Positions 1 to 50,782 of a stretch of DNA of 50,782 nucleotides are shown here, piece after piece. The stretch's first letter is position 1. The number at the start of each line of letters is the position of its first letter. The notes under the pieces were generated by a model. It saw nothing but the letters and a program-made list of their open reading frames with translations, had not been told where the DNA came from and searched no databases. The position numbers and the translations under genes are program-made. Source of the stretch: Methanosarcina sp. Ant1 (lineage in GTDB: Archaea; Halobacteriota; Methanosarcinia; Methanosarcinales; Methanosarcinaceae); assembly GCA_001714685.2 (NCBI GenBank), contig MDTP02000056.1, positions 1-50,782 of the forward strand, written 5' to 3'.

Positions 1-200
1 TACTTAACCAAGTTTTACATTTTATGTATACATAATTATATTTCATATGAGTTTAAATTTACGGAGATTAAAGTGCGTAAGTCCTATAGAAGTAAAAATT
101 GGATTTGGAATAAGCACTTTGAGTGTATCAGAAACTGGAGAAAGGTTTATATCTTAATTTTTTTCTAGTTTTCCTTCTAAGAATTATATTACAATTCTAT

Positions 201-755
201 TTAATCTCTCGTTTTGTCCGGTGATTGGGTTGTCTCACCTGCTTGGGATAATGCTTCAGTGATAGCTGTCACATGCCCATTCTCACTGCTTCTCATCTCA
301 GAGCGTATCTTCATAAAATAAGCCAATGCTACAATAGGCAAGGCATAGCCCACTCCATATACAGCCATATTGATTTCTTGTTCTTCAAAAATCACGCTCA
401 AATAGTCGACTGCCAGCACGACCACAACAATTCCTACCAGATTCAACTCCAGTTCCTCAATGTTATTCATCTTAAGCCATCCAGGCAAAGGAAGAACATG
501 GATAAACAATTGGTAGAGACCAAGTGAAGTTAGGAAGAGTACTGTACCAACCAGAAAGAGATGGATAACCTCTACAATTCCAACAATAATATCACTTTTT
601 GCACCTGTTTTTGCTGCTTCGACAAACATTTTCACAAGCAAATGAATGAGCTCGTTACCACCTTCAATAAAAAGTACAAAAGCCGCAACAGCCAACCCTA
701 TAATGGGGATCAACATAACGAAGCGTATTCCAGCAATAAATTTCACGATTTTCAT
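201..755 (-). CDS. YqhA-like (UPF0114) integral membrane protein
   Basis: 184-residue membrane protein with hydrophobic segments near residues 6-30, 55-85, 105-123 and 132-150. The pattern and the opening MKIVKFIAGIRFVMLIP resemble the YqhA/UPF0114 family, whose function is unknown. The ATG is preceded by GAGG about 9 nt upstream, which supports this start. The C-terminal 30 residues are polar. It is the leftmost gene of a block of ion-handling membrane genes, but 0.8 kb of non-coding DNA separates it from them, so co-transcription is unlikely. Family assignment is by sequence appearance only. Confidence 0.75.
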   Translation of the reverse strand: MKIVKFIAGIRFVMLIPIIGLAVAAFVLFIEGGNELIHLLVKMFVEAAKTGAKSDIIVGIVEVIHLFLVGTVLFLTSLGLYQLFIHVLPLPGWLKMNNIEELELNLVGIVVVVLAVDYLSVIFEEQEINMAVYGVGYALPIVALAYFMKIRSEMRSSENGHVTAITEALSQAGETTQSPDKTRD

Positions 756-1620
756 TATTGGATTCCTCTAAAGAAAATGTTCTAGATACTTGGTTGTATA
801 TCAAAAGTGTTCACTCAGGCTGAATGGTTAAATTTTTGAGGTGCTAGATGGTGATGCCGATAAATGAAATTTTGGTCTTATGCTGACAAATTCTGATATT
901 GACCCTCCAATCTTAGCAAAACTGCGGAACCTACCCCAATGTTAGTGATTCAGAAATGTACTTTATAATATATATGCTGTATTGTTAACTCAGTTCCAAA
1001 TCAGATAATCAAACTTAGAGTTTGTCTTAAAATTAAATTTGGTCCCACAATTCGGATAGAACTTGCGCATTTAACCCAGTTTCCGCAGTAAAGTTTCATA
1101 TTTTCACAATTTTTACTGCTATCAATTTCCAATTTAACGTATATTTATTGGACTTGTGTGGAGGAATTAAAAGTTAATATAGGTAAATTTAAATTCCAAA
1201 AAACGAAGCATTCAATTTTCATTGAGTTCCATTTGGATTTTAGATTATTCTAATATGTCCCAAAAAAGCCATCGGTAAAAATAGTGATTTTCAAAAAAAT
1301 ACTGCGGAATATAGGATTTAAACTGAAAAAAGGTAACATTATATCGTTCAAATGTCTGAAATCTAAGTTTAAACCACAATGTTATGTACTTGAATTTACC
1401 TCAAATTTGTAAGTCCTCTGAAATATAAAAGCTTTGTAACAGAGTTCCTTTTTCAAGGTTTATCCCGCGTACATCCTCCAGTATGCCCTAAGAATTTAAT
1501 CAACGCTCCAGGCCTGGGCAAAGCAGCCACCATGAGAGTGAGGGTATTTTATTATTATTGGTTCATATCAGAAGCTCGAACGCTGCTCGAAAGATGATAT
1601 TTCAAGAAGTGAATTTTGAG
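756..1620. other. AT-rich intergenic region, no gene seen
   Basis: About 860 bases with frequent stops in all frames and no convincing ORF. The last 40 bases (about 1578-1620) resemble the sequence just 3' of the second DUF1646 gene (about 7605-7642), so the duplication that produced the two genes extends past the stop codon. Nothing else was recognised. Confidence 0.5.
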
Positions 1621-2739
1621 TTATAAGATCGGCTCAATTACAAACAGAATGAGGAAATAGATGCTCATAGAGACAAGTCCGAGAGGTACTCCAATACTTG
1701 CCCATTCCTTACTGGTTATACCCAATTTGCTCGCAGAAATAATGTTAGGAATATTTCCAGGGATCAGCATTCCACCTGCTATTAAAAGCCCCACAAGTGC
1801 GCTCTTTATCTGTAATTCAGTAAGGGCAGGACCTATCTCGGCAGCTGCTAGAGTAGCGTTATCAAGGATAGCCGAGACCATATTAACCCAGAAGAGTATT
1901 GTTGAAGGTACCTGTGTGAAATATTCGAATATAATCGGCTTGAAACCATCACCAAGTAATACAAGTGCCATTATAAACACGTAGACCTTAACAGCCCTCA
2001 TTATGACATCCTTCAAAGTTTCGTTATAATCTTCCCCTATCATTACCGGGTCTTTTAGATTGGCTTTTCCCAGGAAAAACATCCCAATAAAACCGTAAGC
2101 AAGAATACCTGGAAAGATGTAGATGCCGAGCAGTTTAATTAAATAATCGAATCCTGCATAATAAGGCTCACCAGATAGTTTTGAGACAGCTATTGTTGAG
2201 AGAGGTTCTCCAAGGGGTGTAAGTGCAGCTCCGAGTCCGATTGAAAAGCATGCAATGACTGTGAGATCTATCTTGAATTTTCGTGAGAGAGGCATTGCAT
2301 TAACCATCTCAACGAGAATTATTGCTGCAAGTATGGCGGAAATTACACTTGAAACTAAACCAAGGACAGCGATGAGGATAAAAGCCATAACCTTAAGAGA
2401 AAGTGCATCTGTCATTCTCCTGATTGCTTTGTGGATAGGAACATGCCATTTATAGATAATCAATCCGACAACCAGCACTATCTGCACTATGCCTATTGGA
2501 ATACCATATATTTCTCCAATCTTCAGCGGTGCGGTCAACGCTTCTTCGATTATCTCCAATCTCCAGCCTGTCTCTGTACCTGCAAGTTCAACAAAACCTG
2601 AAATTGTCATTGCAAGCACTCCGCATATGAATAGGAACACTTCCAGATTATGCTCTATAGCTCTGATTTTAAAAGGTCCGATCAATACAATTAAGAATAT
2701 TACGAAGAGTCCGATTGTACCTTTTAAACCAAGAGCCAT
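1621..2739 (-). CDS. DUF1646 family membrane transporter, copy 1
   Basis: 372-residue polytopic membrane protein of the DUF1646 family, related in appearance to NhaD/ArsB-type ion transporters. Signature segments are LTPLGEPLSTIAVSKL (about 173-188), a buried LDNATLAAAEIGP and GGMLIPGNIPNII near residue 322. An in-frame ATG lies 24 codons further upstream, but the ATG at 2739 was chosen: it has a GGGAG ribosome site and aligns exactly with the start of the paralogue at 8761. The family is linked to sodium biology because bacterial DUF1646 genes are associated with a Na+-sensing riboswitch; Na+ transport here is inference. It carries a conserved leader of about 160 nt. Adjacent genes are a decayed cation ATPase and an ion channel. 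Confidence 0.88.
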   Translation of the reverse strand: MALGLKGTIGLFVIFLIVLIGPFKIRAIEHNLEVFLFICGVLAMTISGFVELAGTETGWRLEIIEEALTAPLKIGEIYGIPIGIVQIVLVVGLIIYKWHVPIHKAIRRMTDALSLKVMAFILIAVLGLVSSVISAILAAIILVEMVNAMPLSRKFKIDLTVIACFSIGLGAALTPLGEPLSTIAVSKLSGEPYYAGFDYLIKLLGIYIFPGILAYGFIGMFFLGKANLKDPVMIGEDYNETLKDVIMRAVKVYVFIMALVLLGDGFKPIIFEYFTQVPSTILFWVNMVSAILDNATLAAAEIGPALTELQIKSALVGLLIAGGMLIPGNIPNIISASKLGITSKEWASIGVPLGLVSMSIYFLILFVIEPIL

Positions 2740-2903
2740 TACTATTTTCTCCCTTGCTTTATCTGAGACTTTCAATACTTCTGAACCTTCGGGGTTAATA
2801 GTCTTCCGCATTCGGTGATGGCAATCAAAAAGCCGAAAGAGTAAAAGTCTCCCGCCTGAGAGCGTGTTTCTTCCTGATCAAGCTTGTAGAATCCAAATAG
2901 CTT
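2740..2903 (-). promoter_or_regulatory. Conserved leader RNA of DUF1646 copy 1 (candidate riboswitch)
   Basis: A TATA-like stretch (about 2925-2936, minus strand) predicts transcription from near 2903, giving a 5' leader of about 160 nt. It shares blocks with the leader of the second copy: CAGGAA followed by an A-rich stretch and GCTCTCA, and TTTTTGATTGCCA-(T/C)-CAC-(C/T)-GAATGCGGAAGAC. The differences inside the second block are pyrimidine exchanges, as expected for a structured RNA. The ribosome site is at the 3' end of the leader. Function is inferred. Confidence 0.5.
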
Positions 2904-3120
2904 GATTTTATAAGAAATGATCTGTTATATATTATTTATCGAGACCATTCGACGTCGATGCTTTTGAGAAAGGATTACAATTGCTTGACTCTTCGCTATT
3001 CTGTGGATTGAAAAGGGATGCCGGTTAAGAAGTGACAATGCTAAAAATAAAACATCGATCTTGAATCTGAGATTTCACACAAACTTTTTAAATGTTACAG
3101 ATTTTTCTATATTTTGCGAA

Positions 3121-3166
3121 ATGTTGTGAATTACCCATTCAAAATGTTGTGAATTACCCATTCAAA
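3121..3166. repeat. 23-bp tandem duplication
   Basis: Two adjacent perfect copies of a 23-bp unit beginning ATGTTGTGAATTACCC lie in the gap between the DUF1646 promoter and the ATPase pseudogene. No function is apparent. Confidence 0.85.
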
Positions 3167-3210
3167 ATAATGAAGAACATATATTTCCTATCATCTAGAA
3201 TATTTCTCCG

Positions 3211-3342
3211 TTAAGGAATGGTTAAGAAATAACTCCAAGTTTTCACTTTGGGAATGGCTCTATAATTCCATTTCCCAAAATAAACATCAAAGACAATATC
3301 GGTAACAGAAATGCTTGAAATTGTAGTTTCATCATTCCTAAG
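3211..3342 (+). repeat. 130-bp interspersed repeat, copy 1
   Basis: One of three copies in the window (others at 33727-33855 and, inverted and interrupted, 40238-40674). The ends are imperfect inverted repeats (TTAAGGAATG / CATTCCTAAG). Inside is a short hairpin with arms GGGAATGG and CCATTTCCC. The right end supplies the stop codon of the ATPase pseudogene (TAG at 3338-3340), so insertion may have trimmed that gene. No coding capacity. Confidence 0.85.
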
Positions 3343-6165
3343 TATTGTTTTCACGGGCAGATCTTATTCTTTTAAAGATCTCCATCACAACGATGATAAT
3401 ACCAGCGATCATGAAAAAAATTAACCAGCTCTCAAATGAAACTGGATTTATGCTCAGAAGCTCATGCATAAAAGGTATGTGCATGGCAAAGATATGAAGT
3501 CCCTGCATCATTACAACGCCTATAGCAAGAAAGTAATTATTCCTTAGAGGCACCTGGAAAGCTGAGCGATATTCAGAACGGCAGTTAAATACATGGAAAT
3601 TCTCAAAGAGTACCATCAAAAGCAAAAGAAGATTTCTTGCCCAATTTACCTCATATCCTTCTCCCATTAACCATGCCCAGACCGCAAAAGCTATGACACC
3701 AATAGTTATCCCTGAGATAGTGTTTCTTTCACCATCAGGTCATTAAAAACTCCTTCTTCAGGTTTTCTCGGCTTTCTGCGCATGGTTCCGGGCTCCCCTG
3801 CCTCAAATGCCAGAGCCACCCCTTGAATCCCGTTTGTGACGAGGTTAAGCCAGAGAAGCTGTACTGCGATTAGTGGTATTGAGAGGCCCGCAAAAAGTGC
3901 AAGTATGAAAAACAACTTCGGCAAGACCGGTTGAGACAAGAAGATATGTAACCTTTCTGATATTATCATAAGCTATTCTTCCCTCCTCAACCCCTGCAAC
4001 AATTGAAGAAAATGTATCATCAGTTATGATCATTGACGACGTATCTTTAGCCACATCGGTTCCTGATCCCATTGCTACGCCAATATTCGCCCTCCTGAGT
4101 GCAGGGGGGGCATCATTGACTCCATTTCCAGTAACAGCAACAAAATGCCCCTTCCTGACAAGAGCATCTACAATCTGCATCTTTTGCACCGGTGTTACCC
4201 TTGCAAAAACTCGTGCCTTGTCGAGGGCATCAATGCAGGCTGGAAGCTCGTGTTCGCCAAGCTCCTCCATCTGTCTGCCAGTAATCATCTCTTCTTGCGA
4301 ATAGGCTATGCCAAGCTCGCTGGCGATTGCAAATGCAGTCTTCGGGTGATCTCCCGTAATCATAATAACATCAATTCCAGCCTTTTTGCAAGTCTGGACT
4401 GCCTCTTTGACATCAGGCCTCAATGGGTCTATAAATGCAACAATGCCAAGAAACGTGAGTTCGGGCTTTATAGATTTAAGATCAAAAGCCTCATTTATAC
4501 CTTCAGAAACCAAGCCTTCAGCTACTACAAGGGCACAATACCCATTTTCCATCAGGGAGTTAAGTTCCCTATTGAGGGAATCGGGATCAATTGGGACTAC
4601 GCCTTCCAAAGAATTCATTTTTGTACAGTATGGAAGGACAGCTTCCATAGCTCCTTTAACAGCTATCTTTATAGGTCCGCTTTTATCTGCCTGATAATAC
4701 ACAGCAGCATACATTCTCTCGGACTCAAAAGGGACTTCGGCAATAACTTGAACCTCATTTCTGACCCTCTCAGGATCGATTCCCAGCTTGGACGCCAGCG
4801 CAAGAAATGCGATATCTATAGCGTCTCCATGGTGAGTCCACGTCTCACCCTCCTGGAAAAGAGTGCCTTCGTTGCAGATTGTAGCCGCCAGTGCAAGCCT
4901 TCGTAACCTCTCCATCTCTTCTGCATCCGGCGGAGAGCCTTCGTCCATTTGCTTTATCTGGCCTACTGGGAGATAACCTTCTCCCGAGACCTCAAAAAGG
5001 TCTCCGGGAGGCAGTACTACCCTTCTTGCTGTCTGCTGATTGACGGTCAGAGTCCCGGTCTTATCGGTTGCTATTGTAGTGCAGCTCCCGAGACTCTCAA
5101 CTGCAGAGAGCCTGCGAACGATTACGTTTCTCTTAGCCATTCTAGTAGATGCAATTGAAAGTGCTACTGTAACCGCTACAGGCAGTCCTTCAGGAATTGC
5201 GGACACTACCAAGGCTATTGCAAGGAAAAAAACCTCCACAGGTGCAATCCCCTGTGAGAGGGCAACTGCACTCATAACACCGCTTGCTGCAACCACAGCG
5301 ATTCCTATCTTCTGGGAAAAATCTTCCATGCGTATGAGCAGAGGCGGTTTTGCAGATTCCGTTTCTGTAACTGCACGTGCAATCATACCAACTTCTGTCC
5401 GGCTGCCGGTTGCAGTCACAGCTCCACAGCCACGTCCTGTGATTACAGTGCTTCCTGCATATGCCATATTGTGACGGTCACTCACAGGAGTGTCCTCTAT
5501 GAGAATTCCCACAGTCTTCTCTCCAGCAGCAGACTCGCCAGTGAGAAGAGACTCATCAATGGTGAGGTTGGGGCATAGAGAATACGAAGATCAGCAGGGA
5601 TGCGACTCCCTGATTCAAGCAGAACTATGTCCCCGGGAACTATTTCTTCTGCCGAGATCTTTAGCTCTGCTCCCTTCCTTCTGACCCGGGACATGATCTT
5701 TAAGATAGTCTGCAGTTGTGATGCACTCTTTTCAGCCTTCCATTCCTGAATAGTGCCGATGACGGCATTGATCACTACTACAAGAAAAATGAAACCTGCA
5801 TCTCTGAGATCGTCCAGCAGGAATGAGATAACTCCTGCTATGAGAAGGATGTAAATTAGAGGGCTTTTGAATTGATGAAGAGTTATCTCTACAATTCCCG
5901 GAGGTTTTCTTGTCGGAAGGATATTTTTCCCATATTCCTGTAGCCTTCTGGCTGCCTCTTCAGGATCCAGGCCCTTTGACGTTGTGACAAGTTTTTCAAA
6001 TATCTCCTCAGTTCCCAGTGAATGCCACAGGGTGACGGTTGTAGCATGATTTTTTGTAGCATCCAGCTCTGAGGGTTTTTCCAAAGAAATGCTATAATTT
6101 CCTTTTTCTCCAGAATCTTGCTGTTCTTTGTCTCCACCAAGAGCATCTGAATCTGATAAAAGCAC
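3338..6165 (-). pseudogene. P-type (P2-like) cation-transporting ATPase, decayed
   Basis: About 920 codons of a P-type ATPase read across three frames. Order: N-terminal cation ATPase domain, TGES actuator loop, M4 PEGLPVAVTVALS, phosphorylation site DKTGTLT, nucleotide-binding domain, hinge, then M5-M10. Apparent single-base lesions lie near 5570 (just before the TGES loop), 3908 (M5, in an A/T run) and 3708 (after the M6 region, creating TAA). The hinge, normally TGDGVNDAPAL, reads TGNGVNDAPPAL: the magnesium-binding Asp is Asn, and a run of seven C adds a proline codon. The start is a GTG with GAGG just upstream. Intact members pump cations such as Ca2+ outward; this copy is unlikely to. 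Sequencing error could explain the frameshifts but not easily the hinge change. Confidence 0.88.
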
Positions 6166-6643
6166 ACCTGATACCTCTCTTTAACGCCTCTTAGGAGAGT
6201 TAAAATTCAGGTAGATGCTGCCTCTATTTTCCTATCCTGAAGCTAATTTTGCAAAAATAGTTGGTTTCCAGCTCACAAACTTAAGAAGACGATTGTTTTC
6301 TAAGGAGTTGCTGTCTCAAATCTAAGCTAACATTGTTTGCTCAATATAAGATTCCATTTGCTCTGCATTTTCAGAGCCAGACGCCCGTCCCATTGGCTTA
6401 AGGTAAACTTATGCGAAGCAAGTTATCTACCCTTAATTTCCTTCCCCAAGATATGTTGCCTTTAATCACAAATCCTCGTTTGATGTATTTAGGGCTTTCG
6501 CGGTTGTGTTCTACACTACCAAATGCTCAGTTGCCTGCATTGTGTTAAACTTAAAACTTAAGATTATACCATAAGAAAATAATCTCTGCATTATCAATGA
6601 GCCGATCTCAAAACTAATATCAAGAGAAGTCGTAAATATACAT
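6166..6643. other. Divergent intergenic region, no gene seen
   Basis: About 480 bases between the divergent ATPase pseudogene and the channel gene. It presumably contains both promoters. No repeat or RNA gene was recognised. Confidence 0.4.
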
Positions 6644-7408
6644 ATGGATAAAGAGCGACTTAATGAAGAAAGGGTAGAGTTACTATCGCAGATTAACGCT
6701 CTTTTTGATTTCCCTCTTTTGCTATTGTCAATTGTATGGTTGACTCTTCTTATTGTTGATCTTATTTACGGGCTTTCCCCAATTCTGGAAGATCTGAGTT
6801 TAACTATCTGGGGAATATTAATAATCGATTTTTTTATTGAACTATATATTGCTCCGGATAAGAAGGTTTACTTGAAGCAGAACTGGATTGCTGCACTTTC
6901 TCTTTTTTTGCCGGGATTAAGAGTCCTGAGAGTATTTGGTGGATTAAAGATAGTTAGTCTTGCAAAATTTATCAGGTCATTTAACCTGGCTCGAATTCTA
7001 GCATCTTTTAACAGAAGTATTAGAACGGTTCGGCAGGTAATGAGGCAGAGAGGCCTGAAATATGTCCTGTTTCTTACAACTCTGATTACCTTCCTTGGAG
7101 CTGCAGGTATGTATGATTTTGAGCGGTCTGGACTGAGTTCTTATTGGGATGCCGTCTGGTGGACAGCAATGATTATGACAACAATAGGAAGCAATTACTG
7201 GCCAAATACTCCCGAAGGAAGAGTATTGACACTTCTATTGTCCGTTTACGCTTTTTCAATTTTCGGTTACATAACTGCAGCTCTGGCAAGTATGCTTGTC
7301 GGAAAAGAAGAAAAGGAAAAATCTTCAAAAGAGATTGCTGAACTGCGCAACGAAGTGCAGCGTCTTTCCAGTGAAATTAGAAAGCTTTCAGAAAAGGAAG
7401 AAAAGTAG
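6644..7408 (+). CDS. Voltage-gated-like K+ channel family protein with atypical filter
   Basis: 254 residues. Hydrophobic segments near 21-42, 52-70, 80-100, 137-158 and 195-220 fit a six-helix channel subunit. An S4-like stretch with regularly spaced Arg/Lys (LRVLRVFGGLKIVSLAKFIR, about 92-111) precedes a pore loop, WDAVWWTAMIMTTIGSNYWP (168-187). The position of the K+ signature TVGYGD reads TIGSNY. The C-terminal 35 residues are charged and predicted coiled coil, typical for tetramer assembly. No clear ribosome site precedes the ATG. It lies between two DUF1646 transporters and faces away from them. Family membership is clear; ion selectivity cannot be assumed. Confidence 0.85.
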   Translation: MDKERLNEERVELLSQINALFDFPLLLLSIVWLTLLIVDLIYGLSPILEDLSLTIWGILIIDFFIELYIAPDKKVYLKQNWIAALSLFLPGLRVLRVFGGLKIVSLAKFIRSFNLARILASFNRSIRTVRQVMRQRGLKYVLFLTTLITFLGAAGMYDFERSGLSSYWDAVWWTAMIMTTIGSNYWPNTPEGRVLTLLLSVYAFSIFGYITAALASMLVGKEEKEKSSKEIAELRNEVQRLSSEIRKLSEKEEK

Positions 7409-7642
7409 TGTGCCTGGAGTTTATGATAATTTCGAGTTACATCGTACAATTCTTAACTTTGATTTGTCTTTAGAATTTTTTTCAATTTGCAGAAATCATA
7501 GATCATCAAATAACTGTACACTCGGGACATTGCAGCTTAAAATCTGTCTTACCCAGTTCATTCAAACTATAATATTGATAAAGATTTTTTATCAGAATCG
7601 ATGGTCGCTCAAAAGATGACATTTTAAGAAATAAATCTTGAG

Positions 7643-8761
7643 TCATAAGATCGGCTCAATCACAAACAGAATGACAAAATAGATACCCATTGTGACAAGT
7701 CCAAGAGGTACTCCAAGCCTTGCCCATTCCTTGCTTGTTATACCCAATTTGCTCGCAGAAATGATGTTAGGGATATTTCCAGGGATCAGCATTCCACCTG
7801 ATATTAAAAGCCCCATAAGTACGCTCTTTATTTGGGATTCAGTCAGGATGGGACCTATCTCGGCAGCTGCTAGAGTAGCGTTATCCAGTACAGCCGAAGC
7901 CATATTAATCCAGTAGAGTGCCATCGAAGGCACTTTTGTGAAATATTCGAATATGATTGGCTTGAAACCGTCGCCGAGTAATACAAGTGCTGCAATAAAT
8001 ATGTAGACTTTAACAGCCCTCATTATGACATCTCTAAGAGTTTCGTTATAGTCTTGTCCTTCTATTTCGTGTTCTTTTGGATCAACTTTTCCTAAGAAGA
8101 ACACCCCAAGGATACCGAAAGCAAGAATACCTGGAAGGATGTAGATGCCGAGCATTTTAAATAGATAATCGAATCCGGCATAGTAAGGCGGACCTGATAG
8201 TTTTGAGACAGCAATTGTTGAGAGAGGTTCTCCAAGGGGCGTAAGCGCAGCTCCAAACCCGATCGAGAAGCATGCAATGACCGTGAGATCTACCTCGGAT
8301 TTTCGTGAGAGATGCATTGCATTGATCATCTCAACAAGAATTATTGCTGCAAGGATAGCAGAAATTACACTTGAGACTAATCCAAGGCCAGCAATAAGGA
8401 TAAAAGCCATAACCTTAAGAGATAGCGTATTTGTCATTTTTCTAATTGCGTTATGGATAGGAGGATGCCATTTGTAGATGATCAATCCGACAACCAGCAC
8501 TATCTGCACTATACCTATTGGAATACCGTATATATCCCCAACATGCAGTGGTGCAGTCAATGCCTCCTCGATGATCTCTAATCTCCAGCCTGTCTCTAAG
8601 CCTGGAATTTCAACAAGACCGGAGATTGTCATTGCCAGTACGCCACATATGAATAGGAATACTTCCAGATTATGCTCAATGGCTCTAATTTTGAAAGGAC
8701 CGAACAACACTATCAGGAATATTATTAGAAATCCAAATGTAACTTCTAAACCAAGAGCCAT
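7643..8761 (-). CDS. DUF1646 family membrane transporter, copy 2
   Basis: 372 residues, the same length as the copy at 1621-2739 and very similar along its whole length, so the two arose by duplication. Conserved elements are LTPLGEPLS (173-181), SAVLDNATLAAAEIGP (289-304) and GGMLIPGNIPNI (322-333), resembling the re-entrant motifs of NhaD/ArsB-type carriers. About ten transmembrane segments are visible. The start is an ATG with AAGGAG about 9 nt upstream. Its leader shares conserved blocks with that of copy 1. Divergences cluster in loops, for example the linker after residue 225. A sodium-related transport role is inferred from the family. Confidence 0.88.
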   Translation of the reverse strand: MALGLEVTFGFLIIFLIVLFGPFKIRAIEHNLEVFLFICGVLAMTISGLVEIPGLETGWRLEIIEEALTAPLHVGDIYGIPIGIVQIVLVVGLIIYKWHPPIHNAIRKMTNTLSLKVMAFILIAGLGLVSSVISAILAAIILVEMINAMHLSRKSEVDLTVIACFSIGFGAALTPLGEPLSTIAVSKLSGPPYYAGFDYLFKMLGIYILPGILAFGILGVFFLGKVDPKEHEIEGQDYNETLRDVIMRAVKVYIFIAALVLLGDGFKPIIFEYFTKVPSMALYWINMASAVLDNATLAAAEIGPILTESQIKSVLMGLLISGGMLIPGNIPNIISASKLGITSKEWARLGVPLGLVTMGIYFVILFVIEPIL

Positions 8762-8922
8762 TACTTTTTTCTCCTTAACTTAATCCGAAACTTCCCCAAT
8801 ACTTCTGGATCGTCATGGATATTGTCTTCCGCATTCAGTGGTGGCAATCAAAAAAACGAATAGGATAAAAGGATCATACTTGAGAGCTTGTTTCCTGCTT
8901 AAAGATTGTCGATCCAAATATC
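8762..8922 (-). promoter_or_regulatory. Conserved leader RNA of DUF1646 copy 2 (candidate riboswitch)
   Basis: Counterpart of the leader at 2740-2903. A TATA-like ATATATAG (about 8947-8954, minus strand) predicts a transcript start near 8922. Shared with copy 1 are a TATTTGGAT block, CAGGAA + A-rich + GCTCTCA, and the GATTGCCA...GAATGCGGAAGAC block, while the intervening sequence has diverged. This island-like conservation in a leader suggests RNA structure. Confidence 0.5.
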
Positions 8923-9154
8923 TTGACCTTAAAAGATCTACTTTGCTATATATTTCTTTTGTAGATCAATTAGATATAGGTACGTTCGAGAAAGATGTAT
9001 CGTTTACTTCTTCCAGAAAACTTACCCAAAGTGGGTTTAAGGACAAGAGCTCAAACAAAGCTGCTATAGATAATGAACAGTAATTAAAGCAAACGGAGAG
9101 TAGAATTGAAATTATAAAGCTATAAATGGTCTTAATACAAAATAATTAAAAGAT

Positions 9155-9183
9155 TAAAAAGGTAAACCCAACTGAGTTACCCT
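9155..9183 (-). terminator. Hairpin and T-run after gatB
   Basis: On the minus strand GGTAA and TTACC arms flank an 11-nt loop and are followed by TTTTTAATC. The upstream arm overlaps the gatB stop codon. It is placed as expected for termination of the gatCAB transcript. Confidence 0.45.
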
Positions 9184-10667
9184 TTCAGCTCTTTCAAAAT
9201 CAATTCGCGTGCAGTTTTCGCATCTGCCGTGCCTTTTGTCTTTTTCATGACCTGCCCTACCAGGAAGTTCAGGGACTTTTCTGCGCCTCCGAGATAATCC
9301 TGTACTGCGGCTTCATTTTCGGCTATCGTTTCTTCAACAGCCATCGTGACAAGATCACTTTCGGCTTTGAGAAGGCCTCTTTCTTCTATAATCTGGAGTG
9401 GAGTTTTTTCTTCCTTGCTGTCCAGGATGCTTCGGATAACTTCAACTGCAGCCCTGTCACTGATCTTGCCTTCGGCAAAGAAGGTAACCAGTTCTACCAT
9501 ATCATTAACTCTGATATGTCTTACAATATCGGGATTCTTCTGGTTATAGCAGATAATAGCATAACCTTGCACATCTGCCCCTATAACTAAATCGCGATAA
9601 TTTAGCTCTCCAAGAAGGACGTCTGCGGTCCAGGTGGCTGCAATTTTCGGGTCAACGCCTTGTGCGCAGATGCTCTCGTGGAAATCTGCGAGCATGATCT
9701 TGGATGTGAGGGCTTTTGCGTGCATATCCGTGATGCCGTACTGTTCTATGAAACGAGCACGTTTGGCATCGGGAAGTTCAGGCAGAGTCTCCCGAATTGC
9801 AGGGATCCAATCAGTCACGCGCATGGGCATAAGGTCAGGTTCGCGGAAGTAGCGGTAGTCTTCTGCTTCTTCTTTTGTCCTCATTGAGATTGTAACGCCC
9901 CTGCCTTCATCGAAATGGCGAGTCTCAAGAGTAATTTTGCCTCCGCGCCGAATTACGTTTTTCTGGCGCATGATCTCATAGAGGAGTGCCCTTTCAACTC
10001 CTTTATGGGAAGAAATATTCTTAACCTCAACACGTGTGCCCCAGTGGACTGAGACATTTGCATCCACACGCATTGCTCCTTCCAGGTTTCCATCAAAAAC
10101 ATCCAGGTACTCGAGGATATTCCTGAACTTGTCAAGGAAACGCCTTGCTTCCTTGGGACTGCGCATATCGGGCTCTGTAACGGTTTCAATCAGGGGCATG
10201 CCTGACCTGTTGTAGTCTATAAGGACACCTTTTGACTTTTCAATGCTCCCTATATGCACAAGCTTGCCAGGGTCTTCTTCCATATGGGCTCTTGTGATCC
10301 CGACTACATGTTCCCCGTCTTCTCCCTCGATCACGACTTTTCCCTTGCCTACTATGGGGAAATCGTACTGGGTGACCTGGAAACCTTTGGGAAGGTCAGG
10401 GTAGAAATAGTTCTTCCTGTGGAACTGGGTTTCTTCTGCAATTTCTCCTTCTAGGGCAAGTCCCACCTTAATTGCAGCTTCAACTGCTTTTTTGTTCAGG
10501 ACAGGAAGTGTCCCGGGCAAGCCCAGGCAGATTGGGCAGGTGTGAGTATTCGGAGCTGCGTTGTGGTAATCTGAAGAGCAGCCGCAGAACATTTTGGTCT
10601 TAAGTTTGTTTAGCTGGACGTGGATTTCAAGTCCGATCCTTATGCCATCAGGATTTTCATAGACCAT
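9177..10667 (-). CDS. gatB: Asp-tRNA(Asn)/Glu-tRNA(Gln) amidotransferase subunit B
   Basis: 496 residues. GatB binds and activates the mischarged tRNA and transfers ammonia from GatA; in archaea with GatDE for Gln, GatCAB mainly makes Asn-tRNA(Asn). Visible are the N-terminal IGLEIHVQLN, the zinc-site cysteines C28, C30, C44 and C47 (CGCS...CPICLGLPG), the YNRSGMPLIETVTEPD kinase-like segment and a C-terminal tRNA-binding tail ending in KTARELILKEL. Length is normal. The ATG directly follows the gatA stop (TAAATG), with GGAGGTG inside the end of gatA as ribosome site, so translation is probably coupled. Last gene of the operon. Confidence 0.97.
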   Translation of the reverse strand: MVYENPDGIRIGLEIHVQLNKLKTKMFCGCSSDYHNAAPNTHTCPICLGLPGTLPVLNKKAVEAAIKVGLALEGEIAEETQFHRKNYFYPDLPKGFQVTQYDFPIVGKGKVVIEGEDGEHVVGITRAHMEEDPGKLVHIGSIEKSKGVLIDYNRSGMPLIETVTEPDMRSPKEARRFLDKFRNILEYLDVFDGNLEGAMRVDANVSVHWGTRVEVKNISSHKGVERALLYEIMRQKNVIRRGGKITLETRHFDEGRGVTISMRTKEEAEDYRYFREPDLMPMRVTDWIPAIRETLPELPDAKRARFIEQYGITDMHAKALTSKIMLADFHESICAQGVDPKIAATWTADVLLGELNYRDLVIGADVQGYAIICYNQKNPDIVRHIRVNDMVELVTFFAEGKISDRAAVEVIRSILDSKEEKTPLQIIEERGLLKAESDLVTMAVEETIAENEAAVQDYLGGAEKSLNFLVGQVMKKTKGTADAKTARELILKELKG

Positions 10668-12095
10668 TTACGCCACCTCCGGAGGTCTCTTTGTGTGGTA
10701 ATCAGTATTCTGCTCAAAAGTGTATGCTGCCCTCAGGACAGTCGGCTCGTCAAAGGGTTTGCCCATTATCTGAAGCCCTATTGGTAAGCCGTCAGTAAGA
10801 CCACATGGCACGGAAACCGAGGGTACTCCTGCAAGATTGATCGGGCAGGTGTTCACGTCTGAGAGGTAGAGGGTGAGAGGGTCTTCAATTTTCTCCCCTA
10901 TCTTGAAAGCAGGGTTCGGCATGGTTGGAGCCATGAGCAGGTCAACTTTTGCAAGAGCTTTATCAAAGTCCTGTTTTACAAGAGTTCTGACCTTCAGGGC
11001 TTTTAAATAATACTTATCGTGATAGCCTGCAGAAAGAGCATAGGTGCCAAGGAGAATTCTTCTTTTCACTTCTGTGCCAAAGCCCTCGGCCCTGGTCTTT
11101 GAAACCATAGCATGCCAATTTTCGCCGCTTTCTCTAAATCCGTAGCGTGTTCCGTCGAAACGGGCAAGGTTTGAGGATGCTTCGCTCATTGCAATGATGT
11201 AGTATGAAGCAAGGGCGTACTTTATATTGGGCATCGAAACCTCTTCCCAGGTCGCTCCGAGACTTTCATATTTGTGTATTGCGTTCCATACAGCCTTTTC
11301 GACATCCGGATGGATGCCTTCTCCAAAGAACTCTTTTGGAACCCCTATCTTCAGGCCTTTTACATCGTCCACCAGAGCTTTCTGATATTCAATTTTACTG
11401 TCAATTGAAGTAGAGTCTCTGCCGTCATAGCCTGCTATAACATCCATAAGAATTGCGATGTCTGCCACGTTGTTTGCAAGAGGCCCGACCTGTTCAAGGG
11501 AGTTTGCGTAAGCCACAACTCCGTACCTGGAAACTGCACCATAGGTTGGTTTAAGCCCAACAACGCCGCAAAAAGCCGCAGGGCAGCGTACAGATCCCCC
11601 TGTATCCGAACCAAGGGCAAAAGGTGCTTCCCCTGCTGCAACAACTGCTGCGCTGCCTCCGGACGATCCCCCCGGCACTCTTTCAAGGTCCCAGGGATTT
11701 GCAGTAGGCCCGAAATAGCTGGTTTCCGTAGAAGAACCCATTGCAAACTCATCCATATTTGTTTTTCCAAGGATGACTGCGCCTGCAGAAAGGAGCTTTT
11801 CGATAACATGGGCATTGAATGGAGGAACATAGCCCTCAAGAATCTTCGAGCCGCAGCTGTTTGGCAACCCGACCACGGAAATGTTATCTTTAATTGCGAT
11901 TGGCACGCCTGCAAGAGGGCCATCGTGCCCTTCTGAATCAATTCTTCTGGCGTGTTCAAGTGCCTTTTCAGAAACCTTTGTATAGCCGTTAACTTTGCTC
12001 TTTCCTATAACTTCGAGGTAGCGAGCTGTTACCTCTTCGGCTGAGTCTTCTATAATTTTCTCTTTAACCTGTGCAACACTCATCCATTTTGCCAT
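10668..12095 (-). CDS. gatA: Asp-tRNA(Asn)/Glu-tRNA(Gln) amidotransferase subunit A
   Basis: 475-residue amidase-signature enzyme that releases ammonia from glutamine or asparagine for the GatB reaction. The Ser-cisSer-Lys triad is recognisable as K69 (AIKDNIS), S144 (PGGSSGGS) and S168 (SDTGGSVR), with the same 75- and 24-residue spacing as in the bacterial enzyme. The start was taken at the ATG 12095, one codon inside a possible TTG. GAGGAG, which overlaps the gatC stop, lies at a suitable distance. Twelve bases separate it from gatC and it abuts gatB, giving the order gatC-gatA-gatB. Confidence 0.97.
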   Translation of the reverse strand: MAKWMSVAQVKEKIIEDSAEEVTARYLEVIGKSKVNGYTKVSEKALEHARRIDSEGHDGPLAGVPIAIKDNISVVGLPNSCGSKILEGYVPPFNAHVIEKLLSAGAVILGKTNMDEFAMGSSTETSYFGPTANPWDLERVPGGSSGGSAAVVAAGEAPFALGSDTGGSVRCPAAFCGVVGLKPTYGAVSRYGVVAYANSLEQVGPLANNVADIAILMDVIAGYDGRDSTSIDSKIEYQKALVDDVKGLKIGVPKEFFGEGIHPDVEKAVWNAIHKYESLGATWEEVSMPNIKYALASYYIIAMSEASSNLARFDGTRYGFRESGENWHAMVSKTRAEGFGTEVKRRILLGTYALSAGYHDKYYLKALKVRTLVKQDFDKALAKVDLLMAPTMPNPAFKIGEKIEDPLTLYLSDVNTCPINLAGVPSVSVPCGLTDGLPIGLQIMGKPFDEPTVLRAAYTFEQNTDYHTKRPPEVA

Positions 12096-12107
12096 CAAAA
12101 CATCTCC

Positions 12108-12389
12108 TCAGCCGATTTTCGGGACCCTGAAAGTCCCATCCTGTTTATATTCGGTGTTCGCAAGAACAGTTTCCTGCGGGAGGCACTCTTCTACAATATC
12201 CTCCCTGAACACGTTATAAATCTCAGCTACATGATAAGTGGGAACTACATCTTCGGTTGGCAATTCATCAAGCTGTCCGAAGTACTCCAATACTGAGTTA
12301 AGTTTTTCCATATATTCGACCGTTTCCTGCTCGCTGATCTCAATACGAGCAAGCCAGCCGATGTGTTCTACATCTTCTTTTGTGATCAT
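12108..12389 (-). CDS. gatC: Asp-tRNA(Asn)/Glu-tRNA(Gln) amidotransferase subunit C
   Basis: 93 residues, normal for GatC, the small belt-like subunit that holds GatA and GatB together. The N-terminal helices (ITKEDVEHIGWLARIEIS) and the later DVVPTYHVAEIYNVFREDIV segment match the family. It is the first gene of the gatCAB operon. A TATA-like element upstream supports transcription starting here. Confidence 0.93.
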   Translation of the reverse strand: MITKEDVEHIGWLARIEISEQETVEYMEKLNSVLEYFGQLDELPTEDVVPTYHVAEIYNVFREDIVEECLPQETVLANTEYKQDGTFRVPKIG

Positions 12390-12454
12390 AAAAAATCCTC
12401 AAAAATAGAGTGATCCTGAATAGAATGCTATTGGTATTGCATAATAGAAACAGG

Positions 12455-12480
12455 TTAATGGATAAATATATATTCATCTC
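12455..12480 (-). promoter_or_regulatory. Putative promoter of gatCAB
   Basis: On the minus strand the stretch GAATATATATTTATCC forms an archaeal-type TATA box about 75 nt upstream of the gatC start. It predicts a short untranslated leader. Based on sequence appearance only. Confidence 0.4.
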
Positions 12481-12612
12481 CCCTTACATCCTTTGCCGAC
12501 CGATCAACGCTTCGACAGCACAGAAAATCGGAGATCTTCTGAGAGTAGCGATGTAATCTCAACAGCATTTATACCTTCTGTCTTCTTTTGAGATCGTACA
12601 TCTGGACTTTTT

Positions 12613-13728
12613 TCATTTTTGCCAGGTTGAGCACTTTTCAAGTTCATCATCGGTTAGATGCCGGGCTTCGATGTAGCCGTTGTCTACGGCTTCGTTGAAT
12701 ATTTCATATCCTCTGGCTGAACGGGCTAGGACTGTAGTCCAGCCTCTGGGGCTGCCAACTCCACCAAAGGAGATGTCTGAGTTTTCGGCGGTCAGGTCAG
12801 TGCAGAAACGGCAGGATGAACTCCGCTATTAGTCAAAATCACTAAGTTTGAAGATATGTTCTTTTCCGTCTTTCAGAATAACTTCGAACTTTCCTTTCCT
12901 GATTTTCATGGATTCTACATTTTCGAGCATTATCCCATAGCTTTCCAGCACTGCTTTAATTCCCTCATAGTAGAAGGTGTCCATGCAAAAGAGTCCCAGT
13001 TTAAGGACCTTTGCCTGCATGAAGAGGTGCAGAAAGCCGTAGGAGCTGTTCTGCATTTTCGTGACGGCATCGATGTTACAGCTTGTCCCTACAAAGGCTA
13101 CACTGTTCATTCCCTGTTTAACTGCGCTCATAAGGGCTTCAAGCGTCATGGAATGGGAATAGATGCTGCCGCTGCTCTCAAGAATTTCTTCCCTGGTTTT
13201 CGCAACTATTGGCATAGGTTTCCAGGTTTATTCTTTTGACGGATTGTTACCACGGCACAATCGATCAATCCTTCATCCAGGGCATACAAGAGGAGAGAGG
13301 TCACAACACCCCCGTCCTGGCCCTTTATTTCGGGAATAGCAGACCTTGCGGCATACGCATATCGTAAACACCCTATAAGCCCTTCTTCTGTTGTGATGGT
13401 TCTTGGGCACTGGTAATAGCAGACTCCGCAGGCTTTACATGGACCCACCAGTTTTGGTGCGCCGTCCTCGATGGTTATATACTCGCAACTTGCTGCGCAG
13501 GCTCCGCAGAGAGTGCAGATACCTGGCTTTATGATGTCTCGTTTCAGCTTCCCAAAGGAAATCTTTTCTTTTTCACTGAGGTTTCTCTTGACCGGATTAC
13601 ACTTTTTTTCAGCACATCGAACTTTTGTTTGCATTCGGGACTGCAGAAATAATATTTTTTCCCCCGTAATCCGAAACATGTTCAGTATTGTCAGATCTAA
13701 TTTTCTTGCAGATAGGGTCAAGCGGCAT
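12613..13728 (-). pseudogene. YHS-domain / ferredoxin / FrhB-like protein gene, decayed
   Basis: Reconstructed across frames: a YHS/TRASH-like metal domain (MPLDPICKK...YYFCSPECKQKF), two 4Fe-4S ferredoxin motifs (CTLCGACAASC and CKACGVCYYQC), then an F420 hydrogenase/dehydrogenase beta-subunit (FrhB-like) domain running to SSCRFCTDLTAENSDISFGG and CSTWQK. Lesions: losses in homopolymer runs near 13655-13660 and 13603-13609, a frameshift near 13221 (after QKNKP), and two adjacent in-frame stops, TAA TAG, at 12826-12831, beyond which the reading frame and homology continue for about 70 codons. The ATG has an intact GGAGG site. Intact relatives pass electrons between F420 or ferredoxin and a partner. 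This copy is not expected to be functional. Confidence 0.85.
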
Positions 13729-13739
13729 TAAAGTCCTCC

Positions 13740-14482
13740 AATGCAGGTTGCATTAAACTCAAGGAAACGCTACCAGGTAAGTCATTCTCGAAGGGAGTTT
13801 AGCGCGACCTAAAAGGATTATTGATTCTTATGTTTAGCAAGCGTATATTTATATGCATCTTTTTATAATTACACGCTTTATAATTTTTACTGTTCATAAT
13901 TAAGTGTATAAATTGTTTTTATGACCATTTATTGGATCTCGCCTGAAATGACGCTCTAAGGTCAGAATATTCTTTTAAGCATTGAATAACCGAAAAAACA
14001 GGTACTGAAAGCATACAGGTAAACAGAAATAGCATACTCGATGAAAGAATAGAGTCAAAAAAGCTCGTTTCAAAAATGGAGGTAAACCTGCCTATTTGGT
14101 TTTGCTTCAACTGCAGATGTGAATATATAAATACTGGTAAATAAAAAATATACTGATAATCAAGATACGAATATAATTAAAAACTCAGGTGACCCATTTG
14201 GAATATTTTAGCAAAGGTTATTATAGGCTTTGGTGAATCTCTCCTTAAACTTTTGATAAATATATTCCTGCTTGATATTTTTATAAAGTTCATAGGTCTT
14301 GCTTCACCAGAAGCATTCTGATGTTTAAATATGGCTCCGAAGTGTTAGATTCGATCCATTCTAGTTTACTCTAGTTCGGTTCGAACAATCTTCAAATAAG
14401 TCTTAATTGTTTTAAGATAAAGCTTCCAAAATAATCCATCTCTAAATTCATTTACATACAGATTCTCAGGAAGGAATTAAAA
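13740..14482. other. Divergent intergenic region
   Basis: About 740 AT-rich bases. A TATA-like element (GCATATAAATATAC on the minus strand near 13843-13857) suits the decayed FrhB-like gene. A 63-codon minus-strand ORF (13919-14110) starts with TTG, has no ribosome site and resembles nothing known, so it was not called. No RNA gene was seen. Confidence 0.4.
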
Positions 14483-15916
14483 ATGGCTCTGAAACCAAGA
14501 ATTACAGAATCTCCTCAGGTTCGTCTGATTGATCTTAAGTCAAAACCTTTTTTTATCGTGGCTTCCGTAGAAGTCGGAAACACTACAACCAAATCTATCC
14601 TTACAGCTACCAATATGGAGACTTGCAGGACCCACATCGTAAATAAGATCGTTCGGATGACCAGGGATGTCCGTCCTCCAAAACCCGGAGAAGTCGTATT
14701 CGGGAAAACACTTACAGGTGTGGAGCTCACTCGGGAGTCCGTTGCGGAATTGGTGCGTAGCACCCTGACCGAATCGATAGAAACAGCTAGTCTGGATATA
14801 AAAACGGATTTGAACTTCGTGGTCCGGTCCACGGGTGTAGTTGCAGGTTTTGAATCCCCCGAAGAGGTTGGTGAATTCATCAAAGGTCTGGCAGATGGCT
14901 GTCTGAAGGCAGGAGTCCCACCAAAAAACATGACACCTCCAATGTCTATCTCAAATATCACTAAAAAGCTCCAGAAATACAGTAAACTGGAAAAGGTAAT
15001 CTTCGATGGGGCCGTAGCCGGAGTAATGCCGCCGATAGGTTCAACTGGAGTTGAAATTGTTGCAAATGAAATGGAAGGAGAGCTTGCAACAGCAGGAATT
15101 AAAGAGGCAGCCAAACTTACAGACGTTGATTTCAGGAACCCTTGCATTTCAATTGACTTTGGTACAACCCTTGACGGCAGGGTCACAAGTCCTGATCAGC
15201 CATACGCAAAAACCATCGGAAACTTCTGCGGTTATGCAGGGGCAATTCCTGATGCGATTGTTCGGGGTTCGAAAATAGTGGATTCAAAAGTAGGGACCGC
15301 TCTTGAAGTTTTGGATAAACAGAAACCGCCATCTTTCCTTACCTTGAAAATGAAGGCTAAAGCTATTGAAGCGTATGCAAAGCGCATCCATGAACTTATT
15401 ATTATAGAAAAGGTTCCAATGAGCAGAACTCGATACGGAAGCGTGCCTGTAAGACCAGATGCGGCCGAGCTGATAGGTGTAACACTTATAGGTTGCGACG
15501 TAGGAGAAAATGGCACTGACATGGGCAAGCTCAGTGCTATAGGTATGGAAATCTGTAAGACCCACGGAATTCAGGTTGTTTCCGCTGTTATTGACGAGGT
15601 AATGGCAGGGGTTGTATGCAGGCTGATAAAAGTCGCAAAAGAAGAGAACCTCGTTTTTGAAGATACAACTATCGGAATTACTGGCAGGGCCGGCATTACC
15701 GGGAACAAACCCAAACTGATTCTGGAATGCCTTGAAAAACTGAACCTTGCTCCCAAGATAGATGAGCGGGTAGTTTTTGCAGATGACGGGCTTGCCAGAG
15801 GTGCAGCTGTGATGGCCCGCTGCATGAATTCTCTGGGTTCGCCGCAAAACCCTCTCGGCGGCAGACACGGTGGAAAATGCATCCTTGCACAAAGAATGAA
15901 ATTACAGAAAAGATGA
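14483..15916 (+). CDS. Putative methanogenesis marker protein 14
   Basis: 477 residues. It matches the protein family conserved in methanogens called methanogenesis marker 14, whose function is unknown. Residues about 30-40 (VEVGNTTTKSIL) look like the phosphate-1 loop of ASKHA-fold proteins. A second such segment, SIDFGTTLDGR, follows mid-protein (about 224-234), so a nucleotide-binding actin/Hsp70-like fold is plausible but unproven. A Gly-rich C-terminal half contains GITGRAGITGNKP. The ATG is preceded by GGAAGGAA at normal spacing. It stands alone, with a long upstream region and no operon partner. Length is in the family range. Confidence 0.85.
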   Translation: MALKPRITESPQVRLIDLKSKPFFIVASVEVGNTTTKSILTATNMETCRTHIVNKIVRMTRDVRPPKPGEVVFGKTLTGVELTRESVAELVRSTLTESIETASLDIKTDLNFVVRSTGVVAGFESPEEVGEFIKGLADGCLKAGVPPKNMTPPMSISNITKKLQKYSKLEKVIFDGAVAGVMPPIGSTGVEIVANEMEGELATAGIKEAAKLTDVDFRNPCISIDFGTTLDGRVTSPDQPYAKTIGNFCGYAGAIPDAIVRGSKIVDSKVGTALEVLDKQKPPSFLTLKMKAKAIEAYAKRIHELIIIEKVPMSRTRYGSVPVRPDAAELIGVTLIGCDVGENGTDMGKLSAIGMEICKTHGIQVVSAVIDEVMAGVVCRLIKVAKEENLVFEDTTIGITGRAGITGNKPKLILECLEKLNLAPKIDERVVFADDGLARGAAVMARCMNSLGSPQNPLGGRHGGKCILAQRMKLQKR

Positions 15917-16004
15917 TACTAAGAACTGATAATTCAATAGAACGATTTAAAAAATGAGAAAATCGAAATGTAAAACTGAAGGTTATTAAAATGAAGGCAG
16001 GAAA

Positions 16005-16331
16005 TTAACCTCCTGCTCCTCCACCTCCCGCTTTGCCGAGCTCGAAGGCTTCCATTGTTTCTTTCGCTTTCCTGAACCTTTCTTCCAGTTCGTCTGCAGT
16101 AAATTCCTTTTCTTCTTTCTTTTCTTTAGCTTTTATGTCAGTTGGTTCCAGAGTCTCTTCTCTGTACCAGAGATCGGTACTCTCGAGCAGAACCCACACT
16201 TTCCCCTGCTCGTCCTTTTTGATATCAGTCACGCGGCTTAAGGTATCGCTATTGACGTACTTGACGGTATCTCCCACTTCAATGGTTTTTTTGTTCCGCC
16301 CTACCGCTGTGATTCCTTCAGCTTCAGCCAT
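16005..16331 (-). CDS. DUF2098 family protein
   Basis: 108-residue soluble protein. The N-terminal half (KKTIEVGDTVKYVNSDTLSRVTDI) is a small beta-rich domain matching DUF2098, found in methanogens and of unknown function. The middle is a charged Lys/Glu helix and the tail is Gly-rich (GKAGGGGAGG). GAGGTGAGA directly upstream of the ATG is a strong ribosome site. It converges with the marker-14 gene; no operon partner is evident. Confidence 0.8.
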   Translation of the reverse strand: MAEAEGITAVGRNKKTIEVGDTVKYVNSDTLSRVTDIKKDEQGKVWVLLESTDLWYREETLEPTDIKAKEKKEEKEFTADELEERFRKAKETMEAFELGKAGGGGAGG

Positions 16332-16539
16332 ATTCTCACCTCGAAAGCTTCCAGGACGCTGACATTTCGGCCCTGCAAGTCCTCTCTCTTATAATTAGCT
16401 GTTTATAGGTTATTCAGGACATTTAATAAAGTTTGTGTGGCTTGAGCCCTAAGAAGTTTCTGTCAAGCAGAGCTTTTCAGAAGCTTCCAGGATTTATAAA
16501 ATAAATAAAAAATAAAAAAGTATAATGTCGATATATGTT

Positions 16540-17499
16540 TTAATTTTGACTAATTTCCATCCTGAGATCTCCCATCAAGGCAATCCTTTCGGCAAAAGCA
16601 TTATGCCTGTGGATGCTCTCCTCATTGGTCTGTTTGATGGTAATTACTGCATTATCAGGAAGGTCCGGAAACTCTTTCACTATATTGTCTGCCATAGTCC
16701 TCACACAGTCTTCCACGAACTTCGGGTTCATATGGGCAGTTTCCACGACGACTTTTTCGTCGGCGCGTTTCAAGACCTCAAAAACGCTGGAACTCATGGA
16801 ACGTTCAATAATGTTGATAATGCTTTCGAGGGAAACATCGAAGTCGTGTGCGACCTTGATTGAGATAATTCCCCTTCCTCGCTGGTTATGGGTAGCCATG
16901 GGTACCCTTTCCAGGAATTTTAGAATCGTTTCTCTGTCAACTCCGAGGTTGGAAAGCTCATTTGCAGCTTTATCTCTCATTATCTCCTGAGCGCAGGGGC
17001 AAGCAGTCATTCCTACAACTTCTGCACCTATGAGCTTCTTTACATCAAAGTAGCCCTTGTCACCATGCCCCCTTACAGCAGATGCTTCAGCAAAAATATT
17101 CACGACTTCCTGGCATTTAATTCCTGTTGATGGGGAAGCGCGTCTGATCATATATTCGCTTTTCATCCGAACTTCGGCTTGATTGGCATACTCATGTCGA
17201 CCAAGCAGATTGTGTGCGATATCACTGCAGAGCTGCTCAATTTCGTATACAGGTGTGCTGAGCACCTTTTCCAGAACCTCATCTACAGCTTCGAAATTCC
17301 TTGAGAGGTTTGCTCCCTTCCTATCGTATGGCAAGTCAACGAAAACGTCAAAAGTTGAAATCAGTACGATCGGACGTTTGTCTTTACGTTTGATCTCAAC
17401 AAGTTTTTTCATATTCGTTACCCCAACACGGGTAAGGTTGATAGCTACGCTTGGTTTGCCGGCCTGGACGTCCGGGAGGTTTAAAATGCAATTTTCCAT
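16540..17499 (-). CDS. mptA: GTP cyclohydrolase MptA (Fe(II)-dependent, FolE2-like)
   Basis: 319 residues. MptA converts GTP to 7,8-dihydroneopterin 2',3'-cyclic phosphate, the first pterin step toward tetrahydrosarcinapterin. Family features are [27 protein letters not shown], the metal-site region [14 protein letters not shown] with its Cys pair, the [14 protein letters not shown] segment and the C-terminal HRHNAFAER. Length agrees with archaeal homologues. The ribosome site is weak, but the N-terminus [17 protein letters not shown] fits the family, so the start was kept. Monocistronic. Confidence 0.95.
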
Positions 17500-17879
17500 G
17501 TTAACCAGATCCGTGAAAAGATGAATTTTTGATTTGTAGAATAAATCTTGACAAACGTAATTTTATAATGTGCATATAATTTTATTATGCGCATTTGGAA
17601 AAATATAGGTGTTCCTTGGTTAATTGAAAGACATCATTCCGGAGGAGCCTTAAAGTCATTCTTCGGTCGTTTTTGTTCCGCGATCCGGCATGGCTGGAGC
17701 CCATCGACTTTGAGCAAAGAAAATGAGTCCTTCAGCTTTATTGGAGAAATCGGGTATCAAATATCAACCACTTTGTAGTATATAACTAAAATATAACAAC
17801 CATAAGGAGTTATAGCATGTAAAGCTTATGCTTTCTGGGTTCTTTTTCCAAATGTACAATAAAATATAAATTTTGAAAG
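17500..17879. other. Intergenic stretch left of the MC1 upstream repeat
   Basis: A 63-codon plus-strand ORF at 17587-17778 lacks a ribosome site and has no recognisable similarity, so it was not called. AT-rich. No RNA gene was seen. Confidence 0.35.
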
Positions 17880-17884
17880 TATCT

Positions 17885-18060
17885 AAAATCCACTCCAGAA
17901 ACCTATTTTGAACTTTACTTCTAACAAGATATAAATATTTAAATATTTCCCATTTTATCAACAATATGAAAAAAATCCACTTTTAGAAACCTATTTTGAA
18001 CTTTACTTCTATCCGAATATAAATATTTAAACATTTCCCATTTTATCAACAATGTAAAAA
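17885..18060 (+). repeat. 88-bp direct tandem repeat upstream of MC1
   Basis: Two adjacent copies with a period of 87-88 bp. Shared blocks include AGAAACCTATTTTGAACTTT (17897 and 17985), ATATAAATATTTAAA-like AT stretches and CCCATTTTATCAACAAT. Each copy therefore carries its own TATA-like element. It lies 130-310 bp upstream of the MC1 start. Confidence 0.85.
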
Positions 18061-18132
18061 AATTCAGTTTATATACCCTTCATAGATAAATGGTCATTTT
18101 GCATAAACCAATAACTATAGGCAACATCCGAA

Positions 18133-18190
18133 GAAAGATTTTATATACTTTAACACTTAATCAGTGTCTAGCAATACATTTGCGAGGTGA
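18133..18190 (+). promoter_or_regulatory. MC1 promoter and ribosome binding site
   Basis: TTTTATATAC near 18138-18147 fits an archaeal TATA box with a predicted transcript start near 18170. GAGGTGA at 18184-18190 is a strong ribosome site 5 nt before the ATG at 18196 and decides that start over an upstream in-frame GTG at 18187. Confidence 0.55.
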
Positions 18191-18195
18191 CCTTT

Positions 18196-18480
18196 ATGTC
18201 CAACACAAGAAATTTTGTTTTACGAGACGAAAACGGCGATGAGCACGGTGTTTTTACAGGAAAACAGCCACGGCAGGCGGCTCTGAAGGCTGCAAACCGG
18301 GGAGAAGGGACCAAATCCAAACCTGATATTATCTGCCTCAGGGAACGCGGGACAAAGAAGGTGCACGTTTTCAAGGCATGGAAAGAACTTGTAGCAGCTC
18401 CCAAAAACAGGCCTAACTGGATGCCAGAGAAAATTAGCAAGCCCTTTGTCAAGAAAGAGAAAATAGAAAAAATCGAATAA
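18196..18480 (+). CDS. Chromosomal protein MC1 (non-histone)
   Basis: 94 codons. MC1 is the abundant small basic DNA-bending protein of Methanosarcina chromatin. The mature N-terminus SNTRNFVLRDE, the central FTGKQPRQAALKAANRG, the RERGTKKVHVFKAWKE strand and the C-terminal NRPNWMPEKISKPFVKK all match it. The start is at the ATG giving M-SNTRNF, placed 5 nt after GAGGTGA. The last residues are Lys/Glu-rich (KEKIEKIE). A tandem 88-bp duplication lies upstream and may influence its expression (inference). Confidence 0.96.
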   Translation: MSNTRNFVLRDENGDEHGVFTGKQPRQAALKAANRGEGTKSKPDIICLRERGTKKVHVFKAWKELVAAPKNRPNWMPEKISKPFVKKEKIEKIE

Positions 18481-18718
18481 ATCGAATAAATATAACTTCC
18501 CTTACAGCCATAAAATCGGGTTCTTTCTTTTTCGTTTCGATAGCCTTATACGGAATTAGCCTGGACGGGTCTTTAATTTTAATACTATCCGGGCTGGCTT
18601 ATTTCGGTACATCTCCTAAATTAACTGTATTGTTTTTGCTTCTTTACATAGCTTGTTTTGGTTTTTATTCCGAATATTTAACGATAAGTTTAAAAACAGA
18701 TTTTCTGATTCCTACATC

Positions 18719-19618
18719 ATGGAACTGAAGAGAGAGAACGTTCTCATTGAGGCCCTGCCTTATATGCAGGAATTCTACGATTCAATCATGGTTATTAAAG
18801 TGGGTGGGAACGCAATGGTCAGCGCCCAGATCATGGAGGATATAATAAAAGATGTTGTGCTCCTGCATTATGTGGGAATCAAACCCGTAATCGTGCATGG
18901 AGGCGGACCTGAGATTACTGAAAAAATGGAGCTTATGGGCAAAAAGGCTGAATTTTTCCAGGGCCTCCGTATTACAGATGACGAAACTATGGAAATTGCC
19001 AGGATGGTCCTCGTAGGGAATATCAATACCAAAATTGTATCCCTTATCGGATTGTTCGGGGGAAAAGGTATAGGCCTTACGGGGTATGACGGAAGAATGA
19101 TCCTGGGTCATAAACAGGGCACAAAGAAGGTAGTCATTGATGGAATTGAGACCGAAATAGATATTGGCTGGGTAGGAGAAAGTGAAGTCATTAATCCTGA
19201 CATTCTCCATATAGTGCTCAAAAACGGTTACATTCCGGTTATCTCTCCTATTGCTGTGGATGCAAAGGGCAATGCTCTGAATATTAATGCCGATACAGTA
19301 GCAGGCGATATTGCCGCGGCCCTGCATGCCAAAAAACTAATTCTGATGACTGATGTTTCAGGCCTCCTGAGAAACCTAAAAGATCCCCTCAGTCGCATCT
19401 CCCGTGTAACTCTGGAAGATATTGATCCCCTTATTGCGGAGGGAGTTATAAAGGGAGGCATGATCCCGAAAATCAAGGGCGCTGCAGTTGCAGTAAAAAG
19501 CGGGGTTGAGAGAGCCCATATAATAAATGGAAGCGTTTCTCACTCTATGCTTCTTGAACTCTTTACCCACGGTGGAGTCGGAACCATGGTCTACGGGCCA
19601 AGCACTGAAGATAAATAA
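18719..19618 (+). CDS. argB: Acetylglutamate kinase
   Basis: 299 residues. ArgB phosphorylates N-acetylglutamate in arginine synthesis. Amino-acid-kinase motifs are visible: MVIKVGGNAM (about 24-33), VIVHGGGPEI, the substrate loop GLTGYDG, NINADTVAGDIA and GGMIPKIKGA. An in-frame GTG/ATG 22 codons upstream was rejected because MELKRENVLIEALPYMQEFY is the normal family N-terminus. No ribosome site precedes the ATG, and AGTTTAAAAAC about 25 nt upstream could be the TATA box, so the mRNA may be nearly leaderless. No other arg genes are adjacent. Confidence 0.95.
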   Translation: MELKRENVLIEALPYMQEFYDSIMVIKVGGNAMVSAQIMEDIIKDVVLLHYVGIKPVIVHGGGPEITEKMELMGKKAEFFQGLRITDDETMEIARMVLVGNINTKIVSLIGLFGGKGIGLTGYDGRMILGHKQGTKKVVIDGIETEIDIGWVGESEVINPDILHIVLKNGYIPVISPIAVDAKGNALNINADTVAGDIAAALHAKKLILMTDVSGLLRNLKDPLSRISRVTLEDIDPLIAEGVIKGGMIPKIKGAAVAVKSGVERAHIINGSVSHSMLLELFTHGGVGTMVYGPSTEDK

Positions 19619-19686
19619 CAGCCAGAATAGACAGCCTAGTTGCGCCAGCAGAGTTGTGCCAGCAGAGTTGCGGTTCTGCAGTGCGC

Positions 19687-19735
19687 TGTCCGTTTCACTC
19701 GCTTCGCTCGCTCAAGCGGACTAATTTATTTTTCT
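19687..19735. terminator. Hairpin between convergent argB and RaSEA gene
   Basis: GTCCG-TTT and AAG-CGGAC arms (19687-19720) flank a GC-rich segment and are followed by TAATTTATTTTTCTC. The hairpin sits between two convergent genes, so it may end both transcripts. Just before it, TTG(C/T)GCCAGCAGAG is directly repeated (about 19638-19670). Confidence 0.5.
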
Positions 19736-19740
19736 CATCA

Positions 19741-20781
19741 TTAATCTAAAATGGGTGTTCCGTAAGTATAATCGTCGAGTTCCAGGACTTTTTTCCAGAG
19801 CTCTTTGCATTCGCAGTCTATTTTACTGAGATCTAATGGGTTCTGGGTAAGTGAGAAAGTCCTGAGAGAATCTGCAACGTCCGGACTGCATATTTTACAG
19901 TTGTGAGGGCCGCGTTTTGAACCTGCACCGACCGGATCTGACATGAGGGGAAGATCAGGATGGGCTGCTTTCGCCTTTTGCAGGATTTCGATGACACTCC
20001 AGAGCCATGGAGGGCGGTACTGTCCTTTTTCCCAGAGGGACTCAACAAGGGTGCCTTTCTGGACATTGCAGAGGTTAATGGAGATTGTGTCGGAATAAGG
20101 GGCGGCATCATCTATGGAACGAACGATGTCTTCTAAGGCCTGGCGCTCGGAAAGGAAGAGAGGTTTTAGCATAAGGTAGGCTTTTACGGTTGCATCATAT
20201 TTTTTTGCGATTTCTGCTGCGCGGACAAAGTCGCTGAAGGTAAAACCCTTATTAATTGAGTCTTTGCGGATTCTGTCAGAGCTTGTCTCCAGCCCGAAAG
20301 CCAGCTCAAATGGCTTATTTTTCAGGACTTTGATACAGTCCTGCACGTTCTCCTCAGTTACATAATTAGGGCGGGTCTCGGCGAGCACCTTGATAACCCT
20401 GGGATTATCTGCAAGAGTTTTCAGGATTGCATCTCTTGCTTCGCGAGGGACTTCCTGTTCATCAAGGAAACTTCCTGAGGTGAAGATTTTGACCATGAAC
20501 TCAGGGAACTTTTCAGCTTTCTTCATCGCTCTTGCAAGCTGAGAGTTATAATCTTCTAGGGTTGGAGGCTCACTTGCGCAGTCGTAGACGTAACCGCACA
20601 TAGTACAGCCGCCAGCTTTTCCCCAGCGGCAGCCTGCGCTCTTGAAGATAACAGTGAGAGTTTTAGTTTGTATCCCGTTTACAAGGTCGACTCCTGTCCA
20701 GCTTGCTGCAGGCTCATTTGTAGGAGAGGGCCTTACTTTAATCCGCTGCCGGATTTCCATTACTGCTTTATTCAGGGTCAT
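19741..20781 (-). CDS. Archaeosine-synthesis radical SAM protein (RaSEA type)
   Basis: 346-residue radical SAM enzyme. The cluster cysteines C51, C59 and C62 occur in CRWGKAGGCTMCGY (spacing x7, x2), as in the archaeal family now called RaSEA. That enzyme works with ArcS to turn lysine-preQ0 in tRNA (position 15) into archaeosine. The N-terminal WTGVDLVNGIQTKTLTVIF, the FGLETSSDRIRKDSINKGFTF segment and C-terminal Cys pairs (NCKIC, DCEC) support this. It lies upstream in transcription order of nothing obvious and is separated from guaA by a hairpin. The assignment rests on recognition of the family. Confidence 0.85.
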   Translation of the reverse strand: MTLNKAVMEIRQRIKVRPSPTNEPAASWTGVDLVNGIQTKTLTVIFKSAGCRWGKAGGCTMCGYVYDCASEPPTLEDYNSQLARAMKKAEKFPEFMVKIFTSGSFLDEQEVPREARDAILKTLADNPRVIKVLAETRPNYVTEENVQDCIKVLKNKPFELAFGLETSSDRIRKDSINKGFTFSDFVRAAEIAKKYDATVKAYLMLKPLFLSERQALEDIVRSIDDAAPYSDTISINLCNVQKGTLVESLWEKGQYRPPWLWSVIEILQKAKAAHPDLPLMSDPVGAGSKRGPHNCKICSPDVADSLRTFSLTQNPLDLSKIDCECKELWKKVLELDDYTYGTPILD

Positions 20782-20832
20782 GGGCGAAAAACTCGATTTA
20801 TAGATTGATTATAATGTGTAAAAATAGGTTTT

Positions 20833-20851
20833 GAAGCTGTTTTTCAGCTTC
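20833..20851 (-). terminator. Hairpin downstream of guaA
   Basis: Perfect 7-bp arms GAAGCTG / CAGCTTC with a 5-nt loop lie 35-53 bases beyond the guaA stop on the minus strand, followed by an A/T-rich tail containing TTTTT. A plausible transcription terminator for guaA. Confidence 0.5.
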
Positions 20852-20885
20852 ATTATTTGTGCTTTATTACTCTATACTCTATATT

Positions 20886-21803
20886 TCATTCGAATTCGAT
20901 TGTTGCAGGTGGCTTGGGTGTGATATCATAGACTACCCTGGCCACTGTAGGGATTTCGGAAGTGATCCTGGATTCCAGGTGCTTGAGAACATCCCAGGGA
21001 AGTTCGAGCGCTTCAGCAGTCATTCCATCTCTTGATCCTACCGCCCTTACAGCTACTATCCAACCGTAAGCCCGGATATCTCCTTTTACTCCTGTCCCCT
21101 TGCCAAGTACAGCTGCAAAAGTCTGCCAGGGGCAGAACCTGTCAAGAAGTTCTTCTTCCACTATGAAGTTGGCTTCCCTTACTACCTCAAGCTTCTCCTC
21201 TGTAACTTCTCCGAGAATCCGCACAGCCAACCCTGGTCCAGGGAAAGGCATTCTTTCGCAAATCTCTTCAGGCAGTTGGAGAGCCCAGGCAACTTCCCTT
21301 ACCTCATCCTTGTAAAGGTCCTCGATAGGCTCAACGATCTTCTTGAAGTCCATTACGCTCGGCAGCCCTCCAACATTGTGGTGGGATTTGATTCCGCCTT
21401 CTGATTCGATTCTGTCAGGGTAGATCGTGCCCTGGATCAGGTAATCGGCTGCAAGCTTCCTCGCTTCGTCCTCGAATACCCTGATGAAAGTCTCGCCAAT
21501 AGCCTTCCGTTTCTCTTCAGGGTCAGTGAGATCTTTCAGGGCTGCAAGGAACCTGTCCTTTGCATACACAATATCCAGGTTCATATGGGAGAAAATATGC
21601 TTTATCCTCTCTGTCTCTCCTTTTCTCATGAGCCCTGTGTCGATATAGATCGGCTGCAGCCTGTTCCCGATAGCCCTGTAAGCCAGCTCCGCACAAACAG
21701 AACTGTCCACGCCGCCTGAGAGTGCAATAATTGCCTTCCCGCCTTTTATTTCCTGGCTAATTTTCTCAACTGCTTTTGGAATGAATTTCTCGGGTTTTAC
21801 CAT
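20886..21803 (-). CDS. guaA: GMP synthase, ATP-pyrophosphatase subunit
   Basis: 305 residues. It adenylates XMP and aminates it to GMP using ammonia from a separate glutaminase subunit, the split form usual in archaea. The PP-loop [10 protein letters not shown] lies at about 27-36. Also visible are [13 protein letters not shown], the [11 protein letters not shown] stretch and the dimerisation C-terminus ending [17 protein letters not shown]. No amidotransferase domain is present and none is encoded next to it. AAGGAG 8 nt before the ATG supports the start. Confidence 0.95.
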
Positions 21804-22143
21804 TGAAATGCTCCTTAAATTATACTAAACTAAATTCCTTTGAAGAAATAATCGTGATTAGGGGATAGTGTAAGAATTATCTGAATTTGATTGTATTTGA
21901 TTGTATTTTACTGTGATATATGCGTCAGTGCATGGGGGTTTTGATATTTAAAGGTATAGTAGAGGAGTTTAATATCAAAATATTTGAGGTTTTGCCAAAA
22001 GTGACAAAAATGCTTTAGAAGCTAAAAAATAAATTATAAATGCTTATTTTACCAAAATATTACACTTAAACTCTCTATTCTCTCATTTATAAGCACATGA
22101 TTAATTTGGATTGGGTATCAAAAATTATTTGAGTAATTCATTG

Positions 22144-22175
22144 CCTGCCGAAAAAGTAAGGGATTTTTTGGCAGG
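22144..22175. repeat. Hairpin within the foldback-like element
   Basis: CCTGCCGAAAAA and TTTTTTGGCAGG form a 12-bp stem with one mismatch around an 8-nt loop. Function unknown. Confidence 0.7.
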
Positions 22176-22373
22176 GATGACTTATAGATATTTTGAGAAC
22201 GTATTTGAGGTTTTGCCATTTACTACCATATTCCTTATTTTCCAATAATATTAGATAATAAAGCTTATTTTGCGAAAAATTTTTCTTAAAACAACTTAAA
22301 AGCAATTTAATGTAGTATTATGTCAATAATTTTAAATGAAGAGAGTTTTAATCGCTTAAAAACGAAAACTTAA

Positions 22374-22451
22374 ACCATGGAAAGCACGGAAAACACGGAA
22401 ATAAAGAAAACAAGGGCACAGTTTTTCAGTGCTTTCCGTGTTTTACGTGGT
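22374..22451. repeat. 30-bp imperfect inverted repeat, CACGGAAA type
   Basis: The left arm ACCATGGAAAGCACGGAAAA and the inverted right arm ACCACGTAAAACACGGAAAG pair imperfectly over about 30 bp around an 18-bp loop. It is nested inside the foldback-like element. Confidence 0.65.
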
Positions 22452-22627
22452 TAATAGAGTCTTGATTGAGTTAGTCATGCCCTTCATGTTTTAATGTCAT
22501 GAATAGAGCGTTTAAATGTAATTTTTTGGTAAAATAAGCATTTATTATCTCTCTTTTGTCTTCTAAAGCATTTTTGTCAATTTTGGCAAAACCTCATTTA
22601 AGCAAATTACTAACCCTAAAAGGGTAA

Positions 22628-23114
22628 ATGACTTCGGTGCGTAAAAGTAACTCAGTGCTGGGATGGATAAATGATAAAAAAGTGTATATTGCCGGACCTT
22701 TATTCTCACATGCAGAGCTAGAATTTAACGAGAAAATCGATATTTACTTACGAAATTTGGGATTCGAGACGTTTTTGCCACAACGAGACGGTTATTTATT
22801 GGCAGATCTCATGGCTCAATATTCTAACAAACAAGAAGCAATTGATATTATATTTTATAAGGATATTGAAGAAATTAAAAGCTGTGATGTGATCTTGCTT
22901 ATTTTAGATGGGAGAGTTCCTGATGAAGGAGCATGTGTAGAAGTCGGACTCGCATATGCTTATAATAAAGATGTATAGGATTTAAATCTGATTCAAGATC
23001 GCTGATGGGTGACATGGACAATCCTTTACTCGTAGGAGTGCTAAAGGGCGCATAGCAAAGTCTTTTTCAGAACTAGAGAGTCTTTTGAAAGAATTTTCGA
23101 TTTCGAAGGCCTGA
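22628..23114 (+). pseudogene. Nucleoside 2-deoxyribosyltransferase, frameshifted
   Basis: The first 116 codons are a good family N-terminus: KKVYIAGPLFSHAELEFN, FLPQRDGY and the catalytic-Glu region DEGACVEVGLAYAY. After KDV the frame stops, but the family continuation GFKSDSRSLMGDMDNPLLVGVLK resumes in another frame. After a second slip near 23047 it ends GRIAKSFSELESLLKEF...KA at 23114. Each break is explained by one lost base. Intact enzymes transfer or hydrolyse the sugar of deoxynucleosides. Either the gene is dead or the sequence carries two errors. The start at 22628 is tentative because no strong ribosome site is present. Confidence 0.82.
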
Positions 23115-23166
23115 ATTTTATAGATTCTCCTTAACCTTATATACTTACTCATCAGTAAGTTACTGT

Positions 23167-24546
23167 ATGGTAAGATTCTTCAACCGGGAACGAGAGCTTT
23201 CAATCCTCGATGATTTGTATGGTTCTTCAACATCTTCTCTTGTGGTGCTGTATGGAAGACGGCGCGTGGGGAAGACGGAACTTGCAAGAGAGTTTATCAG
23301 GAATAAGAAGAGCGTTTACCTTTTTGTGGAGACGAAATCTGAAGAGCTGTTGCTGCGGGATCTTGAGGATTCGATGGAGAGAGTTCTGGGAATAAGGCCG
23401 AGACTGGATTCCTGGGACGATTTCTTTTCGCTGATCTACAAAATTCAGGAAAAGATGGTATTTGTTTTTGACGAATTTCAGAACTTTTCTAAGGTAAACT
23501 CGGAACTTTTTTCGAAGTTTCAGAGGTACTGGGATGAGGGGCACAGGGATTCAAAGCACATGTTTCTGGTAATCGGCTCTTATGTAGGGCTGATGAAGAA
23601 GCTCTTTCAGGGAAGCAGGGAGCCGCTTTTTGGACGGGCTACGATGTTGTTTAATGTGAAGCCCTTTACCTTTCAAGATAGCTTTGAACTTTTACGGTCT
23701 TACTCAGATATCAGTATCGAAGAAGCCATGAAGGTTTATTTTATACTGGGGGGTGTGCCTAAGTACCTGCTTCTCGCGGGAGAGTTCGGGAGATCGGATG
23801 CGTTCAGGACTTTTGAGAGGCTTTTTCTTGAGCCTGGGATGCTGCTTGAGGAGGGAAAGAATATTCTGGTTCTGGAGTTTGGGTCCGAAAACAAGGCTTA
23901 TTTTTCAATTCTTGAGGCTATAGCTATTGGAAAGGCTACGTCTGTGGAAATTGCATCCTATACAGGGATTGCCCCAAATACTGTTTCCAAATACCTGCAT
24001 GAACTCTTCTATGAATATGAAATTATCAAGCGGGAAGAGCCTGTAATTGAGGCGAAGGAGAGAAGTGGGAGGTACTTTTTGCAGGATAACTTCTTTAGAT
24101 TCTGGTTTGCTTTTATATACAGAAACTATGGAGCTATTGAAATAGATCCCGAAATGGGAAAGGAGCTTGTTTGGAAGGATATAAATACCTATTTCGGGAA
24201 GGCTTTCGAGAATATAGCTGAGGAGTTCCTTATAAGCCTCAATAAAAAAGATGTTCTTCCCTTCAAACTCATGGAAATCGGCAGATGGTGGGATAAGGGT
24301 GAAGAAATCGATATTATAGCTTTCAATAAGGCAACTAGAGAAGCTTTATTCTGCGAAGTCAAATGGAAAGACCTGACACGCTGGGAAGCGGTTCAGGTCA
24401 TGGAAAAGCTGAAGGTAAAGACGTTGAAGGTAAAAGGGAAATGGGTTGCGCATTACTGTCTGATTGCGAAAAGTATTGAGGGTAAGGAGGAAATGGGGTT
24501 TCTAACTTTTGATTTGAAAGACATTGAAAGAGTTTTTCTGAAATAA
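23167..24546 (+). CDS. Archaeal ATPase with C-terminal DUF234 nuclease-like domain
   Basis: 459 residues. The N-terminal AAA-type ATPase has Walker A GRRRVGKT (30-37) and Walker B FVFDEFQNF (about 99-107). A winged-helix segment follows (about 250-300, SVEIASYTGIAPNTVSKYL). The C-terminal DUF234 domain carries a PD-(D/E)xK-like pattern, with EIDIIAFN then FCEVKWKD near 378 and 395. This architecture is common and multicopy in archaea and its role is unknown; similar proteins are suspected in DNA transactions or mobile elements. The ATG follows a short AT-rich leader, with no clear ribosome site. A lone gene next to a repeat-rich region and a decayed gene. Confidence 0.9.
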   Translation: MVRFFNRERELSILDDLYGSSTSSLVVLYGRRRVGKTELAREFIRNKKSVYLFVETKSEELLLRDLEDSMERVLGIRPRLDSWDDFFSLIYKIQEKMVFVFDEFQNFSKVNSELFSKFQRYWDEGHRDSKHMFLVIGSYVGLMKKLFQGSREPLFGRATMLFNVKPFTFQDSFELLRSYSDISIEEAMKVYFILGGVPKYLLLAGEFGRSDAFRTFERLFLEPGMLLEEGKNILVLEFGSENKAYFSILEAIAIGKATSVEIASYTGIAPNTVSKYLHELFYEYEIIKREEPVIEAKERSGRYFLQDNFFRFWFAFIYRNYGAIEIDPEMGKELVWKDINTYFGKAFENIAEEFLISLNKKDVLPFKLMEIGRWWDKGEEIDIIAFNKATREALFCEVKWKDLTRWEAVQVMEKLKVKTLKVKGKWVAHYCLIAKSIEGKEEMGFLTFDLKDIERVFLK

Positions 24547-24702
24547 TGTTAGGGATAAACAATTTTTTTTCATTAAATTTTTTTCAATTACTGTTTCCTT
24601 AATGCCTATTCTCCCACCCTCTTCAAAAAATCAAAAATCACAATTATATACAAGGCTTTTCCAAAAATAGCTACCAAAAATCGACAGGAATTGGTGGTAT
24701 GA

Positions 24703-24846
24703 ATGGGTAATGAAGATTATGAACTGATCGATGAGCTTGAAAGAATTGCAAATTCCCTGAAGAGCATGGCAGAATCCCAGAAAAAGATAGCTGATATTCT
24801 TGAGTGGCTGGCAAAGGACAGAGGAATGGTAGACTTGAGCGAGTGA
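24703..24846 (+). CDS. Small coiled-coil protein, 47 residues
   Basis: The reading frame starts ATG GGT AAT GAA and ends TGA at 24846. It encodes an acidic, heptad-patterned helix: DYELIDELERIANSLKSM, then AESQKKIADILEWLAKD. GGTGGT 5-10 nt upstream can serve as ribosome site; the overlapping ATG at 24699 gives only three codons. Third-position usage and the amphipathic pattern look coding. It is likely a small oligomerising protein. No family was recognised. It lies 156 bases after the DUF234 ATPase and may follow it in a transcript. Confidence 0.6.
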   Translation: MGNEDYELIDELERIANSLKSMAESQKKIADILEWLAKDRGMVDLSE

Positions 24847-25521
24847 GGCTTATAGGATAGTGTAAATGGGGTAAAATATTTTCCATTCAGGTAGAAATTT
24901 GCTTAAAAATAAATGAAAAACTTCTCTGGAGATTTGGGGGTATAAAACGAAGAAAAGAGTCAGCTCAAAATAGATACGGTTCAAGAGATGACTCAAAGGT
25001 AAAAATGATTATTGCAAATCTCACATTTAATACAAGATTGATTTAATTTTCAGTTAGTTTTATGCCTCTATTTCTTCTGGGAAAATTCTTTTTTGTGAAG
25101 ATCGATTGTTTTTTGGAAACCATTGATGTAAAGATATGCAAGCAGAAACAGGAATAAATTACAAAAATTATCTTGAGTGATTCTATTTTTTCTTTCTAAG
25201 CCCTACTCTGCTGGAAAGTACCCTAGATATGTATGAGAGCTTATAACCAAATACTTTCACCCTGCACACATGTAACTTAAATATGATAAGCTTGAAACAC
25301 CACAGCGTCACGGACTCCAACACTGAATATAGATTGTTTAAGTGTTTGGTCTATTATAAACATAGAGCTATTATAAATATGAAATATTGAAGATAATACC
25401 TGCACATGAAAGCATATCCGTATATTTAACCTCCCTGGAGCTTTTTAGGGATTTTGTATTCTGACGTGATAGCAATTCTGCAGATCAGGAGGATTAGGAA
25501 ACGAGCACTGACTATGATTTA
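24847..25521. other. Intergenic region upstream of recQ
   Basis: About 670 AT-rich bases without a convincing ORF. AGGAGG at 25487-25492 is a strong ribosome-site sequence but is followed by no in-frame ATG/GTG for recQ within normal distance. The closest in-frame codon at ideal spacing is ACG (25501). Confidence 0.4.
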
Positions 25522-28431
25522 TTGAGGAAAAGTAAACATAGGCTTGATTCCGGGACTTCCCTTTCAGCAAGAATGCATTCTGTCCTGCACCAATATTTCG
25601 GATACACTTCTTTTCGCCCTTTGCAGGAGGAAATTATCAGGGATGTTCTGGAAAAGAAAGATGTCTTCGTGCTCATGCCTACAGGCGGGGGCAAATCGAT
25701 CTGCTACCAGCTGCCTGCCCTTCTGATGGAAGGGGTTACAGTTGTTGTCTCTCCTCTGATTTCCCTCATGAAAGACCAGGTTGACGGGCTTGATGCAAAT
25801 GGGATTGCTGCAGCTTACATGAACAGCACGCAGAGTGCCAGAGAAAACCGGGACGTAAAAACAGCTTTCCTCGAAAACAGGTTGAAAGTTCTTTACGTTG
25901 CGCCAGAAAGACTCATGATGCCCGGGACCTTTGCTTTTCTAAAGAAAGGGAAAGTCAGCCTCTTTGCAATCGACGAAGCACATTGCATTTCAGAATGGGG
26001 ACACGATTTTCGGCCTGAGTACAGGAAATTGAAACTTTTAAGAGATCCACAGACAGGATTTCCTGATATACCAATTATCGCGCTTACGGCTACAGCCACT
26101 GAAAGAGTTCGACAAGATATCCTATCACAGCTGGGCCTTGTGATCCCTCCGGAAAAAGGCCCCTACGTGGCCAGTTTTAACCGGAAAAACCTCTACTATG
26201 AAGTCAGGCCAAAGAAAGAGACCTTTTCCGAGATCACTGATCACCTGCGCAGGCATAGGGGTGAAGCCGGGATCATCTATTGCCAGAGCAGAAACAGCGT
26301 CGAAGTCATTACAAAAAAATTGAACCTTGCAGGTTTCAGGGCTCTCCCCTACCATGCAGGCCTTTCAGATAGCGAACGGACCCGAAATCAGGAGTCGTTC
26401 ATAAAGGACGATGTGGACATCATAGTTGCCACAATTGCTTTTGGAATGGGGATCGATAAGTCCAATGTGCGTTTCGTAATACATTATGACCTTCCCAGGA
26501 ATCTTGAAAGTTATTACCAGGAGACAGGAAGAGGGGGAAGGGACGGAGGACCTTGCGAATGCATCCTTTTCTTCAGCAGGGGAGATCGCTTCAAGATTGA
26601 CTACTTTATTTCGCAGAAGACAAATGAAAAGGAAAAAGACCTATCTCTTATTCAACTAAGACAGGTGGTAGCCTACTGCGAAGGAAACAAATGCAGACGA
26701 CAGACACTAATAGGCTACTTTGGAGAGGAACTCTCCGAATTCTGCGGGAATTGTGACTCCTGTCTCAGGCCAAAAGGTACCTTCGACGGGACTGAAGCTG
26801 CCATAAAACTGATAACCTGTGTCCAGGAACTGAACCAGCGCTTTGGCACTAATTACGTTATCGATGTCCTTATAGGCTCTAAAAATAAAAAGATCAAGCA
26901 AAATCGCCATGAAAAATTGAAAAGCCATGGCAGCGGCCGAGAATTCACAAAAGAACAATGGAAATCGTTAGCTTCCGAAATGACAAATATAGGTCTTCTT
27001 GATGTGAGTGGGGCGCAGTATCCGGTTTTGAAACTGAACGCTATGAGCAGAAAAATACTGAAAGGCCAGGAGCGAATAGAGCTTGTCTGCCCTGAAGGTA
27101 TTGAGCCCGAGGCGAAAGAAAGTCTGGTATCTTCAATTGCCGATGGCACAAAGGATGAAAGGACCAAAAATGAGATACATTTCCCGACAGAAGAAATTTT
27201 AACAGAAGAGTTTTCAAAAGAGAAATGTTCGACAGAAGAGCTTTCAGCAGAAAGAGGCCCAACAAAAAAAATATCAGTTGCTGCCGATATCCTGAAAATA
27301 TCAAAACCCAGAAAAATCGCAAAGTCCGGAAAAGAGCATGATCCTATCCTTTTTGAGCGCTTAAAAGCTCTGAGAAAGGAAATCGCCTTAAAGAAAAACC
27401 TTCCACCTTACATTATTTTCTCTGATACAACTCTCAAGGAAATGGCTACAAGATTTCCTCAAAGCCCTGAGGAGTTCCATTCAATTACAGGCGTTGGAGA
27501 CCATAAACTGCAGAAATATGGGGATGTTTTTCTTACCGAGATTGAACACTACTGTGGAGACTATGGTCTGATATCTGCCGAAAAGACTGAAAGACCAGAA
27601 ACTACAGGGAAAAAGTCTGAAAACGAGAGAATGATCTCAAAGAGCATTGGGCAAATGGATGAGAATCCCGCAGCTGAAATGGCGGTATCCGGGATTAAAA
27701 TGCCTATTCCGGAATCTGATGAAATAAACAGTTCAGAAGTTCCCAAATTGCCGATAAAAAGGGCAAGATATCTGGACATGAGCATTCAGGATTGGTCAGA
27801 AGCGAATTCTTCTGCTGCAAATTCTTCTGTTGCAAATTCTGCTGGCGGCTCTAAAGAAACAGGTTCAATCGAAAACTCTCCTAAATCAGAAGGTGCATAT
27901 CTGCCCAAAAAAGATCTTTTTGAATCGGATCCTCTTGAACTGGGCTCCATTAAAACAAAATCTTTAGAAATAGATTCTTTCAAAGTGGAATCTTTTGAAA
28001 TAGACCCTATTGAAGTGGATTCTTATAAAAAAGAGCCTATTGAAACAAATACTCTTGAAACAAATACTCTTGAAACAAATACTCTTGAAACAAATACTCT
28101 TGAAACAAATACTCTTGAAACTGACGCTCTGCAAAGGACTTATTCTCTTTTTACGCAGGGGCTTGAGATCGATCAAATTGCTGAAATTCAGGGCATGAGT
28201 ACTGAAAAAATTTTCAGACACTTTGAGCAGCTGATCCTTGCAGGAAAGGTCCGGGATATTGAGGGACTTTTGCCCCCGAAAAAGCAAAGGCAGATCAGAG
28301 CTGCAGTTGAAGTATTAGAAACTGAACTTGATTCGCTGATTCGGGCTAGGATAGGCGGAGAATGCCAGGAAGAAGAACTGAAATTTGTTAGAGCTCTTCT
28401 TCTGTCCAAAACCCGCTTTTCTAAGTCTTAA
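25522..28431 (+). CDS. recQ: RecQ-family DNA helicase with C-terminal HTH domain
   Basis: 969 residues from a TTG start; the ATG at 25573 (MHSVLHQYFGY) is the alternative, and the true start is unsettled. The superfamily 2 helicase has Walker A TGGGKS (54-59), DEAH (151-154), TATATERVRQDI, then the C-terminal helicase lobe with ETGRGGRDG. A zinc-binding subdomain follows with cysteines in CEGNKCRRQ and CGNCDSC. An HRDC domain follows (about 613-690). The unusual part is a low-complexity linker of about 180 residues carrying pentapeptide repeats, and then a helix-turn-helix-like domain of about 90 residues (AEIQGMSTEKIFRHFEQLI) of the type attached to some RecQ proteins. It unwinds DNA 3'-5' in repair and recombination. 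Confidence 0.93.
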   Translation: MRKSKHRLDSGTSLSARMHSVLHQYFGYTSFRPLQEEIIRDVLEKKDVFVLMPTGGGKSICYQLPALLMEGVTVVVSPLISLMKDQVDGLDANGIAAAYMNSTQSARENRDVKTAFLENRLKVLYVAPERLMMPGTFAFLKKGKVSLFAIDEAHCISEWGHDFRPEYRKLKLLRDPQTGFPDIPIIALTATATERVRQDILSQLGLVIPPEKGPYVASFNRKNLYYEVRPKKETFSEITDHLRRHRGEAGIIYCQSRNSVEVITKKLNLAGFRALPYHAGLSDSERTRNQESFIKDDVDIIVATIAFGMGIDKSNVRFVIHYDLPRNLESYYQETGRGGRDGGPCECILFFSRGDRFKIDYFISQKTNEKEKDLSLIQLRQVVAYCEGNKCRRQTLIGYFGEELSEFCGNCDSCLRPKGTFDGTEAAIKLITCVQELNQRFGTNYVIDVLIGSKNKKIKQNRHEKLKSHGSGREFTKEQWKSLASEMTNIGLLDVSGAQYPVLKLNAMSRKILKGQERIELVCPEGIEPEAKESLVSSIADGTKDERTKNEIHFPTEEILTEEFSKEKCSTEELSAERGPTKKISVAADILKISKPRKIAKSGKEHDPILFERLKALRKEIALKKNLPPYIIFSDTTLKEMATRFPQSPEEFHSITGVGDHKLQKYGDVFLTEIEHYCGDYGLISAEKTERPETTGKKSENERMISKSIGQMDENPAAEMAVSGIKMPIPESDEINSSEVPKLPIKRARYLDMSIQDWSEANSSAANSSVANSAGGSKETGSIENSPKSEGAYLPKKDLFESDPLELGSIKTKSLEIDSFKVESFEIDPIEVDSYKKEPIETNTLETNTLETNTLETNTLETNTLETDALQRTYSLFTQGLEIDQIAEIQGMSTEKIFRHFEQLILAGKVRDIEGLLPPKKQRQIRAAVEVLETELDSLIRARIGGECQEEELKFVRALLLSKTRFSKS
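27903..28131 (+). repeat. In-frame 15-bp minisatellite in recQ
   Basis: Five perfect tandem copies of GAAACAAATACTCTT (28042-28116) encode repeated ETNTL. Upstream the same five-residue rhythm continues in degenerate form (SLEID, SFKVE, SFEID, PIEVD, SYKKE, PIETN) back to about 27903. The most 3' units are homogenised, which indicates recent expansion by slippage. Confidence 0.9.
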
Positions 28432-28520
28432 GGCCGCGAAAAAAAATTCATTTTTTATGAACTACTCCAGTTTTCCATTAGTTTTCTTTAATATCTATTC
28501 CAGTTTCCACAAATGCCAAT

Positions 28521-29801
28521 TTAAAGTTTTTCCCATTTCTTGAGTTCCAGAATTTCAGACAGAGTTCCGCCTCTTCGGATCTCATCGAAGATTCTCTTTT
28601 CGGTCTTGTAAACTTCTTTTGCTCTTCTTGCTAGTTCGTAGGCTCTTTCCCTGGGAACTACTACAACTCCACTCTCATCGCCAACAATGTAGTCTCCTGG
28701 CCTTACAGTCTGTCCACCACAGGTAATTTCAGCATTAATTTCCCCAAAACCTTTAGGGTCTCCGGCGTTAGGTACTGTATTGCTGGTGTAAATTGGAAGT
28801 CCCAGGGTTTCGACCTCATCAATATCCCTGACAGCACCTTCTATTACCACGCCTGCAATCCCTTTATTCAGGCTGCTCAGGGTTGCAAGCCCTCCCCAGC
28901 AGGCAATATCTTTACTCTCGTTGTAGATTACAATTACATCCCCTTCTTTGGCGATGTCAATTGCTTCTACTGTCTTTGCCCAGTCTCCGGCAAAAGCCTG
29001 CACAGTAATTGCAGTTCCTACTACCTTTCCCCTTACCAGAGGGTGAATACCTTTCATTGCCCCTTTCCTGTGCATAGCATCCGAGATGTTCGAAGTGGAG
29101 ACTTCCTTGAGAATATCCCGGATCTCCTGGTCGACTGTCCCAATGCTCCGGATTTCCACAGCTTCAGGAGAATCAACGCTCTGCCGGACTTTTCTGGCAG
29201 CTTCTGTGACGTTGTCAGAACGAGTGATATTTCCCCCGACAATTACAATTCTGGCTCCTGCCTTGACCGCCTGGGCAGCACTGTCCGCATCAAGCCCTCC
29301 AGCAACTGCAAGCTGTACGCTGACTTTCTCCGAGATTTCAATAAGAAGAGATATAGGGTTTTTTCCTACCATCTGCTGGTCTATACCTATGTGTATGTTC
29401 ACATAGTCCACTCCCAGAGCTTCAAGTTCCACTGCTCTTTTTACAGGATCGGGAGCTGAAATGAGGTCTGCCATTAACCTGACTCCGTATTTGTGGGCTG
29501 AACGCAGTGCATCGAGCACTGTAGAGTCATCCGCACTCCCGAGTATAATAACCACATCGGCCCCTGCTTTTGCTGCCATCTCGACTTCCATGGCTCCGGT
29601 ATCCACGGTTTTCATGTCTGCCAGGATCGTCCTGTCCGGAAAAGCTTTTCTCATGGTGCGGATTGCATCCATTCCCTCGCTTTTTATCAGGGGAGTTCCT
29701 ATTTCAATCCAATCCGCGCCCCCTGCAATTGCTTCCCTTGCAATCTCTACCGAGCGGTCCAATTCCAGAAGATCAAGTGCAACCTGAATTATGGGAACGA
29801 T
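28521..29801 (-). CDS. 3-Hexulose-6-phosphate synthase fused to RraA-like domain
   Basis: About 426 residues. N-terminal OMPDC-fold hexulose-6-phosphate synthase has the catalytic signature ADMKTVDTG and [10 protein letters not shown]. The C-terminal half is RraA-like ([37 protein letters not shown]). In methanogens the synthase is thought to run in reverse, giving ribulose 5-phosphate with release of formaldehyde; the RraA part is of unsure function. The first standard start codon (TTG at 29762) would remove the conserved first strand [12 protein letters not shown], which is encoded upstream after an in-frame TGA. The likely start is ATC at 29801, 5 nt after GAGGTG, where ATG would be expected. 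No base allows a normal start. Confidence 0.85.
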
Positions 29802-29861
29802 AATATCACCTCAAGCGGGAAACCGAAAAAAACTGATAAGTTTCAGTATTTTTGATTCAGC

Positions 29862-29878
29862 TGCCCTTTATATGTTTA
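29862..29878 (-). promoter_or_regulatory. Putative hps promoter TATA box
   Basis: On the minus strand AAACATATAAAGG forms a TATA-like box about 65-75 nt upstream of the proposed start, between the gene and the 13-bp satellite. Confidence 0.4.
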
Positions 29879-29925
29879 TTTTTGGATTTTAATTGCGAAT
29901 TTATCCTGTTGAATTTATTCCGGAT

Positions 29926-30068
29926 TATATATCCGTTTCATATATCCGTTTCATATATCCGTTTCATATATCCGTTTCATATATCCGTTTCATATATCCG
30001 TTTCATATATCCGTTTCATATATCCGTTTCATATATCCGTTTCATATATCCGTTTCATATATCCGTTT
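29926..30068. repeat. 13-bp satellite, about 11 copies
   Basis: Virtually perfect head-to-tail copies of CATATATCCGTTT. CCGTTT recurs at 29933 and every 13 bp to 30063. The unit length is not a multiple of three, and reading frames through it are accidental. It lies in the divergent promoter region between the hps gene and the DUF5788 gene at 30450. Each unit carries an ATATAT core. Confidence 0.95.
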
Positions 30069-30449
30069 TGATTCTATTATTACCAATTTTTGTATTATTA
30101 CCAATTTCTGTATGTGAATTCTGTATCCTCTTCAAATTTTATGAGAAAAGTAAATTTCATATTTTGCTGGAAATTTAAGAATTTAGCCAAATCTGAAAAA
30201 CATACTCTTGTGATATGTTCAACTTCATTGACGTGTTACAAATTATTGCATATTTTTAGGGTTGAAAATTCTCCCTCGAATTTGAGGAGGATACTGAATT
30301 CTTCATGATCTGCGTTGCTTGTTATTCAGGAAGTTTTTTATTTTAACGTTAATCTTATATTTTGCGTTTACAGATAAAGAATAATCATTACGATAGCTAT
30401 CATATATTAACCTTTGATTAAAGAAAGAGTTATACTTGGAGTGAAGATT
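30069..30449. other. Intergenic region right of the satellite
   Basis: About 380 AT-rich bases leading to the first DUF5788 gene. A TATA-like element is possible near 30405, but no other feature was recognised. Confidence 0.35.
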
Positions 30450-30920
30450 ATGGAGAAGAACCTTACAGCAAACAAAAACTCAGAAGAATATATAACCGAC
30501 GAGGAGCGCAGGCAGTTACTTTCGGCTCTGCACTCACGTCTTTTCTGGGTAGGTCAACGTATCCCGAATTACATAGAACTTCAGGGGGAAACGTATCCTC
30601 TGCACAAATATGTATGGGAACTTATTCAGAAAGACAAGCTCACCGAGGTAGAAAAGTCCAAAATAGATAAATTCATCGAAATTATTTTGGGAAAAGAAAA
30701 GGAAGATGAAAAGGAGCTGAAAGAAAAACCTCTTAAAAAGGAAGATGCACAAGCTCTCTATCACGAGACTGCAGGTTTGTTGCGTGCAATAACAGATTTG
30801 AAGGAAATCGAGGATGGAACCCTCAAGGAGAGTGCAAAACGCTTCCATGAACAGTTTGATAGTCAGAGAATTAAGGACGCCAGATTATGGCTTGAATTTA
30901 TCAAAAACGTGTCTAAGTAA
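30450..30920 (+). CDS. DUF5788 family protein, copy 1
   Basis: 156 residues, soluble, highly charged and largely helical. It shares its plan with the protein at 32672: EYITDEERRQLLSALHSRLFWVG matches EYISHEERNKLLWSLRSDFAW, and ALYHETAGLLRAITDLK matches TLYEEATGLLRAAMELK. The family is archaeal and of unknown function. The start at 30450 was chosen because GGAGTGA lies 6-7 nt upstream; an in-frame upstream start at 30414 lacks a ribosome site. It precedes pyrB by about 100 bases in the same direction. Confidence 0.8.
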   Translation: MEKNLTANKNSEEYITDEERRQLLSALHSRLFWVGQRIPNYIELQGETYPLHKYVWELIQKDKLTEVEKSKIDKFIEIILGKEKEDEKELKEKPLKKEDAQALYHETAGLLRAITDLKEIEDGTLKESAKRFHEQFDSQRIKDARLWLEFIKNVSK

Positions 30921-31022
30921 AATACCAAAATTGTGATACGAGCAAATATAATTACTGCCGTACTAACTTAGAAAATTCCCGGAGCAAAGGTTATATCTTT
31001 GGGAACCATTTATGAAAACAGG

Positions 31023-31949
31023 ATGCCATTTAAAAACCGACACGTCATCTCGATGAAGGACTTTTCGCGGAAAGAAATCGACTACGTTCTGGATACTGCA
31101 GAAAAGCTTGAGCCTGTGGCCAGAGGTGAAGAGAGGTCCCGGCTGCTGGATGGAAAAATAATTGCTCTTCTTTTTTTTGAACCAAGCACAAGGACCAGGC
31201 TGTCTTTTGAAGTTGCTGCTCAAAGGCTTGGGGGACAGGTTTTAAACCTGGGTTCCGTGGAGGCAAGTTCTGTTATGAAAGGAGAAAACCTTGCCGATAC
31301 TATCCGAGTGATAAGTGAGTATGCCGACCTTATAGTGTTGCGTCATCCTCTTGACGGATCGGCACGGATGGCTGCTGAATTTGCAAGTGTACCGATAATC
31401 AATGGCGGAGACGGCTCTGTCCATCACCCTACACAGACTTTTCTTGACCTTTACACTATCCGCAGGGAAAGCCATCTTGAAGGCCTGAGAATTGCCATGG
31501 CAGGAGACCTGAAATATGGGAGAACTGTCCATTCCCTCTGCCACGCCCTTTCCCTTTATGGAGCTGAAATGACCTTTGTCTCGCCTCCTGAACTCAAAAT
31601 GCCTTCTGAAATTGTCAGAGATCTTCAAAAGAATAATATAAGCGTAAAAGAAACCGATTCTCTCGAGGAAATTATTGGAGAGGTAGAGGTTCTCTACATG
31701 ACAAGAGTTCAACGGGAACGCTTCCCGGACCCAGAAGAATATGAGAAGGTTAAAAACAGGCTGAAGGTTACAGGCGACCTGCTGAAAAATGCAGACCCGA
31801 ACCTCAAGATTCTTCACCCTCTCCCTCGAGTCAATGAAATTTCCCCGGAGGTAGATGCAACACCGCATGCACGTTACTTCCAGCAGGCTTTCTATGGGGT
31901 TCCTATTCGGATGGCACTTCTTGCTCTTGCTATGGGAGTGATTGAATGA
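31023..31949 (+). CDS. pyrB: Aspartate carbamoyltransferase, catalytic subunit
   Basis: 308 residues, close to the 310 of the E. coli enzyme. It condenses aspartate and carbamoyl phosphate in pyrimidine synthesis. Motifs: FFEPSTRTRLSFE (carbamoyl-phosphate loop, STRTR at 55-59), KGENLADT, HHPTQTFLDLYTI, YMTRVQRERF and LHPLPRVNEI. The ATG giving MPFKNRHVISM is preferred to an in-frame TTG at 30999. No ribosome site precedes it, but GTTATATC about 30 nt upstream could be the TATA box of a leaderless mRNA. The gene overlaps pyrI by ATGA. Confidence 0.96.
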   Translation: MPFKNRHVISMKDFSRKEIDYVLDTAEKLEPVARGEERSRLLDGKIIALLFFEPSTRTRLSFEVAAQRLGGQVLNLGSVEASSVMKGENLADTIRVISEYADLIVLRHPLDGSARMAAEFASVPIINGGDGSVHHPTQTFLDLYTIRRESHLEGLRIAMAGDLKYGRTVHSLCHALSLYGAEMTFVSPPELKMPSEIVRDLQKNNISVKETDSLEEIIGEVEVLYMTRVQRERFPDPEEYEKVKNRLKVTGDLLKNADPNLKILHPLPRVNEISPEVDATPHARYFQQAFYGVPIRMALLALAMGVIE

Positions 31950-32416
31950 AAGAAAAGCGGGACCTGAAGATCCAGGCAATTGAAAACGGAACAGTGATCG
32001 ATCACATAAAGGCAGGACAGGCCTTAAATGTCCTGCGTATACTTGGAATCTCCAGCACTTTTCGGGAAACTATCAGTTTTGTAATGAATGCTCCCGGAGC
32101 CAGAGGCAAAAAAGATGTTGTGAAAATAGAGGGTAAGGAACTCAGTGTCGAAGAGCTGAATAGAATTGCTCTTATCTCTCCGAAAGCTACCATTAATATC
32201 ATAAGGGATTTTGAAGTAGTCCAGAAAAATATTGTCGTCCTTCCTTCTTATGTTGAAGGTGTTGTCCGCTGCATCAACTCAAACTGCATTTCTAATAGCA
32301 GTGAACCTATAAAATCTAAGTTTTCCGTGCTCCAGTCCGAAGAAGAGGGAGTTACTCTCCGTTGTCTGTATTGCGAACACGTAATTTCGGAAGATATAGC
32401 CGAAAATTTACGGTGA
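31946..32416 (+). CDS. pyrI: Aspartate carbamoyltransferase, regulatory subunit
   Basis: 156 residues. PyrI binds nucleotide effectors and links PyrB trimers. The allosteric domain (AIENGTVIDHIKAGQALNVL) is followed by the zinc domain with Cys pairs CINSNC and CLYC. It overlaps the pyrB stop (ATGA), so the two are translationally coupled. Allosteric control by CTP/ATP is known for the family and not shown by the sequence alone. Confidence 0.96.
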   Translation: MKEKRDLKIQAIENGTVIDHIKAGQALNVLRILGISSTFRETISFVMNAPGARGKKDVVKIEGKELSVEELNRIALISPKATINIIRDFEVVQKNIVVLPSYVEGVVRCINSNCISNSSEPIKSKFSVLQSEEEGVTLRCLYCEHVISEDIAENLR

Positions 32417-32671
32417 ATGGAGAATTTGCGAGAAGATTAAAAATAATTTTTTATCTTATCTTAAAACCTCATAGAGAAATCTTAAAGTAAGGATATATCA
32501 TTGACTGCAATTTTAATTCTGCTGAGTTTATTCTTTAATCAGCAATTCACCCTTTGTTATGAGCTCCGCCTAAAATACAGGTTTTCAACGGGAGTGTATC
32601 CGCAGCTCGAAATAAGATAAAAGACAGAAGGAAAAGTTACAAGAATAACCCGGATTGAAGGGGAAAAATCC

Positions 32672-33145
32672 ATGCTAAAAGGCGAGAAATACACAAAAAA
32701 AGCAGATAAAGAATATATCAGCCATGAAGAACGCAATAAACTTCTCTGGAGCCTCAGGAGTGATTTTGCCTGGGCAGGAAAGAAAATCCCTGAAAGCGTA
32801 GAAATTGACGGCCAGGAGTATGGATTGAGGGATCTGGTTAAGGAACTTAGGGAAAAAGAATCACTCGATCCCGATGAAGCTTCCGAAATCAGGGCTCTTA
32901 TCCCAAAACTGAAGGAAATGGCAAAGGCAGATGAAGAAGTGCTGGAAATAGAGGAACTTACGAAGGCAGAGGCAGAAACGCTCTATGAAGAAGCAACTGG
33001 ACTTTTGCGGGCTGCAATGGAATTAAAGGACAGGCTTGAGGGGAAGGGTGGAGAAGGAAGCGCCGACGAACTTAAAAGGATGCTCAATACTCAGAAACTC
33101 ATGGACGAAAAAAGCTGGCAGAATCTTATCAAGAATCTTAAATGA
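32672..33145 (+). CDS. DUF5788 family protein, copy 2
   Basis: 157 residues, acidic, helical and soluble, paralogous to the protein at 30450-30920. The two bracket pyrBI. Conserved stretches are EYISHEERNKLLWSLRSDF, IDGQEYGLRDLV and LYEEATGLLRAAMELK; the C-termini end similarly in W-(Q/L)-(N/E)-(L/F)-IKN. AAGGGG about 9 nt before the ATG supports the start. Function is unknown; position next to pyrBI may or may not be meaningful. Confidence 0.8.
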   Translation: MLKGEKYTKKADKEYISHEERNKLLWSLRSDFAWAGKKIPESVEIDGQEYGLRDLVKELREKESLDPDEASEIRALIPKLKEMAKADEEVLEIEELTKAEAETLYEEATGLLRAAMELKDRLEGKGGEGSADELKRMLNTQKLMDEKSWQNLIKNLK

Positions 33146-33726
33146 ATGAGAGCATAAGGCAACTTTTTTCTGCAATTTTGTTCGAATTTTTCTGGCTTCT
33201 TTCGCTTCTTCTACTTTGTACCTTTTGCGATCAAAAGTCTGTGCAATTTTTCAGAGGAATTATTTTACTGGAATTTCTTGCTTGTAAGTAAGAATTCCTG
33301 CTTTATTGTGGGATGAAAGGCTTCAGACTGCAGGCGCTGGTTACTTCCAAGCAAGCAATATCCTATTTCCTAGTTAATATTATTTATAATTTTCCCGATG
33401 TAGAGTTCTGTGTAAAAATCCATTTTTAGGTCGAATATTTACACAGAATCTGTATTTACTACACAGAATTTGTTCCTTGAGATTTCAATTTTTATCTCTT
33501 TTTAGAGATTATTCTTAAAACATAATATGCAATGTTAAAATGTTATTTATTAATAGGATTTGCGTACACGATGCAGAAAACCAAGTACATCGCTCTTACA
33601 GTTCTGGGTTCTGTGGAGTTTTTGGGAGCTTAGAGTATTTTCCGCTAACTTCGAACCTATAATTATCCATTTCCCGAAGATTACACTGAACCTCAAATAT
33701 TAAAATGTTGAATAATTTTGGATATG
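33146..33726. other. Intergenic region, no gene seen
   Basis: About 580 bases with no convincing coding sequence. The 65-codon minus-strand ORF at 33596-33793 runs into the 130-bp repeat and was not called. Confidence 0.4.
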
Positions 33727-33855
33727 CTAAGTAATGGTTAAGAAATAACTCCAAGTTTTCACTTGGGAATGGCTCTATAATTCCATTTCCCAAATGAACA
33801 TCAAAGACAATATCGGTAACAGAAATACTTGAAATTATAGTTTCATCATTCCTAA
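33727..33855 (+). repeat. 130-bp interspersed repeat, copy 2
   Basis: Closely matches the copy at 3211-3342, from CTAAGTAATGGTTAAGAAAT to CATCATTCCTAA, including the internal GGGAATGG hairpin. Small length differences (CACTTGGG for CACTTTGGG, and one A lost further on) distinguish it. Confidence 0.88.
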
Positions 33856-33894
33856 ACCATTCTAGGATATAAAATCTCGGTGCTTCAAAAAATG

Positions 33895-33928
33895 ATAATA
33901 TATCGTACTATATAGTACGATATATTAT
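33895..33928. promoter_or_regulatory. 34-bp perfect palindrome upstream of response regulator
   Basis: Each 17-nt arm is complementary without mismatch; the centre reads CGTACTATATAGTACG. It lies about 30 bp upstream of the TATA box and 64 bp upstream of the response-regulator ATG, a usual place for an operator. It could also form a hairpin at the end of a transcript, though no T-run follows. Confidence 0.6.
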
Positions 33929-33957
33929 TAACAACCTGGGTACAATAAACGACCAAA

Positions 33958-33968
33958 CTTATATATAA
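33958..33968 (+). promoter_or_regulatory. TATA box of response-regulator gene
   Basis: TTATATATAA lies about 24-34 nt before the ATG at 33992, and no ribosome site is present. This spacing predicts an almost leaderless mRNA. Confidence 0.5.
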
Positions 33969-33991
33969 TAATGTGCAAGTAATAATTAACA

Positions 33992-34393
33992 ATGATACCG
34001 GTAGAAAAGATCTTGATTGTAGAAGATGACGCGATAATATTGTGCTCTCTTTCAAAGACTCTCGAATCCCACGGATATTCTGTGACCACTGCTAGGACAG
34101 GAAAAGATGCACTTGAAAAGGTCCAAACGTCATTTTACAATCTGGTAATGCTTGATATTGGACTCCCGGATGTGACGGGTACAGAGCTTCTGGAAAAGAT
34201 CAGAACATCAAATCGCGATATAATCGTCATCATGATAACGGGGAATCCAGATCTTGATTCTTCCATTGATTCCATCAATCACAGCGCTGATGGATATCTC
34301 GTAAAACCGATCAGCAACAAAGACATTGTTGACATCGTTGAAAAAAAACTCAGACAGCGTTTTGAATCTAAGGTATACAATATTTTTATTTGA
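33992..34393 (+). CDS. Response regulator receiver-domain protein
   Basis: 133 residues, a single CheY-like domain. The acidic pocket is E11, D12, D13, the phospho-acceptor is D55 (VMLDIGLPD), the switch Thr is T83 (IMITGNPD) and the conserved Lys is K105 (LVKPIS). No output domain follows, so it would signal by protein contact or through a separate kinase; many Methanosarcina receivers are of this kind. No histidine kinase is adjacent. The last residues (SKVYNIFI) are unlike a normal end, and sequence resembling an IS terminus starts just after the stop, so the C-terminus may have been cut by an insertion. Confidence 0.9.
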   Translation: MIPVEKILIVEDDAIILCSLSKTLESHGYSVTTARTGKDALEKVQTSFYNLVMLDIGLPDVTGTELLEKIRTSNRDIIVIMITGNPDLDSSIDSINHSADGYLVKPISNKDIVDIVEKKLRQRFESKVYNIFI

Positions 34394-34798
34394 GGGCCTG
34401 TCAAGTTTTCTTCACCTAACCCTTCAGAAATATGCTGTCAAAAGTTTTCACCCAGATTTAGATACTAATTGGTGAAAATTTAGATTTTGAGGGTAAAGGT
34501 CGGATCATACATTACAAAATTAAAGTTAAAGTCTGTGTTGATAAATGGTAAATTATAAAATTTAGTTTAATACAAAAGACGAGTTTTACGTAGGTTTCTT
34601 ACTAAAAATATCGTTTTCTGCCCGTGAAACTTCATTTCACTACAATCGTACATTTTAAAAATCGTTTGTTGTGTCTAATTTTTTGATAGGACTCCACCCA
34701 TAGAACGGGATCGTATTAAGCGGTACATGATAGGTTGGTGTTCTATTGCTTATTGCTTATCGATGAACACACATGTGATGCTATTACCTATTGGGTAT
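34394..34798. other. Probable remnant DNA between response regulator and transposase
   Basis: About 400 AT-rich bases with no ORF of note. It starts with GGGCCTGTCAAGTTTTC, which has the look of an insertion-sequence end, and probably holds the degraded distal part of the transposon at 35 kb. No clean opposite terminus was found. Confidence 0.35.
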
Positions 34799-35572
34799 TT
34801 AAAGAGGAAAGAAACGATTAAAAGAAGTGACGCGACTGATCCAGAATGTCTTTCCCATTTTTTTCATATTATCTTCGGTATAGAAAGAGTTGTCAGCAAC
34901 ATAGTACACTTTATTCTCATGAGTTAAACTTGATTTAAGGGATTTGATGGTTTCCATGATAGTGATTTTATCCAAGGCGTTCCCCGAATGAGTATTCATG
35001 AAGAAGGGTATACCTTGCTGATTCACAATCAAACTCAAAACGAATTGCTTGAGATCCCATCTACCGTTCTTAGGTACACCAAAAGTAATGTCTATTGCTC
35101 CTTCTTCCTCACTTTCATAGTCGCCGTATACACTGACGCTTGTAGTGTCAGTGTGCAATAGGTGACAAGAAATTGGTAGACGATTCATCACATGAAGAAC
35201 GATATCCATAAAGAGTTTTGTTGGACCATACTCAAAAATCCTATCAAGGGTTTCACCGATTGCATATTGATTCAGGTCTTCCTTGGTTACGCCTTCTCCA
35301 AAGAGCCTCTCTGTTGAAATATTTTTGAAAAAATCAGGAAACAAGTACAAACGCTGCCCCACAAAACCAAGGCCATTGATCACCTTGGCAAGGATACAGA
35401 TCTAATGGGGTACGTTATGGTCTCTTTTCTTCGGAAGCTTCCTATCAATAAGTTTGTCAATTTCAAGTTCCCGAAAAAGTCCAGCTATGAGACCAAGGTG
35501 ACCTAAAAAGCTTATACGTTTCACAGATGCATTAAGGTTTCTACTACCGCCTTTGGGGTTACTAAATTTCAT
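34799..35572 (-). pseudogene. IS1634-like (IS4-superfamily) transposase, truncated, with in-frame amber
   Basis: The frame starts at ATG 35572 (MKFSNPKGG) and continues through a TAG at 35402-35404 (codon 57) without frame change into ICILAKVINGLGFVGQRLYLFPDFF. The DDE-type core appears: LLHTDTTSVSVYGDYE contains the first Asp, and YYVADNSFY the second. Homology ends near 34838; the frame then stops after FNRFFPL, so the distal third with the catalytic Glu is missing. Because Methanosarcina decodes some UAG codons as pyrrolysine, the amber codon alone need not kill the gene, but the truncation would. The IS end lies 37 bp upstream of the start codon. Confidence 0.8.
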
Positions 35573-35608
35573 TAATAGAAAAATATAAAATAATCCATAT
35601 TAATCTAT

Positions 35609-35630
35609 ATGTTTACCTGCCGAATCTAGG
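35609..35630 (-). mobile_element. Terminal inverted repeat of the transposase-bearing IS
   Basis: On the minus strand CCTAGATTCGGCAGGTAA... matches the 22-bp terminus of the MITE at 40347-40622 at about 18 of 22 positions. It is therefore taken as the left end of the IS. The other end was not found. Confidence 0.6.
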
Positions 35631-35843
35631 ATTTATTACACAAAGCCCTGATGTAGTGTAAAAATATAATTAGTGAATGGAGTACTTGCAAAGTCTCCAG
35701 ACATGTCCGGAAAAATACAGAAAAAAGAAATGAAAGGTATCTGAATTTTGCCTTCAAAACCAGGAACGGCCTGAGAGAAGTTTCAGGTTTCTCTAGCAGG
35801 CTGCTTTTAAGTTTTATTCAATTATATTTGCTTAAGCTATTTT

Positions 35844-36635
35844 TTACAAGCCGAGTACATCGTCCATGGAATAAATTCCGGGTTTCTGGGCGCAGACCCA
35901 TTCGGCTGCACGAACGGCGCCTTTGACAAAGATCTGACGGGAGTGTGCCATGTGCCGGATCTCAATTCTTTCGGAGTTGCCTGCAAAAAGTACTGTATGG
36001 TCTCCTGTAATATCTCCGGCCCGGACAGCATGGATGCCGATTTCCTTACCTCGAGGGGCGATGCCTTCCCTGCCATATACATACTCCTTGCCTCGCAGGG
36101 TTTCGCTTATCACATCTGCTGCCCGAAGTGCGGTCCCGCTGGGTGCATCTTTTTTCTGGTTATGATGAGCTTCTATAATTTCGATATCGTAGTCTCCAAG
36201 ATACTTTGCAGCTTCCTTTATTATCTTGAAAAAGACGTTGACACCTACGGAATAATTGGGAGAGATTACTGCACTTACCTGATTTTCCCGGATAGCTTCG
36301 TCAATTACCGCTCGCTGTTCTGTGGTCAGGCCTGTAGTTCCTATTATAAGGTTTACTCCACATCTGGCTGCTATTGGAGCGTTTATTGCAGTTGCAACTG
36401 CTGCTGTAAAGTCAATCAGCACATCCGCTTGGGTTTTTTTGAGGACAGATTCTAGATCTTTTACGTCCGAAATCTGGATTCCAAGATTACCAACGTGGGC
36501 AAATTCCCCTGCATCCTTTCCAAGGTTGCCAATATCAAAGGCAGCAACAAGCTGCATATCCGCAGAGCAGGTAATATCTTCCACAATTAAAGAGCCCATC
36601 CTGCCGCAGGCTCCGAGTACTGCTGCGTTGATCAT
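35844..36635 (-). CDS. dapB: 4-Hydroxy-tetrahydrodipicolinate reductase
   Basis: 263 residues. It reduces the DapA product in lysine synthesis. The nucleotide-binding loop GACGRMGSLI is at 8-17, with the catalytic EAHHNQKKDAPSGTA region and FAGNSERIEIRHMAHSR toward the C-terminus. Its ATG overlaps the dapA stop (ATGA), so the genes are co-translated. Normal length and no defects. Confidence 0.96.
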   Translation of the reverse strand: MINAAVLGACGRMGSLIVEDITCSADMQLVAAFDIGNLGKDAGEFAHVGNLGIQISDVKDLESVLKKTQADVLIDFTAAVATAINAPIAARCGVNLIIGTTGLTTEQRAVIDEAIRENQVSAVISPNYSVGVNVFFKIIKEAAKYLGDYDIEIIEAHHNQKKDAPSGTALRAADVISETLRGKEYVYGREGIAPRGKEIGIHAVRAGDITGDHTVLFAGNSERIEIRHMAHSRQIFVKGAVRAAEWVCAQKPGIYSMDDVLGL

Positions 36636-37507
36636 TCCATAACCCCTAATTTTCTAAGTTCATTCGCAAGCTTTACAGTATTTATCTCGCTAATTGGTGC
36701 GAGTGGAAGCCTCAGATGCCCGCTTGCAAGCCCTATAAGTTCTGCAGCCTTCTTGACCGGTATCGGGTTTGTTTCCAGGAAAAGAGCACGAATCAGAGGG
36801 GCAATCTCAAAATGTATCTTCCTTGCAGTTTCATAGTCTCCGGCAAGAGCTGCATTTACCATTCTGGACATTCTGTCAGGAACTATATTTGCAGCAACAG
36901 AAATGACTCCTCTGCCTCCTATAGAGAGGATCGGAAGAGTCAGCCCGTCCTCGCCTGAAAGAACCACAAAATCTTCATCTGCAGTACTTTCCAGAATCTG
37001 GGAAACTTTGCCGACGTTTCCGCTGGCTTCCTTAATTCCCACGATATTCCCTACCTTCGCAAGTTCGGCGATGACATCTACTGGCATATCCTGCCCTGTC
37101 CGGGAGGGGACATTATAGAGAATCATAGGGATATCTACTGCCTCTGCGATTTTCTTGAAATGGGCAAGCAGGCCTGCAGGATTTGGTTTGTTGTAGTAAG
37201 GAGAAATCAGGAGTGCACAATCTACACCTGCATCTGCAGCGTGTTTTGTAAACTGAAGGGCTTCCCCTGTGTTATTTGAGCCGGTTCCTGCAATCACAGG
37301 AACCTTTGAACATTCCACTGCAATATCGATTACCTCTCTGTGTTCGAGTGCAGATAGGGTTGCTGATTCCCCGGTAGTACCACAAGGTACAATCCCTGCA
37401 ACTCCTCCTTCTTCAACAAATGCAATATTCCTTTGTAGACCTTCCCTGTCAATCCTATCGTCTTTCGTAAAAGGAGTGATCAGGGCAGGTATTGCTCCTT
37501 CAAACAT
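36632..37507 (-). CDS. dapA: 4-Hydroxy-tetrahydrodipicolinate synthase
   Basis: 291 residues, a class I aldolase-fold enzyme condensing pyruvate and aspartate semialdehyde. Visible are the T44-T45 pair (CGTTGES), YYNKPNP, Y131 (YNVPSRTG) and the Schiff-base lysine K159 (VGIKEASGN). GGCGGGGAT upstream of the ATG is an adequate ribosome site. The gene lies 40 bases after rps17e and overlaps dapB, giving a rps17e-dapA-dapB unit. Confidence 0.96.
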   Translation of the reverse strand: MFEGAIPALITPFTKDDRIDREGLQRNIAFVEEGGVAGIVPCGTTGESATLSALEHREVIDIAVECSKVPVIAGTGSNNTGEALQFTKHAADAGVDCALLISPYYNKPNPAGLLAHFKKIAEAVDIPMILYNVPSRTGQDMPVDVIAELAKVGNIVGIKEASGNVGKVSQILESTADEDFVVLSGEDGLTLPILSIGGRGVISVAANIVPDRMSRMVNAALAGDYETARKIHFEIAPLIRALFLETNPIPVKKAAELIGLASGHLRLPLAPISEINTVKLANELRKLGVME

Positions 37508-37547
37508 TTAGATATCCCCGCCTGTATCCCGGAAGTAAATTCTACGT

Positions 37548-37742
37548 TCAGTATACTTTCATGCGTGCGACTTTTCTTGTAACGTAGCCTGCAACCCTGT
37601 TCCTTATGACCTTACTTTCAATGGTTGTGTACTTTGTCACAAGAGTCTTGTTTATCTCAAAATCCTTTGTAAAGACGGTTCCGTAGTTTTCAATCAGTCT
37701 AAATGAGATTCTTTTTATGTTTGTCTGTCTTATATTTCCCAT
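37548..37742 (-). CDS. rps17e: Ribosomal protein S17e
   Basis: 64 residues of the archaeal/eukaryotic small-subunit protein: [18 protein letters not shown] at the N-terminus and [15 protein letters not shown] at the end. The start codon at 37742 follows GAGGAG at 6 nt; an in-frame upstream ATG at 37790 would add residues not in the family. First gene of the unit with dapA and dapB. Confidence 0.96.
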
Positions 37743-38187
37743 CGTATCTCCTCTTGATGTTTTTTGCTGTTTTTTATTCCAGTTGTTCAAGCTTACTTCT
37801 GTTCTGTCTTACCATATTTTCCTGTGAATTCTGGTTAACGTGAAGCCGGAGGCAAAAGGCAGTTGGTGCCTGTTTTATTCTCTCCAATTAATGAATTTGA
37901 TGAAAACTGGATACAAAAATTTGACTAATAATGATTTTGTCGACTAATAGGTCACTTGAGATTAATAAGTTTTGGGGTCATTATCCTGGCTAATATTGTG
38001 AGGCTCATCATTCCTTCTCTCAATTGTTTGAGTGAAGTGAAATAAGTAGCTGACTTCTTTTTTTAATTTTTTGCAGCACTGATACAGTCATTTTCAATAT
38101 AACTGTATTATGTGGCATTTCAATGATATGGCATTTCAATGCTCCACTATATTTGAATCTATTCTGTATTTTTTAGTGTATTTTTAC
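37743..38187. other. Intergenic region upstream of rps17e
   Basis: About 440 AT-rich bases holding the presumed rps17e promoter. No RNA gene or repeat was recognised. Confidence 0.35.
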
Positions 38188-38487
38188 TTATTTATTCTTA
38201 ACATAATCCGTCTTTCCAAGGAAGCGGTCAAGGGTTCCTGCACTAGTGAAAACACGTTCTCTTACTCCTTTACGGTTGATAAAGATCCCTATCAAAACAA
38301 TAAGCAGGCCAAGATCAGGCTTTGCCTGAACAATAAATGCCCCTATGAGGACCACGGTAGAAGCTGCAAGTCCCTTCAGGGATCCGTTCCTGTAGGAACG
38401 ATAGCCTGTCCGTTTAAAGATCCGGATGTCCCGAAGAGTCAGGAAGAGAACTACAAAATAGGCAAGCATCGCAATTTCCAGATACAT
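38188..38487 (-). CDS. Small membrane protein of unknown function
   Basis: 99 residues from the ATG at 38487, which has GGAG at ideal spacing; an ATG four codons upstream (38499) is the alternative. Two or three hydrophobic segments: MYLEIAMLAYFVVLFL near the start, then GLAASTVVLIGAFIV and LGLLIVLIGIFI. Basic loops (RIFKRTGYRSYRNG) lie between. No family recognised. The opposite-strand ORF over the same DNA has poor composition and was not called. Confidence 0.6.
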   Translation of the reverse strand: MYLEIAMLAYFVVLFLTLRDIRIFKRTGYRSYRNGSLKGLAASTVVLIGAFIVQAKPDLGLLIVLIGIFINRKGVRERVFTSAGTLDRFLGKTDYVKNK

Positions 38488-38755
38488 TCTTGTCTCCATC
38501 TTCTATTTTTGATTTACACTTCCTGCTCCTTTATTAGATTGATAGGTAGAAGTCATATTCTCTTTTGATCTTGTACCCTAATCATTTTTGCAGGAGGGCA
38601 GTGCAAATGATAAATTGTCACTGCAAGCAGGTATTTTGCAGATTACGTATGTCAGATAATATATAAAACCAGCAGGTTCGGTTTCTCATTGTAGTATTTA
38701 ATTCTGCAGAGAAGGTTAGAGAATATATTTTTGTTTATGAAATATCAGAGTATAT

Positions 38756-39151
38756 TTAAGGAGAAATTAGTCCGAAAAGTACCATATAGATTGTGATGCC
38801 GAGGAAAAAGGTTCCCGTCCACAGGATAATTTCAAGGTCCATGTATTTTTTGACTTTCCACTTCCACCGATTAGTAACAAAAAGGATTCCAGTGAAGATT
38901 GTCAGAATGCCAAGAAGCATGTGAAGGCCCAGTAGTGAATTATAATAGGGCAGGGTAAGGCCTCTTCCTCTGCTGTACAGCATATATAATATTGAAGGCA
39001 GGGCCAGGTAGAAGGCGACTCCCGCAATCTTTCCATGCTTGGCCATACTTTTTCTTTTAATGTAAACTGCGTACAAAAAAAGGAGAAAAGAAAGGATCTG
39101 TATCAACAATGAGAGGTCAGATAGAGTAAGGGATCTTGAATCTGGAAACAA
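38756..39151 (-). CDS. Four-helix membrane protein, DUF420-like appearance
   Basis: 131 residues with four hydrophobic segments (about 14-32, 45-60, 72-92 and 107-128). Histidines lie in AKHGKIAGVAF and LLGLHMLLGI, a layout reminiscent of DUF420 or cytochrome b561-like proteins, but no haem ligation can be claimed. It is read in the same direction as the DUF1624 gene that ends upstream, with an AT-rich gap of about 80 bases between them. Function unknown. Confidence 0.6.
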   Translation of the reverse strand: MFPDSRSLTLSDLSLLIQILSFLLFLYAVYIKRKSMAKHGKIAGVAFYLALPSILYMLYSRGRGLTLPYYNSLLGLHMLLGILTIFTGILFVTNRWKWKVKKYMDLEIILWTGTFFLGITIYMVLFGLISP

Positions 39152-39229
39152 TTTACTTCCCTACCGCTACTTTTTTCATATTTTCTAAAATTGTCGCAAA
39201 AATACTTATAGTTGTTTTTTACAATTTTT

Positions 39230-39994
39230 TCATAAGATGCCCGGGTCAAGTAGTCCGCTCAGGAATAGAAGCCCGAGAAAGAGTGGCTGATGGATAAAAT
39301 ATATAATCAGAGAGTGCTGCCCGGCAATGGAAATGAGCCTGATAAGGGGATTTTTTCTGGTTTGAGGGATTTTAAATTTCCTTTTTCCGCCTGCATATAG
39401 AGAGTTCCCGAGGAAAATTCCTAAAAGCAGTACCCCAAACCAGGGAAATATAGGAAAGTAATCCAGAGTTGTGAAGTTTTCGGGCGTGAAGCCCAGCCAG
39501 AGCAGAGCGGAAAACCCAAAAGTTTTCTCTCTGAGATAAAGCCCTGTAAGACCAAAGAACAGACTGAAGAACAGATTTTTTTTTCCATATTTCAGGAAGG
39601 GATATGCAAGCACTGCCGAAACCCCAAAAAAGTGCAGAATGCCGAAGATAATATACTGCCCTGGCAAAAAGATCCAGGTTATAACTGTAAGCACGAGTCC
39701 CATCAAAAAGATTTTTGCCCCTCTTTTAAGGTATTTCAAAAAAGTTTCTGTTTTATTACCACCGATTTCTTTATCAAGCGCTCTTGAATGGCTGATAGAG
39801 AGGGCAATTCCTGAGATCAGGATAAAGAGGAAAGCTGAACCTCTACCCACATATAAAAAGAGACCTGACCTGATCTGGATATTCTCAATGCCAAAAAAGT
39901 CCAGATCATAAAGGAAATGGTACAAAAGCATCAAAAGGACGGCAAATCCTCGCAGACAATCAATTTCCCAGAAGCGGTCTGCATGCCTGTCCAT
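39230..39994 (-). CDS. DUF1624 / heparan-acetyltransferase-like membrane protein
   Basis: 254 residues and seven or eight membrane spans. The N-terminal RFWEIDCLRGFAVLLMLLYHF and the later SGIALSISHS, FGILHFFGVSAVL and YFIHQPLF are typical of the DUF1624 group of membrane acyltransferases, which includes heparan-alpha-glucosaminide N-acetyltransferase. The histidine in LLYHFLYDL is probably functional. Likely substrate is a cell-surface glycan or lipid, by inference. No ribosome site is obvious before the ATG. Confidence 0.8.
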   Translation of the reverse strand: MDRHADRFWEIDCLRGFAVLLMLLYHFLYDLDFFGIENIQIRSGLFLYVGRGSAFLFILISGIALSISHSRALDKEIGGNKTETFLKYLKRGAKIFLMGLVLTVITWIFLPGQYIIFGILHFFGVSAVLAYPFLKYGKKNLFFSLFFGLTGLYLREKTFGFSALLWLGFTPENFTTLDYFPIFPWFGVLLLGIFLGNSLYAGGKRKFKIPQTRKNPLIRLISIAGQHSLIIYFIHQPLFLGLLFLSGLLDPGIL

Positions 39995-40237
39995 AAATTT
40001 TTCTCCTGAAAACCTGAAGTTCTGTTGACAAAGAACAGCAGCCTTCTTTAAAGATAGGTATATTATATAATTTCTGGCCTTTGTGGAAAAGATAGCAGAT
40101 CTTTATCTTTTTCCGGATTGACAGGAAAAATCAAATTCCGAATAAACTCAAGCAAGTAGATAGAGAAAGTTAAGTTAGTATATTGCTCTTAAACTCTTTT
40201 TAAGTGATTCATTTTAAAGAGAGCTTTCCAGCAGTAG

Positions 40238-40674
40238 CTAAGGAATGATGAAACTATAATTTCAAGTATTTCTGTTACCGATATTTCAAGTATTTCTGTT
40301 ACCGATATTGTCTTTGATGTTTATTTGGGGAAATGGAATTATAGAGCCTGCATTCGGCAGGTCGACATTAAATTTTGAGGACATTTATTGATAACGTTTT
40401 TGAAATAATCTACTATAATTGCGCGTATTTATTAGGTTTACATATATCAGGATATTAATCTCCTAGACTAAACTTACTGCAAAAAAGTTTCATTGCTTAT
40501 ATATGCCATAGGAGCTGAGCTACGCGTTAACCAACTTTACATCGAATGATATTTATCAAATGTTCAAAAAACGATATCAATAAAAATAGTTTAGTTTCTT
40601 ATGTCGACCTGCCGAATGCAGGATAGAGCCATTCCCAAAGTGAAAACTTGGAGTTGTTTCTTAACCATTCCTAA
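40238..40674 (-). repeat. 130-bp interspersed repeat, copy 3, split by a MITE
   Basis: Inverted relative to the other two copies. The left part (40238-40346) and right part (40623-40674) reconstitute the repeat once the 276-bp insertion is removed. A 24-bp segment ending CTGTTACCGAT is tandemly duplicated within it (40259-40306), a change absent in the other copies. Confidence 0.85.
40347..40622. mobile_element. 276-bp MITE with perfect 22-bp terminal inverted repeats
   Basis: The ends CCTGCATTCGGCAGG... and ...CCTGCCGAATGCAGG are exact inverse complements over 22 bp. The direct repeat ATAGAG flanks it (40341-40346 and 40623-40628), and deleting the element with one ATAGAG restores the host repeat seen at 3211 and 33727. 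The interior is AT-rich with no ORF. The ends resemble the terminus near the transposase remnant (35609-35630). Confidence 0.93.
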
Positions 40675-40998
40675 AGAAACTTTCTTTACCCCGGAAGCTT
40701 TGAGCCAGGGAAATTATCCCTTTTTCCCAGATCTTATCCTCCAAGCTCATGGCTTAAATGGTTGCAGGTCCAGAAGTTTTTGGCTGAATGACATGGATGG
40801 TTTGGAGAAGGCGGAGGCTGCAATGGGGCTCGCTTATTTTCGGTTTCAGTATAACTTCCTTCTCAGTATCTTCTATTTAATCTTAAGTTATCCAGAAGAT
40901 GTCGATTCTATGCTGTACATGTAGCTGAATTTCCCTTCTCCTACTGAATTTGCTTTTGAAATGCATCGACCTTCAAATTCACTCCGGAAGCCGCACAT
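40675..40998. other. Intergenic region beyond the repeat
   Basis: About 320 bases. A plus-strand ORF (40601-40924) starts inside the MITE and crosses its end, so it is not a native gene. Base composition is higher in G+C than the flanks, so this may be a degraded gene fragment, not identified. Confidence 0.35.
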
Positions 40999-41880
40999 TC
41001 AAATCAATCCCAATCCAAGTCCCGGACCTAAGTGCGGAATTACCCCGAACAAAAATACATTCGTCAAACCGTTAATCATTATGACAAGGGGAAGACTTCG
41101 GGTTCTATAAAAGCAATATCCTAGAAGGCATCCTACAAGGAATGTACATGCCATTTCAGAAGAAGTTCCGTAACTGGAATGCATTATTCCAAAGAGAAGG
41201 CTTGCGAGAAGGATTCCTCCTGCAGGACCTAAAAACTCTTCCAGCCTTGTCTGGATAATTGCCCTGAAGATAAGTTCTTCTACCAAACCCACAACGAAGA
41301 CCATTATGATTATGAGTTCCAGCAGATTTACCGGCGAGAGATCCGGGATAAGGGGTCTGGCCCCTATTAACACATATTGTGCTTCCGCAAAAACCAGACC
41401 TGCAAGGACAGAAAAAGGAAGGTAGATCCAGATTTTCCTTAGCGTATCTCTTTTCTTCTCATATATGATATCCTGATGAGTGTAAGCAATTATTGCCGAC
41501 ATTGCCAGAGATGCATATATGAATACAAACGAGTAGAGGTCAACCTTGAGAAAGACTGGCATTGAAAGGTTCACCAGGCGAAAAATCGGGAGAAGCAGAA
41601 ATGCCTGGTTGATTTTGCGTACATCCTGTTTTTTCGTAACTGCTATTGAAAATGAAAGGGCTAGAAGAAGAAGGGTATAAGCTATTGAGGCCTCTTTTAA
41701 CCTTCCCCCAAAGATCAGCAGTTCGGCAAAGGTAATTGCAATTACAGGGACTCCTGCATAGAACGCCTTTTTCAAGAATCCGGTTTTTTCTTCGGTTGGC
41801 ATCTTAAACATTTTCCCGAGCTCCGGCAAAGAGATATGTCCTGCTTCTAATTCTGAAGGTGGAAATTCCGTCGCTGCCAT
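40999..41880 (-). CDS. CPBP-family intramembrane protease
   Basis: 293 residues, eight or so membrane spans. The family's catalytic motifs are present: EELIFR (201-206), FGIMH (230-234) and an Asn in the last helix region (MINGLTN). These intramembrane glutamic proteases are related to the CAAX prenyl protease Rce1. The substrate is unknown. The start is 2 bases after the stop of the DUF1616 gene, so the two are probably cotranscribed. Confidence 0.88.
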   Translation of the reverse strand: MAATEFPPSELEAGHISLPELGKMFKMPTEEKTGFLKKAFYAGVPVIAITFAELLIFGGRLKEASIAYTLLLLALSFSIAVTKKQDVRKINQAFLLLPIFRLVNLSMPVFLKVDLYSFVFIYASLAMSAIIAYTHQDIIYEKKRDTLRKIWIYLPFSVLAGLVFAEAQYVLIGARPLIPDLSPVNLLELIIIMVFVVGLVEELIFRAIIQTRLEEFLGPAGGILLASLLFGIMHSSYGTSSEMACTFLVGCLLGYCFYRTRSLPLVIMINGLTNVFLFGVIPHLGPGLGLGLI

Positions 41881-41882
41881 TT

Positions 41883-42794
41883 TCAGGCCTCCTTAGTGAC
41901 GTTAATCCAGATATGCAGGTTCCTGTAGGGTACTTTCTTTTCGGTTTCATTAAAAAGCAGAAACTCTAATTTCGTATCATTTCCTTCGATGGTAGGGGTA
42001 AAAGTAACTGGCTCTTCCCACGACATGTTATGCGCAAGACTTATCCGTTTCTGGTTTTCCGGAAGAGGTAGAGACCTGTTCCCAAGTTTTACCTCCAGTG
42101 TATAATCTACGGGCCTGTACTCATGATTTACGATTCCTACAATAACTGTCCCGCTTTCCCCTTTTATAAACTCTGTCGGATAATTTCCAGTTGTTCTATT
42201 AGCTCCCAGGATATAGAATTCGGTAAAGTGCTCTCCATCTTTAGGGTTTCCTATTATGTAAGCCAGGCTGCCCACAGAGGCAAGGACTGAAAGGACAAGG
42301 AGTACCGCAATAACTTTGTCAGCTTTTGTTTCGGGCTTTTCCAAAATTTCAGTTTTCATGCTCAGGAAAGAAGCTTTAAACGGAACTTGAAACGCTTCTG
42401 CTTCAGGCAGCAAGCTTCTTCTGTAGTATGCAGTTGCGCACATCAAGAGAGTGAAAACCGAAAGTGCTGTTAGAATAGGAATTTCCCTGATTCCCCAGCT
42501 AGTATAGTTGAGGCCAAGCCCCATGATTGGGACGACTGCAATACTCAGTCCGAAGGAGATAACAGCTCTCTCAATTCCCTCAAGGTCATTTTTTGCCGGG
42601 AAGATAGCTCCAGTCAGGGCATAGCCTGGCAAGAGAAGCACCAGAAGAATACCCATATATGTCCGCAGGAAGCTTCCACTAAATAAAGGCACAAGCACTA
42701 AAATATCAGTAAGAAGCACAAGACCTGCAACAAGCAGCAGGTCCAGAGGAAGTTGTCTTTTTTCGGCCATTGTATCACTAGTAAAATTTTTCAT
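41883..42794 (-). CDS. DUF1616 membrane protein
   Basis: 303 residues. Four N-terminal membrane helices include LLLPGYALTGAIFP and FGLSIAVVPIMGLGLNY. A spanning helix follows (VIAVLLVLSVLASVGSLAYII), then an exported beta-sandwich-like domain of about 100 residues (YPTEFIKGESGTVIVGIVN). DUF1616 proteins are found in methanogens and often lie near surface-glycan genes; function unknown. The ribosome site is weak and an in-frame ATG eight codons later is possible. Upstream of the CPBP protease. Confidence 0.82.
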   Translation of the reverse strand: MKNFTSDTMAEKRQLPLDLLLVAGLVLLTDILVLVPLFSGSFLRTYMGILLVLLLPGYALTGAIFPAKNDLEGIERAVISFGLSIAVVPIMGLGLNYTSWGIREIPILTALSVFTLLMCATAYYRRSLLPEAEAFQVPFKASFLSMKTEILEKPETKADKVIAVLLVLSVLASVGSLAYIIGNPKDGEHFTEFYILGANRTTGNYPTEFIKGESGTVIVGIVNHEYRPVDYTLEVKLGNRSLPLPENQKRISLAHNMSWEEPVTFTPTIEGNDTKLEFLLFNETEKKVPYRNLHIWINVTKEA

Positions 42795-43218
42795 AATCTA
42801 TCTTCTTTGAATTTATACTTATGTAATCCTTCCATTAACCTGCTATTTTTTACAGCTTTTCCAAACTAGGCTTATCTTTTCAGGTGATCCCGTTACAGGG
42901 GAATAAAAAACAATATTCCCCAATTCATAAAATAGACGTCACATAGAACTATTTATTATTTTAAAAATTCCAATTTTAAGTTTGATATATTTCTCTCACC
43001 AGGTTCTTTTCCCCGACAAATTCATTTCATCTCTACAATTTTTTTAGTTACCCCGTTTATTCATAGGGCTTTATTCTATGAAAAATTTTTCCCTCTTTTG
43101 AAAGGTTTTTTCCCTGCCTGAGTATTTTTGGCAGATTCTGGAGATGTTGTAATTCCATCTGAGATATCTCAGGGAAATTATGGAAAATGTTATTATGTAT
43201 TTGCCCTTTTCTGGAAGC
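42795..43218. other. Divergent intergenic region
   Basis: About 420 AT-rich bases between the DUF1616 gene and the epimerase gene. No repeat or RNA gene was seen. Confidence 0.35.
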
Positions 43219-44115
43219 ATGAAAGTTTTGGTTACAGGGGGAGCTGGTTTCATAGGCTCCCATATAGCTGAGTATTTTGCAGAAGCAGGACACACTGTCA
43301 GGATCCTTGATAACCTTGTCACAGGTTTTCTCCGAAATGTCCCGCAGTACAAAAACATTGAGTTTGTTCGGGGAGATATCTGTGACTCTTCCACAATTGA
43401 AAAGGCGGTTTCGGGAATGAATTATGTCTTCCATGAAGCTGCCCTCGTATCCGTACCTCTCAGCTGTGAAAGACCTGCTGAGGCTTTTCGGGTCAACACT
43501 CTTGGGACCCTTAACGTATTGCAGGCCTGCGTTAAAGCCGGGGTTGATAAATTTGTAACTGCATCCTCGGCTGCTGTTTACGGAAACAACCCGGTCCTTC
43601 CAAAAAGCGAAGATATGTATCCTGAACCGGCCTCTCCTTATGCTATTTCCAAACTCGACGGGGAGTATCTGGCAAGGATGTTTTATAAGGATCAGGGACT
43701 TCGAACAACCTGCCTGCGCTATTTCAATGTCTACGGTCCCCGCCAGGATCCGAAATCCCCATATGCAGCTGTTATTCCTATTTTTCTGGAGAGGGCAAAG
43801 GCAGGAAAAGACCTTGTAATCTACGGGAACGGGCTTCAGAGCCGGGACTTCGTGCATATCGAAGATGTAGTCAGGGCAAACGCTGAAGCCCTTGAGCATG
43901 GCGATGGGCAGGTCTTCAACGTGGCTATGGGAAAAAGTGTCACGGTTCTGGAACTAGCTGAGAACATCATTAAGTTGACTGGTTCTCCCAGCAGGATAGT
44001 ACACGCCGAGTCAAGAGCAGGTGATGTTCGAGACTCAAGGGCAGATGTTTCAAAAATCTCTGGCTGGTGGAAAGGAGAGGTCGAACTACAGGACGGGTTA
44101 AAAAGTCTTATTTAA
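43219..44115 (+). CDS. NAD-dependent sugar-nucleotide epimerase/dehydratase
   Basis: 298 residues, short-chain dehydrogenase-like fold of the UDP-glucose 4-epimerase group. The Rossmann loop GGAGFIGSH is at 7-15, the catalytic YAISK (Y-x3-K) follows SSAAVYGNN, and the FNVYGPRQ sugar-binding segment and DFVHIEDVV come later. The start was placed at the ATG giving MKVLVTGG, the usual family N-terminus; an in-frame ATG at 43180 would add 13 odd residues but is possible. It probably supplies a UDP-sugar for surface glycans or S-layer glycosylation; the exact substrate cannot be read from the sequence. Confidence 0.9.
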   Translation: MKVLVTGGAGFIGSHIAEYFAEAGHTVRILDNLVTGFLRNVPQYKNIEFVRGDICDSSTIEKAVSGMNYVFHEAALVSVPLSCERPAEAFRVNTLGTLNVLQACVKAGVDKFVTASSAAVYGNNPVLPKSEDMYPEPASPYAISKLDGEYLARMFYKDQGLRTTCLRYFNVYGPRQDPKSPYAAVIPIFLERAKAGKDLVIYGNGLQSRDFVHIEDVVRANAEALEHGDGQVFNVAMGKSVTVLELAENIIKLTGSPSRIVHAESRAGDVRDSRADVSKISGWWKGEVELQDGLKSLI

Positions 44116-44214
44116 AACTTTGTAAAAGCTGCTGACTTTCAGAAATAGAAACGAAGACTGCTTTTTAGCTGACTGGCATCTTCTCAATAGGCTTGATAGA
44201 CAGTTTTCGCCTTT

Positions 44215-44340
44215 AGAGTCTATCCGAAAACTCAATAATGGTACCTTGTAATGTCACAAAGATCTATATCGGTATCCATCCGGTGTGCACATTGCCTATT
44301 ATAAAATACAGTAGGTCACAACACTTTTCGGATAGGCTCT
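44215..44340. mobile_element. 126-bp MITE-like element
   Basis: The termini AGAGTCTATCCGAAAA and TTTTCGGATAGGCTCT are inverted repeats over 16 bp with one mismatch. No ORF. A target duplication could not be defined with certainty. The ends resemble IS5-type termini, and a third, unpaired copy occurs at 45397-45412. Confidence 0.75.
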
Positions 44341-44421
44341 AATTCAGGTGTAAAATTTATTTTCGGAACTAAAATCGATATGCACATTCAAGGTTAAGCT
44401 TTTCATTTTCAATGGTTAAGC

Positions 44422-44877
44422 TTATTTGTTCCTGTGTTTCAGCTTTTCAGCAATATCAACTCCGAGTCTTTTGCATTCCTGCAAGTCCTTATCTGTGGGC
44501 TTGTGAAGAATCCTAAGAACGGGGTCTACCACAGCCATTCCTATCTCTCGCATCTTTTCGGCTATCAATATAGGCGCTTCTCCACTCCATCCGTATGACC
44601 CAAAAGAGGCTCCTATTTTACCCTTCGGATTTACAGAAACAAGCGCTTCATTCATGAATTTTTCCATAGGCTGCGGCAGCATTTTATGGTCAAATGTTGA
44701 AGAGCCAATTGCAATTGCTTCCGCTTCATTGAGTTCTTCGGGTTTTACATCATAAAAGCTAACAGCTTTTACATCCACATTCCTTGATTCGATCCCGCTA
44801 GCTATTGCTTCGGCCATAGCTTTTGTATTCCCTGAAGTACTGAGATAAACTACTATTGCTTTCAACCTTATCCCCAT
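44422..44877 (-). CDS. Flavodoxin-like protein
   Basis: 151 residues. The FMN phosphate loop STSGNTKAMA is near the N-terminus (13-22) and a typical AIAIGSSTFDHKMLPQPM segment follows the second strand. The third FMN-contacting stretch is SFGSYGWSGEAP. Size is normal for a single-domain flavodoxin, so it is likely an electron carrier. The start at MGIRLKAIVVYLS may instead be a few codons later. Stand-alone gene. Confidence 0.9.
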   Translation of the reverse strand: MGIRLKAIVVYLSTSGNTKAMAEAIASGIESRNVDVKAVSFYDVKPEELNEAEAIAIGSSTFDHKMLPQPMEKFMNEALVSVNPKGKIGASFGSYGWSGEAPILIAEKMREIGMAVVDPVLRILHKPTDKDLQECKRLGVDIAEKLKHRNK

Positions 44878-45396
44878 CCACCAGATGTTATTGCCAATTA
44901 CGGACTAAAAGTGAGCGAAAATCATCGATTCACATATACCGACCAGGACCTTAAAAAAGTAACCCGTGGCATTCTCGCTTTCCATCCTGATTGTTATAAA
45001 AATTGTTTTAAACAAGGGTTTCGTCTAAGGATTGTCCTCAAATACCTTAACTTGCACTTCACATTGCTGGGGAGGTTGTAATTGGCTTCTATAGTCACGC
45101 CTGTAATTGTTGCAATAAAATCCACTTTGATCTCATTGAGTAGTTGCATTATTTGGCCTCGTGACTATACATGGCTTTTCGAGGTGGGGTTAGTTATTCT
45201 TAGGACTTAAGCACTTGAAGTTCAAATCAACAGTGATAAGCTAATAACTTTCAAAAATTCAGATACAAATATGAAATTTACTGTGCTTGATTTTTAATCC
45301 AAAGTTTGTAAGTCCTTACTGTTACAGTAGGATATAACAAATGGAACGGGTATACAAATATTGTAGACGAATTGATTTTCAGCATACCAGTTTGAC

Positions 45397-45412
45397 TTTT
45401 CGGACAGGCTCT
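45397..45412. mobile_element. Orphan IS5-like terminus
   Basis: TTTTCGGACAGGCTCT differs from the right end of the 126-bp element at one base. No partner was found in the window, so it is probably a remnant. Confidence 0.45.
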
Positions 45413-45443
45413 TATTATAAAAAAGGTTTCTTAAAAATAGAAC

Positions 45444-45474
45444 AAAAACAGGAGATACACTGTCTCCTGTTTTT
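45444..45474. terminator. Bidirectional-type hairpin after the large surface protein
   Basis: Arms AAAAACAGGAGA and TCTCCTGTTTTT are perfect over 12 bp with a 7-nt loop and T-runs on both strands. It lies 20 bases beyond the stop of the 875-codon gene. Confidence 0.7.
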
Positions 45475-45493
45475 ACTTTTTAAAATATATGTC

Positions 45494-48121
45494 TCATTTC
45501 TCAGCTCCTTTTTTCTTAAGTATAATCGCACCTACAAGGAGGATGACAAGTAACCCTATGAAGAAGCTGGTAATTTTTGAAATTCCCCCATTTTCATTTT
45601 CCTGGGAAATATTGCCAGTTCCGACGGTTGCCTCTGGTTTGTCCTGCGGCGTTACTTCTGGAAGTTCCTGATTCTTTCCTCCATTACCCCCAATCACTAT
45701 CTTTTCAGCTGAGATTGCAAATGGGGAGAAACTGGGAGTTTTAGCTTCAAAGTAAATATATTCCTTATCTTCCTTGACTTTCTTGGTGGGAAGAGAGTCC
45801 CACTTTTTGTCACGGAAATGCTGAAGGACCAATGAATCTACTTTAATTTGACTTTTGTTAATCCAGTCCTTGCTTACTTTGAAGCCAACAGTGGCGTTTT
45901 CAATATTGTTTGAGTTTGCAAAGCCGCTGTTTCCGACCCAGATATTTATGTGTTTATAAATCTCCCCTCTAGGTTCGTTTGGAGTTAGAATGGACTTTTC
46001 ATTTAATTCCTCGATAGTTGTTGTGGTATCTCCAACGGTTTTCTTCGCCTTAAATTCCACGTATTCTACAGGAGTGAGCCCCTTTGGAAACTCGAACCTT
46101 GTTACCTTGCCGTTTGAAATGAACTTCTGGGAGATCTCCTTTGACTTTATATTTTTGGCAGATTCGGGTGAACTGACGCTTCCAGAGCTACCGCCGCTTC
46201 CAGAGCTACCACCACTACTGCTTCCTCCATTGCTGATGTCACTGCCATTCTTAACTATAGCTTGCAGTACAGTTATTTGTGCAGTTTTTGAGACCGTTCC
46301 GTTTGAATTGCTCACTTTAAGGTTAACATTATAGGTCCCTTCTGCAGAGTAAGTATGCGTCGGATTCTTCTCGGTTGAACTAGCTCCATCTCCAAAGTCC
46401 CAGCTCCTTGATGCTGCATTTTGTGAAATGTCTGTAAACTGGACGGAAAGGGGAGCATAGCCGCTCGTAACATTGGTGTTAAAGTCTGCCACAGGAAGTA
46501 CTACTTTGTCTGTTACAGTGTCCGGTACAACAGTTATTATGGCAGTTGTAACATTGTTACCATTCTCGTTATTTGCAATTAATGTTACAGTGTAGTTCCC
46601 TGCGGTGTTATAGGTGTAGATTGGGTTTGGATCGGTTGAACTGGCTCCGTCTCCGAATGCCCAGGTCCGTCCTAATGTTTCATTGGTGGACAGGTCGCTA
46701 AACTCAACTGTAAGCGGAGCAATACCACTGGAGATGCTGGTCCCAATAGCTGCGGTCGGATTTACTGGCGTGGGATTAATTTTAATTACAGACTGGGTAA
46801 GCCCTACAAGTCCCTTTCCCGTACTATATGCCCCTACAAAAAGGTAATAATTGCCTGTAGGCAGATCGAAAGCAGTAAGTGACAGTTTTTTCTGTCCGTC
46901 TTCACCTATTGCTATGGATCCGTTTCCTTCTCCGATCAAGTTTTGAATTTCTTTCTGGAGTTCATTTTTAGTTAGTTTTGATTTATAATTTGATGAGTTT
47001 ATGTCAAATTTATCAGTAAAGTGTACTCCATTTACTAATACTGAAGTGCCATTAATTGTGCCGTTGGAATTGATCTCTATATTTGCCTTGTAAACCTGTT
47101 CGTTGACCAGTACAGCTCCATAGGTATAGTTACTGTTGTCAGGGGCGCCTTCAAGCTCCATACTAATATCCAGATTTTTTCCCTCTTCTATGTTTGCAGG
47201 AGCCGAAGCTTTTAGTGCATATTCCGCAACCATAAAGGCGGTTGTAGAAAGAACTGTCAGGCTACCATCTTCATTTTTCTGAGCCATAACTATACAATAC
47301 TGTCCTGGACCAAACGATCCCAAATTATAATCCGATGCTCCCAATTTATTACCTGATGGTCCAAAATTATTACTCGATGGTCCCAAATTATTATCTGATG
47401 GTCCCAAATTATTACCAGCTGGTCCCGAATCATTACTCGATGGTCCCAAATTATTATCTGATGGTCCCAAATTATTACCAGCTGGTCCCGAATCATTACT
47501 CGATGATCCCAAATTATAATCTAATAGATCTCCATTTCCTCCGAGAACAGCAGAGTAGTTTTTGTAATTTCCGTCCATGTTTTTGTGGAAAAGGCTGCCC
47601 AAGTTTCCTCTATTTCCTGTATTGAAAGCCTCAATAATCCCACTCGCGGATTTCGAGGTCACATTGAAAACGTAGATATCCGCCTTTCCTTCCAAAGATG
47701 AATCCCCAAAGAAAGACATATTCACTTCTTCACCAGGCAGGTAAACGGGAAGGGTGGTATAGGAAGAAGTCGATGGATAGTTCATCGTGTAACTTCTACC
47801 ATTACTGGAGGATAAGATCCCAGAACCCCCTCCGGATTTCTCAAATCTCGGACCTGAATACGTGATTGTTATCGGCTGAGGAAGCTGGATTCCATTCCCT
47901 TCATTTGGGCTTCCCATCATAATCCAATTTCCTCCTGATGGGTCGCTGGTATGGTCCAGGACATAAACAACCTCATCAGTAAGATTTATACTGCTAAAGC
48001 TTAAAGTGCCGCTTTCATTGCTTGGAGTATTGATTTCGCATGAATTATTATCGCTTGCGAGTGCTGTTGCAGAGGTTAATATAAACATACATAATACAAT
48101 TATCGATAGACATTTTTTCAA
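45494..48121 (-). CDS. Large cell-surface protein with PKD domains and membrane anchor
   Basis: 875 residues. Signal peptide (KKCLSIIVLCMFILTSATALA). The N-terminal region is an extracellular Methanosarcina-type domain. A low-complexity Asn/Gly/Pro/Ser tract repeats NNLGPSD-like heptads (about 208-270). A second beta-rich domain follows. Two PKD domains contain WAFGDGASSTDPNP and WDFGDGASSTEKNP, then a Gly/Ser linker, a domain like the PGF-pre-PGF type (FEFPKGLTPVEYVEFK, FSPFAISAE) and a C-terminal helix FFIGLLVILLVGAIILKKK. It starts at a TTG, with GGGGGCAT 7 nt upstream and no standard ribosome site. Probably an envelope or adhesion protein. Confidence 0.88.
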   Translation of the reverse strand: MKKCLSIIVLCMFILTSATALASDNNSCEINTPSNESGTLSFSSINLTDEVVYVLDHTSDPSGGNWIMMGSPNEGNGIQLPQPITITYSGPRFEKSGGGSGILSSSNGRSYTMNYPSTSSYTTLPVYLPGEEVNMSFFGDSSLEGKADIYVFNVTSKSASGIIEAFNTGNRGNLGSLFHKNMDGNYKNYSAVLGGNGDLLDYNLGSSSNDSGPAGNNLGPSDNNLGPSSNDSGPAGNNLGPSDNNLGPSSNNFGPSGNKLGASDYNLGSFGPGQYCIVMAQKNEDGSLTVLSTTAFMVAEYALKASAPANIEEGKNLDISMELEGAPDNSNYTYGAVLVNEQVYKANIEINSNGTINGTSVLVNGVHFTDKFDINSSNYKSKLTKNELQKEIQNLIGEGNGSIAIGEDGQKKLSLTAFDLPTGNYYLFVGAYSTGKGLVGLTQSVIKINPTPVNPTAAIGTSISSGIAPLTVEFSDLSTNETLGRTWAFGDGASSTDPNPIYTYNTAGNYTVTLIANNENGNNVTTAIITVVPDTVTDKVVLPVADFNTNVTSGYAPLSVQFTDISQNAASRSWDFGDGASSTEKNPTHTYSAEGTYNVNLKVSNSNGTVSKTAQITVLQAIVKNGSDISNGGSSSGGSSGSGGSSGSVSSPESAKNIKSKEISQKFISNGKVTRFEFPKGLTPVEYVEFKAKKTVGDTTTTIEELNEKSILTPNEPRGEIYKHINIWVGNSGFANSNNIENATVGFKVSKDWINKSQIKVDSLVLQHFRDKKWDSLPTKKVKEDKEYIYFEAKTPSFSPFAISAEKIVIGGNGGKNQELPEVTPQDKPEATVGTGNISQENENGGISKITSFFIGLLVILLVGAIILKKKGAEK
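47330..47520 (-). repeat. Heptad-coding tandem repeat in the large surface protein
   Basis: Near-identical 21-nt units encode seven-residue repeats (NNLGPSD, SNDSGPA). A 63-nt higher-order unit occurs twice. Confidence 0.85.
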
Positions 48122-48221
48122 GTATATGCCCCCATTATATTAGTTAAAAATTATTTACTATCCTGCTTCAGGATATCAAGAGTTCTTGCATTATTATCAC
48201 CTGGAATTGCTTTTTTTGGCT

Positions 48222-49316
48222 TCATTTCTTCATCGAATACATTATAAAAATCAGAATTCCTGCTCCTAATCCTGCCAGCAGATAGAATGGATCCACAAAT
48301 GAATGAGATGATTTGGATGTTTGTGTATCTTCTCCAGAGAGCTGTTTTTGAGTGTTCTTTTCTTCGAGGTTTTTATTTAGATTTGAAGCTCCAGATACCC
48401 CCTTTTCTTCCAGAGTTTTGGAAGTTGTAGGTTCAAGAGAAGATCCAGTCTTTACCGAAGGAGATCCTACTGCAGATGAAACTGAAGTTGAATCTGAAGT
48501 TTCCTTAGATTGAGTTGTTGTCTTTTTAGTTTCTACCGAAGAAGATTTTGTGGAAGAATACTCTGAAGTTGAGCCTGAAATCGAGCCTGAAGTTGAGCCT
48601 GAAGTTGAGCCTGAAGTTGAGCCTGAAGTTGAGCCTGAAGCCGAGCCTGAAGTCGAGCCTGAAATTGAGCCTGAATTCAAGCCTGAAGTTGAGCCTGAAA
48701 TTTCTTTAGGCTGGATGGTTATCTCTTTCGTGATGCCCCCCACTTTTACCTCGAAGTCTCCCGAAGGAATCGCTTTTGTGCTATAGGAGTAACTGAAATC
48801 CCCATTAGAGTCAGCTTCTATCCCCTGAAAAGCTCTAATCTTCAGGTTCACCTCCGATACCCCTTCTCCAGCGTTCCCGTCGATCTTTATCGTATAGGTC
48901 CCTGGTGGTACATTTGACTGAGACACGATTGCAGTATCCCCTGAAGCCTCAGAGCTTTTTGTTATCCATAATACCATTTTCACCCGTACGTTGAGTTTTT
49001 TGGCTCCTCTGGCTTCAACCGTAAAAGAGTTGCTAAAGCCTTCAGGAATTTTTACGTCTTCAAGAACGTATTCAAACTCCCCCCCGGAGACAGGAACAGT
49101 TTTTTCAAAATTTACGAAGACATCGATTTTCTCTCCAGGAGACGCGATCCCTTTTATATTAAGGGCATCCCCAGAAACAAGTTTTTGAGGGGAAAATTCC
49201 CAGTCGCCAACAGATGCAGCTGCTGGAGAAATCGAGAGTAAAAACAGAATCGAAAGGGAAGCGATTATAAAAGCCAGTTCTTTTTGCCTTTTAAAGGAAC
49301 TAATTAATTTTTTCAC
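48222..49316 (-). CDS. Ser/Thr/Gly-rich cell-surface protein with membrane anchor
   Basis: 364 residues. Signal peptide with LAFIIASLSILFLLSIS then AAASVGDWEF. The extracellular part (about 36-205) has two beta-rich units, one with VPPGTYTIKIDGNAGEGVSEV. A low-complexity stretch repeats STSG/SGS (about 206-250), followed by a Ser/Thr/Lys-rich region and a C-terminal transmembrane helix (FYLLAGLGAGILIFIMYSM). The start is a GTG with AAGGAG about 9 nt upstream. It is 100 bases upstream of the larger surface protein and in the same orientation, so joint expression is possible. No precise family was recognised. Confidence 0.8.
   Translation of the reverse strand: MKKLISSFKRQKELAFIIASLSILFLLSISPAAASVGDWEFSPQKLVSGDALNIKGIASPGEKIDVFVNFEKTVPVSGGEFEYVLEDVKIPEGFSNSFTVEARGAKKLNVRVKMVLWITKSSEASGDTAIVSQSNVPPGTYTIKIDGNAGEGVSEVNLKIRAFQGIEADSNGDFSYSYSTKAIPSGDFEVKVGGITKEITIQPKEISGSTSGLNSGSISGSTSGSASGSTSGSTSGSTSGSTSGSISGSTSEYSSTKSSSVETKKTTTQSKETSDSTSVSSAVGSPSVKTGSSLEPTTSKTLEEKGVSGASNLNKNLEEKNTQKQLSGEDTQTSKSSHSFVDPFYLLAGLGAGILIFIMYSMKK
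48570..48712 (-). repeat. 12-bp tandem repeat in the Ser-rich surface protein
   Basis: About eleven copies of a 12-nt unit, GAAGTTGAGCCT-like on the plus strand, encode the four-residue repeat SGST. One or two base changes mark the outer copies. Confidence 0.88.
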
Positions 49317-49917
49317 GGGAACGACTCCTTTTCAGACTATGTATAATAATACTTACACTGTCGTTTAATTACATAAACGTAATTTTTTTATAGAGTTTAT
49401 ATTTTTGAATGTTGCCTCTGTGGACAATACGTAAAAGTTTTACAGTTATTATATTATAAATTTATATCTACAGTTTTTAAATATTACTCCAAAATATTAG
49501 TAAATTTATTTATGATGTTGTGGACTTTTTAATGGACTTTAGCTCTTACAAATCTTTGGATATTTGTTAAACATTCTTAAATATTATGTGCTAGTTTTCT
49601 AGCTAACATATTAAATAAATGTTTAAACTATGTTAGTAGATAGTTATATTGCTTCCTTATTTTTTTCATTATATATTTGGGACTATTTTATCACTTAAAT
49701 CCAAAAAACTCACATAAAAAAGTAACTAAATATCGATTATTGAGTGTTAAGATAAATTTTAATTTCAGTTTCTCTAACATTTATTAAATTAAACATATAT
49801 GCCAATCATCTGAGATCTTGAGAAAGTTTTTTATACTATACTGTAGTTTTATTTTATAATTCAACAACATATAGAAAAAATCTACTATACTAAAATAATG
49901 GGGGCATTATTATACTA
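49317..49917. other. Divergent upstream region of surface and small membrane proteins
   Basis: About 600 very AT-rich bases. On the plus strand AATAATGGGGGCATTATTATAC (two blocks, 49894-49915) resembles the sequence upstream of the 875-codon gene (TATAATGGGGGCATATAC, minus strand, about 48128-48145). No gene was called. Confidence 0.45.
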
Positions 49918-50166
49918 TTGAGCATTATCTCGTCAAGTGCAATCTCTTCGAGTGCAATTTCCATGATTACAAGCCCTGGACTTCCTCAGTATGGGGCTGC
50001 AGTAGTTGTGGGACTTATAGCCCTCCTTTCTTTAAAGGAGGTTCTTTCAGCAACTGGACATTGGAGCAAATCTCTAAGCAGTTCGTTTAATCTGGCAATC
50101 ATGCCTTTACTTTTATGTTTTGTTGCGATTATCGGTTACCAAATAACAACCATTATATCTGCTTGA
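49918..50166 (+). CDS. Small two-helix membrane protein
   Basis: 82 residues from a TTG, or 67 from the ATG at 49963; neither has a good ribosome site, so the start is open. The Ser/Ile-rich first 15 residues look like low-complexity leader; the rest has helices AAVVVGLIALLSLKEVL and LAIMPLLLCFVAIIGYQI. The GGGGGCAT motif it shares with the large surface protein gene suggests joint control with that gene. No family recognised; possibly an accessory membrane protein. Confidence 0.6.
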   Translation: MSIISSSAISSSAISMITSPGLPQYGAAVVVGLIALLSLKEVLSATGHWSKSLSSSFNLAIMPLLLCFVAIIGYQITTIISA

Positions 50167-50782
50167 TTCCTGGCTAGAGGAATTTTTACCTTTTTTATTA
50201 CTTCCCTCTGCAAGTTCATCTTCGAGTTCTTTCTCATTTTTCGTCACGTTCTCAAGTGTCACTATGTCAATAACAAAAGGAAATAATATTAAGTCAAGAA
50301 AAATTAAAAATGAGATGAACTGAGTAAGATGAGAGTTGAAAGGATCGGGTTGAGAACAAAACCTTCATAGACGCTTTTTATAAACTTTTTAGGGAGCTTG
50401 GCTCCGGCTTTTTTTGTAGGTTTGTATCCTCTTTCTTAGTTATCCTGAAAAAACATTATCCCTAATACCATTTTTAAGAGTCAAGGAACAAATTTATGCA
50501 AATTACAGCAGATTTTTCTTTAACTCAGCATCTAAATTAGTTTTTAATGCCTTTAGCTTCTTTATTCTGCTATTTAGTTTAGGATAAATTCCCCTAAAAA
50601 AGTAAATTAAAATTGAAAGTATGACTCTATCTCCCGGACAAACTATAAACGGATCTGTGGTTTTTCAGGTTAATTCGTTGTATAATGAATCATTTTTGCT
50701 GATGTATCTGACATTCCGCAGATGTTTGCTAAAATTCAACAATTTTTCACGCTATCGTTTTTTCTGAAAATTGCTTTTCCTA
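50167..50782. other. Terminal intergenic region, no gene seen
   Basis: About 615 AT-rich bases to the window edge. No repeat, RNA gene or coding sequence was recognised. Confidence 0.4.

Follow-up and report, generated by a model that had tools for sequence, protein, structure and literature searches.

A 276-bp IS1634-type miniature transposon nested in a second miniature transposon in Methanosarcina

A miniature transposon inserted in another

The stretch of DNA analysed here, referred to as the window, comprises 50,782 nucleotides of contig MDTP02000056.1 from Methanosarcina sp. Ant1, whose draft genome totals 4.29 Mb in 342 contigs. It carries a short element without a gene, a repeat that this element interrupts, two uninterrupted copies of the same repeat and a decayed IS1634-family element (Table 1).

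Table 1 Features of the nested elements and related sequences in the window
Feature	Position	Strand	Remarks
MITE, IS1634 type, non-autonomous, 276-bp	40347..40622	+	22-bp perfect TIRs; 6-bp TSD; empty sites; 37 own-genome matches
Left terminal inverted repeat (TIR), CCTGCATTCGGCAGGTCGACAT	40347..40368	+	paired against right end
Right TIR, exact complement of left	40601..40622	-	paired against left end
Target duplication (TSD) ATAGAG, left copy	40341..40346	.	fits NTNNAN
Target duplication ATAGAG, right copy	40623..40628	.	
Interrupted host MITE, 124-bp family	40242..40671	+	TAA flanks at 40239-40241 and 40672-40674
Uninterrupted host MITE copy, empty site 1	33731..33852	-	TSD TTA
Uninterrupted host MITE copy, empty site 2	3215..3338	-	TSD TTA
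Truncated, decayed IS1634-family element	34834..35630	-	73% DNA identity to copy C72 over 792 bp; NF033559 E 6e-49
Transposase fragment ORF of the decayed element, 194-aa	34799..35383	-	

An earlier sequence-only reading had described exact 22-bp terminal repeats, a 6-bp ATAGAG target duplication and no ORF, and each of these features is present. The two ends (40347-40368 and 40601-40622) are complementary at 22/22 positions, and ATAGAG occurs on both sides (40341-40346 and 40623-40628). No coding ORF lies inside the 276-bp element, whose + strand contains 8 stops in frame 1; the ORF list holds none of at least 60 aa internal to it, and the sole listed ORF that overlaps it begins within the right end and extends into the flank. 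When the flanks are joined with one ATAGAG, the resulting sequence is 96.4% identical to window positions 3321-3211 and 95.4% identical to positions 33835-33730, the two empty sites that the same reading had pointed out. Because the rejoined flanks match two uninterrupted repeat copies (95-96%), insertion of the element is proven. It is short and lacks a transposase ORF, its perfect TIRs are accompanied by a 6-bp TSD, and it occurs in multiple dispersed copies with empty sites, all as required of a MITE. The 276-bp element is thus a real, geneless miniature transposon nested in a second miniature transposon.

The interrupted repeat belongs to a family with GGAATG/CATTCC ends that is present across the genus, with at least 40 copies in the source genome; 3-bp TNA duplications flank 22 of the 25 copies checked. 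Nesting in another repeat, as originally proposed, is borne out; with its own TNA duplications this outer repeat also ranks as a MITE, so that one MITE lies within a MITE of a different kind. The 3-bp TNA duplication points to the IS5 family as the probable affiliation of the host MITE. In size class and duplication length it resembles the ISMma12-linked MITE of M. acetivorans (IS5 family; 140 bp, 24 copies, IR 16, DR 3; PMC3852290 Table 4), although the two differ in length (124 versus 140 bp) and are likened by table description alone. The interrupted copy also contains a 24-bp exact tandem duplication, ATTTCAAGTATTTCTGTTACCGAT, at 40259-40306, which neither of the uninterrupted copies in the window shows.

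Copies across the genus and a second nested pair

The 276-bp element has 37 matches in its own genome, among them around 10 near-complete copies with 75-98% identity. A 15-mer from its end, searched with up to 2 mismatches, occurs 47 times genome-wide, compared with a single occurrence of the reversed control pattern. Relatives are found in 26 of 31 Methanosarcina genomes, a single genome yielding as many as 56 hits, and some matches extend to a few other genera of the same family (Methanosarcinaceae); plasmid records contain no match. The search for further copies that had been proposed as a check thus succeeded both in the source genome and in the genus. Copies placed with their flanks are mostly 275-280 bp long, and 45 of 66 keep a TSD of 5-7 bp (6 bp in 37, 5 bp in 6 and 7 bp in 2). 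AT-rich target duplications of 5-6 bp, characteristic of IS1634, are found on MITE copies. In genome G002, a group of copies is nearly identical in sequence and retains intact 6-bp duplications, suggesting recent movement.

A copy on another contig (C180:2512-2788) shares 98% identity with the window element and likewise lies inside a host MITE copy. Such high identity, together with residence in the same host family, is what duplication of the window pair as a unit would produce. However, the C180 copy has the TSD TTATAG instead of ATAGAG, its site is shifted by 2 bp, it faces the opposite way within its host MITE and the unique flanks of the two pairs differ. These differences identify it as an independent insertion, and we regard duplication of the nested pair as very improbable.

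Both nested insertions sit in the 10-nt inner-hairpin loop of the host MITE. This raises the possibility, which we consider doubtful, that IS1634-type elements in the source genome prefer this loop and that one MITE family may serve them as a landing platform. The chance of two nested hits is ~1e-4 to 4e-3, depending on the fraction of the genome open to insertion, and is a post hoc figure that is not firm. A search for the junction pattern across the 31 genomes returned only the two known cases. General targeting of hairpin loops was rejected, because neither symmetry nor folding potential at 45 reconstructed target sites exceeds that of adjacent positions. With no general hairpin preference at these sites and no further case among the genomes, the landing-site preference is only a lead.

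Shared ends with IS1634-family elements and the probable source of mobility

The IS1634-like remnant in the window retains one end (35609-35630) and approximately half of the transposase gene, while its other end is missing. This end, CCTAGATTCGGCAGGTAAACAT, agrees with the MITE end CCTGCATTCGGCAGGTCGACAT at 18/22 positions, the count on which the sequence-only reading had based a link to the IS1634 transposase family. Complete elements substantiate that link. In related genomes, IS1634-family elements of 1719-1729 bp encode transposases of 542-545 aa, are flanked by 6-bp TSDs and end in CCTAGATTCGGCAGGTWAAC and variants, matching the MITE ends. All three transposases scanned match NF033559 (E below 1e-115), and both of those scanned against Pfam contain a DDE_Tnp_1 domain. 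In the source genome, IS copy C72 (1717 bp, TSD ATACAT, gene broken) ends in CCTGTATTCGGCAGGTTGACAT, identical to the MITE end at 20/22 positions, so that the end is shared with a complete element of the family. The end CCTGCATT also fits the family pattern C-----YT (PMC2266710), with C at position 1 and TT at 7-8, and the consensus is 92.6% identical to the IS fragments of genome G024 over 27 bp. Targets agree as well: NTNNAN is found in 27/37 MITE TSDs and 7/8 IS TSDs, against a background of 10.6% in the flanks.

Similarity between MITE and IS does not reach beyond about 30-40 bp from either end. The interior is unlike the IS sequences with which it was compared and shows no derivation from them by deletion; archaeal MITEs usually have only their ends in common with an IS, and an origin by internal deletion is not defining (PMC3852290). 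The ends themselves differ in one respect, GGTCGAC in the MITEs versus usually GGTWAAC in intact IS, and as a result no exact same-genome parent was found. Two intact own-genome IS1634 copies (C27 and C50) were rejected as parents, the end search having found no end of this type in them; their protein identity is 46%. In the source draft genome, the closest IS copies either are broken or run off the end of a contig.

The CGAC/WAAC difference is bridged in G024 by IS1634 fragments with the MITE-type end. There, DNA for the transposase N terminus, 84-87% identical to intact IS, lies directly behind the MITE-type end TCGACATTAAA. Shortened IS copies in this genome have the exact MITE-type end (GGTCGACATTAAA) fused to IS1634 transposase sequence, and at one further locus (L249) part of the transposase is joined to the other IS end. 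Agreement thus extends beyond the ends to the TSD length, the target motif and the IS derivatives with MITE-type ends, which makes the parent link stronger than first stated.

Three of the G024 fragments (L246 2762-3152, L247 2761-3152 and L248 2761-3154) have a common internal stop position and differing flanks. A second end is not seen at these three loci, while L249 combines the identical breakpoint with the other IS end. Genome G008 carries a longer IS1634-type element at L210 and L230 (1940 bp), with 6-bp duplications, similar ends and a 484-aa ORF by ATG-to-stop reading.

From the ends, duplications, empty sites and copies, together with the target signature common to the IS and the shortened MITE-ended IS derivatives, all observed directly, we infer recognition of the element's DNA by an IS protein, movement in trans and an IS copy responsible for it. 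Specifically, the 276-bp MITE was, with high probability, moved by transposases of Methanosarcina IS1634-family IS (~1.72 kb) into a copy of the 124-bp MITE. The IS1634 transposase would bind the common ends CYTNNNTTCGGCAGGT, excise or copy the 276-bp element and insert it at an AT-rich NTNNAN site, of which 6 bp would be duplicated. In the window, the element landed in a copy of the different, 124-bp MITE.

The consistent end difference, CGAC in the MITEs against WAAC in most intact IS, could instead mean that an autonomous IS of another, unsampled kind owns the element, its ends resembling IS1634 by chance and the IS1634 elements being bystanders. Genome G022, where several MITE copies occur but the IS query detects no matching transposase, would fit this account. 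The bystander account is nevertheless unlikely, because TSD length and the NTNNAN target are common to the MITE and intact IS1634, and the CGAC end itself occurs on IS1634 fragments in G024. Still less probable is that the element is a functional intergenic cassette, a structured RNA or regulatory element resembling a MITE in looks only. Blocks of its interior, including a TATA-like stretch, are conserved between genomes above 0.9, as a function might demand, but the TSDs and empty sites prove insertion. In addition, an RNAalifold analysis of 57 distinct copies predicts hardly any pairing outside the TIRs, covariation is negligible, and a comparison with Rfam yields no match at gathering thresholds and chance-level hits below them; on these results, a structured-RNA function was rejected. 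Mobilization by IS1634-family transposases is thus the reading that we retain.

Published relatives and significance

Beside the window subtype stands a sister subtype of 236-237 bp with 6-bp duplications (L251-L257, L262 and L264, in genomes G001 and G009). In G001, which we take to be M. acetivorans C2A, it aligns at 74-77% with roughly one half of the 276-bp element; the window subtype is ~40 bp longer and the other half is divergent. A 237-bp copy plus its two TSDs spans 249 bp.

Two MITEs linked to the IS1634 family have been described in Methanosarcina: the ISMac10-linked MITE of M. acetivorans (249 bp, 15 copies, IR 18, DR 0) and the ISMba11-linked MITE of M. barkeri (247 bp, 23 copies, IR 20, DR 6) (Kamoun et al. 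2013, PMC3852290 Table 4). Both are likened to the window element by table description. The former agrees in genus and IS family, the latter also in copy-number range, IR length and 6-bp duplication, but its 247 bp differ from the 276-279 bp of the window subtype. The G001 subtype is plausibly the published ISMac10-linked MITE, although the paper gives DR 0 for the latter and the 236-237 bp copies have 6-bp TSDs. The family itself has C-----YT ends, AT-rich 5-6 bp duplications and lengths of 1500-2000 bp, and is diverse in archaea (De Palmenaer et al. 2008, PMC2266710); the window element resembles it in ends and duplications and differs in its 276-bp length and lack of a transposase.

The MITE had been put forward as new, and this holds in part. 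As MITEs of 247 and 249 bp with a link to IS1634 have been known since 2013 and the G001 subtype matches one half, the window element is a longer subtype of a described group, and the MITE-IS1634 relationship is of a kind already published for Methanosarcina. The element is best called a new, longer subtype of this known group, set beside the published MITEs by description.

Non-coding, multi-copy repeats found genus-wide in these methanogens are thus tied to a named transposase family through their ends, the length of their duplications, a common target signature and deletion forms of intermediate type. The locus also provides a case of one MITE nested in another in which the relative age of the two is clear. 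Mobilization of MITEs in Methanosarcina is only inferred in the literature searched, and the element and its candidate transposases would offer a defined transposase-substrate pair that is testable in this genus.
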